Positions 1 through 64,000 of a stretch of 64,000 nt of DNA are shown here, piece by piece (position 1 is the stretch's first letter; each line of letters opens with the position of its first letter). The stretch comes from Gammaproteobacteria bacterium. GTDB lineage: Bacteria > Pseudomonadota > Gammaproteobacteria > Ga0077536. Under the pieces are notes generated by a model. It saw only the letters and a program-made list of their open reading frames with translations, had not been told where the DNA came from and searched no databases. The position numbers were made by a program, and so were the translations under genes. The stretch covers positions 186,001-250,000 of the forward strand of contig JAJFJQ010000028.1 in NCBI GenBank assembly GCA_021773835.1. The letters run 5' to 3'.

Positions 1-1
1 T

Positions 2-430
2 TTTTATGTGCTCGAAAACCCAGACGAGCGGCAACACCGACATCTCATTTGCCGATTAACCGAAAAGGCGTGGCGTGAAGGACGGCTCGTCCATATCCGC
101 TGCGACAGTACACAGAGTGCGGAAGCGCTCGATGACCTTCTTTGGACCTATAAAGACACATCGTTTTTACCACACGCAAGACAGGACACCGCCGACGCCA
201 CGGAAGTCCCGGTAACGCTTGGCCACGACGGCCAAATGCCTACCACCAGCGATGTCTTGATAAATTTAGGCCTTGAGGTACCGGAATATTTCAGCCGTTT
301 CGAACGTGTAATGGAAACGACCGGCAGTGACCCGGATGCGCGCAACGCGGCACGTGAACGCTACCGCTTCTATCAGGAACGCGGTTACGCGCTCAATACT
401 CATAAATTGGATCCGCATGATGGCCGATGA
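2..430 (+). CDS. holC: DNA polymerase III chi subunit (HolC), 5' partial
   Basis: Chi is a clamp-loader accessory subunit that links DNA polymerase III to single-strand binding protein. The reading frame is already open at the left edge (Phe-Tyr before the first GTG at 8), so the true start lies outside the window. The family hallmark [17 protein letters not shown] is near residues 40-57 of the visible part. It is followed by the typical Asp-Val-Leu-Ile-Asn-Leu strand and the C-terminal Arg-Tyr-x-Phe-Tyr helix. The stop overlaps the next gene by 14 bp, the usual holC-valS neighbourhood. Identification is secure; only the N-terminus is missing. Confidence 0.9.
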
Positions 431-3400
431 TCCCAAATCCAACAGCGTCGATACCGAGGGCTTAGATAGCACGATCGACCAACTCGAATTGCTACTGGAA
501 AGTAAACGGGAGTTATTAAACGAAGTAAACGCCGGAATGCGCCCACCAAGCGGCGTCAAGATCCCGCGTTTGACCGATAAGGTCGTTGCCGTACGCGATT
601 TAAAATTTTCCGTTGCCGAGCCAAAAATTACTGCACGCGATGATTCGAACAGTGATTCGATTGAGTCGCAACCCGATATAACGGCGCTAATCGATGATGT
701 TAAGCGGGCCGTCGGCGAAAACATGCAGCAAGCGTTTGCCGAATTAAAAGCCGACGTCGTGGCTGAGATTAAGCGCGAGGTGATCGGCTCCGTAGGCAAT
801 AATGGACATCGCGATCTAACCGACAGTGCCGAAACCCCGGCACCCATCCCACCGCCAACCACGGAACTTCAAAAGGTGCCTAAACAACCGTCCATGGACA
901 AGACCTACGACCCGCACACGATCGAATCTGATCGTTACGAACACTGGGAAAACGCCGGCTACTTCCAACCGCGTGGTGCCGGCGAACCGTATTGCATCAT
1001 GTTGCCGCCACCAAACGTCACCGGCTCCCTACATATGGGACACGCCTTCCAAGACACGTTAATGGACGCGCTAACCCGTTATAAGCGCATGCAAGGCATG
1101 CGCGCGTTATGGCAATGCGGAACGGATCATGCCGGGATCGCAACGCAAATGGTTGTAGAGCGTCGTCTGGAACAAGACGGAATTTCTCGCCGTGAAATGG
1201 GTCGTGAAAAATTTATCGACGCTGTGTGGCAATGGAAAGCTGAATCTGGTGGCACGATCACTAAGCAACTTCGCCGCATGGGTGCGTCGATGGACTGGAG
1301 TCGTGAACGGTTTACTTTGGACGAGGACCTGTCGCACGCGGTAACAGAGGTATTTATCCGCCTTTATGAAGAGGATCTTATTTATCGCGGGAAACGACTC
1401 GTCAATTGGGATCCCGTTCTGCGCACCGCCATCTCAGACCTAGAGGTCATTGCGGAAGAAGAGAACGGCAATTTGTGGCACATCCGTTACCCCCTGGCTG
1501 ACGGTGCGGGTCACGTGGTTGTCGCGACCACCCGACCGGAAACGATGCTTGGGGATACTGCGGTCGCGGTACATCCAAATGATGATCGCTACCGCCGGAT
1601 CATTGGAAAATCTATTCAACTCCCACTGTGCGATCGCACCATCCCAATCATTGCAGACAATTATGTGGATCCCGAATTTGGCTCCGGCGCCGTCAAGATC
1701 ACCCCCGCGCACGACTTTAATGATTATGAGGTTGGTAAACGACACGGACTGGCGCAGATCAACGTGTTCACCGACAGCGCAGCTATCAATGACAACGCAC
1801 CGGCGGCATATCGAGGACTCGACCGGTATACCGCTCGCGAACGCGTCATCGCCGACCTCGAGGCGTTGAATCTCGTTGCACGCATCGATGCGCACAAACT
1901 GACGGTACCGCGTGGCGACCGCTCACGTGCGGTGGTCGAGCCCTATCTAACCGATCAGTGGTTTGTTCGTATCGAGCCGTTGGCAACGCCCGCGATTGCG
2001 GCGGTTGAAAACGGCGACATCCGCTTCGTCCCAGAGAACTGGAGCAAGACCTATTTTGAGTGGATGCGCAATATCGAAGACTGGTGCATTTCTCGACAGC
2101 TATGGTGGGGCCACCGCATTCCAGCATGGTACGACGACACTGGGAACATTTATGTCGGCCACGATGAGGCCGATGCGCGAACACGGAACAATCTAAGCGC
2201 CGACGTTGCCCTGCGGCGCGACGAGGATGTCCTAGACACCTGGTTCTCTTCGGCCCTGTGGCCATTCTCGACCCTGGGCTGGCCGGATCAAACCCCGGAA
2301 TTAGAGACCTATTATCCGACCAGCGTGTTGGTGACAGGCTTCGACATCATATTTTTTTGGGTCGCGAGAATGATCATGATGGGTCTCAAGTTCATGGGTG
2401 ATGTTCCTTTTAAAGAGGTCTACATCCATGGCCTGGTGCGCGACAACGACGGCAACAAGATGTCGAAGTCGAAGGGCAACATCCTCGATCCGCTAGACCT
2501 CATCGACGGCATCGATTTGGAACCCTTGGTGCGGAAACGCACCGCTGGTTTGATGCAACCGCAAGACGCGGAAAAGATCGAACACGCGACGCGCAAACAA
2601 TTCGCTGAGGGCATTAACAGTTATGGCACCGATGCCCTGCGTTTCACCTTCGCCTCAATGGCGACGCAAGGGCGAGATATACGTTTCGACCTCGGTCGGG
2701 TCGGCGGTTATCGAAACTTTTGCAACAAAATTTGGAATGCCGCCCGCTTCGTGATGCTGATGTGCGAGGATCATGATTTATCGGATCGCGACAGAACCAT
2801 CCAACATGGTCTCGCAGAAAATTGGATCCGATCTCGCTTACGCCACCGCTTGGCCCAAATTAAAGAAGGCTTTGAGACTTATCGATTCGACCTATCGGCA
2901 CAAGCCATCTATGAATTTATTTGGGATGAATACTGCGATTGGTACATTGAGTTCGCGAAGATCGGTTTGAATGATCCGTCGACTACAGACTCGGAAAAAT
3001 TCGCGATGCGGCGTACCTTGGTCGAAATGCTGGAAACCAGCCTCCGTGCCTTGCATCCATTTATGCCCTACATCACAGATGAGATCTGGCTAAAGGTCGC
3101 ACCGCTGCTCGGCAAGGGCGGCAAAACTATCATGCTCCAGCCGTTTCCAAATCCGACGAGCTTGAGTCATGTCCCGCAAGCCGAGCAAGCATTCGAATGG
3201 ATCCAGAGCTTTATCCTCGGCGTACGCCGAATCCGCGCAGAGAATAATATCGAACCGAATCGACGTGTCGGGATACAGGTTCAGGGCGGATCCGCTGCTG
3301 AACGTGTGTGGCTAGAATCTTACGAGCTATATATTCGGCAACTTGCACGCGCCGACTCGATCGAACGAGTTTTGAGTAACGACGGCGATGCGGCAAGTGC

Positions 3401-3662
3401 ATTAGCAGGGGAGATGACGGTCCTAATACCGCTATCAGATATCATTGATCCCGACGTTGAGGCCCAACGCCTGAAGCGCGAGTTTGACAAATTATGCGGC
3501 GAACTCGAGGTCAATCAGGGGAAACTAAATAATTCGTCTTTTGTCGAAAAAGCGCCTCCGCCGATTGTTGAGAAGGTCCGTATTCGGGTTCAAGAGTTAG
3601 GCGACAACATTGCGCGGATCGAGAATCAGTTACGAAACTTGGGACACGACTCGCAATCTTAG
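417..3662 (+). CDS. valS: Valine--tRNA ligase with unusual N-terminal extension
   Basis: This cytoplasmic class I synthetase charges tRNA-Val and edits threonine. If read from ATG 417 the protein has 1081 residues. The normal ValS N-terminus begins at Met160 (ATG 894, 922 residues, the usual family size). Visible are the HMGH signature at residue 206, the editing-domain [17 protein letters not shown] at 681-685, and a C-terminal coiled coil. The first 159 residues are acidic, include [10 protein letters not shown] and a helical stretch near 95-130, and resemble the small protein usually encoded separately between holC and valS. No stop separates them here. An AAGGTG at 873-878 might allow internal initiation at 894, but its spacing of 15 is long. 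Function is certain; fusion versus internal start is open. Confidence 0.93.
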
Positions 3663-3797
3663 AGGGGCTTACCCCAGGCGCAGCGTGCCTTAATAGCGGG
3701 CTATTGCAGCTTCCGTTATTCGAATACTATTTGCAGCCCAGATATCGTTAACGTACATGAGTTTATTTTAACTTATTGAATCCTGCCCTGAGAGAAT

Positions 3798-4541
3798 ATG
3801 TTCGAACGACTAAAAGAAGATATCGATTGCGTATTCGAACGCGACCCCGCGGCGCGTAATACTTTGGAGGTGCTCACTGCCTATCCCGGCCTGCATGCTG
3901 TGTTAATGCATCGCCTTAGTCACTTTTTGTGGGTCAACGGATTCAAGTGGTTGGCACGGATGAATTCACACATCGCGCGCTTCCTCACTGGGATCGAAAT
4001 CCATCCCGGAGTTACGATCGGTCGTCGATTTTTTATTGACCACGGTATGGGGGTCGTGATCGGTGAGACTGCCGAGATCGGTAACGACTGCACGCTCTAT
4101 CACGGCGTCACCTTAGGTGGCACAAGTTGGGAGAAAGGCAAGCGGCACCCGACCTTAAGAAATGGGGTTGTTGTCGGCGCCGGCGCGAAGGTACTCGGGC
4201 CGATCGTCGTCAACGCCGGCGCACGGATTGGGTCTAACGCGGTAGTCGTCAAAGACGTGCCCGCAGATGCCACGGTGGTGGGTGTCCCAGGGCGAATTGC
4301 CGGGAGCGCTGGGGTTTCCGATACGACTGCGGCGGAGCGTGAAAAAACTGCTGAACGGCTCGGGTTCGCGGCCTATGGTCAGGTACGCGACCTGAGCGAT
4401 CCACTCTCCCAAGCGGTAGATTCAATGCTCGATCACGCGAAATCAGTCGAAAACCAGCTCTCGGAAATCAAATCGCAGTTGGCCGAGCTCGAATTGGAAT
4501 CATCAAGCACGCCGCCGCTCGAAGGACCAGATAAGACCTAA
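3798..4541 (+). CDS. cysE: Serine O-acetyltransferase
   Basis: It acetylates serine with acetyl-CoA to O-acetylserine, the committed step of cysteine synthesis. The 247-residue protein has a short helical N-terminus and then left-handed beta-helix hexapeptide repeats from about residue 65 to 175. The catalytic histidine regions [13 protein letters not shown] and LYHGVTLGG are present, as is the VVGVPGR end of the helix. A charged helical tail of about 60 residues follows, longer than in compact SrpH/EpsC-type enzymes. It stands directly before iscR and suf, so cysteine (the sulfur source for SufS) and cluster assembly sit together. Upstream, 3663-3797 shows only short weak inverted repeats. 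A GAGA lies ahead of the ATG. Confidence 0.9.
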
Positions 4542-4546
4542 TTTCA

Positions 4547-4571
4547 ATTCTTGACTAATTTAGTGCGTTTC
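4547..4571 (+). promoter_or_regulatory. Probable IscR type 1 operator / iscR-suf promoter
   Basis: The core TTGACTAATTTAGTGCG closely resembles the E. coli iscR promoter operator (TTGACCAATTTACTCGG) and fits the left half and centre of the type 1 consensus; the right half is weaker. TTGACT at 4551-4556 can also serve as the -35 hexamer. The site starts 5 bp after the cysE stop and lies 57 bp upstream of iscR, so holo-IscR would repress its own operon. The match is seen directly; binding is inferred. Confidence 0.65.
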
Positions 4572-4627
4572 TGAGAGAATTCCCCAGTAATTTAGTTGGA
4601 ATTGTCCTTTTGGGCAGGTGACCTCAT

Positions 4628-5092
4628 ATGCGTCTTACCACACGCGGGCGATACGCCGTTACGGCGATGCTGGATCTGGCACTACATGACCAAAGCGGTC
4701 CAGTCTCGCTATCGGAGATTGCCGACCGCCAAGGGATCTCCCTGTCCTATTTGGAGCAATTATTTTCGCGTCTGCGCAAGCAGGGTTTGGTCGATGGCAC
4801 GCGCGGGCCGGGGGGCGGCTACCGGTTGTTGAAATCAGTGAATTTAATTTCCGTTGCCGACGTGATCGATGCAGTCGACGAAACCGTCGATGCGACGAGA
4901 TGCGGGGGTCAGCGGAATTGCCAGGGTGAGCAGCGCTGTTTGACGCACGACCTGTGGGCCGATTTAAGTACGCAAATTCGTAACTTTTTGGGTAACGTGA
5001 GCCTCAATGAACTTGTTGCTCAGCGTAGTGTCCAGGTCATCCGACAGTTGCAAGACGACCGCCACGAACTCGGCCACGACACCTCTGGATAA
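4628..5092 (+). CDS. iscR: Rrf2-family Fe-S regulator IscR
   Basis: A winged-helix regulator that senses Fe-S status through its own [2Fe-2S] cluster and controls cluster assembly genes. The 154-residue protein starts [18 protein letters not shown], with the recognition helix around [18 protein letters not shown] and the wing GPGGGYRL. The cluster ligands are intact as C-x5-C-x5-C-x2-H ([16 protein letters not shown]). AGGTGA is 6 nt before the ATG. It is the first gene of iscR-sufABCDST, although no isc genes follow; it appears to have been recruited to the suf operon, as in several gammaproteobacteria. Autoregulation is likely through the operator just upstream. Confidence 0.93.
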
Positions 5093-5106
5093 ATAGGGTT
5101 AGATAT

Positions 5107-5430
5107 ATGTCAGTCACATTAACAGAACGCGCAGCCGCGCATGTTAGTAGCTACCTTGAGAACGAACCAATGGCCCAGGGCCTTCGCTTGGGCGTTAGAA
5201 CCACTGGGTGCTCCGGATATATGTACGTGGTGGAGGCGGCTGAGAACATTGGCGAACTCGACACCGTATTCGAATCCCGTGGGATCCAACTCGTGATCGA
5301 TTCCGAGAGCTTGAAATACCTTGACGGCACTAACATTGACTTCGGCCGCGAAGGTTTGAATGAAGGATTCCGGTTTGAGAATCCCAACGTCAAGGAGACC
5401 TGCGGCTGTGGCGAAAGCTTCAGTCTCTAG
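5107..5430 (+). CDS. sufA: A-type Fe-S carrier/scaffold SufA (IscA family)
   Basis: This A-type carrier takes clusters from SufBCD and delivers them to apo-proteins. The 107-residue protein has the three conserved cysteines, one in TTGCSGYMYVVE and two in the terminal CGCGESF motif. It lies 14 bp after iscR and 57 bp before sufB. A-type proteins are hard to separate by sequence alone; the operon position argues for SufA rather than IscA or ErpA. AGGG is about 9 nt before the ATG. Confidence 0.85.
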   Translation: MSVTLTERAAAHVSSYLENEPMAQGLRLGVRTTGCSGYMYVVEAAENIGELDTVFESRGIQLVIDSESLKYLDGTNIDFGREGLNEGFRFENPNVKETCGCGESFSL

Positions 5431-5487
5431 GCCCATTCACACCTACCGTCAACGCAAAATAGAACGAGCAAAATAGGAATTCCGACC

Positions 5488-6936
5488 ATGGCGAGCCAGC
5501 CGCAAGATATCAACGATTTCGTAGGCCAGAAATACGAAGCGGGTTTCTACACCGATATCGAGCAAGACAGCGTGCCGCCCGGTCTCGATGCTGGGGTAAT
5601 TGAGTTCATCTCGAAGAAAAAGGGTGAGCCTCAGTGGATGCTTGATTGGCGCCTGAAAGCGTACACGCGCTGGACCAAGATGGTCGAACCGAAATGGGCG
5701 CACGTCAAATACCCGCCGATTGACTTGCAAGCGATCTCTTATTACTCAGCGCCAAAATCGCAAGAAAACGCACCGAAGAGTCTCGATGAAGTTGACCCCG
5801 AGCTACTCGAGACGTACGAGAAACTCGGCATTCCATTGGAAGAACAGAAAATGCTTGCTGGGGTCGCGGTCGATATGGTCTTCGATAGCGTTTCAGTACT
5901 AACGACATTTAAGGAAAAACTTGCCGAAGCGGGCGTGATCTTCTGCTCTTTTTCGGAGGCCGTAAACGACCACCCGGAGCTTGTACGGCGTTATCTCGGC
6001 AGTGTCGTACCGGTAAGCGACAATTATTTTGCGGCGCTAAACTCAGCCGTATTCACCGACGGATCGTTCGTCTATATCCCCAAAAATACTCGCTGCCCGA
6101 TGGAGTTGTCGACCTACTTCCGGATCAATGCGATGAATACGGGGCAATTCGAACGCACGCTAATCATCGCCGACACCGGTAGCCATGTTAGCTATCTGGA
6201 AGGATGTACCGCGCCGATGCGAGATGAAAATCAATTGCACGCAGCGGTGGTCGAACTCGTTGCACTTGACGACGCGGAGATAAAGTACTCAACCGTACAA
6301 AACTGGTACCCAGGCGACGAAAACGGCGTCGGCGGGATCTACAACTTTGTCACGAAACGCGCCGACTGCCGCGGTGTAAACTCGAAAGTCTCCTGGACCC
6401 AGGTAGAAACGGGATCGGCGATCACCTGGAAATACCCCAGCTGCATCTTGAAGGGTGATAATTCCGTCGGCGAATTCTACTCGGTAGCGCTCGCGAGAAA
6501 CTACCAACAAGCCGATACTGGAACGAAGATGGTTCATCTAGGGCGCAATACCCGTAGCACGATCATCTCCAAAGGCATTTCCGCCGATCAAGGTCAAAAT
6601 GCCTATCGCGGTCTGGTTCGGATCGCAAAAGGTGCGGAAAATGCACGCAACTACACGCAATGTGATTCACTCTTGATCGGCGATAAGAGCGGCGCGCATA
6701 CATTCCCATATGTCGAGGTCAAAAACACAAGCTCGCAGGTCGAGCACGAAGCCTCTACCTCGAAGATCAGTGACGACCAATTATTTTATTTACGTCAACG
6801 CGGTATCCGTGACGAGGACGCGATAAATATGATCGTCAACGGCTTTTGTCGAGAGGTATTCAAAGAGTTGCCAATGGAGTTTGCGGTAGAAGCGCAAAAA
6901 TTGCTGAGTATTTCTCTCGAAGGATCCATCGGCTAA
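5488..6936 (+). CDS. sufB: Fe-S cluster assembly scaffold protein SufB
   Basis: SufB is the scaffold on which SufBC2D builds [4Fe-4S] clusters, receiving sulfur from SufS. The 482-residue protein is full length and has the right-handed beta-helix core and the C-terminal helical segment. Conserved blocks include [22 protein letters not shown], the [18 protein letters not shown] region and the C-terminal [11 protein letters not shown]. Cysteines are present in the core (for example in EGCTAP and YPSCIL). AGGA lies 9 nt upstream of the ATG. The homologous [22 protein letters not shown] blocks show its relation to SufD in the same operon. Confidence 0.96.
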
Positions 6937-6973
6937 ACGCCTCTAGTAACGTCCCCACAAGTCAGGAAGCATC

Positions 6974-7729
6974 ATGCTCGAAATAAGCAATCTACAAGTT
7001 GCCGTAGGCAACAAGCCCATTCTCAAAGGCCTCAATCTGAACGTAAATCCGGGTGAGGTTCACGCCATTATGGGACCTAATGGATCGGGGAAAAGCACCC
7101 TCGCCCATGTCGTCGCGGGTCGGGAAGGCTACGAGATCACAGGCGGTAGCGTTACCTTCAAGGGCAAGGATCTGCTTGAATTAGCGCCCGAGGAACGTGC
7201 TGGTGAAGGCGTATTTCTGGCCTTTCAGTACCCCGTTGAGATCCCTGGCGTGAACAACGTCTACATGCTTAAGGCGGCGCTCAACGGTTTACGCAAATAC
7301 CGCGGCCAAGCCGAACTCGACGCCGTCGATTTTTTGAAGCTGGTTAAAGCTAAAACGAAATCCGTTGGCATCGACGATGGGTTACTAAACCGACCGGTGA
7401 ATACAGGTTTCTCCGGCGGCGAAAAGAAGCGCAACGAGGTCTTCCAAATGAGCGTACTAGAGCCTCAATTGGCAATCCTCGACGAAACCGACTCAGGCCT
7501 CGATATCGACGCACTCAAGGCCGTTGGTGATGGGGTTAATCAACTTCGTGATGGTGAGCGTTCTTTCGTCGTCGTCACCCACTACCAGCGATTGCTCGAT
7601 TACATCGTGCCGGATTTCGTCCATGTACTTGCTGACGGCCGAATTGTTCGGTCCGGCGATCGCAAATTGGCCTTAGAGCTGGAAGAGCGTGGCTACGACT
7701 GGCTAAAAGATGAAACGGTTGCGGCATGA
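6974..7729 (+). CDS. sufC: Fe-S assembly ATPase SufC
   Basis: SufC is the ABC-type ATPase whose dimerisation remodels the SufB-SufD pair during cluster assembly. The 251-residue soluble protein has Walker A GPNGSGKST near residues 35-43, a Q-loop (FLAFQYPVEIPG), the SufC-specific signature FSGGEKKRNE, Walker B LAILDETDSGLD and the switch histidine in VVTHY. AGGA is 6 nt upstream. Its stop overlaps sufD by 4 bp (ATGA), so the two are translationally coupled. Confidence 0.96.
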   Translation: MLEISNLQVAVGNKPILKGLNLNVNPGEVHAIMGPNGSGKSTLAHVVAGREGYEITGGSVTFKGKDLLELAPEERAGEGVFLAFQYPVEIPGVNNVYMLKAALNGLRKYRGQAELDAVDFLKLVKAKTKSVGIDDGLLNRPVNTGFSGGEKKRNEVFQMSVLEPQLAILDETDSGLDIDALKAVGDGVNQLRDGERSFVVVTHYQRLLDYIVPDFVHVLADGRIVRSGDRKLALELEERGYDWLKDETVAA

Positions 7730-9057
7730 GTACAATGGTGCAGGGCCTGGTCGAGCAGTTTCGCGAACACGCGGACAAACTACCGGGCGCCGGCAAAGCT
7801 CGGGTCGAAGCGGTGCGTGAACGCGCGCTTTCTCAGTTCGAAGCCAATGGAATACCGACCGTAAAATTAGAAGACTGGAAGTACACCGACGTCCGTACGC
7901 TACACGAGTTGAACTATGTAGCGCTCGACGAGAGCGACATGTCCGATCCCGACATTCGCCAACTATCCGATCTGCCATTGCCGAACTTCACTCCCCATGT
8001 CGCCGTATTTGTTGATGGCGAGTATTGTGCGCACTTGTCGAACACCAACGCACTTCCCAATGGGGTGGAACTCCACACGATTGGATCCCTCCTTGATTGC
8101 GAGTCACCAGCGATCATTGGCCATATGGAAGGGTTTGACGCAGCCTTCCCGTCGCTCAACTCAGCTTTGCTACGTGACGGGGTCTACATCGACCTTGCCG
8201 CGGAAACGGTCCTGGACGCGCCCATCCATGTCATATTTCTGGTGCGGCAGCTTGATGCACCACGATTGAACTCCGCACGACTAATTATCAACGCACAAAA
8301 AAATAGCCGCTGCACAATCGTGGAAAGCCATTACTGTCTGAATGGCGCCGAGAGCTTGACGAATGCAATGACGCAGATCGATGCGCACGACGGCGCCTAC
8401 GTTCGACACCATCGAATCCAGATTGACGCACCTGCAACCCACCACATTGGCAACGTGTTCGCGACTGTCGACAAGGACGCAACGGTGGAAACCTGTTCGT
8501 TCGCGTTCGGGGGCGGCATAACTCGCATCGACGTCAACGCCGATCTCGTCGGCAGCGGCGCAAATGTCGTACTAAACGGTTTGTTCATGGTCAATGATGG
8601 GCAGCATATCGACCATCACACGCGCGTACGGCATCGGGTAGGTCACACCTATAGTGCAGAAAACTACAAGGGTATTGCCGACGGCAACGGCAGAGGCGTA
8701 TTCAATGGCAAAATCTTGGTAGAGAAGGACGCGCAGAAAATAGAGGCGCTCCAATCGAGCAAGAACCTATTGCTATCAGACGGTGCCGAGATTGATACGA
8801 AACCCGAGTTGGAAATCTACGCTGACGACGTTAAATGCGCCCACGGTGCAACGGTTGGCCAGCTCGATGATGACGCCTTTTTTTACCTGCGTTCGCGCGG
8901 CATTGATGAGCAAACTGCACATAGCATATTGACGTTTGCTTTTGCTGCAGACATCTCGGGGAACATTGATATCGTCCCGCTGCGCGAGTGGTTGGAGCAG
9001 CTGATAATCGAGCGGACTCACACCAAAGGCGTTAACGAGATTGAAAATAGTGACTGA
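7726..9057 (+). CDS. sufD: Fe-S cluster assembly protein SufD
   Basis: SufD pairs with SufB in the SufBC2D complex and is needed for iron acquisition. The 443-residue protein has the N-terminal helical domain with PTVKLEDWKYTDVR, a central beta-helix, and the C-terminal block with ADDVKCAHGATVGQLDDDAFFYLRSRGI (conserved Cys and His of the SufB-SufD interface). It overlaps sufC by 4 bp. Its end overlaps the start of sufS, so the three genes are translated as one unit. Length is typical. Confidence 0.94.
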   Translation: MSTMVQGLVEQFREHADKLPGAGKARVEAVRERALSQFEANGIPTVKLEDWKYTDVRTLHELNYVALDESDMSDPDIRQLSDLPLPNFTPHVAVFVDGEYCAHLSNTNALPNGVELHTIGSLLDCESPAIIGHMEGFDAAFPSLNSALLRDGVYIDLAAETVLDAPIHVIFLVRQLDAPRLNSARLIINAQKNSRCTIVESHYCLNGAESLTNAMTQIDAHDGAYVRHHRIQIDAPATHHIGNVFATVDKDATVETCSFAFGGGITRIDVNADLVGSGANVVLNGLFMVNDGQHIDHHTRVRHRVGHTYSAENYKGIADGNGRGVFNGKILVEKDAQKIEALQSSKNLLLSDGAEIDTKPELEIYADDVKCAHGATVGQLDDDAFFYLRSRGIDEQTAHSILTFAFAADISGNIDIVPLREWLEQLIIERTHTKGVNEIENSD

Positions 9058-10300
9058 ATCCCACGCCAGAACCCTCGAAGCACGATTTGACGTCGAACGT
9101 GTCCGGCAGGACTTCCCGATCTTGCAAGAATCCATCAACGGCCACCCATTAATTTATCTCGACAATGCGGCCACGACCCACAAGCCACAAGTCGTTATCG
9201 ACACGATCAGTAAGTTCTATCAATCGCAAAATGCGAATATTCACCGGGGTGTGCATACGCTAAGCCAGCGCGGGACCGATGCGTATGAAAACGCACGCAC
9301 CATAGTACAAAAATTCATTAATGCACGATCGCCAGACGAAATCGTTTTTACACGCGGCACGACCGACTCGATTAATCTTGTGGCCAATTGCCTGGCGCGC
9401 TATCTACTAGCTTCCGGCGACGAGGTCCTGATTTCCGAGTCTGAACATCATTCTAATATTGTGCCGTGGCAAATGATCTGTGAGCAGTTTGGGTCGAATC
9501 TCATTGTCGCGCCGATCAACGATGACGGCGAGATCTTAGTTGACGAATTTGAAAAACGTCTATCGTCTAAGACCAAGATAGTTTCGCTTGGACATATTTC
9601 GAATGCGCTTGGAACAATTAATCCAGTCACGCAACTCACCTCACTCGCGCACGCAGCGGGAGCCACCGTGGTGATCGACGGCGCACAAGCAGTAGCGCAT
9701 GCGCTAGTCGACGTCCAAGCCATCGGTTGCGATTTCTACGCATTTTCCGGCCACAAGGTATTCGCACCCACCGGTATTGGCGCGCTCTACGGGAAACGCG
9801 AAATACTGGAGGCTATGCCCCCCTACCAAGGCGGCGGGGACATGATCAAGGAGGTTCGCTTCGACAAAACGGAATATAACGATGTGCCGTACAAATTCGA
9901 AGCAGGAACTCCGCACATCGCTGGCGCCATCGGTCTCGGCGCAGCCTTAGATTACGTCATGAGCTTAGATTTTACGGCAGCGATCGACTACGAACACGAA
10001 TTGCTCGACTACGCAAGCGCGCGTCTAAGTGAAATCGACGGCGTACGAATTATAGGATCCGCAGCGCACAAGGCGGCCGTGTTGTCTTTTGTAATTGACA
10101 ATATCCATCCGCAAGACATTGGACTTCTTTTGGATAATCAAGGTGTCGCTGTTCGAACAGGTCACCATTGTGCGATGCCGGTTATGCAACGCTACGGACT
10201 CTCAGGGACGGTCCGCGCATCTCTGTCGATCTACAACACTAGATCTGAAATCGATAGCTTTATTGACGCCGTCATTAAAGCAAAAACCATGCTCGCTTGA
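9050..10300 (+). CDS. sufS: Cysteine desulfurase SufS
   Basis: This PLP-dependent class V aminotransferase-fold enzyme takes sulfur from cysteine and passes persulfide to the Suf scaffold. The PLP lysine is in FSGHKVFAPTGIGALYG. The catalytic cysteine loop is TGHHCAMPVMQRYG, and IYLDNAATTHKP is near the N-terminus. I prefer GTG 9050, inside the sufD stop region; TTG 9041 would add three residues. No sufE or sufU partner is encoded next to it, although type II desulfurases usually need one for good activity. About 416 residues, normal for the family. Confidence 0.94.
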   Translation: MTESHARTLEARFDVERVRQDFPILQESINGHPLIYLDNAATTHKPQVVIDTISKFYQSQNANIHRGVHTLSQRGTDAYENARTIVQKFINARSPDEIVFTRGTTDSINLVANCLARYLLASGDEVLISESEHHSNIVPWQMICEQFGSNLIVAPINDDGEILVDEFEKRLSSKTKIVSLGHISNALGTINPVTQLTSLAHAAGATVVIDGAQAVAHALVDVQAIGCDFYAFSGHKVFAPTGIGALYGKREILEAMPPYQGGGDMIKEVRFDKTEYNDVPYKFEAGTPHIAGAIGLGAALDYVMSLDFTAAIDYEHELLDYASARLSEIDGVRIIGSAAHKAAVLSFVIDNIHPQDIGLLLDNQGVAVRTGHHCAMPVMQRYGLSGTVRASLSIYNTRSEIDSFIDAVIKAKTMLA

Positions 10301-10321
10301 TTGCCAAATACTGAGACTACC

Positions 10322-10882
10322 ATGGACAACTCGCCCGATTTTAACGAACCGATCAACCTGTCACGAGATTGCGAGGCAATACTGATTCCGGAAGGCGCCC
10401 CGATTACGCTTAAGGAAGGAACCGCGGTGTACGTAACTCAAGCACTTGGCGGTTCGGTAACCGTGAATGTCAATGGAAACTTGGCTAGGATCCCGCCGAA
10501 CAACGTCGATGCGATTGGGCTTGAAGTAGAAACGCTAACGGCGGATAGCGCACCCACCGGCGACGGCACGGTCGATGAAGCAATGGTGTGGGATCAATTG
10601 CGCACTTGCTACGATCCCGAGATACCCATCAATATCGTCGAGCTTGGATTGATATACCGGTGCGAAATAAACCGCCTTGACAGCGGCGGTAATCAGGTCG
10701 ACATCGACATGACCTTAACCGCCCCGGGTTGCGGGATGGGACCATTTTTAGTTGATGATGTGGAACAGAAGCTAGCGCAGATTCCAAACGTATCTGAAGT
10801 CAAAGTAGAGCTCGTTTTCGATCCCATTTGGAATCCGGAAATGATGTCCGAGGCCGCACGCCTGCAAACCGGCTTGTACTGA
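10322..10882 (+). CDS. sufT: Fe-S maturation protein SufT (MIP18/DUF59 family)
   Basis: SufT is a DUF59 protein implicated in maturation of Fe-S enzymes, especially when demand is high. The 186-residue protein has an N-terminal beta-rich part (LSRDCEAILIPEG, TLKEGTAVYVTQALGG) and a C-terminal MIP18 domain with CYDPEIPINIVELGLIY, the reactive cysteine in LTAPGCGMGPFL, and FDPIWNPEMMSE. I chose ATG 10322 over the upstream in-frame TTG 10301, which would start right after the sufS stop. It closes the suf operon; a 205 bp gap follows. Confidence 0.88.
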   Translation: MDNSPDFNEPINLSRDCEAILIPEGAPITLKEGTAVYVTQALGGSVTVNVNGNLARIPPNNVDAIGLEVETLTADSAPTGDGTVDEAMVWDQLRTCYDPEIPINIVELGLIYRCEINRLDSGGNQVDIDMTLTAPGCGMGPFLVDDVEQKLAQIPNVSEVKVELVFDPIWNPEMMSEAARLQTGLY

Positions 10883-11031
10883 CAATAATCAAGCCGTGAC
10901 CAAGCCGGGTAGGTAGCGTCTGTTCGAGCCCGGCGCATGAAGATGAGCGCGCCTACGAGCGACGCCCTTTGCACCAACTCTCGAATGCCTCACAAAGCGC
11001 TGCCACGAGTGATTTTAGCGGCCGCAACACC

Positions 11032-11037
11032 TATAAT
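11032..11037 (+). promoter_or_regulatory. Probable -10 element of the ndk operon promoter
   Basis: A perfect TATAAT lies 50 bp upstream of the ndk start in the 205 bp gap after sufT. The hexamer 17 bp upstream (GTGATT) is a poor -35, so the assignment rests on the -10 and its position at the head of the ndk-rlmN-pilF-rodZ-hisS run. Confidence 0.45.
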
Positions 11038-11087
11038 ACCGCCGATTTTTCAATACCTTATAAATTTAACTCAGGAGCAGGATGTGC

Positions 11088-11513
11088 ATGGCTACGGAAC
11101 GAACCCTTTCAATCGTGAAACCAAGCGCGGTTGCAGCAAATCACATTGGTGGGATCTTGGACAAATTAGAGCAAGCCGGGCTCAAAATCGTGGCCGCAAA
11201 AATGCTACATCTGACTCGCGCGCAGGCCGAAGAATTCTATGGCGTGCATCGAGAACGACCGTTTTTTGGTGAATTAGTCGATTTTATGATTTCAGGTCCT
11301 ATATTGGCACAAGTGTTGGAGGGCGAGGACGCGATTAAGGTGAATCGTGATGTCATGGGCGCCACGAATCCGGCGGAAGCACTACCTGGCACAATTCGCG
11401 CGGCCTACGGCAAGGATATTTCCGAAAATGCCGTACATGGCTCGGACGCGCCCGAGACGGCAGCCACGGAAATCGCTTTCTTTTTTGACCAGAACGCGAT
11501 TTTTTCACGTTAA
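11088..11513 (+). CDS. ndk: Nucleoside diphosphate kinase
   Basis: It equilibrates nucleoside triphosphates by ping-pong phosphotransfer through a histidine. The 141-residue protein has the N-terminal [10 protein letters not shown] strand, the HRERPFF region, the [10 protein letters not shown] loop and the active-site [10 protein letters not shown] 11088 is chosen because AGGAG at 11073-11077 is 10 nt away; the in-frame ATG 11082 would leave only 4 nt. It heads the conserved ndk-rlmN-pilF-rodZ block. Length and motifs are normal. Confidence 0.96.
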
Positions 11514-11520
11514 TATTGCA

Positions 11521-12618
11521 ATGGACCTCGCGACGACCAATCTAATCGACTTCGACGTCGCGGGGCTTAACCAATTGATGTCGGAACTGGGGGAAAGCTC
11601 GTATCGTACAACGCAACTGATTAAATGGATCCATCAACTCGGCATTGTTAACTTCGATGAGATGACGAATTTAAGTAAGGTGTTTAGGCAACGCCTTGCC
11701 GTCGAAACAGAGATCCGCTTTCCAGAGATCGTGAGCCACCAGGAGTCAGCCGATGGCACTATCAAGTGGCTGGTCCGGGTTGATTCCGGGAATTGCGTCG
11801 AGACCGTCTTCATTCCAGAGAATGACCGCGGAACCCTATGCGTGTCGTCTCAAATTGGCTGTCCCTTGGATTGTCGATTTTGTGCAACGGCCACCCAAGG
11901 TTTCAACCGAAATCTAAATATTGGTGAAATTATTGGACAGGTTTGGTTAGCTGCTCGCCATCTAGGACAAACACCAAAACGCGTTCGGCGGATCACGAAT
12001 GTCGTCATGATGGGAATGGGTGAGCCCTTGTTAAATTTCGACAACGTCGTCGGTGCTATGCGATTAATGATGGACGACAATGCCTATAATCTTGCGCGCA
12101 AGCGCGTCACCTTATCCACCGCGGGACATGTTCCCGGTATCGACAAACTACGCCAGACCTGCCCGGTTAGCCTTGCAGTTTCGTTGCATGCACCAAACGA
12201 CACCTTGCGTGACGTACTCGTACCGATTAATCGCAAACACCCGCTTGAGAGCCTGATGGATGCGTGTCGGCGCTACGCCGATGCTAACCCTCAAGATCAG
12301 ATCACTTTTGAATATGTAATGCTAAAGGGTGTTAACGATGCTCCGTCTCTGGCAAAGGATTTAGTTCGATTACTGCACCGGATCCCGGCAAAGGTCAATC
12401 TGATCCCTTTTAATGCATTCGACGGAACGGAGTACGAATGTTCGTCCCGGGATGATATTGACAACTTTCGCAATCAACTAGTGCGTTCTGGGATAGTTAC
12501 GATTACCCGAAAAACTCGTGGCGATGATATCGACGCTGCGTGTGGGCAACTAGTCGGAAAGGTGCAGGCAAAAAGTGCACGCCGACGTGCACAAACGGAC
12601 CTTGAAAAGACATTATGA
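11521..12618 (+). CDS. rlmN: Dual-specificity RNA methyltransferase RlmN
   Basis: This radical SAM enzyme makes 2-methyladenosine at A2503 of 23S rRNA and A37 of some tRNAs. The 365-residue protein has the radical-SAM C-x3-C-x2-C as CPLDCRFC, a [16 protein letters not shown] block, and the C-terminal Cys in IDAACGQL that takes part in catalysis. ATG 11521 is 7 bp after the ndk stop; the open frame extends upstream inside ndk, but that part does not look like RlmN. It depends on Fe-S clusters of the kind made by the neighbouring suf operon. Confidence 0.95.
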
Positions 12619-13385
12619 AAAGGAATACTCGAATCGTTCTTGGTTTGCTGTTTGCTTCGTTCACATTAAGCGGATGTGTAACTCAGACCACTCAGGAGAA
12701 AAATAGTACCGAAGATCCTAATAAAATCGCAGATCTGAATACGCAGATCGGCATTACATACATGCGCGATGGCGATAATGAACTCGCAAAGAAGAAGCTC
12801 GAAAAGGCGATAAAGGCTGATCCGAACCACGCGCCCGCCTATAGCGCTCTCGGTCTACTTTACAATCGCGTTGGGGATTTCGAAGAAGCGGACAAGAATT
12901 TTCGTAAGGCGTTACGCTTTGATCCGGCTAGCTCATCGATACTGAATAATTACGGCCAAGTATTGTGTCAACACGGGCAATACGAAGAAGGTCAGAAAAT
13001 GTTTCTCAAAGCAAATGAGAACTCGCTCTACGCAACTCCGGAGATTGCCTTAAATAATGCCGGAACCTGCGCGATGACGGCTGGAGATATCGATAGCGCG
13101 GAGACACACTTCCGTGCCGCTTTGCAGAAAAACCCACGCGTTGCATCCTCACTGCTGCAAATGTCCATCATCAGCTACGAAAAAGAACGCTATTTACCAG
13201 CGCGCGGCTACTTACAGCGTTATCTCGAGCTCGCACAGCACACACCCCGAAGTTTATGGCTTGGGATACGAATTGAACGTGAGTTAGGCGACAAAGATAC
13301 ACTGGCGAGTTATGCCTTGCAGCTGGAAAAAGGGTATCCGGACTCCGATGAAGCCCGCTTACTACTAGAGACTCAAGGGAACTGA
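12615..13385 (+). CDS. pilF: Type IV pilus assembly TPR lipoprotein PilF/PilW
   Basis: This outer-membrane pilotin helps the PilQ secretin assemble. The 256-residue protein has a lipoprotein signal with lipobox LSGC at about residues 18-21 and then consecutive TPR units from about residue 35 to 245 (for example [24 protein letters not shown]). It overlaps rlmN by 4 bp and rodZ by 1 bp (TGATG). Position and architecture match PilF of pseudomonads. Other type IV pilus genes are not in the window. Confidence 0.88.
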
Positions 13386-14296
13386 TGTCGTCGAGCGATA
13401 CTGGGCCTGAGGTATCTCCAAGCAATCCGGTTGAATCACCGGGACGTGCGCTTGCTGCCGCTCGCGAATCACAATCACTCAGTACCGCTGACCTCGCCGT
13501 TCGGCTTCGCTTAGATACCAGGATCGTCATGGCACTTGAGCGGGACGATTTTGAAAATCTCCCGGCGCCTACGTTTATCAAGGGCTATATTCGATCAATT
13601 GCGAAAGAATTGAACATTGATGCGCAAGCAATCCTAGATTCTTACGAGACGCACGCGGCGATCGAGCCACCGCCACTTGCGGATTTTTCGTCGCGAGCGC
13701 CAGATCAGATTGGCACCAACAGCACAATAATCAAGGCCATTTCGTACGGCCTGGCGGCGACCTTGTTGATACTGATCGCCGTTTGGTGGCGCTCCAATTA
13801 CCAGATCGGCGAATCCACTCGGGACGTCGCCATTGAACCAGAGCCAGACCCTGTGGTCGATATCGGACCGGGCCCGTTTAATAATCCCTACGAAATACTA
13901 GACGAACCGACGGGGTGGGCGGTTAGCCCTCAGGAGGCAACGGTAATGGAGGCCGAAAACGAAGGGAAAACGGAAAACCTGCTCGACGCGCCAACCTCGG
14001 AACTCGACACCGATGAGCCGGACATAACCGCAACGCAACAACTACTGATATCGACCTCGGAAGAGGCCTGGATCGAAGTATATGACGTTAACGGTAGCAA
14101 ACTGTATTACGGGTTAACCAGAAAAAACCAACCGATTGAGATCGATACCGAGACATATTATCGACTCACCCTCGGTAATACAGAATCAATTTCACTGCAC
14201 TACAACGGCGAGAAAATCGACCTCGACTTGTATTCGAAAGATGGGGTTGCTCAGCTTGAACTCGGGACGAAAACAAACGACGCAGACGCGCAATGA
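13385..14296 (+). CDS. rodZ: Cell-shape protein RodZ (helix-turn-helix, transmembrane, DUF4115)
   Basis: RodZ couples MreB filaments to the peptidoglycan synthesis machinery. The 303-residue protein has an N-terminal Xre-like helix-turn-helix (residues about 18-82, with LSTADLAVRLRLDTRIVMALE), one transmembrane segment around 118-138, an acidic Pro/Glu-rich periplasmic linker, and a C-terminal DUF4115 beta domain (WIEVYDVNGSKLYYGL). It overlaps both neighbours. In most gammaproteobacteria ispG follows; here hisS follows directly with a 4 bp overlap. Confidence 0.88.
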   Translation: MSSSDTGPEVSPSNPVESPGRALAAARESQSLSTADLAVRLRLDTRIVMALERDDFENLPAPTFIKGYIRSIAKELNIDAQAILDSYETHAAIEPPPLADFSSRAPDQIGTNSTIIKAISYGLAATLLILIAVWWRSNYQIGESTRDVAIEPEPDPVVDIGPGPFNNPYEILDEPTGWAVSPQEATVMEAENEGKTENLLDAPTSELDTDEPDITATQQLLISTSEEAWIEVYDVNGSKLYYGLTRKNQPIEIDTETYYRLTLGNTESISLHYNGEKIDLDLYSKDGVAQLELGTKTNDADAQ

Positions 14297-15558
14297 AGCT
14301 GCAATCGATAAAAGGAATGAATGACATTGTTCCGCCCGACTCAAGTACCTGGCAACTAGCAGAGCAACTACTCGGCGATATTCTCCAGAGCTATGGTTAT
14401 CGCCAGATCCGGTTACCGATAATGGAAAAGACGGCGGTGTTCGAGCGTTCCATCGGCGATGTGACCGACATTGTGCAAAAGGAAATGTACACCTTCGAAG
14501 ACCGCAATGGCGATAGCTTGACCCTGCGCCCCGAAGGGACCGCCGGCTGTGTTCGCGCATTGCTGCAGCACGGATTGTTGAATCAACAAAACCGCAAGCT
14601 ATGGTACATCGGCCCAATGTTTCGACACGAACGTCCGCAAAAAGGGCGCTATCGCCAATTTCACCAGATCGGCGTAGAAGTTTTTGACCTTGCAGGTCCG
14701 GATATTGACGCCGAATTGATCATGATGACTGCTAGGATGTGGAAGACGTTGGAACTTACCGATCTGCGCTTGGAAATCAATACGCTTGGCACGGTCGAGA
14801 ACCGGAGACAGTACAGCCGCGAATTACATCAATATTTTTCGGATCGTCGTGACCAATTGGACGCCGACAGTATTAACCGCCTCGAGCGTAACCCTATGCG
14901 GATCCTCGATAGCAAAAATCCGTCGCTCGGTGAGCTGATTGACCAAGCTCCCCGCCTCGACCAATACCTGGACGAACACTCTCGCGCCCATTTCGCCGGC
15001 TTATGCGAGATACTCGACAAAGCCGGGATTGCATATTCAGTAAATCCGCATTTAGTGCGCGGATTGGATTACTACTCAAATACGGTATTCGAGTGGATCA
15101 CCGACAGCTTGGGGGCGCAGGGGACCGTTTGCGCCGGTGGGCGCTATGACGGGTTAGTGGAGTTGTTAGGTGGAAAACCAACGCAGGCGATTGGGTTCGC
15201 AATGGGACTCGAGCGACTGATTGAACTGAGCGAAACGCGCTTGACTCGGGAGGACCGCAGCGCCGTCGATATCTACATCATATCGACTAACGAGGCGCTC
15301 GCAGCTGAGGTGTTATTGTACGCGGAATCGATTCGAAGTGCCGCGCCGCGCTGGCAGGTGATCTGCCACTGCGGCGGCGGCAGTATTAAATCGCAAATGA
15401 GGAAAGCTGATCGGTCTGACGCCAAGCTTGTGCTCATCATAGGTGAACAAGAACTTGTGGATTCAACCGTAACGATTAAGCCGCTGCGGAACCAAGCAGC
15501 GCAGTTTACGGTTCCGCGAAGCGAAAGTATCGAAGCCCTGCGCGAATTCGTTGCGTAG
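14293..15558 (+). CDS. hisS: Histidine--tRNA ligase
   Basis: A class II synthetase that charges tRNA-His. The 421-residue protein has motif 2 with GPMFRHERPQKGRYRQFHQ, the histidine-specific LVRGLDYYSNTVFEW, AGGRYDGL, motif 3 GFAMGLERL and a C-terminal anticodon-binding domain. ATG 14293 overlaps the rodZ stop by 4 bp. Length and motifs are normal. Confidence 0.96.
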   Translation: MKLQSIKGMNDIVPPDSSTWQLAEQLLGDILQSYGYRQIRLPIMEKTAVFERSIGDVTDIVQKEMYTFEDRNGDSLTLRPEGTAGCVRALLQHGLLNQQNRKLWYIGPMFRHERPQKGRYRQFHQIGVEVFDLAGPDIDAELIMMTARMWKTLELTDLRLEINTLGTVENRRQYSRELHQYFSDRRDQLDADSINRLERNPMRILDSKNPSLGELIDQAPRLDQYLDEHSRAHFAGLCEILDKAGIAYSVNPHLVRGLDYYSNTVFEWITDSLGAQGTVCAGGRYDGLVELLGGKPTQAIGFAMGLERLIELSETRLTREDRSAVDIYIISTNEALAAEVLLYAESIRSAAPRWQVICHCGGGSIKSQMRKADRSDAKLVLIIGEQELVDSTVTIKPLRNQAAQFTVPRSESIEALREFVA

Positions 15559-15591
15559 TTAGGCCGTTAAAGACCGACACAGATGTGGCGT

Positions 15592-15597
15592 TATAAT
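15592..15597 (+). promoter_or_regulatory. Possible -10 element for yfgM-bamB
   Basis: A perfect TATAAT in the 140 bp gap between hisS and yfgM. No good -35 is visible at 16-18 bp (AAAGAC at 17 bp). It lies about 100 bp before the TTG start of yfgM. Confidence 0.4.
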
Positions 15598-15698
15598 GCC
15601 GCGCGCCGTTTCGAAATGAGACATGAATTTCGTCAGGGTCGCGACTAAGGCCTCCGGGCAATATCGATACCTGGAAGTGCCGCAATGGGAGAACAAAG

Positions 15699-16334
15699 TT
15701 GGACGTTTATACAACAGAAAAAGAACAAATCGACCAGATCAAAAAATGGTGGGGTGAAAACGGCAAGGCGATCATGTTTGGCCTCGTGCTTGGACTCGGC
15801 GGTTTATACGGATACCGATATTGGGAATCGACTCGGCTCGCCGAAGGACAAAATGCTTCCATCAATTATGAACACCTACTTGCAATAGCGTCGGCAGGTG
15901 CAAGCGATGAAGCAACCGACGCTGGAAACGCGATCATAGCCGGGTATCCGAAAAGTACCTATGCGAAGCTCAGCGCGTTGATACTTGCGAAGCTTGCCGT
16001 TGACGTTCGCGACCTAGAGGAGGCTAAAGCCCGTTTGCAATGGGTGATCGACAACTCGCAGGCCGGAAAGATTAAACCGATTGCCCAGACCCGCCTCGTT
16101 CAAATACATCTGGCCGAAGGTAATATCGAGGAGGCTGCATCACTACTTGCCGAGGTGGACCCGGCATTTGCTGACCAATTCACCGAATTGCGCGGCGACG
16201 TATTTCTAGCCGAAGGTGAACTTGACAAAGCCCGAGCTAAATACAGTCAGGCACTTGAAGATGCGCAAGAGCGCGGCGATGCCGGCGAATCTATTCAACT
16301 AAAGATCGACAACCTCAGCGTATCAGGACCTTAG
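15699..16334 (+). CDS. yfgM: YfgM-like ancillary SecYEG translocon protein (TPR)
   Basis: An inner-membrane protein with a periplasmic TPR domain that works with PpiD at the Sec translocon. The 211-residue product has a short cytoplasmic segment (EKEQIDQIKKWWGENGK), a transmembrane helix around residues 24-42 and TPR-like helices to the end. The start is TTG 15699: GGGAG at 15687-15691 is 7 nt upstream and no in-frame ATG precedes the conserved N-terminus. The ATG at 15685 is out of frame. It is followed after 11 bp by bamB, the usual order. Confidence 0.87.
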   Translation: MDVYTTEKEQIDQIKKWWGENGKAIMFGLVLGLGGLYGYRYWESTRLAEGQNASINYEHLLAIASAGASDEATDAGNAIIAGYPKSTYAKLSALILAKLAVDVRDLEEAKARLQWVIDNSQAGKIKPIAQTRLVQIHLAEGNIEEAASLLAEVDPAFADQFTELRGDVFLAEGELDKARAKYSQALEDAQERGDAGESIQLKIDNLSVSGP

Positions 16335-16345
16335 CTCACCTCTCT

Positions 16346-17560
16346 ATGAACCTTTTGCGCCTGTTTGTGGCCGCCTGGCTCGTATGCTTAGTCGCCTGTG
16401 GTACGGTCGAAAATACCGTAGATGTTGTAACTGGGTTAGTCATGCGAGAGCAGGACAACTCCGTTCCCCCAGCCAAACTCATCGACTTTGAAGAAACGCT
16501 CGAGGTCGAAAAGATCTGGTCCGACCGCTACGGCAAGGGTGTCGACCAATTGTTCATTGCGCTGCTCCCCGCGCCCTATCAGAGTTCCGTATTCACCGCA
16601 GATCGCGGAGGTCGAATGATCGCATTGAGCGCTGAAACCGGTGAAGAAATTTGGACCGAACGCAGTAAGGAGTTACGCATCTCCGGCGGCCCCGGCACCG
16701 GCGACGGCCTTGTATTCGCAGGAACATCGGATGCCGATGTGATCGCGCGCGACGCCGAAACGGGAGAGGAAAAATGGATCACGCGCGTATCCAGTGAAGT
16801 CCTTGCGCCGCCCCGCGCGGCAGCTGGTACGGTCGTCGTGAGAACCGGTGATGGTAAATTGTTTGGACTTGACTCGAACACGGGTAAGCAAAAATGGGTA
16901 TACGATCGGACGATCCCTGTGCTTACCCTGCGTGGCACCGGGGCGCCGGTCATACACGAGAATATCGTCATCTCGGGATTCGATAATGGGCGCTTAGTCG
17001 CGCTCGAACTAGCAACGGGCAAACAAGAATGGGAAACACGCCTCGCCGTTCCAAGCGGCCGTTCTGACCTCGAGCGCATGGTTGATGTCGATGCGGAGCC
17101 AACGATTTTCGACGATACCGTCTACGTTTCTAGCTTCCAAGCGAGTGTAGCTGCATTATCGATTGTAAATGGCCAACTAGAATGGACGCGTGAGATCTCT
17201 TCCTATTCGAACCTGGCCGTCGACGATTCTCGCGTCTATGTTACCGATGAACTCGGCTACGTATGGGCACTTGAACGCGATTCCGGTGCACCAATTTGGA
17301 AACAGGAAGCACTTCGAGCCCGCCGGGTAACGGGGCCGGCAGTCATCGGAAATTACGTCGTCGTCGGTGATTTCGAAGGGTATTTGCATTGGATCAATCG
17401 CAAAACCGGAGAATTTGTTCATCGCATGCGACTCGATGATGAGCGCATCCTCGTACCGTGTCGTACCATAGGCGATATATTATTAGCGTTCAGCTCATCT
17501 GGGATCCTGGCTGCATATAAACCAGCTGATCTGAAAATCGCCACGGACCCTGATTCATAG
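16346..17560 (+). CDS. bamB: Outer-membrane assembly lipoprotein BamB
   Basis: A subunit of the BAM complex that inserts beta-barrel proteins into the outer membrane. The 404-residue lipoprotein has a signal peptide with lipobox LVAC near residue 19 and an eight-bladed PQQ-type beta-propeller. Propeller repeats are plain, such as ALSAETGEEIW, ARDAETGEEKWI, GLDSNTGKQKWVY and ALELATGKQEWE. It sits between yfgM and der as in most gammaproteobacteria. Confidence 0.93.
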   Translation: MNLLRLFVAAWLVCLVACGTVENTVDVVTGLVMREQDNSVPPAKLIDFEETLEVEKIWSDRYGKGVDQLFIALLPAPYQSSVFTADRGGRMIALSAETGEEIWTERSKELRISGGPGTGDGLVFAGTSDADVIARDAETGEEKWITRVSSEVLAPPRAAAGTVVVRTGDGKLFGLDSNTGKQKWVYDRTIPVLTLRGTGAPVIHENIVISGFDNGRLVALELATGKQEWETRLAVPSGRSDLERMVDVDAEPTIFDDTVYVSSFQASVAALSIVNGQLEWTREISSYSNLAVDDSRVYVTDELGYVWALERDSGAPIWKQEALRARRVTGPAVIGNYVVVGDFEGYLHWINRKTGEFVHRMRLDDERILVPCRTIGDILLAFSSSGILAAYKPADLKIATDPDS

Positions 17561-17635
17561 GCTTAAACGTCTATGGTGCAGCACGGGTCACGTGGTGCTG
17601 GATCACAAACTCAAAGTATCGGCGAACATCGACGT

Positions 17636-17681
17636 TTCGCGGCGGGCGACGGTTCCGCTATGGTGGTGACGCCGCCGCGAA
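17636..17681. repeat. 10 bp perfect inverted repeat upstream of der
   Basis: TTCGCGGCGG at 17636-17645 and its exact complement CCGCCGCGAA at 17672-17681 flank a 26-base loop, ending 25 bp before the der start. No T-tract follows, so it is not a normal terminator of bamB. It may fold in the der leader. A second, shorter pair (CAGCAC/GTGCTG) lies further upstream around 17580-17600. Confidence 0.5.
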
Positions 17682-17706
17682 CACTTTCGAATTAGGCTCT
17701 TGTCGA

Positions 17707-19113
17707 ATGCAAAGCAACCTCAAACCGGTAGTGGCAATTTTGGGTCGACCCAATGTTGGCAAATCCACCTTGTTCAATCGACTGACAAAAACGCGTGACG
17801 CACTCGTCGCCGATGTCGCGGGCGTAACGAGAGACGTTAACGTTGGTACTGGAAAGGTTGGTCATGCTGCTTATCTCGTTGCCGATACAGGCGGAATCGA
17901 CAGTGCCGCGAAGGGCAATTTAAATGCGCGAGTCAGCCAGCAAGCACTCGCTATGGTACGTGAGTGCGATGCCTTACTTCTCCTCGTCGATGCAAAGGAA
18001 GGGTTGAATAGCGAGGACGAATATATCGCTCGAGCGATTAGAAAAACTGGATTGCCGGTCTACTTAGTTGTCAACAAGGTGGACGGTTCCGATCCCGACC
18101 TGGTGAGTACTGAATTTACACAACTCGGATTAAATCGCCCCATCCCAATATCAGCGTTGAGCGGAAACGGGGTCGCCGAGTTGGTTCAGCACGTAACCGG
18201 TGATTGGTCCCCGCCGAGCGACTACGCACCGGAGTCAGGCGATGATCGAATACGTGTTGCCATAGTCGGCCGACCAAACGTGGGCAAATCGACACTCGTT
18301 AATCGCATGCTCGGTGAGGAAAGGATGATCACCGCGGACCTACCTGGTACAACGCACGACAGCATTGCGACGGATTTCGAACGCCGATCGCAACGTTTCA
18401 CGCTTATCGACACGGCCGGCCTCCGGCGACGCGGCCGGGTGACAGATGTCGTAGAAAAATTTAGTGCTGTGAAAGCCCTTCAGGCAATCGACCTAGCGGC
18501 AGTCGTCATTGTCGTGCTTGACGCGACCGAGGCGGTTACCGACCAGGACGCACACCTACTTGGTCTAGTATTGGAGAGCGGACGTTCGGTCGTCGTTGCG
18601 GTGAACAAATGGGACGGTCTTGGCTCGGACAAACGTGACCAAATAAAACGCGAACTCGACCGTAAACTTAGGTTTATTGATTACGCGGCGCGTGTATTTA
18701 TCTCTGCGCTTCATGGGACGGGTGTCGGAGTACTATTCGATGACGTTCAACAAGCTTGGCGATCTTCACAAATAACGGCGCGAACAAATGCCGTTACCGA
18801 GATATTAAATCGTGCCGTTTCCAAGCATCCCCCGCCAATGGTTCGGGGTCGAAGAGTCAAATTACGCTATGCGCATTTTGGTGGCCGTAACCCGCCGACT
18901 ATCGTCATTCACGGGAATCAAACGCAGGCATTGCCCGATTCTTATCGCCGTTATCTGGCAAACTACTTCCGCGACGTATTCAAACTCGTCGGTACACCGG
19001 TCAGAATCGAGTTCAAACAAGGTAACAACCCATATGCGCACAAACGTAATTCCCTGACCCCCCGTCAAACGCGGAGCAGGCGTCGCTTACTGAAGCATGT
19101 AAAGCGAAAATGA
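17707..19113 (+). CDS. der: Ribosome-associated GTPase Der (EngA)
   Basis: An essential GTPase for 50S subunit assembly, with two G domains in tandem. The 468-residue protein shows the first G1 GRPNVGKS near residue 13, DTGGI, NKVD; the second GRPNVGKS near residue 190, DTAGL, NKWD; then a C-terminal KH-like domain ending in a basic tail (RQTRSRRRLLKHVKRK). It ends the yfgM-bamB-der group. A stem-loop begins 12 bp after the stop. Confidence 0.96.
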   Translation: MQSNLKPVVAILGRPNVGKSTLFNRLTKTRDALVADVAGVTRDVNVGTGKVGHAAYLVADTGGIDSAAKGNLNARVSQQALAMVRECDALLLLVDAKEGLNSEDEYIARAIRKTGLPVYLVVNKVDGSDPDLVSTEFTQLGLNRPIPISALSGNGVAELVQHVTGDWSPPSDYAPESGDDRIRVAIVGRPNVGKSTLVNRMLGEERMITADLPGTTHDSIATDFERRSQRFTLIDTAGLRRRGRVTDVVEKFSAVKALQAIDLAAVVIVVLDATEAVTDQDAHLLGLVLESGRSVVVAVNKWDGLGSDKRDQIKRELDRKLRFIDYAARVFISALHGTGVGVLFDDVQQAWRSSQITARTNAVTEILNRAVSKHPPPMVRGRRVKLRYAHFGGRNPPTIVIHGNQTQALPDSYRRYLANYFRDVFKLVGTPVRIEFKQGNNPYAHKRNSLTPRQTRSRRRLLKHVKRK

Positions 19114-19118
19114 CAGAT

Positions 19119-19883
19119 TTATACCGTCACCCACGGGGTGACGCCGTCTTGATGTGCTATATCCCAGTTGACGTCGGTTCCTTGCAGTAAGGTTCGTAGT
19201 ATCGCTTCTACCAGGTCATAACTGTTCGCTCGCGCACTGATATGTGCGGCAAATACATGACGTAGGCGCGGCGACAATAGCTTACTCAACAGATCTCGTG
19301 CTTGCTTATTATTGAAGTGCCCATGACTTCCGGCAATGCGTAGCTTAACGGAATCTGGGTACTGACAATCCGACAACATGTTCGTGTCGTGATTAAATTC
19401 TAATATTAACGCACCACAATCGGAGAAATGCTGTTGTATATGTCGTGTCTCACTTCCAATGTCGGTTAACAAGCCAAGACGAGCTTCGCCGTTTTCAATC
19501 ACGAATTGACACGGTTCTTTTGCATCGTGCGGAACCGGTGCAGGCCGAACGGTAAGCGCGCCCACGGAAAACGGCTCATGGGCAGATATTTCGCGGACCT
19601 CGACACCACGTTCGTTGCTAAAAGAAGATGCGACCTGGGTCCCGTGGGTCATATAAACTGGGAGGCGATAGCGTCGCGCAAGCGCTGCGACCCCACCGAT
19701 ATGGTCGCCATGCTCGTGGGTCACTATGATCGCAGTGAGGTTTGCTAGCGGGAAGTCGAGCTCTAGCGCGCGTTGTTCTAAACGGCGAACCGAAAGTCCG
19801 CAGTCGATGAGGACGGCGGTTTCAGCCCCCTCCACTACGGTTGCGTTACCGCTGCTTCCGCTCGCTAGAATTGCAAAGCGCAG
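19119..19883 (-). CDS. Metallo-beta-lactamase-fold hydrolase, probable CTG start
   Basis: An MBL-fold hydrolase of the YycJ/WalJ-like group. The metal site is THEHGDHIGG, with downstream histidines in VPHDAKEP and HGHFNN. The conserved family N-terminus RFAILASGSSGNATVVEG is encoded, but the only AUG-like starts lie inside or after it (GTG 19835). A stop precedes the frame, and the sole sensible start is CTG 19881-19883, with GGAG exactly 8 nt upstream. That gives 254 residues. It follows bamC on the same strand, an association also known from pseudomonads. The substrate is unknown; relatives act on nucleic acids or cyclic nucleotides. Confidence 0.8.
   Translation of the reverse strand: MRFAILASGSSGNATVVEGAETAVLIDCGLSVRRLEQRALELDFPLANLTAIIVTHEHGDHIGGVAALARRYRLPVYMTHGTQVASSFSNERGVEVREISAHEPFSVGALTVRPAPVPHDAKEPCQFVIENGEARLGLLTDIGSETRHIQQHFSDCGALILEFNHDTNMLSDCQYPDSVKLRIAGSHGHFNNKQARDLLSKLLSPRLRHVFAAHISARANSYDLVEAILRTLLQGTDVNWDIAHQDGVTPWVTV
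19125..19143. terminator. Stem-loop between convergent der and the MBL hydrolase
   Basis: CGTCACCC (19125-19132) and GGGTGACG (19136-19143) form a perfect 8 bp stem with a 3-base loop. It lies 12 bp after the der stop and within the last codons of the convergent hydrolase gene. There is no clear U-tract on either strand, so this may be an imperfect shared terminator or simply a hairpin. Confidence 0.4.
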
Positions 19884-19981
19884 ATCACGTACTCCAATGT
19901 GTGTTTAATTTCGCGGTGGCTGAAAATATCTAAGCGCTGTGCGAACGGCCGGTAATTCGGGCTGAGGAACGGCGGTCTTGA

Positions 19982-21079
19982 TTATAAGACCTCGGCATTT
20001 AGTTCTTGGTTTAATCGCACCAGGAGCTCACCGGCGACCTCCCCAGTTTCCCACTTTCCGTCTTTGTCCAGTACCACGAGCTCAGTTTTGTTGCCTACAC
20101 CGGTGAGACTGAGCTGAAATTTGGCTTCATCTCCGCCCCAAAACTTAAGTTTGGAAAATACACCCTTCTTCTTTTCAGCGTTTCCGCCCTTTGGCATTCG
20201 AACAAAATAGAGGCCTCGATTCTGGTCCTCTTGTTCGACTTGAATACCAGCGCGCCCAAGTGCGGAAGCGGTACTCTTCCATGCGACTGAAAACTCCTCG
20301 GCAAGCGTTAAATAGACCTTGCCGCCACCTGCGCTAACGATTTCTGCACGCTGAGATCTTGCTTCTATTGTTGAGTTCGCCTCGTCTGCGCCTTCTGGCG
20401 AAACCGTTTCTTCTACATAGGATCCTGCGCTACGGCCGGCGTTACCACCGAGTTCTTCTTCGATGCGCTCGACCACTCTCCGTTCAAACGGAATATCGCG
20501 CTCACGTGCTTGCCAGACCAACTTATCGCCCTGTCCGATTAACTCCTCCCCACGATGTGAAACGTAAAGTAGGGTCGTACCGGGTTCTTGACCAGGTTCG
20601 GCAAAAATTTTGAATTTATCTCGAGTCAGCTCTTCCTGATTTTCGTTCCAGGCGGTTTCAATAACACCGAGTTCTTCATCGTCGAGTTCCAATCCGTAGC
20701 CCAGCCCACTCCAAAATTCGCGCAATTGGGGCCATATCTGCGATGTAACACCCTCGACTGCGAGAATGTGTTCGTTTTCAAGCAATTTAATTGCGCCGGA
20801 TTCTGTCCGCTCAAGTTCGACATCACGTTTACGTTCAGCAGCGCGTTCCTGAAAGGTGGAGAAGCTCGCTGACTCGCCTTCCCCCGGTTCAGGAATTGCC
20901 ATGTGATCCTGGATCGCGTCGGTGGTTAGATCAGGCGGGACCTCAAGATCCGGTAGGTTTTTGCTCTTCTTATATTCCGTACGCTTGTCCGGCAATACTT
21001 TGTCCAAGGTTGGAACTATGGAGGTGCATCCAGCCAGCAATGCGAGCGCTAGCGCACTCACTAAGCACGTCTTCCACAT
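19982..21079 (-). CDS. bamC: Outer-membrane assembly lipoprotein BamC
   Basis: A lipoprotein of the BAM complex (formerly NlpB/DapX). From ATG 21079 it is 365 residues with signal MWKTCLVSALALALLAGC and lipobox LAGC. An unstructured segment rich in Pro and Lys follows (KRTEYKKSKNLPDLEVPPDL), the part that binds BamD in E. coli, then two helix-grip domains. The frame is open 35 codons further upstream, but the signal peptide and AGAGG 10 nt before the ATG favour this start. It follows dapA by 58 bp, the classical dapA-bamC pair. Confidence 0.9.
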   Translation of the reverse strand: MWKTCLVSALALALLAGCTSIVPTLDKVLPDKRTEYKKSKNLPDLEVPPDLTTDAIQDHMAIPEPGEGESASFSTFQERAAERKRDVELERTESGAIKLLENEHILAVEGVTSQIWPQLREFWSGLGYGLELDDEELGVIETAWNENQEELTRDKFKIFAEPGQEPGTTLLYVSHRGEELIGQGDKLVWQARERDIPFERRVVERIEEELGGNAGRSAGSYVEETVSPEGADEANSTIEARSQRAEIVSAGGGKVYLTLAEEFSVAWKSTASALGRAGIQVEQEDQNRGLYFVRMPKGGNAEKKKGVFSKLKFWGGDEAKFQLSLTGVGNKTELVVLDKDGKWETGEVAGELLVRLNQELNAEVL

Positions 21080-21137
21080 CGTTGAGTGGCCTCTTAGATT
21101 TCTTTCCATCGCGATCACCGAATGCTTCGTTCGTAGC

Positions 21138-22040
21138 TCAGCATTCATATTCGATCTCAGCCTTAGCGAGTGCTTTACTGACACGTTTCTGGCCAGCGCT
21201 GGACAACCATGTCATCGGCAATCTAATACCTACTTCTGCTAAGCCCATCGCGTGGACGGCCCATTTGACCGGTATTGGGTTAGATTCGCAAAAAAGTTCA
21301 TCATGCAGCAGCGCGAGGTCAGCGTCGATCTCTTGCGCGTGTTTCGAGTCGCCATCGAGGGCAGCGGTGCAAAGCTCACTCATTTTCCGGGGTGCAACGT
21401 TGGCCGTGACCGATATCACCCCATCTCCGCCGGCAAGCATGAACTCGCGGCCGGTAGCGTCGTCACCGCTAAGTAGTATGAAATCGGCGCCGCACTCGTT
21501 TCTCAATTGAGCGACCCGATTGACCTCACCCGTTGCTTCTTTGACCCCGATAATATTGTCAATTTTCGCTAATCGAGTAATCGTCGCGGGTTGCATATCG
21601 CACGCTGTCCGGCCGGGCACATTGTAGAGGATTTGCGGTATCGGAACCGCGTCGGCGATAGCCTTATGGTGTTGATAAAGCCCTTCCTGAGTTGGCTTGT
21701 TGTAGTAGGGGGTGACCAGTAAACAGGCATCCGCGCCTGCTTTCGCCGCGCATTCGGTTAAGCGTATGGCTTCCGACGTCGAATTCGCCCCGGTCCCTGC
21801 GATGACTGGAATGCGGCCGTTGATATGACGGACTACTCGGGCAATCGCGTCACAATGCTCCTCCTCGCTTAAGGTTGCTGATTCACCGGTGGTTCCAACC
21901 GCGACGATCGCGGCGGTGCCGTTAGTAACGTGAAAGTCTAGAAGACTTTCAAACCGATCCCAATCGATGGGCGCATCGGGCGCGACCCCGCCAAGCATGG
22001 GGGTAACGACCGCGACCATACTTCCGCGAAAAAGTGACAT
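21138..22040 (-). CDS. dapA: 4-hydroxy-tetrahydrodipicolinate synthase
   Basis: It condenses pyruvate with aspartate semialdehyde in the lysine/diaminopimelate pathway. The 300-residue TIM-barrel protein has the GTTGES motif, the catalytic tyrosine in VTPYYNKPTQEG, the arginine in NVPGRTA, and the Schiff-base lysine in IIGVKEATG. It is first in dapA-bamC-MBL on the minus strand, with a recognisable promoter upstream. Confidence 0.96.
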   Translation of the reverse strand: MSLFRGSMVAVVTPMLGGVAPDAPIDWDRFESLLDFHVTNGTAAIVAVGTTGESATLSEEEHCDAIARVVRHINGRIPVIAGTGANSTSEAIRLTECAAKAGADACLLVTPYYNKPTQEGLYQHHKAIADAVPIPQILYNVPGRTACDMQPATITRLAKIDNIIGVKEATGEVNRVAQLRNECGADFILLSGDDATGREFMLAGGDGVISVTANVAPRKMSELCTAALDGDSKHAQEIDADLALLHDELFCESNPIPVKWAVHAMGLAEVGIRLPMTWLSSAGQKRVSKALAKAEIEYEC

Positions 22041-22067
22041 GTGAAAATCTCTCTAACTCAACCGAAT

Positions 22068-22096
22068 ATGGTAACTTTCCGCCTCAGCTATGACAA
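22068..22096 (-). promoter_or_regulatory. Probable sigma-70 promoter of dapA-bamC
   Basis: On the minus strand TTGTCA (22091-22096) and TACCAT (22068-22073) are separated by 17 bp, giving 5 of 6 and 4 of 6 consensus matches. The -10 lies 28 bp before the dapA ATG, in the 177 bp region shared with the divergent gcvR-like gene. Confidence 0.55.
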
Positions 22097-22217
22097 GGAG
22101 AGGCGGGTTTCAGTTCCGCACATCTAAGCATGTGACCAGCCGACTACCCTTGCGAATAGGTTGTATAAGCATGCACAATGAGTTTCGTTCACAGCCTACT
22201 CCGTCGACCCCCAACTA

Positions 22218-22745
22218 ATGCAGAATTACGTTGCAATATCCGCGATCGGACATAATCGGCCTGGGCTTATTGAACCATTCATTAAAGCCGTCCGCGATTG
22301 CGGTTGCAGCGTGGTCGATAGTCGTATGACCGTGCTGGGCGATCGGTTTGCCATGATGATGTTGCTTTCGGGCAGCTGGAGCGCTATCGCAAAGATTGAA
22401 AATTTGTTGCCCCGCCTCGACGAGCAGCTTGAGATCACCACAATTGCCGAGCGTGCTGAATCGCGCAAACGCGAAGGTAGTTCAATGCCGTATGCAGTCG
22501 AAGTGGTAGCCGTCGACGGTGCTGGCATCGTGCACGATATCATCCATTTTTTCTCGCAACGAGACATTAATATCGAAGATCTTTATTCTGGGACTTACTC
22601 GGCGGCCCATACAGGGACACCCATGTTTTCACTGCATATGACTATCGGTGTCCCAACGGACATCTCGATTGCGACGCTACGGGGAGAATTCATGGAATTT
22701 TGCGATCAACTGAATCTCGACTCGATTATGGAGCCTGTTAAATAG
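22218..22745 (+). CDS. GcvR-like double ACT-domain protein
   Basis: The 175-residue protein consists of two ACT domains, the first starting AISAIGHNRPGLIEPFIKAV and the second VEVVAVDGAGIVHDIIHFF. This is the architecture of the glycine cleavage system repressor GcvR, which acts through GcvA in E. coli. It is divergent from dapA, as gcvR is in other gammaproteobacteria. No DNA-binding domain is present, so any regulation must be through a partner. No gcvA or gcv genes are in the window. Confidence 0.75.
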   Translation: MQNYVAISAIGHNRPGLIEPFIKAVRDCGCSVVDSRMTVLGDRFAMMMLLSGSWSAIAKIENLLPRLDEQLEITTIAERAESRKREGSSMPYAVEVVAVDGAGIVHDIIHFFSQRDINIEDLYSGTYSAAHTGTPMFSLHMTIGVPTDISIATLRGEFMEFCDQLNLDSIMEPVK

Positions 22746-22792
22746 TCGGACCCACCGACACATACTGAAATCCACCTGTAGGTCGGCGATTC

Positions 22793-24178
22793 TTGAATTC
22801 ACCAAAGCGCCTATTTGTTCTCGATGCCGACGTGTTGGTCCACGACCCATCGGCTATCTTCAACTTCAAGGAACATGACATCTATATACCGATGGCAGTG
22901 TTAGAGGAACTGGACTCGGCAAAGAATGGTGTCTCTGAAGTTGCTCGAAACGCCCGTCAAGTTAGCCGGACACTCGACGATCTCATTGGCGCTGGCGACC
23001 GCGCCGCGATCGAATCCGGGTTGCAGTTGCCATCCGCTTCCAAGCTGAGGGGCGGGTTAGTGTTCTTGCAAACTACCGACCTTGAAGCTTCGAGCGCTGG
23101 TGACAAGCTGCCCGGTAAGCTACCGAACGATAGTATTCTCCGCACCGCGCTGAGTCTAACCACACTACATCCTACAACCGAAGTCACGCTTGTTTCTAAA
23201 AATATCAACTTACGCATTAAGGCGCGTATCGCCGGCATTACGGCCGAAGACTACTATAACGATAAGACGCTCGACGACGTTGATCTTTTATACAGCGGGT
23301 TGCGGGAGTTAGACGACACCGAATGGAAGCGTATACAAAGCGAAGCGGAAATTACCCAGTATTCGGATAACGCAGCGTACGCGGTTGGACCGGAACCACT
23401 TCGGGAAGTTTTCCCCAATGAGTGCCTTTACACACCGTCCGGCGACGTCGAAATGATTGTTAGGCAATCAAAAAACGGCACGTACTTGCTTGAGCAAGCG
23501 CACGATTATCGGCGCCAAGAAAACGCCATTTGGGGGATAAGGGCACGCAATACGGAGCAAAACTTCGCACTAAACCTGCTAATGGACCCGACCATCGAGT
23601 TTGTTTCTTTGATTGGCGTTGCCGGGACCGGTAAGACGTTATTGGCACTGGCGGCTGGGTTAGCCCAATCGATGGAGAACAAGCGCTACCGTGAGATCGT
23701 AATGACGCGAGAAACTATCTCTGTTGGGGAAGACATTGGTTACCTCCCGGGCACCGAAGAGGAGAAAATGACGCCTTGGATGGGCGCACTTATGGATAAC
23801 ATCGAGGTCTTGACGGACACCGTTGAGGGAGGCGAATGGGGCCGGGGAGCAACTTCCGACCTGCTAAAAAACCGGATCAAAATACGGTCCTTGAGCTTTA
23901 TGCGCGGACGCACCTTTCTCGATCGCTACATTATTATTGATGAAGCCCAGAACCTCACTGCCAAACAAATGCGGACATTGATAACACGTGCCGGTCCGGG
24001 CTCGAAGATTGTCTGTATCGGTAACATTGCGCAAATTGATACGCCGTATCTTAGCGGGATCACGTCGGGTTTAACCTACGTTGTGGATCGTTTTCGAGCG
24101 TGGGAGCACAGCGGTCACATCACGCTAACCCGTGGGGAACGCTCAGGTCTGGCAGATTACGCGACATCCCATCTCTAG
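22793..24178 (+). CDS. PhoH-family protein with PIN domain (PhoH2)
   Basis: A 461-residue fusion of an N-terminal PIN ribonuclease domain (about residues 1-140, with FVLDADVLVHDP and later acidic residues) and a C-terminal PhoH-type ATPase (about 240-461). The ATPase has Walker A GVAGTGKT near 274-281, Walker B IIIDEAQN and an arginine-rich end (LTRGERSGLADYA). PhoH2 proteins are ATP-driven RNA unwinding nucleases. The start is TTG 22793; no in-frame ATG precedes the conserved PIN start. It converges on the AI-2E permease gene. Confidence 0.87.
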   Translation: MNSPKRLFVLDADVLVHDPSAIFNFKEHDIYIPMAVLEELDSAKNGVSEVARNARQVSRTLDDLIGAGDRAAIESGLQLPSASKLRGGLVFLQTTDLEASSAGDKLPGKLPNDSILRTALSLTTLHPTTEVTLVSKNINLRIKARIAGITAEDYYNDKTLDDVDLLYSGLRELDDTEWKRIQSEAEITQYSDNAAYAVGPEPLREVFPNECLYTPSGDVEMIVRQSKNGTYLLEQAHDYRRQENAIWGIRARNTEQNFALNLLMDPTIEFVSLIGVAGTGKTLLALAAGLAQSMENKRYREIVMTRETISVGEDIGYLPGTEEEKMTPWMGALMDNIEVLTDTVEGGEWGRGATSDLLKNRIKIRSLSFMRGRTFLDRYIIIDEAQNLTAKQMRTLITRAGPGSKIVCIGNIAQIDTPYLSGITSGLTYVVDRFRAWEHSGHITLTRGERSGLADYATSHL

Positions 24179-24189
24179 CGCCGGCGTTA

Positions 24190-24205
24190 CCGGCCGTTAG
24201 GCCGG
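24190..24205. terminator. GC-rich hairpin between convergent phoH and permease genes
   Basis: CCGGCC (24190-24195), loop GTTA, and GGCCGG (24200-24205) form a perfect 6 bp stem in the 18 bp gap between the two convergent genes. It overlaps the permease stop. No T-tract follows, so termination activity is uncertain. Confidence 0.35.
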
Positions 24206-25261
24206 CTCCAAATCACTTGTACGCGGCCATGCATTCAGTAGTGATTTGACCAATGTCGCGAGCGGTATTGCGAAAAACACGCCCCAAAAACCCCATAAGC
24301 CGCCAAACACGAGAACTGCGATGATTATTGCTACCGGGTGTAAGTTAACGACATCGGAAAACAGCAGCGGCACCAGTAAATTTCCGTCGAGCGCTTGCAA
24401 GATCGCATAAGTCACCATTATCCAAACGAAATCGTTGCCCCAACCCAATTGTAAATATCCAGCGAGCGCGACCGGTAAAGTAACGACCGCTGCTCCCAAA
24501 TAGGGGACTATCACGGATAAGCCTACAATGACGCCTAGTAACGGCGCATACGACAAGCCTAAAAATGAAAACGCGGTATAAGTGACACTGCCGACAATAA
24601 ATATTTCATATACCTTTCCGCGTACGTAATTACCGATTTGATCATCCATCTCGGACCAGACACGTTCGAGGACACCGCGGTCGTTCGGCAGAAATGACGT
24701 GAACCACGCGACCAGCTGCACCTTATCTTTCAGAAAAAAGAATACGAGCACGGGTCCTAGGATCAGATATATAAGCACGGTCACGATTGCTGGGATTGAG
24801 GCCAAGGAGATCGATAAGACGCTCTGCCCAAGACCGCTAATACCACCTCGGATTGCATTGATAACGTTATCTATCTGCGGCGCCGTTACGAAATTTGGAT
24901 ACAGTTCGGGGAGCCGCAGGAGTAATTCTCGTCCTTCATTGATCATCCTAGGTAGTTCTTGGACGAAATTGGTTATCTGGCGAGACAGGATCGGCATCAA
25001 CCCAAGGAGCAGAAATATCAACACCGCGAGAAATGCCGTAAACACTATAGTCACCGCTAGCAGCCGAGGGACACCACGTCGTTCAAGTTGGGTAACGGTG
25101 CCTTCCAAGAGATACGCTATGATCACCGCCGCCAATGCCGGGGCCAACATATGGCCAAAATATAAAATTACGACAGTGCTGATAACTAGCAGCAGAACCA
25201 GCAATACCGCCTGCGGATGGGAGAAATAGCGGCGATACCAAATACTGACGATGTCAAACAT
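24197..25261 (-). CDS. AI-2E family (PerM-like) transporter
   Basis: A 354-residue inner-membrane protein with about eight hydrophobic segments, of the UPF0118/AI-2E exporter family. Family blocks visible are the N-terminal LAPALAAVIIAYLLEGTV, the central LILGPVLVFFFLKDK, and the C-terminal SVIVPYLGAAVVTLPVAL and VFGGLWGFWGVFFAIPLATL. Members transport varied substrates (AI-2, Na+/H+, indole derivatives have been proposed), so the substrate here is unknown. It converges with phoH2; the 146 bp upstream region separates it from a divergent parA-like gene. Confidence 0.85.
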   Translation of the reverse strand: MFDIVSIWYRRYFSHPQAVLLVLLLVISTVVILYFGHMLAPALAAVIIAYLLEGTVTQLERRGVPRLLAVTIVFTAFLAVLIFLLLGLMPILSRQITNFVQELPRMINEGRELLLRLPELYPNFVTAPQIDNVINAIRGGISGLGQSVLSISLASIPAIVTVLIYLILGPVLVFFFLKDKVQLVAWFTSFLPNDRGVLERVWSEMDDQIGNYVRGKVYEIFIVGSVTYTAFSFLGLSYAPLLGVIVGLSVIVPYLGAAVVTLPVALAGYLQLGWGNDFVWIMVTYAILQALDGNLLVPLLFSDVVNLHPVAIIIAVLVFGGLWGFWGVFFAIPLATLVKSLLNAWPRTSDLEPA

Positions 25262-25410
25262 AGATGGTGGCGACGTTGGGCGCGATAATGAACAATGTTT
25301 GACGAGTATATCGTTGGCTTAAGGCGCACCACAACAGAGTTGAACACCGGTCATTGTATTGATGAAACAGTGTCCTGCATCACGGCGCCAATATCGCTAG
25401 ACTATCGGTG

Positions 25411-26178
25411 ATGAAAATTTTTGCCACCTACAATATTAAGGGCGGAGTCGGCAAAACCGCGAGCGCAGTTAATCTTGCTTATTTGTCGGGGCAGAGCGGT
25501 TTTCGGACGCTCGTGTGGGACCTTGACGCACAAGGTGCCGCAACCTATTACTTTCGCGCGCCACCCCACATTAAGGGTGGCAGCGAACGCTTACTCCGGC
25601 GTAAACGTAATCTCCCAAAAGCTATTCGCGCTACCGCCTACCTCAACTTGGATTTAATTCCCGCCGATTTCTCGCTGCGTAACCTCGATATAGACCTGAG
25701 CTCAGAGAAAAATCCCGAGCGCCGGTTGCGTAAACTGTTGAGCTCAGTGAAGGACAACTATGATGTCGCGATCTTAGATTGCGCGCCAACAATCTCGCTC
25801 GCCTCAGAAAACGTTATCCATATGTCGGATTGGCTGTTGGTGCCGTTAATACCAACGCACCTATCGATTCGGGCCTACGATCAACTCAAAGAATTTTTTG
25901 TCTCCAATGCGCTCGATACGAATCATTTATTGCCATTTTTCTCGATGGTCGATAAGCGAAAGCGCTTACATCGAGACCTGATTGTCGAGTTTGCAGCAGG
26001 GAACCCCGAGCTCCTACGGACCTATATTCCCTATTTGAGTCAGATCGAACAGATGGGCGTTCATCGCGCACCCGTTGGCGCTTATGCCGGAACTGGCGTT
26101 GGTGGACGGGCATTTGACGCGTTATGGCAGGCAATAATGATTCGTACCGTACTGGCACCCCAAGTGGGATCGTCATAA
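25411..26178 (+). CDS. Orphan ParA-family ATPase
   Basis: A 255-residue deviant-Walker ATPase (MinD/ParA class). It has KGGVGKT near residues 10-16, DLDAQGAATYYF as the A' motif, and Walker B VAILDCAPT. No parB gene or parS-like repeat lies nearby, so this is not a chromosome partition pair and its cargo is unknown. GTG 25408 directly precedes the ATG and is an alternative start. It ends 4 bp before queG and is probably cotranscribed with it. A second, divergent ParA is encoded on the other side of queG. Confidence 0.82.
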   Translation: MKIFATYNIKGGVGKTASAVNLAYLSGQSGFRTLVWDLDAQGAATYYFRAPPHIKGGSERLLRRKRNLPKAIRATAYLNLDLIPADFSLRNLDIDLSSEKNPERRLRKLLSSVKDNYDVAILDCAPTISLASENVIHMSDWLLVPLIPTHLSIRAYDQLKEFFVSNALDTNHLLPFFSMVDKRKRLHRDLIVEFAAGNPELLRTYIPYLSQIEQMGVHRAPVGAYAGTGVGGRAFDALWQAIMIRTVLAPQVGSS

Positions 26179-26182
26179 GACA

Positions 26183-27304
26183 ATGACCAAGCCTTCCGAG
26201 GAACCGGATCAGCTACCGGATCCGGTAGTACTGAGAGACCAGATCCGTGCGTGGGGTCTTGAATTGGGATTCCAGCAAGTCGGGATCACGGGAACTGAGC
26301 TAGCCGAAGATGAGCGGCGGTTAGAGTTGTGGTTGGATCAGCACCACCACGGTGAGATGAATTACATGCAGAAGCACGGGTCGATGCGCTCGCGACCGAC
26401 AGAGCTGATGCCGCAAACGATATCGGTAATATCGACCCGAATGAATTATATGTCGGAGCATGGCGAGGACCCGATCGCAACGCTAGCGGATCCAGCAAGC
26501 GCCTATGTTTCGAGGTATGCGCTGGGTCGCGACTATCACAAGCTCATGCGCTCACGTCTGAAGAAGCTGGGACAAAGAATCAGTGAGGTAATAGATAAAT
26601 TCGATTATCGCGTCTTTACCGACAGCGCGCCCGTGCTTGAACGCGCTCTTGCCCGCAAAGCAGGCCTCGGGTGGTTCGGCAAACACTCGAATTTAATCAG
26701 CCGCGACGACGGATCATGGTTTTTTATCGGCGAAATTTATACCGATCTTCAATTACCTTTCGACCCTCCATTCAACGACGACCATTGCGGACGATGCGTG
26801 GCGTGTATCGATGTATGCCCCACTCAAGCCATTGTCGCACCGTACGAGGTGGACGCCCGCCGTTGCATTTCGTATTTGACGATCGAGTATCGCGGCATAA
26901 TACCGCTGGAATTCCGAACGTCGATTGGTAACCGGATTTTTGGCTGTGACGATTGTCAGCTTGTGTGCCCTTGGAATCGGTTCGCGAAACTGAGTACGGA
27001 AAAGGATTTTAGCCCGCGCTTCAAGCTCGATTCATGTTCCTTATTGGAGCTTTTTACATGGTCGGAGAGTGAGTTTAATCAACGTACCGAAGGCTCGGCG
27101 ATAAGGCGAGTTTCCTACGATCAGTGGTTACGTAATCTAGCCGTCGCGTTAGGTAATGCGCCACCTTCGACCGTGGTCCTTGAGGCACTGGAAAGTCGGC
27201 TAAATACTGCGTCCCCTCTAGTCGCAGAGCATATTACGTGGGCGATTGAACAACAAAAACATGGTGCGGAAATCACCGAACCGGTGAACAAGCAGATATT
27301 CTGA
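26183..27304 (+). CDS. queG: Epoxyqueuosine reductase QueG
   Basis: It reduces epoxyqueuosine to queuosine in tRNA, the last step of queuosine synthesis, using cobalamin and two [4Fe-4S] clusters. The 373-residue protein has VFTDSAPVLERALARKAGLGWFGK (active-site Asp in the first part), the ferredoxin-like CGRCVACIDVCP near residue 202, and the second cluster motif CDDCQLVCPWN. C-terminal HEAT-like helices follow. The queC gene and the end of queE, earlier pathway steps, are at the right end of the window. It is convergent with a ParA gene, with a 2 bp gap. Confidence 0.94.
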   Translation: MTKPSEEPDQLPDPVVLRDQIRAWGLELGFQQVGITGTELAEDERRLELWLDQHHHGEMNYMQKHGSMRSRPTELMPQTISVISTRMNYMSEHGEDPIATLADPASAYVSRYALGRDYHKLMRSRLKKLGQRISEVIDKFDYRVFTDSAPVLERALARKAGLGWFGKHSNLISRDDGSWFFIGEIYTDLQLPFDPPFNDDHCGRCVACIDVCPTQAIVAPYEVDARRCISYLTIEYRGIIPLEFRTSIGNRIFGCDDCQLVCPWNRFAKLSTEKDFSPRFKLDSCSLLELFTWSESEFNQRTEGSAIRRVSYDQWLRNLAVALGNAPPSTVVLEALESRLNTASPLVAEHITWAIEQQKHGAEITEPVNKQIF

Positions 27305-27306
27305 AA

Positions 27307-27987
27307 CTAGCTAGCCGCGGACTCGGACTTTGAAGTCAACTGCTCTGAGTCGAGCCACGTTAATAGTGGTTGCCAGGACTCGACATCGGTTTTTACGCGA
27401 TATTGCGGTAGCTCAAAAATTCCTTGTCCCAATCCAGCCGCATGGACGTAAGCTTGGGCGTCACGCAAGCTAGTAATGAATGGGATCTCCAATGCCTTTA
27501 GAAAACGCAGGAGTGCTTGGTAGACGCGTGTATTCTTTTTAACCCGATTGGCAACAACACCAATGCGTCCATCGCGCGGTTTGATTTTTGCGCACAACAG
27601 CAAATCGCCAATACAGCGTGACGCCGCATGAATATCAATTTCGGACGGCAATACTGGAATCACCACCGCATCCGCGTCGCGCGTAAATTCTTCAAGCGTT
27701 TCCCGCGTGGTACCTGCCGGCGTATCTACGATAACGTGCGTCGCGTCCAAGGAAGTATGCAACTGCCATGATCGCGTTGTTCGTGTACTACGCTCGAATG
27801 CCTTTACCAGGTCTATCGACGGACGATCGGCCGGTCGCGCGGCGATCCATCGAGCGCTAGACCCCTGTGGATCGTAATCCATCAGTACTACCTTACCCCC
27901 GGCGTTGGCGTAATAGGCGGCCAGGTTGGTGGCGAGGGTGGTTTTTCCGGACCCACCCTTGGGGTTCATTACTACAACCTTACGCAT
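27307..27987 (-). CDS. Second orphan ParA-family ATPase
   Basis: A 226-residue ParA/MinD-class ATPase with MNPKGGSGKTTLATNLAAYY at residues 7-26 (contains the deviant Walker A), MDYDPQGSSARWIAAR, and Walker B HVIVDTPAGT. It is shorter than true ParA and lacks a helix-turn-helix. No ParB is encoded nearby. It is divergent from the acyltransferase-hydrolase gene across a 226 bp AT-rich gap, which hints at shared control. Its function could be positioning of a membrane or granule cargo, but that is a guess. Confidence 0.82.
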   Translation of the reverse strand: MRKVVVMNPKGGSGKTTLATNLAAYYANAGGKVVLMDYDPQGSSARWIAARPADRPSIDLVKAFERSTRTTRSWQLHTSLDATHVIVDTPAGTTRETLEEFTRDADAVVIPVLPSEIDIHAASRCIGDLLLCAKIKPRDGRIGVVANRVKKNTRVYQALLRFLKALEIPFITSLRDAQAYVHAAGLGQGIFELPQYRVKTDVESWQPLLTWLDSEQLTSKSESAAS

Positions 27988-28213
27988 ACCCAGATCAGCT
28001 CGCTTCCTTACCGAAAGTAACTGCCGAATCCCTCATTTCCTTATACATGGCTATCACTTTTTTAGGGCTTCTTCGATGCTGTATTCAGCGGTCGAATAAG
28101 CGTGCGATGCGACTATCATAAGTAATCCGCCACGGCGTTGCCACGTGAACATTTTTAGACCATCCTTTTATACCATTGTATCGAATTAGTATTTACCGCA
28201 AGAGAATTACCAA

Positions 28214-30526
28214 ATGGAAGACACGCGGGACCTAAATCAACAGACTTACGACTGGTGCGTACGCGCTTTTGATCGAGTTAAAAAATTACTCGGCGTGCGA
28301 ATAAAACTACATCATGAACATGGCCAAATCGATCAAGGCGATGTATTCCTTTTTAACCATTTTGCGCGGATGGAAACATTTATCCCACAATATTTGATTT
28401 ATCAGGAAACCGGCGCGTTCTGCCGATCAATCGCGGCTGCTGAGTTTTTTAAGGGTAACGATCGATTCACACAACTCCTATACGATGTCGGCGCAATCCC
28501 GAGTGACCACCCGGATCTCATGGCCGTACTTGCCAGCGACATTCTCAAAGGACGTAAAATCGTGATCTTTCCGGAAGGCGGGATGGTAAAAGATCGCCAA
28601 GTATTGGACGATAACGGAGAGTATAGCGTTTACTCACGCTCTGCCGACGCCCGCCGGAAACATCATACCGGAGCCGCACGACTCGCAATCGGCCTACAAA
28701 TAATCAAACTTAGGGTGTTAGAAGAACATCGGCGCGACAACCGAAAGCTATTGGCCGCATGGACCGAGCAGCTTGGACTTCCTTCCACCGATGCGCTTCT
28801 AAAAAATGCAAACCGTCCGGTAACGATCGTACCGGCAAACATTACCTTTTATCCGTTACGTATTAGCGACAACATTCTCAGACGCGGTGCCGAATTAATG
28901 CATGGCGATTTAAGTCGACGCGCTGTTGAGGAACTAATTGTCGAAGGAAATCTATTCTTCAAAGCGACTGATATGGATATCAGACTTGGTGACGCAATTT
29001 GCCCGCTAGATTCATGGGCTTGGTGGGAACAATTGTTGGCGACCTATCTAGCACGTCAAATATCAGCACCCAGAGATATTTACGACGGTGATTATCTGCG
29101 TGCGGAGGTTGTTCGACGAACCGCGACCAAGGGTCTACGAGCGAGTATTTCGCGGCTACGCAATCGCTATATGCGTGACATTTATAAAGAAGTAACCGTA
29201 AACACTAGCCATATCGCGTCCCAAGCGATACTAAACAGTGTAGAGAATGGCGATACGCGATTTTCATTGAGTGAATTTAAACTCGTTATCTATCTTGGTA
29301 TAAAAAAGCTACAACAGTATCGTCAAGTTCATCTTCACCGCAGTATTTGTAATCCAACCGTATACCGTGATCTTCTGAGTGCCGAAACACCGGAGCTAAG
29401 TCAATTTCTGCAATCGGCCGAAAATGCCGAATTGATAGAACTTCGCGAATCGGAGATAGTTTTTCTGGATAAGCTTGCTATCGATCACGGATTCGATTCT
29501 GTTCGCCTCGAAAACCCGATTGAAGTCTACGGTAATGAAGTAGAACCGATTAAAGAAGTCAGTAGCGCATTGGATACCGCGGTATCCGAACTTGAATCGC
29601 TTGGCCCACGGGACTACGCGAAGTTGAGTTTTGACGACGAATTGGTGGGATTCGAATGGGATAGGAGGTTTTTCGATAAACCGGAGCATCAGGAGATTAA
29701 CCTGCGTGAAACGGCTACCGAAGATCCCAGTCCATTTCTGCTCGAATCTGGGTCCGACTACGGCGTCTTGCTCGTACACGGTTTTCTCGCGTCACCGGCG
29801 GAAGTACGGGATTTTGGCAACAAACTTCATGAGGCGGGTTACACGGTACTTGGTGTACGACTAAAAGGCCACGGCACCTCACCGTGGGATCTGCGTGAAA
29901 GGAGTTGGCAAGATTGGTACGCATCGGTCGAACGCGGCTTGGATATAATTCGGGCGCTTTGCGGGCGAGTCTGCGTCGTTGGTTTTTCGACCGGGGGCGC
30001 CCTCTCATTGATGTTGGCTGCACGGAAAGTCGACCAGGTTGACGCCGCAATTTCCGTTTGCGCGCCGTTGAAATTTCGTAATAAGAATATGCGCTTCGTC
30101 CCGTTGATGCACGGCGCCAATCGGGTCGTTCGATGGTTATCGAAATATGAAGGGCTGATCCCATTCCGTCCCAACGAATCGGAGCACCCGCATATCAATT
30201 ATCGAAATATGCCGATACGAGGTCTCTATGAGCTCACCCGTCTGGTCGCCCAACTGAAAGAGGACCTCGAGTACGTGACCTGCCCAGTAAGCATCGTCCA
30301 AGGGGCCGAGGATCAGGTCGTGGATCCAGTAAGCGCAACCATCGCATATGAACGGATTGGAACGAAGGATAAGGAACTCCATTGGGTTAGTTCCGAGCGC
30401 CATGGGATCCTGAATGAAAACATTGGTGGAACGCATGGGCTGTTACTCGATTTCATCGCGAAAACCGCAAAGCGAGTCAATCCCAAGCAGGGCGATTTAG
30501 CTATTGGGCAGAAACTCGCGACTTAA
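28214..30526 (+). CDS. Acyltransferase / alpha-beta hydrolase fusion protein
   Basis: A 770-residue two-enzyme protein. The N-terminal third resembles PlsC-type acyltransferases: NHFARME with His49 and Glu54 (H-x4-E, where the family usually has H-x4-D) and FPEGGMVKDR at 119-128. A helical middle part of about 230 residues matches nothing I recognise. From about residue 514 there is a monoglyceride-lipase/carboxylesterase-like hydrolase: LLVHGF, GHGTSPWDLRERSWQDWY, nucleophile GFSTG with Ser592, and likely partners Asp700 (AEDQVVDP) and His730 (SERHG). No signal peptide is seen. Both active sites look intact, so one chain may both release and transfer acyl groups, for example in lipid remodelling. 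Confidence 0.8.
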   Translation: MEDTRDLNQQTYDWCVRAFDRVKKLLGVRIKLHHEHGQIDQGDVFLFNHFARMETFIPQYLIYQETGAFCRSIAAAEFFKGNDRFTQLLYDVGAIPSDHPDLMAVLASDILKGRKIVIFPEGGMVKDRQVLDDNGEYSVYSRSADARRKHHTGAARLAIGLQIIKLRVLEEHRRDNRKLLAAWTEQLGLPSTDALLKNANRPVTIVPANITFYPLRISDNILRRGAELMHGDLSRRAVEELIVEGNLFFKATDMDIRLGDAICPLDSWAWWEQLLATYLARQISAPRDIYDGDYLRAEVVRRTATKGLRASISRLRNRYMRDIYKEVTVNTSHIASQAILNSVENGDTRFSLSEFKLVIYLGIKKLQQYRQVHLHRSICNPTVYRDLLSAETPELSQFLQSAENAELIELRESEIVFLDKLAIDHGFDSVRLENPIEVYGNEVEPIKEVSSALDTAVSELESLGPRDYAKLSFDDELVGFEWDRRFFDKPEHQEINLRETATEDPSPFLLESGSDYGVLLVHGFLASPAEVRDFGNKLHEAGYTVLGVRLKGHGTSPWDLRERSWQDWYASVERGLDIIRALCGRVCVVGFSTGGALSLMLAARKVDQVDAAISVCAPLKFRNKNMRFVPLMHGANRVVRWLSKYEGLIPFRPNESEHPHINYRNMPIRGLYELTRLVAQLKEDLEYVTCPVSIVQGAEDQVVDPVSATIAYERIGTKDKELHWVSSERHGILNENIGGTHGLLLDFIAKTAKRVNPKQGDLAIGQKLAT

Positions 30527-30556
30527 TAGTGGCCCATAAAATCTAACCCTGTCGAT

Positions 30557-31417
30557 TTATCGCTGCAGCACCGCTACACCGGGGGTGACTCGTTCAAGCC
30601 AACCGCGAATTCGTTTAGCCACTTGGTCTTCGTAACCGTAGAACGTCGGTCCTGCACCGTCTATTTCCAGCTGTTCGATGCGTGTTCCGCGGTGACGATA
30701 TTTCGTTTTGCGCTTCTCTTTCAAGGCGATTGCGCCGCGATCGAGCGTACCAGCTATATCCAGGATCGGAATATCCGTTTCTTCCAATCTTGCATCCCAT
30801 TTGCCGAGACCGACAAATCCGGAAATTGCCGGCGACGCCTTTCCCACGATGTAGCTCATCGCATCGATTGCGCCTTCTGCATCGCCCAGGACCACAATGT
30901 TTTGGACTCCCATAGCAACTAAATATTCATATGCCGCATCCAGGCGTGGGTTTTCTTCTACGCTTTTTTCTTCGGCCGACAAGGTCGAATTCGATGGCGC
31001 TGGTTGAATCGACAGCACCGCCCAACCTGCGGCCGCGGCGATACGTGCTAAATTTTGGTGTAAGGGTCGTGAATCAACGATCCCACCCGACCAAATATTT
31101 ATAATGAGACCCCCGTGCGGGATCGCTTGATACGATTCTCGGTACATTGCGAGGAAGTTCTCGTTGGCGGATTTTAGCCAGCGAACTTCTCCGTAGGCCT
31201 CGGCCAAACTCAATCGTCGAGCGATGTCTTGCTCTCGTGCAGTGTGGCCTCCGGCCGCGCCACCGGCGTTCGGCATGGTCTGGCTAGCTGTCGCAATTTC
31301 CGGGTTACTATCTTCTACGGCGGGTTCAAGGTTCGGTGCAGCGGGTGCCGCTTCGATTATCGAAACCAGAACAACGGCGGCAATGATGGAGCCCGGACTG
31401 AAATTACATTGATTCAT
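30557..31417 (-). CDS. DUF3530-like secreted alpha/beta hydrolase-fold protein
   Basis: A 286-residue protein with an N-terminal hydrophobic segment (about residues 9-27, ending in APAAP), consistent with export. A low-complexity Ala/Glu-rich stretch and a hydrolase-like fold follow. Blocks seen are HGGLIINIWSGG, AAAAGWAVLSIQPAP and the elbow VVLGDAEGAID. The elbow position expected to hold the nucleophilic Ser reads Ala (G-D-A-E-G), so it is probably not a classical esterase. GTG 31435 is an alternative start giving six more residues; neither start has a strong ribosome site. It converges with the fusion gene. I assign the family by pattern only. Confidence 0.6.
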   Translation of the reverse strand: MNQCNFSPGSIIAAVVLVSIIEAAPAAPNLEPAVEDSNPEIATASQTMPNAGGAAGGHTAREQDIARRLSLAEAYGEVRWLKSANENFLAMYRESYQAIPHGGLIINIWSGGIVDSRPLHQNLARIAAAAGWAVLSIQPAPSNSTLSAEEKSVEENPRLDAAYEYLVAMGVQNIVVLGDAEGAIDAMSYIVGKASPAISGFVGLGKWDARLEETDIPILDIAGTLDRGAIALKEKRKTKYRHRGTRIEQLEIDGAGPTFYGYEDQVAKRIRGWLERVTPGVAVLQR

Positions 31418-31498
31418 AATTGAGGTTATCGGCACACATGCCTAGCGCCGTAGGCATTGTTTAGAAGGGCTAGGGTAACTCCACCGGCGACGGTTGTG

Positions 31499-31573
31499 GA
31501 TCGGGCCGAGCTAATCGCTGACGCAAAAAAACTGTTATTGGTGTCAATGAGTTAGCGATCGGGCCGAGTTAAT
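31499..31573 (+). repeat. Two near-identical 17 bp direct repeats upstream of rpe
   Basis: GATCGGGCCGAGCTAAT (31499-31515) and GATCGGGCCGAGTTAAT (31557-31573) differ at one base and are 58 bp apart start to start, in the 225 bp gap before rpe-gph-trpGDC. Between them, TCGCTGAC and GTTAGCGA can pair with one G:T. The spacing is close to five and a half helical turns. They could be operator half-sites; no regulator is identified. Confidence 0.5.
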
Positions 31574-31660
31574 AGCAGGGAGCCCTGGCGTGCACACGGG
31601 AGAGCGATGCGGTAAAGTTGCCGACCCTTGGTTTTAGCCCTTTCGCTGCAACATATTCGC

Positions 31661-32341
31661 ATGAAACAGAGTGACGTGATCGCGCCATCAATACTGTCGG
31701 CAGACTTTGCCCGCCTCGGCGCTGAGGTCGACGCGGTAATCGATGCAGGCGCTCAATTTATCCATTTTGACGTGATGGACAATCACTACGTACCAAACCT
31801 GACGATTGGTCCGCTGGTATGCAGCGCACTCAGGAAACACGGCGTTACTGCCGATATCGATGTTCATCTGATGGTCAAACCGGTGGATCGGTTAATTGGT
31901 GATTTCGTCGAAGCAGGCGCGACCTATATCACCTTCCATCCCGAGGCAAGTGAACACGTCGATCGCACGCTGCAAATTATCCGTGACGCCGGGTGCAAAA
32001 GTGGCCTTGTATTTAATCCGGCAACGTCATTGGATCATCTCGATTTCGTACTCGATAAGGTTGATATGGTGCTCGTGATGGCGGTAAATCCTGGCTATGG
32101 TGGCCAAACCTTCATTCCTGCGGCATTGGACAAACTGCGCCTCGCACGCGCAATCATTGACCGCAGTAAACGGTCTATCCGACTTGAAGTCGATGGTGGT
32201 GTAAAGGTCGAGAACATCGGCGCGATTGCCGCGGCCGGCGCCGATACATTCGTCGCCGGCTCTGCAATTTTCGGGAACGACGACTACGCTGGAACGATAT
32301 CAGCGATGTATACGGAAATCGAAAAAAGTAGATCCGTATGA
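31661..32341 (+). CDS. rpe: Ribulose-phosphate 3-epimerase
   Basis: It interconverts ribulose 5-phosphate and xylulose 5-phosphate in the pentose phosphate pathway. The 226-residue TIM barrel starts [14 protein letters not shown] and has the metal-binding [12 protein letters not shown] and DVHLM blocks, [12 protein letters not shown], and the C-terminal VDGGV and AGSAIFG. ATG 31661 is chosen; an in-frame TTG at 31628 would add 11 unrelated residues. It starts the rpe-gph-trpG-trpD-trpC chain and overlaps gph by 4 bp. Confidence 0.95.
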
Positions 32342-33045
32342 ATGCATACCATGGCCGGCCGGCCGTGATATTTGATCTCGATGGAACGCTCGTCGATAGC
32401 GCCCCCGATATTGCCGCGAGTGTCGCCCATGCCTTAGAGCTTGTTGGGCATCGACCACCCAACCTCGCCGAAATCCGGGGCTATATAGGCAACGGCGCCG
32501 ATCGCCTGATTCATCGATCACTGACCAACGCTAGCGACGGAGTCGCGGACGACGCGCTGTTTAGTCAAGCACGCATGCATTTTTTCGAACACTATGAAAA
32601 ACATATTTGTCGACACTCAACTGTCTATATCAACGTTTGGGAGACCTTGCTTGAACTCCGCAATCGAGACTATCGACTTGCTTGCGTGACGAATAAACCG
32701 ACTCGATTCGCCGATCCTTTACTGCGAGCGCTGGACCTCGATCGTTTTTTTCCGCTAGTGTTAGGTGGAGACGCTCTGAATGCAAAAAAACCGGCACCCG
32801 ACCCGCTACTGTACGTTGCGGATCATTACGATATAACGCCGCAGCAATGCACCATGGTGGGCGACACTGCAACCGATATTCTCGCCGCAAAAAATGCAGA
32901 GATGACTGCTATCTTTGTGACTTACGGTTACGGTGAAGTTACCGAGATCGACGCCTACGAACCGCTTGCGATTGTTGATTCGATGGGTGAAATTATCGAC
33001 CCGATAGCCGCCGCGCACTTGGATCCTTTGGTCGCGCGAATATGA
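32338..33045 (+). CDS. gph: Phosphoglycolate phosphatase (HAD family)
   Basis: It removes 2-phosphoglycolate formed by DNA repair or oxygenation. The 235-residue HAD protein has motif [14 protein letters not shown] near residue 12, the cap domain, motif II CVTNKP, the motif III lysine in KKPAPDP, and motif [15 protein letters not shown]. The 4 bp overlaps with rpe and trpG indicate translational coupling. The rpe-gph pairing is conserved in gammaproteobacteria. Confidence 0.92.
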
Positions 33046-33644
33046 TATTGATGATCGACAATTACGATTCGTTTACGTATAACTTGGTGCAATATTGTGG
33101 TGAACTTGGCCAAGAAGTCGACGTCGTACGCAACGACGCGCTGACTGTCGAAGGCATTCACCGTCGACAACCGGATGCGATAATCATATCGCCTGGACCC
33201 TGCACTCCAAACGAAGCCGGCATTTCGATGGCCGTTGTCAAAGAATTTGGGGCCGACTTACCAATCTTAGGCGTCTGTCTGGGCCACCAAAGCATCGCAC
33301 AGGCACTCGGCGGCAGGGTTGTGCACGCGCGTGCCGTTATGCATGGGAAAACATCCTCGATTTTTCATCGATCGAGCGATATTTTTTGCGACCTCGACTC
33401 ACCCTTTATTGCGACGCGATACCATTCACTAGTGGTTGAACGCGAAACACTTCCGCCGTGCTTGGAAATCACCGCGTGGACGGAATCCGACGCTGGGGAA
33501 ATGGATGAGATCATGGGTCTAAAACACGTAGAACATCCTCTATATAGCGTGCAATTTCATCCTGAATCGATACTTACGGAAGGTGGACATCAGCTGCTCG
33601 CCAACTTTTTTTCGATCGCGAAGGCAGCGGCTACTACGAGATGA
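33042..33644 (+). CDS. trpG: Anthranilate synthase component II (glutamine amidotransferase)
   Basis: It supplies ammonia from glutamine to anthranilate synthase (TrpE) or aminodeoxychorismate synthase (PabB). The 200-residue class I amidotransferase has [15 protein letters not shown], the nucleophile in [15 protein letters not shown] and the catalytic His-Glu in [10 protein letters not shown]. It overlaps gph and trpD by 4 bp each. The position before trpD and trpC argues for tryptophan synthesis, though one protein may serve both pathways. trpE itself is not here. Confidence 0.93.
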
Positions 33645-34675
33645 ATATTCAACGCGCAGTTGCGCAGACAGTCGCAGGAAAGGACATCGATTTTGACGAC
33701 ATGCTGGATGTCGTACGCGCAATCATGTCCGGCGACGCAACACCGGCACAGATCGCCGGGCTCTTAGTAGCCTTAAGCATGAAGGGTGAAACGATTGACG
33801 AAGTTACAGCGGCGGCGAGTGTAATGCGCGAGCTTGCCGTACCCGTCGTGGTTGCGGATACTTGCACTCCGCTGATAGACACCTGCGGAACTGGAGGCGA
33901 TGCCGCGCATACCTTCAACATCTCTACCGCGGCAGCCTTTGTCGTGGCCGCCGCCGGCGGGTTCGTTGCAAAGCATGGTAATCGATCGGTGTCTAGTTCC
34001 AGTGGCTCTGCCGATGTGCTTGAGTGTGCTGGTGCAATTATTGACCTCGAACCGGCAGCGGTCGCGCATTCAATAGAAGAAACTGGGGTTGGATTTATGT
34101 TTGCACCGGCCCATCATGGCGCTACCCGCTATGCAGTAGGCCCGCGACGCGAACTGGGGATCCGAACGCTATTTAATGTTCTCGGTCCACTAACCAACCC
34201 GGCAAGCGCGCGACTGCAACTTGTCGGTGTATTTGACCGCCGCTGGCAAACGATAGTTGTTGAGGTCTTAGCGCGACTCGGAAGCCAGCGCGCATTTGTT
34301 GTTAATGCCGCTGATGGTCTCGATGAAATTAGTAATGGCTCGATCACTACCGTGGCGGAATTACGAGATGGCGACATAGATTGGTTCGAGATCGATCCGC
34401 GAGAATTTGGCTTTGACATGCAAGCCAACTCGGCGATAGTCGCTCGCGATGCAGCGCACAGCTTTGAGACAATCAGTAAAGTTTTTGCCAACGAACCGGG
34501 GCCGGCTCGCGATATCGTAGCCTTGAACGGAGGTGCCGCTATCTATATTTGCGGTTTGGCCGACACCATGGCGGATGGGATCCTGCGGGCGAGTGAACTT
34601 TTGGCCGACGGATCGGTGCGCGATCGCTTCAAGCAATTCGTCGAATTTACCCAACGACACAGGCAACACCAATGA
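33641..34675 (+). CDS. trpD: Anthranilate phosphoribosyltransferase
   Basis: It transfers the phosphoribosyl group to anthranilate, the second step of tryptophan synthesis. The 344-residue protein has the PRPP-binding [21 protein letters not shown] start, [18 protein letters not shown], and [13 protein letters not shown] followed by [14 protein letters not shown]. It overlaps both trpG and trpC by 4 bp. Length and motifs are normal. Confidence 0.95.
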
Positions 34676-35508
34676 ACGAGAGCGTATCAGCTGATCCGCC
34701 GCGCGCAGCCAATATCCTCCTCGACATCGTCGAACATAAGGCCGATGAAGTGGCGGAGCGCCGGAGTCGCATCACCCAGGCACAAATCGAAAAACGCGTG
34801 AAAAATGCACCGCCGGTACGACACTTCGCCGGCGCCTTACTGCGTCGAGTTGAGACGAAGGTCCCTGCTGTGATAGCTGAATGCAAAAAGGCGTCACCAA
34901 GTAAGGGGCTCATTCGAGACGACTATAAGCCCGAGTTTCTTGCGCGAAGTTACGCTAGCGGTGGCGCTAGCTGTTTATCAGTGCTGACCGACGAAAAATT
35001 CTTTCAAGGATGCGATGAGGATTTAGTAAGGGCACGGGCCGCATGTGAGCTGCCGGTGATCCGCAAAGATTTCATTATTGCACCTTACCAAGTATTTGAG
35101 GCGCGGGCCCTCGGCGCTGATTGCGTTCTACTGATCGTGGCGTGCCTAGACGATTCAACCCTACAAGAGCTTGCAGATCTTGCTTCAACTTTAGGCATGG
35201 ACGTCCTGATTGAGGTCCATGATCGGACCGAGCTAGAGCGAGCTTTGCGCCTGCGGATGCCTCTGATCGGGATCAATAACCGCGACCTGCGCCGGTTCCT
35301 TACCGACATCGACACGACTATCGGGCTACTGCCCGACATTCCTGATGATCGTTTAGTGATCACCGAATCTGGGATCCATACCGCAGCCGACGTCGCCAAG
35401 CTACGCAATCATGGAGTTAACGCCTTCCTCGTTGGCGAAGCTTTTATGCGTGCACCGGATCCCGGTAACATGCTGCAGCAGTTGTTTTTTAGTCAGCCGA
35501 CCGCATAG
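34672..35508 (+). CDS. trpC: Indole-3-glycerol phosphate synthase
   Basis: It closes the indole ring in tryptophan synthesis. The 278-residue TIM barrel has the catalytic lysine blocks [11 protein letters not shown] and [31 protein letters not shown] and [10 protein letters not shown]. It is the last gene of the chain. The trpF, trpB and trpA genes do not follow; the next genes are on the opposite strand. Confidence 0.95.
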
Positions 35509-35544
35509 AGACCGCGCAACGATCGCGTTGTCCGGCACGAGTCT

Positions 35545-35997
35545 TCAGGTGCCGAAAACATCTCCTGGTTCTTTAAACGCCTTGAATTCTAGGCAGTTAC
35601 CGCTTGGATCTTCAAGGAAGAACGTTGCCTGCTCTCCCACCATGCCTTTGAACCGAACATGCGGTTCGACTAAAAACGAAACCCCAATATAGGTCATGTG
35701 ATCGACTGCGCGATGCCAATCCTCCCAGTCCATTATTAAGCCAAAATGCGGAATCGGTATGTCGTGATCGTCCACGTTATTGTCCAATCGAATCACGCGG
35801 TCGAGAACCTGGTGAGCGGTGATTTGATATCCGAAAAAATTCAAGTCCAGCCATGTATCAGAGGAGCGCCCGACACGACAACCTAGAACATCGACATAGA
35901 ACGACCGCGTCGCCTCAAGGTCATCCACAGGAAACGCCAAATGAAAACTCGGCCGTCCCTGAAACTCCTCAAGTGGACTATTCGCTTCTGTGACCAT
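35545..35997 (-). CDS. VOC-family (glyoxalase/extradiol dioxygenase-like) protein
   Basis: A 150-residue protein of the vicinal oxygen chelate fold, with two beta-alpha-beta-beta-beta modules. Likely metal ligands are the His in SFHLAFPVDD, the His in PHFGLIMDW and the Glu in CLEFKAF, a 2-His-1-Glu arrangement. The block DVLGCRVGRSSDTWLDLNFFG resembles putative dioxygenases of the extradiol superfamily. The substrate is unknown. It overlaps the end of the upstream aldolase gene by 20 bp, so the two are probably co-translated and may act in one pathway. Confidence 0.8.
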   Translation of the reverse strand: MVTEANSPLEEFQGRPSFHLAFPVDDLEATRSFYVDVLGCRVGRSSDTWLDLNFFGYQITAHQVLDRVIRLDNNVDDHDIPIPHFGLIMDWEDWHRAVDHMTYIGVSFLVEPHVRFKGMVGEQATFFLEDPSGNCLEFKAFKEPGDVFGT

Positions 35998-36640
35998 AAG
36001 TTTTGAATTTCTCCAGTACCTCTTTCATTTGCACTTCATCGAGCAACACCGGCTCGCCGCTTTGCGCAGCTATGCAGTACTGCATGGCTAACTGTTCGAC
36101 TTCACGTGCCATCATTGCCGCGGCAAGCGGGTCGGCACCGAGAGCCAACACACCATGATTCGCCAATAAGCACGCATTGCGGTCGCGCAGCGCTTCGACC
36201 GCGTTGTCCGACAACTCTTTAGATCCGAAAGTAGCATAGGGCGCACAGCGGATCGAATCTCCTCCCGCGACCGCAACCATATAATGAAAAGCAGGGATCG
36301 GTTTACGTAGACACGCAAGTGCGGTGGCGTAAGGCGAATGGGTGTGAACGATGGCGCTTACGTCCGGGCGTGCGGCATAGATAGCGCCGTGCATGCCTGC
36401 CTCCGAGGATGGTTCAAGGCCGCTCACTGCAGTGGCGTCGCTCGGCGGCATGCGCACAATTAACTCGGGACTTAATACCGTCGGCTCTACCCCGCTTGGT
36501 GTAATCAAATATTTCTGCCGGCCAACTCGACAACTCGCATTCCCGGCGCATCCGGTATTCAACCCTACGGTATAGAGGTATTGCATTACCTCAACAATAT
36601 CGGTGGGGCCAAGCGGACGTTCTGTGCTGTCGACGGTCAT
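35978..36640 (-). CDS. Class II aldolase/adducin family protein
   Basis: A 220-residue zinc aldolase of the fuculose-phosphate aldolase (FucA/AraD) family. Visible are NTGCAGNASCRVG near the N-terminus, the acidic SSEAGMH, the zinc ligands IVHTHSPYATA and LLANHGVLALG, and a C-terminal helix with EVEQLAMQYCIA. Such enzymes cleave sugar phosphates or related substrates. The overlap with a VOC dioxygenase-like gene is not the usual FucA context. It starts 6 bp after the ilvA stop, so it may be read with ilvA. Confidence 0.82.
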   Translation of the reverse strand: MTVDSTERPLGPTDIVEVMQYLYTVGLNTGCAGNASCRVGRQKYLITPSGVEPTVLSPELIVRMPPSDATAVSGLEPSSEAGMHGAIYAARPDVSAIVHTHSPYATALACLRKPIPAFHYMVAVAGGDSIRCAPYATFGSKELSDNAVEALRDRNACLLANHGVLALGADPLAAAMMAREVEQLAMQYCIAAQSGEPVLLDEVQMKEVLEKFKTYGHRSE

Positions 36641-36646
36641 AAAATT

Positions 36647-38161
36647 TCAACGCAAAAAAAGCTCGTAAGCGGGATTATCATGCTCTTCGGTATATGCCAT
36701 TTCTAGGCTGGCCAGAAATTCAGCAAAATCTGCTGCATCTGTTGGTGGGATCTGGATCCCCATCAGCACGCGGCCGTAGGCTGCGCCATGGTTGCGATAG
36801 TGAAATAGGCTGATATTCCAACGGTCACCAATCTGATTGAGAAAGTTCAAAAGTGCCCCTGGTCGCTCGGGAAATTCGAAGCGAAACAAGCGCTCGTTTG
36901 GTATGTCACCACCGTGGCCACCGACCATGTATCGAATGTGCATTTTTGCCAGTTCGTTGGAAGATATATCGATCACTTCAAAGCCATTTTCACTGAGTTT
37001 ATATAATAACGAGGACGCCTCTTCTTCCCCGTGGCGCAAGGCGATACCAGCGAAAACAACCGCGTGTTCATGGTCACAATAGCGGTAATTGAACTCCGTA
37101 ATGGCGCGCGCGCCGAGCGCGTGACAAAATTTTCTGAAGCTTCCGGGGCGTTCGGGAATTGTGGTTGCGATCAATGCCTCGCGGTGCTCGCCTAGCGCTG
37201 CTAGCTCCGCGATATGCCGCAAGCGGTCGAAATTAACGTTGGCACCGCTAAAAACCGCGACCAATTCTTGTTCCTGTGCAGACTCTCGTTTAACCCATTG
37301 TTTAAGGCCGGCGAGCGCGAGGGCGCCGGCTGGTTCGGCAATTGCGCGAGTGTCCTCGAAAATGTCCTTCACCGCAGCACAGATTTCATCAATATTGACC
37401 GTTAACATCTCATCCACACAAGACTGTGCGATCCGAAAAGTCTCCGTTCCAACCTGGCGAACGGCGGCGCCGTCGGCAAATATACCAACATGGTCGAGTG
37501 CAACCAGGCGGCCCGCATCTAGCGCCGATTTCATGCTCGCTGCGTCCTCGGCTTCGACCCCGATAACCCGAATCGACGGGTCTAAGGCCTTCGTGAAGGC
37601 GCTGATCCCGGCGATTAATCCACCGCCACCAACGGGCACGAATATCGCATTGATGGGGCTCGGATGCTGCCGCAAGATCTCCATTCCCACCGTGCCTTGG
37701 CCGGCAATGACAAGTGGGTGGTCGTAGGGTGGAATATAGACCAGGGAATGCGCTTGGGCGAGACGGTGCGCGTGTTCACTTGCTTCGTCATACGTGTTGC
37801 CATGCAGAACGATGTCGGCACCCAAGCGGCGTACCGCAGTGGTCTTTATTTCAGGGGTCGTCTTCGGCATCACAATCGTCGCCGAAATTTGTAATTTTGT
37901 CGCGGCCAATGCAACACCCTGGGCATGATTTCCAGCCGATGCCGTTATAACGCCGCAGGCGCGCTCTTCATCGGATAAGGTCACCATTAAGTTATACGCG
38001 CCGCGAATTTTGTAGGAGAACACGGGTTGCGTGTCTTCTCGCTTTATCCATACCGCATTACCCAAACGGCGACTGAGCTCGGGAGCATGGTCCAAGCGGG
38101 TTTCACGCGCGACGTCATACACAGGTGCTTTCAGGATCAACTTTAGATAATCATTTCGCAT
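36647..38161 (-). CDS. ilvA: Threonine ammonia-lyase, biosynthetic
   Basis: It deaminates threonine to 2-oxobutyrate, the first step of isoleucine synthesis. The 504-residue protein has the PLP lysine in FSYKIRGAYN, SAGNHAQGVA, the glycine-rich VPVGGGGLIAGI and a C-terminal regulatory region with two ACT-like repeats (IPERPGSFRKFCHALG and FPERPGALLNFLNQIG). This is the isoleucine-inhibited long form. It is divergent from rpiA across 88 bp. Confidence 0.95.
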   Translation of the reverse strand: MRNDYLKLILKAPVYDVARETRLDHAPELSRRLGNAVWIKREDTQPVFSYKIRGAYNLMVTLSDEERACGVITASAGNHAQGVALAATKLQISATIVMPKTTPEIKTTAVRRLGADIVLHGNTYDEASEHAHRLAQAHSLVYIPPYDHPLVIAGQGTVGMEILRQHPSPINAIFVPVGGGGLIAGISAFTKALDPSIRVIGVEAEDAASMKSALDAGRLVALDHVGIFADGAAVRQVGTETFRIAQSCVDEMLTVNIDEICAAVKDIFEDTRAIAEPAGALALAGLKQWVKRESAQEQELVAVFSGANVNFDRLRHIAELAALGEHREALIATTIPERPGSFRKFCHALGARAITEFNYRYCDHEHAVVFAGIALRHGEEEASSLLYKLSENGFEVIDISSNELAKMHIRYMVGGHGGDIPNERLFRFEFPERPGALLNFLNQIGDRWNISLFHYRNHGAAYGRVLMGIQIPPTDAADFAEFLASLEMAYTEEHDNPAYELFLR

Positions 38162-38249
38162 GCGTATAAGATACCATTTAGAAATGTCGGCAGTGAGCTG
38201 GCGATATAGCGGGCATAGAACGGTCCTCTCGGAAATTGGATAAATATCT

Positions 38250-38906
38250 ATGGATCAACGTGAGAAGAAGTTAGCGGCGGCGAGCGCTGCAATTGAACTC
38301 ATTGAGTTAGAAGGTTTCATTGGGGTCGGGACTGGAAGCACTGCTAACTGTTTCATTGATTTGTTGGCCCAATTCAAACACCAATTTGACGGTGCAGTAG
38401 CGAGCTCCGAGGCCTCCGCCGAACGACTGAAAGCGAACGGCATCGCCGTACTCGACCTTAACGGGGTTGGCGACCTCGCGGTTTATGTTGACGGCGCAGA
38501 TGAAGCCACGCGACATCGCCATCTAATCAAAGGAGGCGGTGGTGCATTAACACGTGAAAAAATCGTAGCCCAAGCGAGCAAACTGTTCATTTGCATCGTC
38601 GATGACTCAAAAATTGTTGGCCACCTCGGAGATTTTCCACTGCCGATCGAAGTTATCCCAATGGCTCGCAGTTTCGTGGCCAGGGAAATGGTCAAGCTCG
38701 GGGGCCGACCTGAGCTCCGGCACGGGTTTACCACTGATAATGGCAATCAAATTATCGATGTATTTGGCCTCGAAATTCGGGAGCCAGTCCAACTCGAAGA
38801 AACTATCAACCAAATCCCTGGTGTTGTGACCAATGGTTTATTCGCGCGGCGCAGTGCAGACATTATCGTAGTCAGCGGTGACAGTGGGGTCGAACGACTA
38901 GAGTGA
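38250..38906 (+). CDS. rpiA: Ribose-5-phosphate isomerase A
   Basis: It interconverts ribose 5-phosphate and ribulose 5-phosphate, complementing rpe in the same window. The 218-residue protein has [22 protein letters not shown], the catalytic DGADEA and [14 protein letters not shown], and GDFPLPIEV. It is convergent with tatC, with 4 bp between the stops. Divergence from ilvA is common in gammaproteobacteria. Confidence 0.95.
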
Positions 38907-38910
38907 AACC

Positions 38911-39693
38911 CTACGTATCCGCCTCTGTATCCGGGATATAGAGTCCGCAAAGGACCAAACCAAGCTCGAACAAAAACCACACTGGGACTGCCAGCAATAT
39001 CTGTGATATGACGTCTGGCGGTGTCAGCAACATGCCAACTACGAAAGCAGCAACGATCACATACGGGCGCTTCTCCGCCAGTGTCGCTCGTGTCGTGATG
39101 CCCGTGCGTACCGCCAGATAGGTCGCCACCGGTACCTCAAACGCCACACCGAAAGCGAAAAATAATTTTAAGACGAAGTCCAAATACTTGCTGATGTCCG
39201 TCATAACCGTCACGCCGGCAGGCGCCGTTGCGGTGAAAAATCCGAACATCAGCGGGAAGACCACGTAGTACGCAAACGCTATGCCGAAATAAAATAGCAA
39301 CGTACTGGATATGAGCACCGGCAGTGCCAATTGCTGTTCATTCTTATATAGCCCCGGCGCGACAAACGCCCACGCTTGATAAAAAATATACGGTGCTGAG
39401 ATAAAGAACGCGACGAACAATGCAAGTTTAAACGGGGCCAGAAACGGCGACGCAACTTCCGTTGCGATCATTGTCGCCCCAGTATCGGTCATATGATGTA
39501 GTAGGGGGTCGGCGAGCCACAGGTACAGCTCATTTGCAAACGGCATCAACGCGAGCAATACCAGTAGTACGCAAAGGAGCGCAGCCATTAGCCTGCTTCG
39601 AAGCTCCCTTAGGTGCGATACGAAGCTTTGCTCAGTTCGATCTAGACCATCATCTTGCGGAGCTATTTCATCCTTGTCGTCCCCGTCGGTCAT
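38911..39693 (-). CDS. tatC: Twin-arginine translocase subunit TatC
   Basis: The polytopic subunit that recognises twin-arginine signal peptides and forms the core of the Tat pathway. The 260-residue protein has the N-terminal SFVSHLRELRSRL, about six membrane helices, SAPYIFYQAWAFVAPGLYKNE and the conserved FGVAFEVPV. It is last in hisIE-tatABC on the minus strand, 12 bp after tatB. Confidence 0.95.
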   Translation of the reverse strand: MTDGDDKDEIAPQDDGLDRTEQSFVSHLRELRSRLMAALLCVLLVLLALMPFANELYLWLADPLLHHMTDTGATMIATEVASPFLAPFKLALFVAFFISAPYIFYQAWAFVAPGLYKNEQQLALPVLISSTLLFYFGIAFAYYVVFPLMFGFFTATAPAGVTVMTDISKYLDFVLKLFFAFGVAFEVPVATYLAVRTGITTRATLAEKRPYVIVAAFVVGMLLTPPDVISQILLAVPVWFLFELGLVLCGLYIPDTEADT

Positions 39694-39705
39694 AAAAAAG
39701 TGCGA

Positions 39706-39996
39706 TTAGGTATTGGGATTGTCTTTCGCGGGAGCAGAATCTTCTAGCTCGATAGACTCGTCGAGTGTGGTGGTGATTTCACCGAGCGACTTTTTTGAAA
39801 AATCATCTCGAAGGCGATCGATCTCTTCAAACTCTACCTCCCGCTCCAGGTCGTACTTAAGTTCGCGCATCGTTCGTTTTGCACGCCCTATCAGCTGTCC
39901 AGCGGTGCGCGCCATGCCGGGTAACCGGTCCGGTCCCACTACGATGAGCGCGACGATCCCGATTAACGCAAATTCCCAAAACCCGATATCAAACAC
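39706..39996 (-). CDS. tatB: Sec-independent translocase subunit TatB
   Basis: TatB helps TatC receive twin-arginine substrates. The 96-residue protein has one N-terminal helix MFDIGFWEFALIGIVALIVV with the TatB-specific Glu, then GPDRLPGMARTAGQ, an amphipathic helix, and an acidic tail. It lies 12 bp after tatA and 12 bp before tatC. Confidence 0.92.
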   Translation of the reverse strand: MFDIGFWEFALIGIVALIVVGPDRLPGMARTAGQLIGRAKRTMRELKYDLEREVEFEEIDRLRDDFSKKSLGEITTTLDESIELEDSAPAKDNPNT

Positions 39997-40008
39997 GGAT
40001 CAAACTAT

Positions 40009-40233
40009 CTAAACGTTTTTTTTATCGGAAACGCTCGTTTCACCTTCGATCACCTGGCCATGGTCGGCTTTTTCTACCAGGTCATCGGTGCCATCTTCTC
40101 CGTCTTTCAGGGCTCTTTTGAAATCACGGATCCAACCACCAACGTCTGTACCAACGTTACGGATTTTCTTGGTCCCGAACACCAACATGACGATAACCAA
40201 GATGACGATAAGTTCTTTTATTCCGAATGACAT
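40009..40233 (-). CDS. tatA: Sec-independent translocase subunit TatA
   Basis: TatA oligomers form the transport-active part of the Tat system. From ATG 40233 it has 74 residues: a membrane helix after MSFGIKELIVILVIVMLVF, the conserved FGTKKIRNVG hinge, an amphipathic helix (GGWIRDFKRALKDG) and an acidic tail. The start is fixed by GGAGG 7 nt upstream; the open frame further upstream runs into hisE and is not TatA-like. Confidence 0.92.
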   Translation of the reverse strand: MSFGIKELIVILVIVMLVFGTKKIRNVGTDVGGWIRDFKRALKDGEDGTDDLVEKADHGQVIEGETSVSDKKNV

Positions 40234-40270
40234 GGTGCGCCTCCAGGGGAGCAAGCAATGCGTTGGCCGC

Positions 40271-40594
40271 CTATTGTCGCGGACGTGAAGCCTTTTCCTC
40301 AAGCCCCGATTGACCTAATCGACGCTCAAGTTCCGACCTTACACTGTCGGCATCTATTCCCTTATAAACCAATAAGACCAATGAATGGAACCAGAGGTCC
40401 GCTGTTTCGTGAATAATTTCATTTTGCGAGCCTCCTTTGCCGGCTATCAATAACTCTGCCGCTTCTTCACCGATCTTTTTCAATATGTGATCAGTACCCT
40501 GTGCGTAGAGGCTGGCAACATAGGAGGAAGACGGGTCGGCAGATTTACGTTGCTCGAGGATTTTGTACAACTCATTAATAATATCAGTGGGCAT
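40271..40594 (-). CDS. hisE: Phosphoribosyl-ATP pyrophosphatase
   Basis: It hydrolyses phosphoribosyl-ATP in histidine synthesis. The 107-residue all-alpha protein shows SSYVASLYAQGTDHILKKIGEEAAELLIA and HETADLWFHSLVLL, with the metal-binding Glu/Asp residues. It is encoded separately from hisI, 20 bp downstream of it, rather than fused as in E. coli. tatA follows. Confidence 0.93.
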   Translation of the reverse strand: MPTDIINELYKILEQRKSADPSSSYVASLYAQGTDHILKKIGEEAAELLIAGKGGSQNEIIHETADLWFHSLVLLVYKGIDADSVRSELERRLGQSGLEEKASRPRQ

Positions 40595-40614
40595 AGACGA
40601 GCACGCTCCAAACG

Positions 40615-41004
40615 TTAAGGCCGATGATCATAGATGTCCGCGGGATCCTTAAGCACCTCGTCGGTAACTACCCACTGGCCGTTCTGATATACGCGAAAGA
40701 AGCAGCTTTCACGACCCGTATGGCAGGCAATGCCACCAACTTGCTCCACCAACAAAAGGATCGCGTCGCTGTCGCAATCAATATGCAACCCTTTTAGCTG
40801 TTGGATATGTCCGGACTGTTCGCCCTTTCGCCATAAGCACTGGCGCGACCGCGACCAATACACGGCACGCATTTCTGCCACGGTTGCACGCAGCGCTTCA
40901 CGATTCATCCAGGCGAGTGTCAACACGCGACCAGTGGTTTGCGCTTGTGCAATCGCAGGTACTAAGCCGTCGTCATCCCACTTGACGTCATCAACCCAAC
41001 TCAT
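40615..41004 (-). CDS. hisI: Phosphoribosyl-AMP cyclohydrolase
   Basis: It opens the adenine ring of phosphoribosyl-AMP. The 129-residue protein has [29 protein letters not shown], the metal-binding [13 protein letters not shown] and the cysteines in [13 protein letters not shown]. It overlaps the hisF stop by 4 bp. Confidence 0.93.
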
Positions 41005-41771
41005 AATCGCACTTCAATATGATTATCCCGCATATGTGCTTTCGCCTGCGCCACAGTAAATTCACCAAAGTGAAAAATGCTGGCCGCAAGAACGGCGTCC
41101 GCGTGTCCGGCGAGGACCCCGGCGCTGAGATGTTCAAGCGTCCCGACGCCGCCAGAAGCTATCACTGGAATCGATGTCGCATCCGCAACAGCTCGGGTTA
41201 ATTCAAGATCGAACCCATCCCGAGTACCGTCACGATCCATACTCGTTAGTAGAATCTCACCGGCACCGAGGTCTGACATTCGCCGACACCACTCGACGGC
41301 ATCCAGTCCCGTAGGCCGACGCCCACCATGGGTAAATATTTCCCACCTAAGGGGGTTGGCAGCAACCCGGCGCGCATCGACTGCGACGACAATACATTGT
41401 GAACCAAACTTGTTTGATGCCTCGCGCACAAATTCCGCATTTGCCACCGCCGCGGTATTAATCGACACTTTATCCGCACCGGCCATTAACAAGCGTCGAA
41501 TATCCTCAATCGTCCGGATCCCGCCGCCAACTGTCAGTGGAATGAATACTTGACTAGCCACCTCTTCGACGACCGGAACAATGGTATCTCGTCGTTCGTG
41601 GCTCGCGGTTATGTCAAGAAATGTAATTTCATCGGCACCCTGTTCGTTGTAACGCCTAGCGACCTCAACTGGATCACCGGCGTCCTTGATATCCACGAAC
41701 CGGACACCCTTAACGACTCGACCGGCATCGACGTCGAGGCAGGGGATAACACGTTTGGCAAGACCGCTCAC
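41001..41771 (-). CDS. hisF: Imidazole glycerol phosphate synthase cyclase subunit HisF
   Basis: With HisH it makes imidazole glycerol phosphate and AICAR. The 256-residue TIM barrel has [15 protein letters not shown] with the catalytic Asp, [11 protein letters not shown], the VGGGIR loop, the second Asp in [13 protein letters not shown], and ASGGVG. hisA lies upstream on the same strand but is separated by 121 bp, unusually far for this pair. hisH is not in the window. Confidence 0.95.
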
Positions 41772-41892
41772 GACCCGAAGCGATTCTAGTTGACAGGAAT
41801 CGTCGGTGCTTGACCTGGCCGCGGCGTCAAGGAAATTGGGAGTCGTCCGGTAGGCCGCATATCTTGCCTGCGCGCAATTGAAAAGCGCGGCA

Positions 41893-42642
41893 TCACTCGT
41901 TGCCGGATTCGCTGAGTTTGTCCGCGAGCGTTTGTGCTTCGCCTAAGTCAAGCATTCCTTCATAAATCGCGCGACCGGTTATTGCCGCCGTGACGCCCTC
42001 GGATTCCACCGCACACAGCGCGCGAATATCGTCTAGATTCGTGATCCCGCCGGAAGCAATCACCGGGATCGACAATTCCTGAGCGAAAGCGACCGTGGCT
42101 TCAATATTCAATCCATCCATCATGCCGTCACGGGTAATGTCGGTGAAAACGATGGCCGCAACACCATCTTGTTCGAAGTGCTGCGCAAGGTCGACGGCGT
42201 CATGGCGTGACAATTTAGACCACCCTTCGATGGCGACTTTACCCTCGCGAACGTCCAGACCAATAATTATGTGACCGGGAAATTCAAGGCACACATCGGA
42301 GACGAAGTGTGGCGCTGTCACCGCCTTGGTCCCGAGAATGACATAACGTACGCCGGCGTCGAGGTACTCTTGAATACTGTCTTCATCTCGGATGCCACCG
42401 CCTACTTGAATCGGCACGTCCGGGAATCGCTCCGCGATTGCGTGAATGGCCCCGGAATTAGCGGGGCGCCCCGTGGCTGCGCCATCTAGGTCAACGATAT
42501 GCAATCGCCTGGCGCCAGCCTCAACCCAACGGCTCGCAACCGCTAGCGGATCGTCCGAGTAGACCGTATCGTCATCCATACGGCCCTGTTTGAGACGTAC
42601 GCATTTACCGTCTTTTAGATCGATTGCGGGAATCAACAACAT
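41893..42642 (-). CDS. hisA: ProFAR isomerase HisA
   Basis: It opens the ribose ring of the histidine intermediate ProFAR. The 249-residue TIM barrel has [18 protein letters not shown] with the catalytic Asp, [17 protein letters not shown], the second Asp in [12 protein letters not shown], and ASGGIT. HisA and HisF show their common half-barrel pattern. No hisB or hisH precedes it; the upstream neighbour is polA, 154 bp away. Confidence 0.94.
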
Positions 42643-42726
42643 GACGCTCGAGCTTCTTCGTTACTCAGATTACGCGGCAGTGGTCCGGGTTTGGGCGACG
42701 ATTTTTCATCCGGGTTCAACAGTCGT

Positions 42727-42732
42727 ATTTTA
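42727..42732 (-). promoter_or_regulatory. Possible -10 element for hisAFIE-tatABC
   Basis: The minus strand reads TAAAAT here, about 85 bp before the hisA ATG and within the 154 bp polA-hisA gap. No clear -35 is found at 16-18 bp. This is a weak call, made because a promoter is expected in this gap. Confidence 0.3.
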
Positions 42733-42796
42733 GCACAGCGAAGCAAGGGTCGCGCATTCCGCTGATTTCGCTCATTTTTTAACCTAGCCGCTGACT

Positions 42797-45499
42797 TTAA
42801 TGAGCTTCATCCCAATTCGCTCCACGGCCCGCATCAACGACGAGCGGGACGCTAAGCTCTGCTGCGCCGGCCATCAGCGAACACACGCTTTCACTAACAG
42901 AATCAACGGCGTCTTCGTCGACCTCAAGCACCAATTCGTCGTGTACTTGCATAATCAACGTCGCCGGGGCCTGCTCGTTAATTATCCAGGCGTCTACTGC
43001 AATCATCGCACGCTTGATAATATCCGCCGCAGAACCCTGCATTGGCGCGTTAATCGCGGTTCGTTCCGCATACTGGCGATGTTGTGCATTACGCGCATTT
43101 ATCTCCGGCAAGTACAGACGGCGTCCAAATATCGTTTCAACATACCCTGTAGCTCTTGCCGATTCTTTGGTGTCATCCATAAACAACCGTACACCTGGGT
43201 AACGCGAAAAATAAAGATCTACATACTCCTGTGCCGCACCTCGATCGATACCAAGTTGGCGCCCTAAACCGAATGCCGACATACCGTATATCAATCCGAA
43301 GTTGACCGCTTTCGCCGCGCGCCGCTGCTCATCTGTTACGTTATCGAGTCCGATACCAAGTATCTCCGCCGCGGTCGCCCGATGGACATCGGCTCCAACA
43401 CGGAACGCTTCGAGTAACCGCTCATCTTGCGACAAATGCGCCATTATCCGCAGTTCTATTTGCGAATAGTCCGCGGCAATAAGCACACGTCCCGGCGGTG
43501 CGATGAAGGCATGACGAATTCGGCGCCCCTCTGCTGTTCTAATCGGAATATTCTGCAGGTTTGGATCGGACGAGGAGAGGCGACCGGTTGCCGCGACTGC
43601 TTGGTGATAACTGGTATGAATGCGCCCAGTGATTGGCGAAATCTCTAGAGGCAATTTATCAGTATAGGTAGATTTCAGTTTGCTTAATGCGCGGTACTCA
43701 AGGATCAGTTTCGGTAATGGATAATCGTCCGCCAGCTCTACTAGAACCGATTCAGCGGTGGACGGCTGACCTTTCGGCGTCTTAGCTTTCACCGGGAGGC
43801 CCAGTTTTTTGAACAGAATTGTTTGAATCTGTTTAGGCGAACCGATATTAAACACCTCGCCGGCACAATCATGGGCTTCGGACTCGAGCTCGTCGAGTCG
43901 CTGCTTAATCTCGCTGCTTTGGGCGGCTAACATATCGCCGTCGATTAAAACCCCGCGACGCTCAATGCGCGACAGAACCGGTACTAATGGTCGCTCGATA
44001 TCGGTAAATACAGACAGCAAGGTTTCGGTTTCGTGCAGTCGCGGCATGAGCGTTTGGTGTAAGCACAGACACGCTTCCGCATCTTCGGCCGCATATGGCG
44101 TGGCCGACTCTAAAGGCACTTTATTGAACCCGATCTGTTTCGCGCCTTTTCCCGCGACGTCTTCAAAATGGATTGTTTCACGACCCAAATGCTGCAAAAC
44201 CAAGGTATCCAGGTCATGACGGCTGGCTACACTATTTAAAACATAGGATTCGAGCATCGTATCGAATTCGATTCCGTTGAGCTCAATACCGTGGTTTAGC
44301 AGGACGTTGCGGTCGTATTTAAGGTGGTGACCTAGTTTCGCTTTGGTTGGGTCTTCGAGAAGTTTGCGCATGCGCTCTAATACAAACTTGCGGTCTAGTT
44401 GCGCCGGTGCGTCGTCATAGTCATGGGCAACGGGTACATAGGCGGCGCTGCCAGGAGCCACCGAGAACGATAGCCCCACGACCTCCGCCTCGATGTAATT
44501 GAGACTTGTCGTCTCGGTATCGAAGGCAAAGTATTCCGCCTCCTCCAGCAATCCTAGCCAATGATCGAGACGGGCTTCATCAAGGATCAACTCATAGTCG
44601 ACCTCGCTGCCACCTTCAGGAGTAGCGCCATCGGCCGTAGCGACGTCTTCTTGCCCGAGCTGTTTTAGCCACGATTTGAATTCGAGTTCGCGAAAGAGCT
44701 CCGTTAGGCGGGCACGATCCCACTCACCGGGCGTTAGTTCGTCAAAACCTACATCTAATGCGACATCATCGATAATGGTAACAAGCCGTTTCGATAGCGG
44801 AAGATCATCGATACTACTACGTAGATTTTCTCCAATTTTGCCCGAAATTTCGGCCGCGTTCGTGAGGATATTTTCAAGGCTGTCATATTTTTTCAGCCAC
44901 TTAACTGCCGTCTTCGGCCCAACTTTGTCGACGCCCGGTATGTTATCGACTTTGTCGCCGATAAGCGTCAAGTAGTCGATGATTTGATCGGGTCGTACGC
45001 CGAATTTGTTAATCACTCCATCGATGTCGAGCACCGAATTGTCCATCGTGTTTATGAGGCAAATTTCATCGCAGACAAGCTGCGCCATATCCTTGTCGCC
45101 GGTGGATATGACAACGTCAATATTTTTTGCCGCAGCCGCCCGAGCCAGCGTCCCGATGACGTCATCGGCCTCAACCTTTTCAACCATTATCAGCGGGTAA
45201 CCGAGCGCGCGAACGAGTTCATGGATTGGTTGGATTTGGGCGCGTAGATCGTCCGGCATAGGTGGGCGGTTGGCTTTGTACTCGGGGTAGTATTCATCCC
45301 GTAGCGTTTTTCCTTTCGGATCGAAAATCACGCCAAAGTATTCAGGCCGGTACTCCTCATATAGATTTCGCAACATCGCGATAACCCCGTGGATCGCCCC
45401 AGTTGGCGCCCCTTTCGAATTCGTCAGCGACGGCAAGGCGTGGAATGCACGGTAGAGGTAGGAAGAGCCATCGACGAGGACGAGTTTTTTGGCGGACAT
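42797..45499 (-). CDS. polA: DNA polymerase I
   Basis: A repair and Okazaki-fragment processing polymerase. From ATG 45499 it is 900 residues. The 5'-3' exonuclease is at about 1-290 (DGSSYLYRAFHALP, STGDKDMAQLV). The 3'-5' exonuclease is at about 300-490, with FDTET, HHLKYD (an His where E. coli has Asn) and YAAEDAE. The polymerase has motif A DYSQIELRIMAHLS, motif B RRAAKAVNFGLIYGMSAFG and motif C QVHDELVLEV. All three activities look intact. TTG 45505 is an alternative start. It is divergent from the DUF2782 gene. Confidence 0.96.
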   Translation of the reverse strand: MSAKKLVLVDGSSYLYRAFHALPSLTNSKGAPTGAIHGVIAMLRNLYEEYRPEYFGVIFDPKGKTLRDEYYPEYKANRPPMPDDLRAQIQPIHELVRALGYPLIMVEKVEADDVIGTLARAAAAKNIDVVISTGDKDMAQLVCDEICLINTMDNSVLDIDGVINKFGVRPDQIIDYLTLIGDKVDNIPGVDKVGPKTAVKWLKKYDSLENILTNAAEISGKIGENLRSSIDDLPLSKRLVTIIDDVALDVGFDELTPGEWDRARLTELFRELEFKSWLKQLGQEDVATADGATPEGGSEVDYELILDEARLDHWLGLLEEAEYFAFDTETTSLNYIEAEVVGLSFSVAPGSAAYVPVAHDYDDAPAQLDRKFVLERMRKLLEDPTKAKLGHHLKYDRNVLLNHGIELNGIEFDTMLESYVLNSVASRHDLDTLVLQHLGRETIHFEDVAGKGAKQIGFNKVPLESATPYAAEDAEACLCLHQTLMPRLHETETLLSVFTDIERPLVPVLSRIERRGVLIDGDMLAAQSSEIKQRLDELESEAHDCAGEVFNIGSPKQIQTILFKKLGLPVKAKTPKGQPSTAESVLVELADDYPLPKLILEYRALSKLKSTYTDKLPLEISPITGRIHTSYHQAVAATGRLSSSDPNLQNIPIRTAEGRRIRHAFIAPPGRVLIAADYSQIELRIMAHLSQDERLLEAFRVGADVHRATAAEILGIGLDNVTDEQRRAAKAVNFGLIYGMSAFGLGRQLGIDRGAAQEYVDLYFSRYPGVRLFMDDTKESARATGYVETIFGRRLYLPEINARNAQHRQYAERTAINAPMQGSAADIIKRAMIAVDAWIINEQAPATLIMQVHDELVLEVDEDAVDSVSESVCSLMAGAAELSVPLVVDAGRGANWDEAH

Positions 45500-45670
45500 G
45501 ATCAACCCATTTAGTAGTTATTCGAAAAGTCATGCGGTCCGGCGACAGGGCTACCCGGAGTCATGGTAATTCTCGGCCGGCTCGAAGCATTAAGAAATGC
45601 GAACTGACTGTTAAAATTTCTGCCGTCCGCCCCATTTTCACACCGCGAAACACAGAGGATTTGGCCAAGC

Positions 45671-45712
45671 ATAGATGCTATGCTATTCAGAAGCGGAATC
45701 AATAGTATCTAT
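45671..45712. repeat. Inverted repeat in the polA / DUF2782 divergent region
   Basis: ATAGATGCTAT (45671-45681) and ATAGTATCTAT (45702-45712) pair over 11 bp with one G:T, around a 20-base loop. It lies in the 279 bp gap between polA (minus) and the DUF2782 gene (plus), about 67 bp before the latter. It could be an operator or a leader hairpin. I see no other gene in this gap. Confidence 0.45.
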
Positions 45713-45778
45713 CGGTACAATGGAGACCGCTGCTGGTTGTTCGTGTTAAATACGGATCCGCCGTTTGAGTAAAAATAA

Positions 45779-46129
45779 ATGTCTCGCAAAAGCCCTTTCA
45801 TATTTGTCTTAGCCTGTCTCTGTCTACTAGTGGTCGGTTCTCCCGCGAACGGCCAAGAAGATGCGGTAACGGTTCCAGAAGCACTGCCAGCCCCTGACGT
45901 GGTCGAACACGACGAAGAGATGGAACCTGAAGTTACCATCATCCAGCGTGAAGACGAAACCGTTGAGGAATACCGGGTGAACGGGCGATTATATATGGTC
46001 AAAATAACCCCATTTGTCGGTAAACCATATTATTTTATTGACCGCGATGGCGACGGTCTGATGGATTCTCGGATGGGCGATATCTACAATCCGTTCCGTG
46101 TCCCACAGTGGGAGATCTTTAGCTGGTAA
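45779..46129 (+). CDS. DUF2782 family secreted protein
   Basis: A 116-residue protein with a signal peptide (MSRKSPFIFVLACLCLLVVGS, cleavage near SPANG), an acidic central stretch and the conserved DUF2782 core: TIIQREDETVEEYRVNGRLYMVKITP, GKPYYFIDRDGDG. It ends in PRVPQ-like FRVPQWEIFSW. Its place between polA and thrB is conserved in pseudomonads and relatives. Function is unknown; it is probably periplasmic. The ribosome site is weak (GAG, 9 nt). Confidence 0.85.
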   Translation: MSRKSPFIFVLACLCLLVVGSPANGQEDAVTVPEALPAPDVVEHDEEMEPEVTIIQREDETVEEYRVNGRLYMVKITPFVGKPYYFIDRDGDGLMDSRMGDIYNPFRVPQWEIFSW

Positions 46130-46190
46130 CACCTGAACCGACGACCCGGTAGGCAAGTTCTGCACGAGTACCGCAGAGTCCCACACTCTC

Positions 46191-47141
46191 ATGGCCGTTT
46201 ACACGAAACTCAGCAGAACAGAAGTCGAGGACTTTCTGAGTGGCTACCGAGTAGGGCAACTACTCGATTTCGTAGGGGTAGAAGCCGGGATCGAGAATTC
46301 GAACTACTTCGTCACCACAAACCTTGGAAAATTTGTCCTAACACTATTCGAGCACGCGTCGATCGACGGGCTGAACTATTGCCTTGAATTGATGGCGTTC
46401 CTATCGGAGCGTTCACTACCGAGTCCCCGTCCTGTTCGTGACGCCACGGGCAAATATCTCGGAATCTTGAAGGATAAACCAGCCGCCCTGGTGAAACGTT
46501 TGGACGGCGCGAGTATCGACGTCCCCGGGCTCGAGCAATGCCGGCTGGTTGGAAAGACCCTCGGCGCAATGCACCAGGCCGCACAATCCTATCCGGCGAC
46601 TCGCGAAAATGAGCGTGGATGGGCTTGGCACCGTGCCACGGCATCACAAATCAGAGGCCGGCTACCGCAGGCAGATCAGACGTTGTTGGACAGCGAGCTC
46701 AGGTTTGTTCCACGCTTTGATTTCACTTGCTGTTCACAAGGAGTCATCCACGCGGATCTGTTTCGCGATAACGTCCTATTCGATGGACCAAAGCTGTCGG
46801 GCCTGATTGATTTTTATTACGCCCACCGAGGAGCGCTGATCTACGACCTTGCTGTCACCGTTTGCGATTGGTGTTTCACCAGCGAGGCGGTTTTCAGCAG
46901 GGATTCTGCCTGTGCCTTGGTAGGCGCGTATTCGAGTACCCGTGTGATAAGTGACGCTGAGATCGAAGCCTGGCTGCCGAGCCTACGCGCGGCAGGTTTG
47001 CGTTTTTGGTTATCCCGCTTGAAAGATCAACTGTTTCCGCGCGATGGTCAACTCACACATGTCAAAGATCCGAACCCTTTTAAGGGGGTACTGCAATGTT
47101 GTGAGAGCCAACCCGATCAGCTGCAATCGGTTTGGTCTTAA
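46191..47141 (+). CDS. thrB: Homoserine kinase (ThrB, APH-fold type)
   Basis: It phosphorylates homoserine for threonine synthesis. The 316-residue protein belongs to the choline-kinase/aminoglycoside-phosphotransferase fold type of ThrB, not the GHMP type of E. coli. It starts MAVYTKLSRTEVEDFLSGY and has GIENSNYFV, the catalytic loop VIHADLFRDNVLFDG and the metal-binding LIDFYYA. It supplies threonine, the substrate of ilvA in the same window. It follows the DUF2782 gene by 61 bp. Confidence 0.92.
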   Translation: MAVYTKLSRTEVEDFLSGYRVGQLLDFVGVEAGIENSNYFVTTNLGKFVLTLFEHASIDGLNYCLELMAFLSERSLPSPRPVRDATGKYLGILKDKPAALVKRLDGASIDVPGLEQCRLVGKTLGAMHQAAQSYPATRENERGWAWHRATASQIRGRLPQADQTLLDSELRFVPRFDFTCCSQGVIHADLFRDNVLFDGPKLSGLIDFYYAHRGALIYDLAVTVCDWCFTSEAVFSRDSACALVGAYSSTRVISDAEIEAWLPSLRAAGLRFWLSRLKDQLFPRDGQLTHVKDPNPFKGVLQCCESQPDQLQSVWS

Positions 47142-47209
47142 AATCGATAGTCTCGAAGCTCGCGATAATTGCGACGTTTTGGTTAAACCGGATGTCTGGC
47201 ATTGCGCAC

Positions 47210-47237
47210 AAAAAAAGGCCCTCCAAAGAGGGCCTTT
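47210..47237 (-). terminator. Rho-independent terminator of the OmpA-like lipoprotein gene
   Basis: AAAGGCCCTC (47214-47223), loop CAAA, and GAGGGCCTTT (47228-47237) form a perfect 10 bp stem. Read on the minus strand it is followed by seven T (47216-47210), a textbook terminator starting 22 bp after the lipoprotein stop. On the plus strand, after thrB, only three T follow, so it may act weakly there too. Confidence 0.9.
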
Positions 47238-47258
47238 CAAATTGCTAAGGCGTTCTAC

Positions 47259-47987
47259 TTAGTTGTCTGTGACAACCAGGTCGACCCTTCGGTTTCTATA
47301 CCTATTTTCTTTCGTGTCGTTCGGTGCCACCGGTGCACTCTCGCCATAACCAACCGCGGACAAGCGGTCAGCCGCGATTCCGCCTGCGACTAGGTAAGCG
47401 GCAACCGCCTCGGCGCGACGTTGCGATAACTTGAGGTTGTAGTCATCAGAGCCGCTGCTGTCTGTGTGGCCCTCGACCCGTACCTTAACGCTGGCATTGT
47501 CGTTCAACACGCTTATCGCGTTATTTAGGATCCCCTCGGAATCGGATTTGATCGTCGCTTTGTCGTGGTCGAAGTTCACGCCTTCAAGGCTCATGATCTT
47601 CTCACCAACTTCAGGGCAGCCTACCGAATTGACTTTGACACCGGCCGGAGTTCCCGGGCACTCGTCTTTGGCATCAATGACCCCATCGCCATCACTATCT
47701 TTCGGTGGCTTCGGCTTTGGTTTTGGTTTCGGTTTTGGAGCCGGTTTCGGCGGCGGTGCCGGATTTTCTCGACAAGCGAAGTAACCGATAGTAGCGCCAA
47801 CGACGCCAGCGATAGCCATTGCGGCCTCGGCTTCGCCACCATCGCTCGTACCGGCGGCGATACCGACACCAGCAACGCCACCGATCAGTGGGCAGATAAT
47901 TTCTACAGGTTTGATACTAGAGTTTGCGCAACCGCCGATGAATATTGCGATCAGCAGTACAGTAAATGTTCTTGTTAACTTGGTCAT
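47259..47987 (-). CDS. OmpA-family lipoprotein with glycine-rich and thrombospondin type 3 segments
   Basis: A 242-residue outer-membrane lipoprotein. Order: signal with lipobox IGGC near residue 20; a glycine-zipper-like region (PLIGGVAGVGIAAGTSDGG, AIAGVVGATIGYFACR); a Pro-Lys repeat linker (PKPAPKPKPKPKPKPPK); a calcium-binding type 3 repeat DSDGDGVIDAKDECPGTPAG; and a peptidoglycan-binding OmpA domain with NFDHDKATI, VRVEGHTDSSGSDDYNLKLSQRRAEAV. It probably tethers the outer membrane to the wall. ATG 47987 is chosen (GGGGA 7 nt before); GTG 47990 is possible. Its first 70 residues are duplicated in the gene just upstream. Confidence 0.88.
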   Translation of the reverse strand: MTKLTRTFTVLLIAIFIGGCANSSIKPVEIICPLIGGVAGVGIAAGTSDGGEAEAAMAIAGVVGATIGYFACRENPAPPPKPAPKPKPKPKPKPPKDSDGDGVIDAKDECPGTPAGVKVNSVGCPEVGEKIMSLEGVNFDHDKATIKSDSEGILNNAISVLNDNASVKVRVEGHTDSSGSDDYNLKLSQRRAEAVAAYLVAGGIAADRLSAVGYGESAPVAPNDTKENRYRNRRVDLVVTDN

Positions 47988-48018
47988 CACGGATTCCCCA
48001 ATTGAAAGCTCACGCTTA
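47772..48018 (-). repeat. Partial tandem duplication, copy A (5' part of the OmpA-like gene)
   Basis: This stretch aligns without gaps at an offset of 296 bp to 48068-48314. By hand count about 30 of 216 coding positions differ (roughly 86% identity), nearly all silent. The match includes the ribosome site and part of the leader, and stops at the cysteine/arginine just before the Pro-Lys linker. Confidence 0.85.
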
Positions 48019-48028
48019 TCCTTCCTCG

Positions 48029-48054
48029 AATTCGCTGCAGAATCGCAACGAATT
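48029..48054. other. 10 bp stem-loop between the duplicated lipoprotein genes
   Basis: AATTCGCTGC (48029-48038) and GCAACGAATT (48045-48054) pair over 10 bp with one G:T, loop of 6. It begins 4 bp after the stop of the short lipoprotein. T residues follow only on the plus strand, where no gene ends, so on the sense strand it may limit decay or read-through rather than terminate. Confidence 0.45.
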
Positions 48055-48058
48055 ATTT

Positions 48059-48283
48059 TTAATCTCTACAAGCGAAGTAACCGACCGTTGCACCAACGAG
48101 GCCAGCGATAGCCATCGCGGCTTCAGCTTCACCACCATCGCTCGTACCAGCGGCGATACCGACACCGGCAACGCCACCGATCAGTGGGCAAATTATTTCT
48201 ACGGGCTTGATACTAGAGTTTGCACAACCGCCAACGGACATCGCGAGCAGCAGCACGATAAATATTCTTGCAAATTTGCTCAT
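48059..48283 (-). CDS. Short glycine-zipper lipoprotein, paralogue of the OmpA-like protein N-terminus
   Basis: A 74-residue lipoprotein with signal MSKFARIFIVLLLAMSVGGC and then CANSSIKPVEIICPLIGG, a glycine-zipper stretch and the end YFACRD. Apart from the signal region it is almost identical to residues 20-74 of the OmpA-like protein downstream, but it stops before the linker, so it lacks the calcium-binding and peptidoglycan-binding parts. GGGGA lies 8 nt before ATG 48283. It may insert or oligomerise in a membrane through the zipper, alone or with its larger paralogue. The frame upstream of this ATG is not lipoprotein-like. Confidence 0.8.
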   Translation of the reverse strand: MSKFARIFIVLLLAMSVGGCANSSIKPVEIICPLIGGVAGVGIAAGTSDGGEAEAAMAIAGLVGATVGYFACRD

Positions 48284-48314
48284 CACGGATTTCCCCGATT
48301 GAAAGCTTCCGCTT
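48068..48314 (-). repeat. Partial tandem duplication, copy B (short lipoprotein gene)
   Basis: Second copy of the duplication described at 47772-48018. Signal-peptide codons have diverged most; the zipper region is almost unchanged at protein level, which points to selection on both copies. Confidence 0.85.
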
Positions 48315-48326
48315 TTTATTTCCCCT

Positions 48327-48352
48327 AATCTGTTGTTATTACGCAACAGATT
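48327..48352 (-). other. Stem-loop in the 5' leader of the short lipoprotein mRNA
   Basis: AATCTGTTG (48327-48335) and CAACAGATT (48344-48352) form a perfect 9 bp stem with an 8-base loop. It lies 44 bp before the ATG and, if transcription starts near 48361, within about 10 nt of the 5' end. That is where mRNA-stabilising hairpins such as that of ompA are found. On the plus strand it is followed by TTTTCTC and would look like a terminator, but no plus-strand gene ends there. Confidence 0.5.
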
Positions 48353-48367
48353 TTTCTCGCAGTAGAG

Positions 48368-48376
48368 AGCATAGCA
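48368..48376 (-). promoter_or_regulatory. Extended -10 promoter candidate for the lipoprotein pair
   Basis: The minus strand reads TGC-TATGCT, an extended -10 (TG-N-TATnnT). No good -35 is present at 17 bp, which is typical of extended -10 promoters. It lies in the 146 bp gap after mgtE and would drive both lipoprotein genes up to the terminator at 47210. Confidence 0.45.
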
Positions 48377-48429
48377 CACATTGTTTGACAAATTGTAGCG
48401 CGACGTTAACACAAATGTCGTTTTAATCC

Positions 48430-49788
48430 TTATAGCAGGAAGACTGTCGCCAAGCCGAGAAATGAGACGAAGCCGACCACATCGGTCACGGTAGTGAGTA
48501 CGACGCCGCCGGCAAGTGCCGGGTCAATCTGGATGCGTCGTAATACTAGCGGAATCACCGCCCCGGCAAATGCTGCGGCAATGAGATTGAGGACAATTGC
48601 CGCACCGATGACGACTCCTAACCAGATGTCGCTGAACCATACCCCGGCGACCAACGCGACAATGACCGCCCATAACATCCCGTTAAGCACGCCAATCGTC
48701 ATTTCCCGGTAGAGCAACAGTCGTGCGTTGGCCGATCCAATTTGCCCCAGGGCGAGCCCACGGATAACGATGGTTAAGGTTTGACTACCGGCAATGCCGC
48801 CCATGCTAGCAACGACAGGCATTAGGATGGCGAGCGCGACGAGCTGCTCAATCGTCGCCTCGAATCGGCCGATCACCCAAGCGGCCAAAAATGCAGTCGC
48901 CAGATTGATAGCGAGCCACGTCGAGCGACGTCGCGTGGCGTCCATCACCGGCGCGAAAATATCGTCCTCTTCATTCAAGCCCGCAGCTGACATGAACGAA
49001 TGCGCGCTTTGCTCGCGGATCACGTCGATAACATCATCTACGGTGATCCGCCCAAGCAACGATCCGTTGCCATCGACGACGGCAGCCGACAGTAAATCCC
49101 GTTGCTCGAAGAGCAACGCGACATCGGCCGCCGCCGTTGTCGCTGGGATACCCTCGGCGTCGATCTTCATCAGATCACCAACGTAGGCGCTGGTCGGTGC
49201 TGACACCAGTGTTGCCAAAGCCAACACGCCCAAATAGGTGTTCTCCCGATCCACAACCATCAAGCTATCGGTTTTTTCAGGAATCGAATGATTTAAACGT
49301 AGTGTTCGCAACACAACCGCGGCGTCGACGTCCGCGCGCACCGTCACGACATCAACATTCATCAGACCACCAGCGGTGTCTTCGGGATAGGAAAGTATCG
49401 ATGCGATTCGGGCGCGATTTTGCTCATCCATCGAGCGCAGAACTTCATCGGCACGCGATTCGGGCAGGTCTTGTAGAATGTCCGCGGCGTCGTCACTATC
49501 CAACGACGCAGCCGCGGCCGCCACTTCTTGGGGCGCCATGTTTTCCAGTAACGCGGCGCGCACACTGTCGTTAGCCTCGGCTAGAACACCGCCCTCGGCC
49601 TCGGGTTCGATGTGGAGCCATAGCTCCTCACGAATTTCGCTCGGAAGTGATTCGAGCAGGTCGGCCAGTTCGGACGGGTGCAATGACCCCAGCGCGTCCC
49701 GAACTGTGAGCAGGTCATTTGCTTCGAGCGCTTCCTGGACGGAAAGCACCAATTCTTGGTTTCGATTGTGCTCTTCAAACGTGCCCAT
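48430..49788 (-). CDS. mgtE: Magnesium transporter MgtE
   Basis: A Mg2+ channel gated by its cytosolic domains. The 452-residue protein has the N-terminal superhelical domain (LHPSELADLLESLPSEIREELW), a CBS pair around residues 130-255 and about five C-terminal membrane helices with the pore block LPVVASMGGIAGSQTLTIVIRG (seen here as LMPVVASMGGIAGSQ). It ends the ptsH-ptsI-mgtE run, but 233 bp separate it from ptsI. Confidence 0.94.
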   Translation of the reverse strand: MGTFEEHNRNQELVLSVQEALEANDLLTVRDALGSLHPSELADLLESLPSEIREELWLHIEPEAEGGVLAEANDSVRAALLENMAPQEVAAAAASLDSDDAADILQDLPESRADEVLRSMDEQNRARIASILSYPEDTAGGLMNVDVVTVRADVDAAVVLRTLRLNHSIPEKTDSLMVVDRENTYLGVLALATLVSAPTSAYVGDLMKIDAEGIPATTAAADVALLFEQRDLLSAAVVDGNGSLLGRITVDDVIDVIREQSAHSFMSAAGLNEEDDIFAPVMDATRRRSTWLAINLATAFLAAWVIGRFEATIEQLVALAILMPVVASMGGIAGSQTLTIVIRGLALGQIGSANARLLLYREMTIGVLNGMLWAVIVALVAGVWFSDIWLGVVIGAAIVLNLIAAAFAGAVIPLVLRRIQIDPALAGGVVLTTVTDVVGFVSFLGLATVFLL

Positions 49789-50021
49789 TTGGAACCTTGG
49801 ATCGTCTTGAAATTAACGGCGAGCGGAATGATCACCGGGCATCGTCCATTCTAAACCGGTCCCGAGTCGATCTGGCCTGTTTAAGGATTTCCGGCGTTGC
49901 GCCTCCTCGGCGCCAATTGGGCGAAACCCGATACCGTTACCTCGCAATCTACAGTTCGTAATCCGCCCGACACGCCGAGTGTAGCAAAATTGGGCCACCC
50001 GAGAGGTCTAATCAGACGGCC
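49789..50021 (-). other. 233 bp leader region of mgtE
   Basis: No gene is visible. Read on the minus strand it contains a GC-rich hairpin GCGCC-GAGGA-GGCGC and, nearer mgtE, two interleaved 5 bp pairings (ACCGG/CCGGU and GAAUG/CAUUC) that cannot both form in a nested structure. It may be a structured leader. The pairings are short and could be chance. Confidence 0.3.
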
Positions 50022-51752
50022 TTAGAGTAGCGTGTCGAGTAAGGATTTAAATTCCTTCGGATCGGCGGCGGCTATGGCCTTGCGTGCCGATTCTTCGACG
50101 TCGGTCACTGTCGTCTGAGTGACGATATGTTTCACTTCAAGTAGTACCGATGGGTGCACGCTAAACTGGCGTAGACCCAGTCCTAGCAGTAAACGCGTGT
50201 AGCGCACGTCTCCGGCCATCTCACCACACATCGCAACCGGGACTCCACCGGCGTTTCCAGCGTCTATGGTGCCGGCGATCAATCTCAACACGGCGGGATG
50301 GAGTGGATCATACAAGTGGTTAACGGCATCATTTACGCGATCGATTGCAATCGTGTATTGGATTAAATCGTTCGTCCCAATGGAAAAGAAATCTAAAAAC
50401 TGAGCAAACGAGTCTGCACAAATCGCGGCGGCTGGGACTTCGATCATCGCGCCTATTGGCATTTCCGGATCGAAGGCCACGTGGCGGCGTTCTAATTCCG
50501 CTTGCACCGTACGAATGTTTTCGACAACCCCTCGCGCCTCGGCGACGTTGGAAAGCATCGGTATCATCAGTCTAACCGGCCCAAAGGCCGATGCTCGAAC
50601 GATCGCCCGCAATTGAGGCCAATACAAATCCGGCTCGGTTAACGACAAGCGGATAGCACGCAGACCTAGTGCCGGATTCGCGCCATCCATGCGGCTTCCA
50701 TCACCGGCAAAATCTTTGTCGGCCCCAAGGTCGAGGGTACGGATCGTAACCGGCATGCCCTCAACGGTATCGATTAGTTCGCGATAGGCACGGAAATGCT
50801 CCTCCTCATCCGGATTGTTGCGCCGGTTCATGTAGAGAAACTCTGTACGGTATAAGCCAACGCCGGACGCACCTACCTGGCGCGCGGCGGTGAAGTCGCC
50901 AGGTAACTCCACGTTTGCGTGTAGTTCTATTGCAATACCGTCCAAGGTGACCGTCTCTGCAGTGCGCAAGCGCTCGAGACTCTCTACATGACGCCTTCGT
51001 TCGGACTGCTGAGCGTGGTAGTAAGAGACGGTTGCGTCATCGGGATCGCCTACGATGACACCCTCGTTCCCATCGACAACCAATAACTCGTTCTCCGAGA
51101 TATATCGACGAATGCCGTGGGCGCCAACGATTCCCGGGATACCGAGGGAGCGCGCCAAAATTGACATGTGGGATGTCGCGCCGCCGTATCGAGTGACAAA
51201 TGCGGCAACACCGTTGCGCTGCATCAATACCGTATCAGCAGGGGTTAGGTCATCCGCTATCACTACCATACCGGCGAGACGATTACCGTCGATCTCGTGC
51301 TTTAGCGGCGCATGATTTAACAATATCCTCTGGATCCTGGCCACAACATGGTCAACATCGTCTTTACGCGTGCGCAGGTAAGGATCATCCATTTCATCAA
51401 ACGCCTTCACGAGTGCGTCGCGCTGTAACTTCAAAGCCCATTCCGCGTTGCAATGACGTTTTTTGATCAGCCGTTCGGCGTCGAAGGTCAATGCCGAATC
51501 CTCAAGCATGAGCAGGTGAGTGTCGATAAATGCGGCGATATCAGCCGCTGTCGTGGTTGGAATCTGCTCACGTACGGCGCGGAGGTCTTGTTTTGCCTGC
51601 TGAACGGCTTCGCGCAGGCGCCGGACTTCGTCTTTGATTTCGGCGCTCGAAATAGAGAACTCGCGGATCTCAAGTTCAGCCCGTTCAATAATATGCGCCT
51701 GACCTAGGGCTATGCCGCGCGAGACCCCTACTCCATGTAACGTGAAGGGCAC
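50022..51752 (-). CDS. ptsI: Phosphotransferase system Enzyme I (PtsI-type)
   Basis: It autophosphorylates from phosphoenolpyruvate and phosphorylates HPr. The 576-residue protein has the active-site His in GGATSHMSILARSLGIPGIV, LYRTEFLYMNR, the PEP-binding block LRAIRLSL, and the C-terminal SIGTNDLIQYTIAIDR and CGEMAGD. There is no N-terminal GAF domain, so it is not PtsP (EI-Ntr). The start is GTG, overlapping the ptsH stop by one base (TAGTG). With ptsH, ptsN and rapZ nearby and no sugar permease, it probably serves regulation rather than sugar uptake. Confidence 0.93.
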   Translation of the reverse strand: MPFTLHGVGVSRGIALGQAHIIERAELEIREFSISSAEIKDEVRRLREAVQQAKQDLRAVREQIPTTTAADIAAFIDTHLLMLEDSALTFDAERLIKKRHCNAEWALKLQRDALVKAFDEMDDPYLRTRKDDVDHVVARIQRILLNHAPLKHEIDGNRLAGMVVIADDLTPADTVLMQRNGVAAFVTRYGGATSHMSILARSLGIPGIVGAHGIRRYISENELLVVDGNEGVIVGDPDDATVSYYHAQQSERRRHVESLERLRTAETVTLDGIAIELHANVELPGDFTAARQVGASGVGLYRTEFLYMNRRNNPDEEEHFRAYRELIDTVEGMPVTIRTLDLGADKDFAGDGSRMDGANPALGLRAIRLSLTEPDLYWPQLRAIVRASAFGPVRLMIPMLSNVAEARGVVENIRTVQAELERRHVAFDPEMPIGAMIEVPAAAICADSFAQFLDFFSIGTNDLIQYTIAIDRVNDAVNHLYDPLHPAVLRLIAGTIDAGNAGGVPVAMCGEMAGDVRYTRLLLGLGLRQFSVHPSVLLEVKHIVTQTTVTDVEESARKAIAAADPKEFKSLLDTLL

Positions 51753-52018
51753 TACAGCTCACCAAATCCGTCGACAACTAACGCTTCCAACGCGTCCAAT
51801 GCCGCTTCTTCCTCGGGCCCGTTAACAGTGATCTCGATAACAGCCCCCTGGGCGGCAGCCAGCATCATTACCCCCATGATGCTTTTGCCGTTGATCTTCT
51901 TTTCGCCTCGCGAAACTTCTATGTCACATGGAAAACGGCCGGCCGTCTGAACGAACTTGGCCGCAGCCCGGGCATGTAGCCCGAGGCGATTGACAATTTC
52001 AACTTTACAGACGCGCAC
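51752..52018 (-). CDS. ptsH: Phosphocarrier protein HPr
   Basis: It carries phosphate from EI to EIIA proteins such as PtsN. The 88-residue protein has the active His in NRLGLHARAAAKFVQTA and the regulatory-serine region KKINGKSIMGVMMLAA. It is 159 bp downstream of rapZ. In many relatives a mannose-type EIIA gene fills that place; none is found here. Confidence 0.94.
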   Translation of the reverse strand: MRVCKVEIVNRLGLHARAAAKFVQTAGRFPCDIEVSRGEKKINGKSIMGVMMLAAAQGAVIEITVNGPEEEAALDALEALVVDGFGEL

Positions 52019-52177
52019 GGGATCTATGCTAATCGAGGATCTGCTCGCGGAGAACCGTCAATACGATTCGTGTGTCGATAGTGGGTAATCCAGAGGCCGC
52101 AAAACGGCTACTGTCTTGATATGCGTTGTTATTGAGTGACGTGGTGGGTCCCTAACGGCCGCAAGGCTGAAGTTAGC

Positions 52178-53038
52178 TCAGCTATCGCGGTGCACAAGTA
52201 GGATCCGACGGTCGGATTTAAAATGCGTTGCAATACTTTCGGCAACAAACACGGAGCGGTGCCGTCCGCCAGTGCAACCCATTGCAATCGTTAAATAGCT
52301 TCGATTTTCCGATTCGAATGCTGGAATCCATTTTTCCAAGAATTCAACAATATCGTCGACCATCTTGTTGACCGCCGGTTCGCGATGCAGGAAATCCTGT
52401 ATCGCTTGGTCGCGACCGGTGAGTTCCCTTAGCGCAGGATCCCAGTACGGATTTGGTAAGCAGCGTAGATCAAACACAAAATCGGCATCCGCGGGCACGC
52501 CACTCTTATATCCAAATGAGCATACCTGCAGTGACAGTGCGTCATCCGTTCGCTGTGCGACGCGCTCGGCGATGAGCGCACGGAATTCGTGGACGTGGGT
52601 GTGTGTCGTATCAACTCTCAGATCTGCGCGGTCGGATAATGTCGCCATGACTGTTCGCTCTTGCGCAATCGCCTGCCCTAACGGTTGCTCGCCTGAGGAA
52701 AGCGGGTGCCGTCTTCGAGTTTCGCTAAACCGATTAATCAATGTTCGGTCGCTCGCCTCGATATAAGTGAGTTCAACGTCAAATTCCATTTCCACCAACG
52801 CATCGAGGACTTGCGGGAATTGAGACAGGTCCGTCGCCGGATTACGGGCATCCACACCCACAGCCACCTGTCTGTAATGCGGCAGATCGACCCTGTCTAT
52901 AAATTCTGCAAATTCCAACAGTAGGGCCGCGGGTAGATTATCGACGCAATAGAAACCGGCATCCTCTAGCGCATTGAGTGCAACCGATTTCCCCGCACCC
53001 GATAATCCGGTAACAATTACGAAACGCCTTCTACTCAT
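52178..53038 (-). CDS. rapZ: RNase adapter protein RapZ
   Basis: RapZ binds and directs decay of the GlmZ small RNA in E. coli, linking cell-wall precursor levels to glmS; it is widespread with rpoN-ptsN. The 286-residue protein has the N-terminal P-loop TGLSGAGKSVALNALEDAGF, YCVDNLPAALL, a Walker B-like VGVDARNP, and the C-terminal block VAIGCTGG-type (here TIAMGCTGGRHRSVFVAE) that binds RNA and phosphosugar. It begins 8 bp after ptsN. Confidence 0.93.
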   Translation of the reverse strand: MSRRRFVIVTGLSGAGKSVALNALEDAGFYCVDNLPAALLLEFAEFIDRVDLPHYRQVAVGVDARNPATDLSQFPQVLDALVEMEFDVELTYIEASDRTLINRFSETRRRHPLSSGEQPLGQAIAQERTVMATLSDRADLRVDTTHTHVHEFRALIAERVAQRTDDALSLQVCSFGYKSGVPADADFVFDLRCLPNPYWDPALRELTGRDQAIQDFLHREPAVNKMVDDIVEFLEKWIPAFESENRSYLTIAMGCTGGRHRSVFVAESIATHFKSDRRILLVHRDS

Positions 53039-53046
53039 TTCTCGGC

Positions 53047-53496
53047 CTAGGAATTGACTAAGAGTGAGTGGATCTGCTGCGTCGTTGTGAGTGTTCGCAA
53101 TTTAGCGACTAGATCCTCGTTACTAAATGCCTCCGCGAGGCTCGCGAGCATCGCTAAATGTTCGTCGGTCGCCTCTTGCGGTACGAAAAGTGCAAAAAAC
53201 AGGTCGACAGGCTTGCCGTCGACGGCATCAAAATCTAGGCCTGACTCGGTCCTCAAAAAAGCCCCTGTCGCGGTAGAGAGATGCTTGATCCGCCCGTGCG
53301 GAATCGCGATTCCATTGCCCAAGCCAGTACTTCCCAACCGCTCTCGCGAAACCAGTCCGTCAAATGCCTGCGCCGGCGTTAGTTCTGGAATTTCGCGGGA
53401 GACGAGGCGCGCTAATTCTTCCAAAACCGCCTTTTTACTCGCCGCCTTAATATCTATCGCGACGCGTTCGATCGACAGAATATCGAGGATCTGCAT
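53047..53496 (-). CDS. ptsN: Nitrogen-regulatory EIIA protein PtsN
   Basis: The terminal phosphoacceptor of the regulatory phosphotransferase chain; it influences potassium transport, nitrogen and stress responses. The 149-residue protein has the phosphorylated His in GNGIAIPHGRI and the ERLGSTGLG block before it, with PVDLFFALFVPQ. It lies between hpf and rapZ, the conserved order. Confidence 0.93.
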   Translation of the reverse strand: MQILDILSIERVAIDIKAASKKAVLEELARLVSREIPELTPAQAFDGLVSRERLGSTGLGNGIAIPHGRIKHLSTATGAFLRTESGLDFDAVDGKPVDLFFALFVPQEATDEHLAMLASLAEAFSNEDLVAKLRTLTTTQQIHSLLVNS

Positions 53497-53512
53497 TGCT
53501 TGGCTACAGCCG

Positions 53513-53842
53513 TTACTCGCCTCCGGACTGTTGTTTTATACCGCCTTCACGCTGGTGGTGATCGGTAGATTTTTCTTTGTGCTTTCGAACTTGTCGGTCG
53601 AGCTTATCGACCATTGCATCGATCGCCGCGTACATGTCGTTGTGCTCACTAGCTGCATGGATTTTGCTGCCACTAAGTTGCAATGTGGTTTCCGCCTTAT
53701 GCCGCTGCTTTGCCACGTCCAAAACGACATGAGCATCGATCACTTGATCGAAATGGCGTTCCACCCGCTCCATCTTATTATTGATGTAGTCCTTCAAAGA
53801 ATCGGATATTTCTACGTGGTGTCCGGATATACTAAGTTGCAT
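53513..53842 (-). CDS. hpf: Ribosome hibernation promoting factor (short HPF)
   Basis: It binds the 30S subunit and promotes 100S ribosome dimers in stationary phase. The 109-residue protein has MQLSISGHHVEISDSLKDYINNK at its start (family SGxxxExTxxLxxYV pattern), a beta-alpha fold and MYAAIDAMVDKLDRQVRKHKEK. The size matches the short form with no C-terminal dimerisation domain. A promoter-like sequence sits 59-86 bp upstream, so it may be transcribed apart from rpoN. Confidence 0.93.
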   Translation of the reverse strand: MQLSISGHHVEISDSLKDYINNKMERVERHFDQVIDAHVVLDVAKQRHKAETTLQLSGSKIHAASEHNDMYAAIDAMVDKLDRQVRKHKEKSTDHHQREGGIKQQSGGE

Positions 53843-53900
53843 CGCGATCTCCGCTGTGGGTTGGTGGCAAGATGCTAGTTCTGGCCCGATAGAGATGAGG

Positions 53901-53928
53901 ATTATCGGCTCGCGTCGAGAAAATTCAA
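53901..53928 (-). promoter_or_regulatory. Probable promoter of hpf-ptsN-rapZ
   Basis: On the minus strand TTGAAT (53923-53928) and GATAAT (53901-53906) are separated by 16 bp, matching consensus at 4 and 5 of 6 positions. It lies in the 134 bp gap between rpoN and hpf. Confidence 0.55.
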
Positions 53929-53976
53929 ACTGTATGGAACGGTTTCGTTACCCAGGCCAGGGTCGATAATTATCGT

Positions 53977-55488
53977 TTATCGAAGCTGCTTTCGTTCATT
54001 CGATGGCGGGATCTGCATTGCTTCCCGATATTTCGCCACGGTTCGACGGGCAACGGTTACACCTTGATCCGACAACAACGTGGCAATCTTGCTATCACTC
54101 AGTGGTTTTTGGCTATTTTCCGCCGAGATAAGCTTCTTCATAACCGCTCGTATTGCGGTTGATGACGCCTCACCGCCAAAGGTAGTGGCGACATGGCTTG
54201 AAAAGAAATATTTGAGTTCATAGATGCCACGTGCGGTATGCATATATTTTCGGGTAGTAACCCGAGAAATCGTCGATTCATGCATGCCCAACGCTTCGGA
54301 TATGTCATGTAGTACTAGTGGTTTCATCGCCTCTTCACCATGCTCGAGGAATGCCTGTTGGCGCTCGACGATCGCCGTTGCGACTCTAAGCAAAGTTTCG
54401 CTTCGAGATTGAATACTTTTGATGAACCATTTAGCTTCTTGCAAATGCGATTTCAACGCGTTGTTGTCTGGGCTATTGTCCGCGCGTTTAATCATGCTCG
54501 CGTAATACGGGTTCACCCGTATCTGCGGCAACGACTCGGAGTTTAACTCCACTTTCCAACGGTCTTTGTCCTTGCGTACGTATACATCCGGAATAATGTA
54601 CTCTGGCGGTTCTTCGTTAAATACCGCACCAGGCCGCGGATTCAATGATTGAACTAAATCTAAGACGAGCCGCAACTCGTCTTGGGACAGCTTCAGGCGA
54701 CGCATGACTAACCCATAGTCGCGCGAACCCAATACGTCGAGGTGTTGAGTACAGAGCTGCTTCGCTTCTGTTAACCATGGCGTCGTTTGATCTAACTGCC
54801 CAAGTTGCACGAGCAGACATTCGCGCAAGTCTCTTGCAGCAACACCGGCTGGATCGAGACCTTGAACCTGTTTCAATACCGCTGCAACTTCGTCCATTTC
54901 AATTTGTACTTCGTCGCTTCCATTAACCGTATCGCATACCGATTGAAGGTCTGATTCCAAGTAACCATCGTGGTTGAGCATGTCGATGATCGCAAACGCT
55001 ATTGCCCGATCTACATCTGTCATCGGTAACAGGTTCAATTGCCATAATAGATGCTCGCGCAAAGTTTCATCAGCGCTACGTACGCTTTCAAACTCCGCTG
55101 GTCCGCTGCTCGGTGTTGCGACGGCACCAGCCGGCCCGGGGCCATCGTAAATATCTTCCCACTCGCTATCGACCGGCAGGTCCTCTGGGATGTCTTCGGT
55201 CGTACTGCCAACCACGTCGATTTCCGCAATGTCATCTAGGGCATCGACTTCGTTTAGTTCGCTTGGCGAATCGTCAGTGGCTACGTCGTCAAGGTTGTTG
55301 TCGTCCGCCGCACCATCGTCGCTCGTGCCGGTGTCCTCGTCGAGTTCGAGCATCATATTGGAGTCGAGCGCATCCTGAACTTCGACGCTCAATTCAAGCG
55401 AGGATAACTGCAACAGCCTGATCGCCTGCTGCAGTTGCGGGGTCATCGTTAGGGATTGTCCTAACTTTAGTTGGATGGATTGCTTCAT
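53977..55488 (-). CDS. rpoN: RNA polymerase sigma-54 factor RpoN
   Basis: The alternative sigma factor for -24/-12 promoters that need AAA+ activators. The 503-residue protein has Region I (KLGQSLTMTPQLQQAIRLLQLSSLEL), an acidic Region II of about 80 residues, the core-binding region, and the C-terminal RpoN box ARRTVAKYREAMQIPPS. Activators are not encoded in this window. Type IV pilus genes, often RpoN targets, are represented by pilF. It has its own promoter just upstream. Confidence 0.96.
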   Translation of the reverse strand: MKQSIQLKLGQSLTMTPQLQQAIRLLQLSSLELSVEVQDALDSNMMLELDEDTGTSDDGAADDNNLDDVATDDSPSELNEVDALDDIAEIDVVGSTTEDIPEDLPVDSEWEDIYDGPGPAGAVATPSSGPAEFESVRSADETLREHLLWQLNLLPMTDVDRAIAFAIIDMLNHDGYLESDLQSVCDTVNGSDEVQIEMDEVAAVLKQVQGLDPAGVAARDLRECLLVQLGQLDQTTPWLTEAKQLCTQHLDVLGSRDYGLVMRRLKLSQDELRLVLDLVQSLNPRPGAVFNEEPPEYIIPDVYVRKDKDRWKVELNSESLPQIRVNPYYASMIKRADNSPDNNALKSHLQEAKWFIKSIQSRSETLLRVATAIVERQQAFLEHGEEAMKPLVLHDISEALGMHESTISRVTTRKYMHTARGIYELKYFFSSHVATTFGGEASSTAIRAVMKKLISAENSQKPLSDSKIATLLSDQGVTVARRTVAKYREAMQIPPSNERKQLR

Positions 55489-55527
55489 ATGGCCGTAAGC
55501 AATAGGGCGTCTAAACTCTAATTTAAC

Positions 55528-55540
55528 CTCAATTATTGAG
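55528..55540. promoter_or_regulatory. 13 bp palindrome at the rpoN transcription start
   Basis: CTCAATTATTGAG is a perfect 6+1+6 palindrome placed immediately downstream of the rpoN -10 on the minus strand. Its position over the expected +1 suits a repressor operator. No regulator is known to me for this site. Confidence 0.45.
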
Positions 55541-55570
55541 TTTATAGTTTAACTCAAAATTCTTTGCCAA
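55541..55570 (-). promoter_or_regulatory. Strong sigma-70-type promoter of rpoN
   Basis: On the minus strand TTGGCA (55565-55570) and TATAAA (55541-55546) are separated by 18 bp, each 5 of 6 to consensus. It lies 53 bp before the rpoN ATG in the 184 bp AT-rich gap after lptB. Confidence 0.7.
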
Positions 55571-55672
55571 CACTGGACAATGATTAAATTTTGTTAGACT
55601 CAGCACTACTAGGAGACAAGTGAGATCGATCGTCGCCATGAAAGTCCAATAGAACGTCCACGGAACGGTGAT

Positions 55673-56398
55673 TCAAAGTGTAAAATCATCTCCTAAGTAG
55701 ACTTCGCGCACATGTTCGTCCACTAGGATCTGCTCGGAAGTTCCTTCTGCGATTATTCGTCCTTCGTTGACAATGTAGGCGCGGTCACAGATACCTAGCG
55801 TTTCGCGAACATTGTGATCAGTGATCAACACACCGATTCCCAATTGGCTGAGATGCTTAATGATTCGCTGAATATCCCCAACGGAAATCGGATCAACGCC
55901 CGCAAACGGTTCATCTAGAAGTACAAATTCCGGCTGGCTCGCGAGCGCACGTGCAATTTCAACACGGCGACGCTCGCCACCGGACAATGACATGCCAAGA
56001 TTGTCCTTGATGTGTTCGATATGAAATTCTCGAAGTAACGCCTCGAGCCTTCTGGTTCTTTGTTCAGATGTAAGCTTTGGAACAATTTCGAGCACCGCCG
56101 CTATATTTTGCTCAACCGTTAGCTTGCGGAACACTGAAGCCTCCTGCGGCAAATATCCCAGACCATGTCGCGCACGCAGATCCATGGGTAAGCGGGTTAA
56201 ATCTTCGTTGTTGAGGTAAATTGACCCACCCTCGCTGGCGACGAGTCCAACGATCATATAGAAGCTCGTTGTTTTTCCTGCGCCATTGGGACCCAGCAGA
56301 CCAATGACCTCGCCGCCTTCGACGGTCAGACTAACGTCTTGGACTACTCGTCGTGATTTATAGGTCTTGGATAGATGTCTGACCGCCAGGACGCTCAA
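55673..56398 (-). CDS. lptB: Lipopolysaccharide export ATPase LptB
   Basis: The ATPase of LptB2FG, which drives lipopolysaccharide from the inner membrane to the Lpt bridge. The 241-residue ABC protein has Walker [12 protein letters not shown] near residue 36, the LptB-typical [20 protein letters not shown], signature [15 protein letters not shown], Walker [14 protein letters not shown] and the switch [10 protein letters not shown]. It lies 27 bp after lptA. Confidence 0.96.
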
Positions 56399-56425
56399 AC
56401 CGTTTCTCCCGAGTGAATGGCAGCG

Positions 56426-57004
56426 CTAGGGTTCACTACAATCAGGAGAGCTCCCCTGCGGATCGCAATCTTTTTCAATTTTTCGTTTCTTTGGCGGAAT
56501 TATAATGCGCACGCGTTTACGCGGCGCCGGTTCGCCAGACGCATCCGGCATTTTCGGAGACGCGCGAGCCGTAATGACACTCTTCGCGGTGTCGTAGTTA
56601 ATTCGGTCACCTTCAAACAGACGCTTACCTTGGGTTAAGCGCGCCTTTTGAATCAAATGTAGCAAATTCTTTTGCGCATGATATTCAATCAACAACCCTT
56701 CGCCTTCAACATCCTCCCCACTGTCGGGCGTTTGTTTGAAATATGCCGGGCGACCTTCGATAAAAACATCTTCCAGGTCGCGTTCTTCAGAGAAGTTAAC
56801 CTTTAGTTTGTCTCCCGTCATTCTGATTGAACCTTGAACGACGACGACGTTCCCGACGTAAATAGTCTTGCCTTCCTGATCGTCTAACTCGGCGAAATCG
56901 GCTTGGATCTCTATTGGCTGTTCCGAGTCGGTTGCCAAAGCGCTGGCGTCTAGGGCCAACAACGCGCCGATAAATACTAGGCTAAATTTGCGGGTTAACT
57001 TCAT
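56426..57004 (-). CDS. lptA: Lipopolysaccharide transport periplasmic protein LptA
   Basis: LptA forms the periplasmic bridge that carries lipopolysaccharide to the outer membrane. The 192-residue protein has a signal peptide (MKLTRKFSLVFIGALLALDASALA) and the OstA-type beta-jellyroll with QPIEIQADFAELDDQEGKT and the GDKLKVNF strand. A basic, Pro-rich C-terminal tail (PRKRVRIIIPPKKRK) follows. Its start overlaps lptC by 23 bp. Confidence 0.9.
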   Translation of the reverse strand: MKLTRKFSLVFIGALLALDASALATDSEQPIEIQADFAELDDQEGKTIYVGNVVVVQGSIRMTGDKLKVNFSEERDLEDVFIEGRPAYFKQTPDSGEDVEGEGLLIEYHAQKNLLHLIQKARLTQGKRLFEGDRINYDTAKSVITARASPKMPDASGEPAPRKRVRIIIPPKKRKIEKDCDPQGSSPDCSEP

Positions 57005-57551
57005 GACGGCTTCTTACCTGTTTTAATAGCTCCAACCTGTCGTGCGCGAAATTGGCACGCATGCCGATCGTTTTGGTAATCGTTGTCTTACTCGTAATCG
57101 TAGCTGGATCGTCTGTTTCGGCATACTGTTCCTTCGGCAATACACGTAATTCAGACGTTAATACTTCAAACGCGCGGTTCCCCGCGTCGTCCAAGCGCCA
57201 GATCTCGACCTCACCGTGGAGTACAACGACCTCACTGCCGGAACTGACCCAACCGGTTTCTGCAATCACATACCACGGATCTGAGCTGCCATTGTAGATT
57301 TCCATTCTAGGCCGATCCAATTCGGTCGTATCATCGTCGGGGAAATGCGTCACCAGATCCGCATGCAAGACGTTTTTTAGCGCACCGTTTTCGTCCAGCG
57401 TGTTGCGAACCATATCCTCTATATAGTAGTCCGGTTCGTGCACCTGAGCTGGCGCATTGTAACCATCGCTTTCATCAAGCTGTTGCCAAAGCCAAAACGT
57501 CAATGCGCCAAGTGCGACAAACGTCATCGCGCTGGCCCATGACGTCGTCAT
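56982..57551 (-). CDS. lptC: Lipopolysaccharide export protein LptC
   Basis: A single-span inner-membrane protein that passes lipopolysaccharide from LptB2FG to LptA. From ATG 57551 it has 189 residues, a membrane helix at about 6-24 (AMTFVALGALTFWLWQQL) and the periplasmic beta-jellyroll (HEPDYYIEDMVRNTLDENG, VVVLHGEVEI). The start is placed at the ATGA overlap with kdsC; the open frame extends 23 codons upstream into kdsC but does not look like LptC. Confidence 0.88.
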   Translation of the reverse strand: MTTSWASAMTFVALGALTFWLWQQLDESDGYNAPAQVHEPDYYIEDMVRNTLDENGALKNVLHADLVTHFPDDDTTELDRPRMEIYNGSSDPWYVIAETGWVSSGSEVVVLHGEVEIWRLDDAGNRAFEVLTSELRVLPKEQYAETDDPATITSKTTITKTIGMRANFAHDRLELLKQVRSRHEVNPQI

Positions 57552-58090
57552 TGGCCTTGGGATTCGAAGCGCTGAAACACTGAGTCGAGTTTTCCTTGGG
57601 CAGCCAAAATCATTTCGCACACCTCCCGTACTGCGCCCGCACCACCCTTAGCCTGTGTCTTCCAAGTAGCGTTTTCAATCAGCTTTACGTGCGCGTCAGC
57701 GACTGCGATTGGGAGTCCAACGCGCATCATCACTGGCAAATCCGGCAGGTCGTCGCCAACGTAGCAAACGCTGCTTGCGTTGATCTGTAGTTCATCCAAT
57801 AGTTTCTCCAAGGCCTGAAGTTTGTCACTTTGACCCTGGAAAACGTATTCAATTCCAAGTGCTGCCATCCGCTCGCTCACGACACTGGATTCGCGCCCAG
57901 TAATAATCGCCAGCTTGACCCCGTTATCGCGCAACATAACGAGGCCGAGACCATCACGTACGTGAAAATTCTTGAATTCCTGACCATTTGGCCCGAGCAT
58001 CAGCCCGCCATCGGTTAAGACGCCGTCGACGTCAAAAATCGCGAGCTTAATGGAGGCAGCCAGATCCCGGATGCGCTCGCTAACCTCCAT
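57548..58090 (-). CDS. kdsC: Kdo-8-phosphate phosphatase KdsC
   Basis: It dephosphorylates Kdo 8-phosphate, completing Kdo for lipopolysaccharide inner core. The 180-residue HAD protein has no cap domain. It shows FDVDGVLTDGGLMLG near residue 20, KNFHVRDGLG, the IITGRESSVV motif II, and CYVGDDLPDLPVM. It lies 2 bp after kdsD and overlaps lptC by 4 bp. Confidence 0.94.
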   Translation of the reverse strand: MEVSERIRDLAASIKLAIFDVDGVLTDGGLMLGPNGQEFKNFHVRDGLGLVMLRDNGVKLAIITGRESSVVSERMAALGIEYVFQGQSDKLQALEKLLDELQINASSVCYVGDDLPDLPVMMRVGLPIAVADAHVKLIENATWKTQAKGGAGAVREVCEMILAAQGKLDSVFQRFESQGQ

Positions 58091-58092
58091 AC

Positions 58093-59088
58093 TTAAAATA
58101 CACGCGATCGGAGCAGATCGTGCATATTCAACACGCCCACTAGACGTCGCTCCCTATCGACTACTAGCAGGGCGTTGAACTTACCATCTTGCATGATACG
58201 CAAGGCTTCGGCGGCAAGAATATCTTGTGCAACGGATACGCAATCGGGATTCATTACGGATCCGATTGAAGTCGTATTGATATCGATCTTTTGATCGAGC
58301 ACGCGACGTAAATCACCATCAGTGAAAATGCCCGACAAGCGTCCATCGGTATCGACTACCGCCGTCATACCAAGTCCTTTTGCGGTCATCTCTCCCAATG
58401 CATCGCTTATGGTCATATCGCATCCAACGGTTGGCATTTCAGATCCGGTATGAATAAGGTCGCTGATCTTTATAAGCAATCGTCGACCTAGGGCACCGCC
58501 TGGATGCGACAACGCAAAATCTTCTTCTGTAAAACCACGAGCCTGTAACATCGCAATGGCTAATGCGTCACCCATGGCCAATGCGGCCGTAGTACTTGAC
58601 GTGGGTGCAAGCCCAAGCGGACAGGCTTCATCTTTTACCGCTACGTTGACGTGGACGGTGGCCTGTTTGGCGAGCGTAGAATTGGGTGCACCTGTCATCG
58701 CGACCAACGGGATCCCGAGCCTACGGATAAGCGGTATTAGAACGACAAGTTCATCGGTTTCTCCGGAATTCGATAGGGCGAGAACGACGTCGTCGGTCGT
58801 GATCATCCCCATATCACCATGACTCGCCTCGCCCGGATGAACAAAAAACGCCGGTGAGCCGGTGCTCGCCAGGGTTGCAGCTATTTTGCCCCCGATATGG
58901 CCGGATTTCCCCATCCCCAGAACCACTATCCGACCCCTGCAAGCCAACATACAGTGCGCGGCTTCGGCGAAGGCATTGTCGAGGTGCTCCAGCAGGTCGC
59001 GGATCGCGCGTGCTTCTATGTCGAGCACAGCGCGACCCAGGGACAGTAGGCGCTCCGGGCTGGGGAGGGGGGGCTTAGGCTTGCTCAT
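58093..59088 (-). CDS. kdsD: Arabinose-5-phosphate isomerase KdsD
   Basis: It makes arabinose 5-phosphate, the sugar precursor of Kdo. The 331-residue protein has an N-terminal SIS domain (VVLGMGKSGHIGGKIAATLASTG, HPGEASHGDMGM, LALSNSGETDE) and two C-terminal CBS domains from about residue 205. It is followed by kdsC and the lpt genes. Confidence 0.94.
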   Translation of the reverse strand: MSKPKPPLPSPERLLSLGRAVLDIEARAIRDLLEHLDNAFAEAAHCMLACRGRIVVLGMGKSGHIGGKIAATLASTGSPAFFVHPGEASHGDMGMITTDDVVLALSNSGETDELVVLIPLIRRLGIPLVAMTGAPNSTLAKQATVHVNVAVKDEACPLGLAPTSSTTAALAMGDALAIAMLQARGFTEEDFALSHPGGALGRRLLIKISDLIHTGSEMPTVGCDMTISDALGEMTAKGLGMTAVVDTDGRLSGIFTDGDLRRVLDQKIDINTTSIGSVMNPDCVSVAQDILAAEALRIMQDGKFNALLVVDRERRLVGVLNMHDLLRSRVF

Positions 59089-59112
59089 GGTGTTTGATTT
59101 AGTCGACCGGGA

Positions 59113-60075
59113 TCAGCTGGTGGAAAACAAAAGATATTGGTATGCGACGAACGCTAGCAACAACCCGAGTCCTTCGAAACGATTGATACGACCGTTCCCG
59201 CGCCATCCGATGGCGACCGCGAGCAGCACAAAACTGAGTCCTACCATCACCGGAAAATCGCGTGTCATAACCACCGCGTCCAGAGCGGTCGGCGCCAGCA
59301 ATCCGGGTACGCTGACAACCCCCAGAATATTGAACATATTGGACCCGATCACGTTTCCCAGCGCAATATCGGGCTCGCCCTTCAAGGCGCTCGCAACCGA
59401 CGCCGCCAATTCTGGCAGACTCGTTCCAATCGCAACAATGGTCAAACCAATTACGAGGTCACTGACTCCAAACTGCCTCGCCACAGTCACTGCGCCTTCA
59501 ACGAGTGAGTTTGATCCGAATAACAACATGCCAAGACCTACGATTAGCCAACTGAACGCCTGTGCGCTCGACATACCGTCGGCGAGGCGCTCTTCCATTT
59601 CCACGCCAAGGGTATCGTCCGATTTATCATTCACCCCGAGCCAAGTTGTAACCCCAAGCAACGCAATTAGTCCGGCAAGCAAAATTGTGCCGTCGGTAAA
59701 GCTGAGATACCCATCCCAGCACAGCAACCCGGCGAGCCCAATGCAGACGAACATAATGGGGAATTCACGCAGCAATGCGCGAGAGTGCACCGTAAAGGGC
59801 ATTACTGCAGCGGTAACGCCAAGTACCAAACCGATGTTCGCAATGTTTGATCCAATCGCATTACCGACCGCAAGTGTTGGATTACCGTTCATCGAAGCAA
59901 CACCGGCAACGAGCAGTTCCGGTGCAGACGTCGCGAATCCGACAACAATGAGGCCGACGAGTAGCGGCGAGATCCCGAAATTACTGGCTGCTGCGGCTGC
60001 ACCTTCGACAAATCGATCCGCACCGAAGGTCAATAGCGCAAGGCCAACGATGATGGATAGAAAAGCTTCAATCAT
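59113..60075 (-). CDS. Calcium/sodium antiporter (CaCA family, YrbG-like)
   Basis: A 320-residue inner-membrane exchanger with about ten helices and the two characteristic alpha repeats. The first has FGISPLLVGLIVVGFATSAPELLVA and GNAIGSNIANIGLVLG; the second has FGVSDLVIGLTIVAIGTSLPELAA and GNVIGSNMFNILGV. The gene order before kdsD is the same as yrbG-kdsD in many gammaproteobacteria. The transported ion is inferred from the family. Confidence 0.9.
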   Translation of the reverse strand: MIEAFLSIIVGLALLTFGADRFVEGAAAAASNFGISPLLVGLIVVGFATSAPELLVAGVASMNGNPTLAVGNAIGSNIANIGLVLGVTAAVMPFTVHSRALLREFPIMFVCIGLAGLLCWDGYLSFTDGTILLAGLIALLGVTTWLGVNDKSDDTLGVEMEERLADGMSSAQAFSWLIVGLGMLLFGSNSLVEGAVTVARQFGVSDLVIGLTIVAIGTSLPELAASVASALKGEPDIALGNVIGSNMFNILGVVSVPGLLAPTALDAVVMTRDFPVMVGLSFVLLAVAIGWRGNGRINRFEGLGLLLAFVAYQYLLFSTS

Positions 60076-60158
60076 GGATGAAAAATCGCGATTTGAGGGC
60101 CAATATGCCAGAACCGATAAGACGCATGCAAAATCCGCGTCACAGTCTTAAGCAACGC

Positions 60159-60164
60159 TATAAT
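60159..60164 (+). promoter_or_regulatory. Possible -10 element of murU
   Basis: A perfect TATAAT 36 bp before the murU ATG, in the 124 bp gap to the divergent antiporter gene. No -35 match is apparent. Confidence 0.45.
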
Positions 60165-60199
60165 CGCAGGTTCCACGTTAGCAGACTTTATCTATTTTA

Positions 60200-60883
60200 A
60201 TGCGCGCAATGATTTTGGCCGCTGGGCGCGGCGAACGCATGGGCCATCTTACTCGGCACCTGCCAAAACCGCTGATCACGATCGCGGGTAAGGCGCTCAT
60301 CGTCTATCAAATTGAACGTTTGCGCGACGCCGGCTTTACCGATCTGGTTATCAACCTTGCCTACCGCGGCGACCAGATCAAAGAACACTTGGACGACGGA
60401 TCGAAATTCGGCGTCGGCATCGACTACTCATTCGAACCGGACGGTGCACTTGATACCGGCGGCGGCATCGCTGCTGCCCAGACTCTTCTCGGACCGGACC
60501 CTTTTCTTGTCGTCAATTGCGATATCTGGACAAGCTTCGATTACGCCGCCCTCAGCGCGCCTACAGGCGAGGCCCACCTGGTGTTGGTACCGAATCCTAG
60601 CCATAACCCCGACGGCGATTTTTGTCTGTCGGCCGGAAAAATCGTCATTCGAAGCCAGCCGAAGCTCACCTTTGCCGGGATCGGCGTCTATCGACCCGAG
60701 TTGTTCGCCGGTACCCACCCGACCCGCTTTGCGCTCGCTCCTTTATTGGTTGCTGCAGCGAGCCGGGGTGCGGTCTCTGGGGAGTTATTTACCGGCCAGT
60801 GGCTCGATGTCGGTACGCCAGAGCGGTTAAACAACGCAAAAGATCTTGTTGCGACGCATCATATGGCCGATAAATCTGTATGA
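60200..60883 (+). CDS. murU: N-acetylmuramate 1-phosphate uridylyltransferase MurU-like
   Basis: MurU makes UDP-MurNAc from recycled MurNAc 1-phosphate. The 227-residue nucleotidyltransferase starts MRAMILAAGRGERMGHLTRHLPKPL and has FLVVNCDIW, GDFCLSAG, FAGIGVYRPELF and WLDVGTPERL. This fits MurU better than glucose-1-phosphate thymidylyltransferases. Its usual partner, the kinase AmgK, normally lies just upstream but is absent here; the upstream gene is the divergent antiporter. Assignment to MurU rather than another sugar nucleotidyltransferase is therefore probable, not certain. Confidence 0.8.
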   Translation: MRAMILAAGRGERMGHLTRHLPKPLITIAGKALIVYQIERLRDAGFTDLVINLAYRGDQIKEHLDDGSKFGVGIDYSFEPDGALDTGGGIAAAQTLLGPDPFLVVNCDIWTSFDYAALSAPTGEAHLVLVPNPSHNPDGDFCLSAGKIVIRSQPKLTFAGIGVYRPELFAGTHPTRFALAPLLVAAASRGAVSGELFTGQWLDVGTPERLNNAKDLVATHHMADKSV

Positions 60884-61074
60884 TCTGATCCAGATGACCG
60901 GAATATCGAGATTGACGGGGTGTACCCCGTGGCCTGTTTGGGCTAAATTCGACATTCCGAACTGCCTACTAATCGACCACCAGAAGGTGGCGCCCACCGC
61001 CAATAAATAAAGGCCAGGCAGTTACCCGCGCAAGCGGGTGTTGAATGCAAATAACGCTAACGCTGGTGATGTAG
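60884..61074. other. 191 bp gap with three hairpins between murU and the transglycosylase gene
   Basis: No gene is visible. Hairpins: ACGGGGT/ACCCCGT at 60915-60930 (2-base centre); GGTGG/CCACC at 60986-60998; and ACCCGC-GCAA-GCGGGT at 61024-61039, capped by a GNRA tetraloop. None is followed by a T-tract. The last ends 35 bp before the next ATG. Confidence 0.45.
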
Positions 61075-63201
61075 ATGGGCTGGGATCGCGATTGGGTAGA
61101 GCGCGTGTGTGTGGCAGTCACGCCTGCCGTTTGGCTATGCGCGTTGTTCCTGTACATGACCGCTGTAACCGCGCACGACGCCGATCTTGCTCCTATAGCG
61201 CCTCAAGCTACGACCCTTCACTCAGCTGATCAAAATCGCTTGCGTGTGATCAAGTTCAATGACTACACCAGCAGCGAAGCACATCGTGACCTTCAACTGG
61301 AAGCGAAGATGCTGCGAGACTTTGCCACCTCGATCGGTCGCGAAATCGAATGGATCGATGCGTTCCGGTCGGAAGAAGCCTTTCAGAAACTACTCGATGG
61401 CGATGGCGACCTTAGCATCAGTGCGCTACCGATTGATCGCACTAACGACCCACGACTCCACGCCTCGGTACCGATAGGGCTACAGCGGTTTCGTGTCGTC
61501 GGGCGCCATGATGAGACAGTGGAAAACCCCTTAGGGCTTAACGGTAAGACCCTTGCAGCCAAGCTGTCCTCACCCTTATGGCCGTACTTGCGCCAACTTC
61601 AGCAAGTGCTTGCTGACTTAAGCCTGCAGGTGCTGCCGGACGATTTATCGACACAAGCCATGTTGAAGCTGGTCAGTGATGGCACCTACGATGCGGCGCT
61701 GTTGGCGAGTGATTTCCGTAGCGAACCCGTCACCGCTCAATCGGGTTTGAAATATTTGTTCGATATAACGGGACCGGAGCCGGTTTCCTGGTACGTCCGT
61801 GACGATAAGCGTCACCTAGTCGATCGGATAGATGAATTTATCAGACGTTACCACACGGCCTATAACATTCCAGACCCATCCATGCGACGTTTTGGCGATA
61901 TTAAACAGCAAGGCGCATTGCGCGTAATCACGCGATTCGATGGCAGGAATTATTTTTTAAACCGTGGGCGGCCGGCGGGATTCGAACTGGACCTCTCGCG
62001 ACGCTTTGCCGCGCGCCATGGATTGCGCTTAGAGGTACTAGTCGGACGCGACGATGAGCAGATATTAGAATGGTTACGCAGCGGTGCGGGCGACCTCGTT
62101 ACGACCAGGATTTATGATCGTCTGGTCGACGATGAACCTGAATTTACCGTGTCGCGTGACTATCGCCACGACGCAGTGGTGCTGATCTCCGCTGCAAGCC
62201 GACCCATCCAGTCGAAAGCCGAGCTTAACGGCAAATTTATCGCCGGCTATGAAGGCTCGTCGAATATCACCGCCATAACCGACTATATTGCGGGGGAGGG
62301 CAGCGTAATATCAGTCGATCATCGAGTGCCCTTGTCGCTTCTACTCGAACGGGTTGAAGCAGGTACAGTCGACGCCGCGGTCATCGCAGGACACCAGTTA
62401 AAATCTGCATTAGCGTTTAGCGACGACATTGTCGCGAGCCTATCGATACCCGACCCATACCGCTACCGATGGACGCTCCGCGGCAACGACCCGGAGATGG
62501 CGGACGCTATCGATAGGTTTATTCAAACTGAGTACCGTAAAGAAACCTACAACATCCTAGAGCGTCGCTATGTCGTGAGACACCATAATTCGCAACCGGC
62601 AATTGACGATATCTCTCCGTTTGACGCCTTGCTGCAAACCTACTCGGAACGCTATGGCTTCGATTGGCGCTTGATTGCAGCGCAAATGTATCAAGAAAGT
62701 CAATTTGACCCGCACGCGGTATCTCACGCGGGCGCTATCGGGCTAATGCAGATAATGCCCGCAACTGCCACCGGTCTCGGCTTTCGAAACCCAGACGATC
62801 CCGAAGCCGGCATCCATGCGGGGGTGAAATATCTCAATCGGCTGCGCAATCGATTCGACGATCATATCCCCATGGATGAGCGGACCTGGCTCGCACTTGC
62901 GGCATATAACATCGGCTACGATCGCGTACGGCGCGCCCGCAATCGCGCGCGCGAGCTTGGATTAAATCCCGACAAGTGGTTCGGCAACGTAGAAGTTGCC
63001 ATGCGACAAATGACACGTTCTTATTGGGAATCAAACACCGGTGACGGTTGTCGATGCGGCCAAGCAATTATTTACGTTAGTTCGATCCGATCCCTATATT
63101 ACGCGTACCGCAATTTTGTACTCGCCGTTAAATCACCGCAGCAAAACTCAAGCCCCCAACCCTCAGCGTTTACGCCTATACGTAAGGCGCGAGCCGGATA
63201 A
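61075..63201 (+). CDS. MltF-like lytic transglycosylase with two solute-binding domains
   Basis: A 708-residue cell-wall enzyme. An N-terminal hydrophobic segment (about residues 10-33) anchors or exports it. There follow two regions resembling family 3 solute-binding domains: a first, weaker one at about 55-275 and a typical one at about 278-495 (GALRVITRF, AGFELDLSRRFA). The C-terminal SLT domain is at about 513-650, with catalytic Glu541 in MYQESQFDPHAVSHAGAIGLMQIMP and LALAAYNIGYDRVRRAR. E. coli MltF has only one binding domain and about 520 residues. The doubled sensor part is the unusual feature. GGTGAT precedes the ATG. Confidence 0.85.
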   Translation: MGWDRDWVERVCVAVTPAVWLCALFLYMTAVTAHDADLAPIAPQATTLHSADQNRLRVIKFNDYTSSEAHRDLQLEAKMLRDFATSIGREIEWIDAFRSEEAFQKLLDGDGDLSISALPIDRTNDPRLHASVPIGLQRFRVVGRHDETVENPLGLNGKTLAAKLSSPLWPYLRQLQQVLADLSLQVLPDDLSTQAMLKLVSDGTYDAALLASDFRSEPVTAQSGLKYLFDITGPEPVSWYVRDDKRHLVDRIDEFIRRYHTAYNIPDPSMRRFGDIKQQGALRVITRFDGRNYFLNRGRPAGFELDLSRRFAARHGLRLEVLVGRDDEQILEWLRSGAGDLVTTRIYDRLVDDEPEFTVSRDYRHDAVVLISAASRPIQSKAELNGKFIAGYEGSSNITAITDYIAGEGSVISVDHRVPLSLLLERVEAGTVDAAVIAGHQLKSALAFSDDIVASLSIPDPYRYRWTLRGNDPEMADAIDRFIQTEYRKETYNILERRYVVRHHNSQPAIDDISPFDALLQTYSERYGFDWRLIAAQMYQESQFDPHAVSHAGAIGLMQIMPATATGLGFRNPDDPEAGIHAGVKYLNRLRNRFDDHIPMDERTWLALAAYNIGYDRVRRARNRARELGLNPDKWFGNVEVAMRQMTRSYWESNTGDGCRCGQAIIYVSSIRSLYYAYRNFVLAVKSPQQNSSPQPSAFTPIRKARAG

Positions 63202-63202
63202 G

Positions 63203-63874
63203 TTACTCGCTGAAGTACATTGTTGGGTCATCCAGGCCCGCAGCAGCAAAGCCATCACGGCGCAGCCGGCAGGCATCGCACTTGCCGCAAGCGCGGCCAG
63301 TCGGATCCGCCTGGTAGCACGAAACGGTTAATGCAAAGTCAACCCCAAGCTTGTTGCCCAAAGCGATAATGTCGGCCTTACTGGAATCAATTAGCGGTGC
63401 ATCTATGCTGATCGCCGAACCTTCAACCCCTACCTTTGTTGCAACGCGTGCGAGATCGTTAAAAGCTGCGATGAACGCCGGACGACAGTCCGGGTAGCCG
63501 GAATAATCGACCGCATTAACGCCGATATAGATTTTCCCGGCGTCAATGACCTCGGCCCAACCGAGTGCGATGGACAACATCACCGTGTTTCGTGCGGGAA
63601 CGTAGGTGATCGGGATCCCCGTTTCCCCACCCGTTGGCACGTCTAATGCGTTATCGGTCAATGCGGAGCCGCCGAACTGACCATAATCGACCTGTACGAT
63701 CCGATGTTCGGTGACGTTGTAAGAAGATGCAATGCGTCGAGCAGAATCTATTTCAGCGGCGTGGCGTTGTCCATAATTTACCGTAAGGGCAAAGCATTCC
63801 TCACCCTGCTCATGAGCCCGTGCCAGCACTGTCGCGGAATCAAGCCCGCCGGAAAGTAAAACGATAGATCGCAT
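63203..63874 (-). CDS. queC: 7-cyano-7-deazaguanine synthase QueC
   Basis: It converts 7-carboxy-7-deazaguanine to preQ0 for queuosine. The 223-residue protein has the PP-loop [12 protein letters not shown] at the N-terminus, [15 protein letters not shown], and the zinc-binding cysteines in [21 protein letters not shown]. It follows queE on the minus strand and is convergent with the transglycosylase gene (1 bp apart). Confidence 0.95.
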
Positions 63875-63883
63875 AAATTCGAC

Positions 63884-64000
63884 CTAACGCCCCGGCTGGT
63901 CACCCCAGAGGTACTTGTGTAATTGAACTTGCAAACGTACCGGCAGGCGATCGGCCAATATCCACTCGCCCAGTGCCCGTGGATGGAGCGCCTCATGGTT
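63884..64000 (-). CDS. queE: 7-carboxy-7-deazaguanine synthase QueE, C-terminal part
   Basis: A 38-codon open frame runs in from the right edge to a TAG at 63884-63886. It encodes HPRALGEWILADRLPVRLQ followed by VQLHKYLWGDQPGR, the characteristic C-terminus of the radical SAM enzyme QueE. The rest lies beyond the window. It stands 9 bp before queC, the expected order. QueE makes CDG, the substrate of QueC. Confidence 0.85.
   Translation of the reverse strand, partial: NHEALHPRALGEWILADRLPVRLQVQLHKYLWGDQPGR

Follow-up and report, generated by a model that had tools for sequence, protein, structure and literature searches.

The 64,000-nucleotide stretch of gammaproteobacterial DNA analyzed here (the window) encodes a 770-amino-acid protein that joins an acyltransferase, predicted to fold like human GPAT1, to a monoacylglycerol-lipase-like serine hydrolase. 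One half of this protein probably attaches fatty acids to lipids and the other probably cuts them off. Our main reading is that of an acyl-recycling enzyme that would deacylate single-chain glycerolipids and re-esterify activated chains at the gate of beta-oxidation; we infer both activities, their substrates and their direction, and give this reading a probability of roughly 0.5. The beta-oxidation neighbors and ligase fusions seen among its relatives suggest a compact lipid-recycling machine.

The gene occupies positions 28214..30526 of the forward strand, on which all features described below also lie, as a single open frame from ATG to stop; the longest reverse-strand ORF listed inside it has 149 aa. 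The translation matches the Pfam families Acyltransferase (PF01553) at residues 38-162, with 27.2 bits against a cut-off of 23, and Hydrolase_4 (PF12146) at residues 518-736, with 88.1 bits against a cut-off of 27. The original prediction, which placed an acyltransferase and a serine hydrolase on one chain, is thus borne out, and H49-x4-E54, FPEGG (119-123), S592, D700 and H730 are all found at the positions that it gave. The acyltransferase core covers residues 1-265 (28214..29008; boundary approximate) and includes the catalytic motif H49-x4-E54 (28358..28375) and the sequence FPEGGMVKDR (residues 119-128; 28568..28597). A region of GPAT1-type C-terminal fold, as predicted, with a winged-helix-like part (residues 266-448; 29009..29557) and a helical linker (449-504; 29558..29725) lead to the alpha/beta hydrolase (505-745; 29726..30448), whose triad consists of the nucleophile Ser592 in GFSTG (29987..29989), Asp700 (30311..30313) and His730 (30401..30403). 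Mean Kyte-Doolittle hydropathy over 19 residues nowhere exceeds 1.51 in the protein. A promoter and terminator scan of 27900-30620 was uninformative: it gave 4 promoter-like and 6 terminator-like sites, where 3.2 of each are expected.

The fusion recurs in many separate assemblies. We identified 101 distinct full-length sequences, the window's own included, from Gamma-, Alpha- and Betaproteobacteria, some of them from isolates (Sedimenticola, Terasakiella, Methylomicrobium); 24 of the 369 genomes in a class sample carry the family. E54, S592 and H730 are present in all 101 sequences, and H49, E121 and D700 in 100 each, with single replacements by Tyr, Gln and Glu, respectively. Mean pairwise identity is 56% and 54% in the two catalytic parts, 42% in the region 266-448 and lowest, 38%, in the linker. 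In the most divergent member, L143 (25% identity), the acyltransferase His is replaced by Tyr and Glu121 by Gln, and the triad is kept. Distances computed from one catalytic part correlate with those from the other (r 0.65). Both outcomes named beforehand as fatal to the idea, a fusion by misassembly confined to this contig and an active site consistently degenerate in relatives, are contradicted by the many assemblies that carry the fusion and by the kept catalytic residues. The reading that a misassembly chimera or a frame error produced the fusion, for which we found no supporting point, is already refuted by these sequences and correlated distances, and has practically no probability left.

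Ten further loci are partial. Seven stop at contig edges, and the other three (L024, L139 and L144) represent one interior copy in genome G018, which has no N-terminal half and whose reading frame crosses a stop. No stand-alone N-terminal half was seen among the loci from the family-profile search, although a less family-bound search might find some. Of 158 plasmid records with a match, none covers 80% of the protein. Some near relatives were first reported with one internal stop; translated no further than the match, L002, L007, L011, L013 and L015 are stop-free frames of 753-760 aa, and L012 and L017, whose translations ran past a stop near the end, were both kept. One candidate, L117 in G195 (E 8.8e-4), was dropped, having no match to the fusion family at E 1e-5. 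Literature searches of open-licence PMC articles listed no account of such a fusion.

The predicted model of residues 1-448 matches human GPAT1 (8e4y) with a Foldseek E value of 4.5e-8 and a VIA Z of 17.9 (rmsd 3.5, 321 residues aligned), compared with Z 11.8 and 192 aligned residues for PlsC. The label "PlsC-like" given to this half originally agrees with the match to PF01553, a PlsC/AGPAT family, above its cut-off, but is too narrow in view of the longer GPAT1 alignment. The stretch of 230 residues that had been called helical and unfamiliar is predicted to be, at least in good part, a C-terminal region of GPAT1 type, the fold of residues 266-448 being read from the model of the whole N-terminal half. 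Residues 328-448 of the model gave winged-helix matches with Z 5-6. The third VIA row for the N-terminal model was chain T of 7zkq, a complex I assembly entry (Z 11.5, 217 residues aligned). Pfam searches with the middle region alone, for four members of the family, returned nothing credible.

Sequence comparisons are less telling. Searches with the window protein at E 0.1 listed none of TIGR03703 (PlsB), GPAT_C (PF19277) and AGP_acyltrn (TIGR00530), and GPAT_C had no match anywhere in genome G000. Profile comparisons gave E 0.13 with one PlsB, E 0.041 and a probability of 1.3% with five PlsB, and E 8.6e-4 and a probability of 23.5% with three short PlsB-like proteins, the last confined to 115 columns of the acyltransferase core; an hmmsearch of the N-terminal profile against PDB sequences found one irrelevant match (E 4.2). 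Since these links to PlsB are weak, we argue kinship with GPATs from the predicted fold. The protein shares with GPAT1 and PlsB this fold over residues 1-448 and the H-x4-acid and EGG motifs, but differs from them in the TIGR03703, PF19277 and profile results and in two motifs. HX4D is replaced by HX4E, and in the counterpart of PlsB motif III (EGGRSRTG), which was located by weak profile alignments, M124 and K126 (K126 in 100/101) stand at the places of the arginines. In LpxL and LpxM a His and a Glu are catalytic (PMC6286764), and by this analogy the HX4E variant is no defect. In GPAT1, R318 and R320 of motif III hold glycerol-3-phosphate (PMC11011501), so that with M124 and K126 in their place the acceptor may be other than glycerol-3-phosphate.

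The same replacements argue against a reading that the predicted GPAT1 fold would favor, in which the protein makes lipids de novo as a glycerol-3-phosphate acyltransferase and its lipase serves for editing. All 14 fusion genomes tested possess PlsY (12) or full-length PlsB (2), and the fusion is therefore hardly their housekeeping GPAT. We regard the de novo reading as very improbable.

The C-terminal domain matches PDB sequences at E 2e-34, and its predicted model matches 5xks with a Foldseek E value of 8.5e-18 and a VIA Z of 33.7, a score that is not specific to monoacylglycerol lipases (MGLs), as the lipolytic enzyme LipS ties at 32.5. The domain thus combines a predicted MGL-type alpha/beta hydrolase fold with a Ser-Asp-His triad. 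It shares this fold, the triad, the GxSxG motif and about 30% identity with the bacterial MGLs of Bacillus H257 and Geobacillus 12AMOR, the solved chains of which, in contrast, consist of the lipase alone, in about 250-270 aa. Glu156 of the bacterial enzyme bMGL binds glycerol (PMC3829422). In a sequence alignment, as distinct from a residue-level structural one, this residue falls on H660, a variable position, and is not clearly conserved in the fusion; specificity for monoacylglycerol is therefore no more than putative.

Gene neighborhoods were analyzed for 80 named relatives, with flanks of up to 6 kb. In 23 of them the match is followed on the same strand, within 300 nt of its end, by the start of a gene for a long-chain acyl-CoA ligase (20 relatives) or for a thiolase (3 relatives). 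FadD was found at 22 of the 80 loci, two of which, L045 and L049, have it 1.6 and 2.5 kb away; FadA was found at 21, FadB at 20 and FadE at 17. The identities of such neighbors were confirmed by NCBIfam for examples. A 30%-identical member lies behind thiolase, FadJ/FadB-type and acyl-CoA dehydrogenase genes of other types. A broader "fad" label, which covered 31 of 79 rows and gave 5 changes on the tree, was set aside, as it includes 7 Sedimenticola rows that adjoin an acetate-CoA ligase; the same labelling put the divergent L142 under "nofad" despite the beta-oxidation genes that precede it.

In 7 of the 20 relatives with an adjacent ligase, the frame continues into the ligase without a stop or an N, giving proteins of 1313-1354 aa in the order acyltransferase-lipase-ligase with the motifs of all three present. 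These are the seven loci with a computed gap of about -1.8 kb, and all come from metagenome assemblies. For two of the fused proteins NCBIfam was consulted, and it assigns their ligase to the long-chain acyl-CoA type. On the acyltransferase-lipase tree of the 20, three changes between fused and split states are needed, forced by the starred branches.

These observations favor the earlier suggestion that the pair could deacylate and reacylate one lipid: the active sites are kept, and a ligase on the same chain in seven relatives supplies the missing link of a deacylation-reacylation cycle. The activities, and their action on a single lipid pool, we infer. According to the acyl-recycling reading, the protein would be soluble or peripherally membrane-bound, and its lipase domain would remove the fatty acyl chain from a single-chain glycerolipid, either a monoacylglycerol or a lysolipid. 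The freed chain would be activated by a long-chain acyl-CoA ligase, which part of the relatives encode in a neighboring gene or as a further domain of the fusion, and would then be burned by beta-oxidation or returned to a glycerolipid acceptor by the GPAT-fold half. With lipase and acyltransferase on one chain, one protein could thus serve both directions between esterified lipid and the acyl-CoA pool. A more ambitious form of this reading, which we advance tentatively and think somewhat improbable, is a self-contained cycle in which lipase, ligase and acyltransferase on one chain act on the same lipid pool. Encoded as the first gene of a beta-oxidation operon, it would decide whether an acyl chain is kept or burned, and it would have been assembled repeatedly, with different ligases and beta-oxidation genes recruited in different lineages.

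Several findings weigh against acyl recycling. Among them are the LipS tie, the broken acyltransferase motif of L143, the replaced motif III arginines, the variable H660 at the place of Glu156 and the metagenome origin of all seven ligase fusions. In addition, neither a ligase nor a thiolase lies in the 300 nt downstream in 57 of the 80 relatives, the window's clade included, some for want of flanking sequence; 7 of these have an acetate-CoA ligase upstream, and the gene in the window is flanked by neither a ligase nor a beta-oxidation gene. L143, with its triad intact, also fits a catabolic lipase that feeds beta-oxidation and uses the GPAT-like half mainly for membrane docking or acyl-CoA sensing, as do the beta-oxidation operons. 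Such a module would have no need of H49 and E54, kept in 100 and 101 of the 101 sequences, and we consider this reading unlikely.

The seven ligase-fused relatives are alike in logic to the lysophospholipid acyltransferase/acyl-ACP synthetase Aas, but they add a lipase, their ligase, in the two examples mentioned, belongs to the long-chain acyl-CoA type, and their acyltransferase half includes the predicted GPAT1-type C-terminal region. The acyltransferase domain of Aas is of the PlsC type. E. coli Aas unites an acyltransferase and a fatty-acid-activating ligase in one peripheral membrane chain that re-esterifies lysolipids (PMC11416262). The window protein, in contrast, has no ligase by Pfam, and acyltransferase and ligase share a chain only in the seven relatives.

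Two eukaryotic systems invite comparison. Human ABHD16A also combines a hydrolase domain and a predicted acyltransferase motif, but the motif (H189/D194) lies in an ER membrane protein and not in a GPAT-fold domain (PMC9725753). The plant phytyl ester synthases PES1 and PES2 (ELT family) likewise join an alpha/beta hydrolase region to an acyltransferase, and thereby lend some credit to an ester synthase or transacylase, in which an acyl group would pass from a membrane lipid to the lipase serine and a neutral storage ester would be made by the acyltransferase half. PES1 and PES2 are chloroplast proteins making phytyl esters and TAG with a C-terminal acyltransferase of the DAGAT type (PMC12048435, PMC12526585); that family (PF03982) is absent from the Pfam matches of the window protein at E 0.1. 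The recurrent linkage of the fusion is instead to fatty acid activation and breakdown. Among the 24 fusion genomes of the 369 sampled, only G541 overlaps with the 21 genomes with WS/DGAT, and there below that family's cut-off; this is weak evidence, since about 1.4 shared genomes are expected by chance if both draws of 369 are taken as the same genomes. The ester synthase thus appears improbable, if less so than the docking reading, and the idea that acyl chains are moved onto a storage compound or granule found no support.

A divergent ParA gene lies 226 bp upstream of the fusion-gene start in the window, which had hinted at positioning on a lipid body or granule. A ParA of the window type was looked for beside the 80 relatives, within the same flanks, and found beside none. 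In the window genome the neighboring ParA is an additional paralogue; three genus-mates searched each have one ParA, 43-45% identical, which lies on a different contig from the fusion or in a genome that lacks it. Gene order therefore speaks against a lipid-body enzyme placed by the neighboring ParA, which we consider extremely improbable.

In E. coli, lipid deacylation, chain activation and re-acylation reside on separate proteins, with the exception of the ligase-acyltransferase pair in Aas. Pfam and NCBIfam cover no more of the fusion protein than a generic alpha/beta hydrolase and a weak match to an acyltransferase. If the acyl-recycling reading is true, a protein now annotated in these terms would gain a function, and Proteobacteria would possess a single protein at which the traffic between membrane or neutral lipids and fatty acid burning could be controlled.

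The gene at 28214-30526 (+) is a single open frame of 770 codons. Pfam matches to its product are to the acyltransferase family PF01553 at residues 38-162 (27.2 bits, cut-off 23) and the serine hydrolase family PF12146 at residues 518-736 (88.1 bits, cut-off 27), with no Pfam match between them; no listed NCBIfam model reached its own cut-off. The acyltransferase-hydrolase fusion first noticed in this sequence is thus borne out, and it has many relatives. Scanning genome contigs gave 359 matching stretches, and 347 of these code for a relative. The best 80 were retrieved (44-78% identity in the best segment); Gamma-, Alpha- and Betaproteobacteria appear in their titles, and isolates are represented too (Sedimenticola selenatireducens, Terasakiella pusilla, Methylomicrobium sp. 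RS1). Among 65 aligned sequences, pairwise identities of the acyltransferase part follow those of the hydrolase part (r 0.65; none of 300 permutations as high). The fusion is real and widespread.

Among the genomes of relatives, with the window's own counted, 24 of 58 carry the family: the copy is full-length in 19, meets a contig edge in 4 and is a truncated interior one in genome G018. It was found in 24 of 369 genomes sampled from the class, counting G018 and a divergent member in G541, and matches occurred in 6 of 398 from the phylum, including a chance hit in G195. The family is therefore sparse yet broad in distribution. The G018 copy (locus L144, ~9639-10865), from a genome with a stated completeness of 99%, lacks the N-terminal half and has an internal stop; it is probably a decaying gene. 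Three metagenomic bins titled Klebsiella pneumoniae (L034, L039, L041) are placed in the tree with the window's own clade; their organism names look wrong. Sequences titled Acidobacteria or Polarisedimenticolaceae (L050, L054, L057, L061) or Nitrospinota (L058) fall among proteobacterial ones, and may represent mislabelled bins or horizontal transfer.

Removal of repeats from 131 full-length loci left 101 distinct full-length sequences, the window's own included. On the acyltransferase side, E54 and G122 are kept in all 101 and H49, E121 and K126 in 100; in the hydrolase triad, S592 and H730 are kept in all and D700 in 100. Judged by this conservation, both active sites are under constraint. 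The acyltransferase-side exception is the most divergent member (L143:5552-7669 in G541, 25% identity), which carries Tyr in place of H49 and Gln in place of E121 while its hydrolase triad is intact. The glutamate remarked on in place of the usual Asp of H-x4-D is E54, and HX4E is a working variant, since LpxL H132/E137 and LpxM E127 (with H122) matter for catalysis according to PMC6286764. Another paper gives HX4D to LpxL and HX4E to LpxM (PMC3087551); the two disagree on the LpxL motif, not on HX4E being workable.

A good AlphaFold2 model from 65 family sequences (mean pLDDT 85.3, pTM 0.84) was compared with PDB structures using Foldseek and VIA. The C-terminal domain matched 5xks (Foldseek E 8.5e-18), with a best VIA Z of 33.7 over 246 residues at 2.1 A; the metagenomic lipase LipS (Z 32.5) ties with this monoacylglycerol lipase (MGL)-type top score, and a Bacillus stearothermophilus carboxylesterase gave Z 28.8. 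By sequence it matches a bacterial MGL PDB entry at E 2e-34. The predicted fold is thus that of an MGL-type hydrolase, LipS tying in Z. For an N-terminal model (residues 1-499, 37 sequences, pLDDT 84.0), the sole Foldseek match below E 1e-3 was human GPAT1 (8e4y, 4.5e-8). VIA aligned 321 residues to GPAT1 at rmsd 3.5 (Z 17.9), spanning 1..448 of the model and 172..581 of the chain; the values were Z 11.8 over 192 residues for PlsC, 11.5 over 217 for 7zkq chain T, 10.8 over 219 for plastid GPAT, 10.3 over 167 for PatA and 8.1 over 170 for LpxM. The original label of "PlsC-like" accords with the PF01553 match but is too narrow given the longer, higher-scoring GPAT1 alignment. Of the 321 aligned residues no more than 265 can fall within residues 1-265, so at least 56 lie beyond them; the helical region of 230 residues, described as unfamiliar, accordingly corresponds, at least in good part, to the GPAT1 C-terminal region in the predicted fold. 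The model has a winged-helix-like piece at residues 328-448.

Because sequence-level support for PlsB kinship was weak in profile comparisons, and TIGR03703 and PF19277 do not match the window protein, we describe the N-terminal half as having a predicted GPAT1 fold and do not call it a PlsB. A weak profile alignment places PlsB EGGRSRTG over EGGMVKDR of the fusion, with Met124 and Lys126 at the places of GPAT1 R318 and R320, the motif III arginines that contact glycerol-3-phosphate according to PMC11011501. In each of the 14 fusion genomes tested, PlsY (12) or full-length PlsB (2) is retained; the fusion protein is therefore hardly their first-step acyltransferase. Short PlsB-like proteins with HRSN(M/I)DY and FPEGGLS motifs also occur (L155-L157 in G016, G049 and G001, frames of 378-495 aa; also G758:C8); two that were tested fell far under the NCBIfam PlsB cut-offs, and they are perhaps an unnamed GPAT-like group.

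Upstream in the window lie ParA (25408-26178, +) and queG (26183-27304, +). ParA is upstream of the fusion in 5 of the 80 loci and queG directly upstream in 8, all near relatives of the window. In the window genome a second ParA paralogue (27307-27987, -) separates queG from the fusion; it lies beside none of the 80 relatives in the flanks covered. Its best matches in six other genomes are single copies, 40-47% identical, on contigs other than the fusion's, and a further window-genome copy (C21:399448) resembles these. The suggested link to ParA is thus unsupported, and the proposed positioning on a granule likewise found no support. A DUF3530 gene (Pfam; 30557-31435, -) is convergent with the fusion gene, and relatives of it lie next to the fusion or close by in 5 loci, the window counted.

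In part of the relatives the neighbourhood points to beta-oxidation. In 23 of the best 80 loci a long-chain acyl-CoA ligase (20) or thiolase (3) starts within 300 nt downstream of the match on the same strand. Across the 80, the counts are 22 for FadD-like genes (in L045 and L049 these are 1.6 and 2.5 kb away), 21 for FadA, 20 for FadB and 17 for FadE; all 15 loci that show the four together keep the sequence ligase, FadA, FadB, FadE. NCBIfam names, from one example each, are long-chain-fatty-acid-CoA ligase, acetyl-CoA C-acyltransferase, 3-hydroxyacyl-CoA dehydrogenase/crotonase and FadE-type acyl-CoA dehydrogenase. The ligase start codon closest to the expected one falls within the fusion, 4-59 nt from its end, in seven loci (L058, L062, L070, L079, L080, L099, L110) and 24-129 nt past that end in five (L077, L078, L082, L095, L106). 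Divergent L142 (30% identity) is preceded by thiolase (best FadI), FadJ/FadB-type and acyl-CoA dehydrogenase genes; FadB domain order is hydratase first there and dehydrogenase first in L078. G667 and G216 each have a single strong 3-hydroxyacyl-CoA dehydrogenase domain (E < 1e-20), and it lies within ~2.6 kb of the fusion, as does one of two in G579; near the fusions of G000, G301 and G535 are 0 of 3, 0 of 4 and 0 of 2. These counts show the rarity of such genes and not a rate, because G667, G216 and G579 were picked after their neighbourhoods were known. Seven Sedimenticola loci (L048, L053, L055, L056, L063, L066, L071) have an acetate-CoA ligase directly upstream on the same strand. Within the best 80 loci, no beta-oxidation gene neighbours the fusion in the clade of the window.

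At seven loci, all metagenome-assembled (L084, L092, L094, L097, L098, L101, L104), the frame runs on into the ligase, giving 1313-1354 aa without a stop or N. All seven have FNHFARFE, FPEGGMVKD, GFSxG, the ligase P-loop and a complete hydrolase triad. In three tested with Pfam, AMP-binding follows Hydrolase_4 at 290-312 bits, and one of the three has an acyltransferase match better than E 1e-5; in two tested with NCBIfam, the closest models for the ligase part are those of long-chain fatty acid-CoA ligase, with scores under the cut-offs of these models. Fusing or splitting probably occurred more than once, since the fused/split label needs three changes in both the acyltransferase-lipase tree (20 rows) and the ligase tree, starred branches forcing three and one, respectively; the trees do not separate gains from losses. 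A long branch sets the two Methylococcaceae ligases apart from the others, and the one tested (L062) best matches other FadD models, which suggests separate recruitment.

Full-text searches of open-licence PMC papers turned up no description of this acyltransferase-lipase family. As described in the papers cited, E. coli Aas joins acyl-ACP synthetase and acyltransferase in one peripheral membrane protein that re-esterifies lysophospholipids, and LplT-Aas fusions exist (PMC11416262); plant PES1/PES2 combine an acyltransferase of the DAGAT type with an alpha/beta hydrolase region (PMC12048435, PMC12526585); and ABHD16A carries a predicted acyltransferase motif besides its hydrolase domain (PMC9725753). 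In those descriptions, no protein joins a half with the GPAT1 fold to a lipase of the MGL type.

The earlier idea that such a protein could deacylate and reacylate one lipid gains real support from the retention of both sites and from the ligase fusions and beta-oxidation operons of relatives. Gene fusion and operon context tie together three putative activities: acyl chain release, activation and esterification. In the simplest mechanism, and the most likely, the protein would act as an acyl-recycling enzyme at the entry to beta-oxidation, its activity, substrates and direction being those we infer from anatomy and genomic association. The lipase half would open single-chain glycerolipids, the ligase would convert the freed chain to acyl-CoA, and the GPAT-fold half could put the chain back on lipid; chains not returned would be burned.
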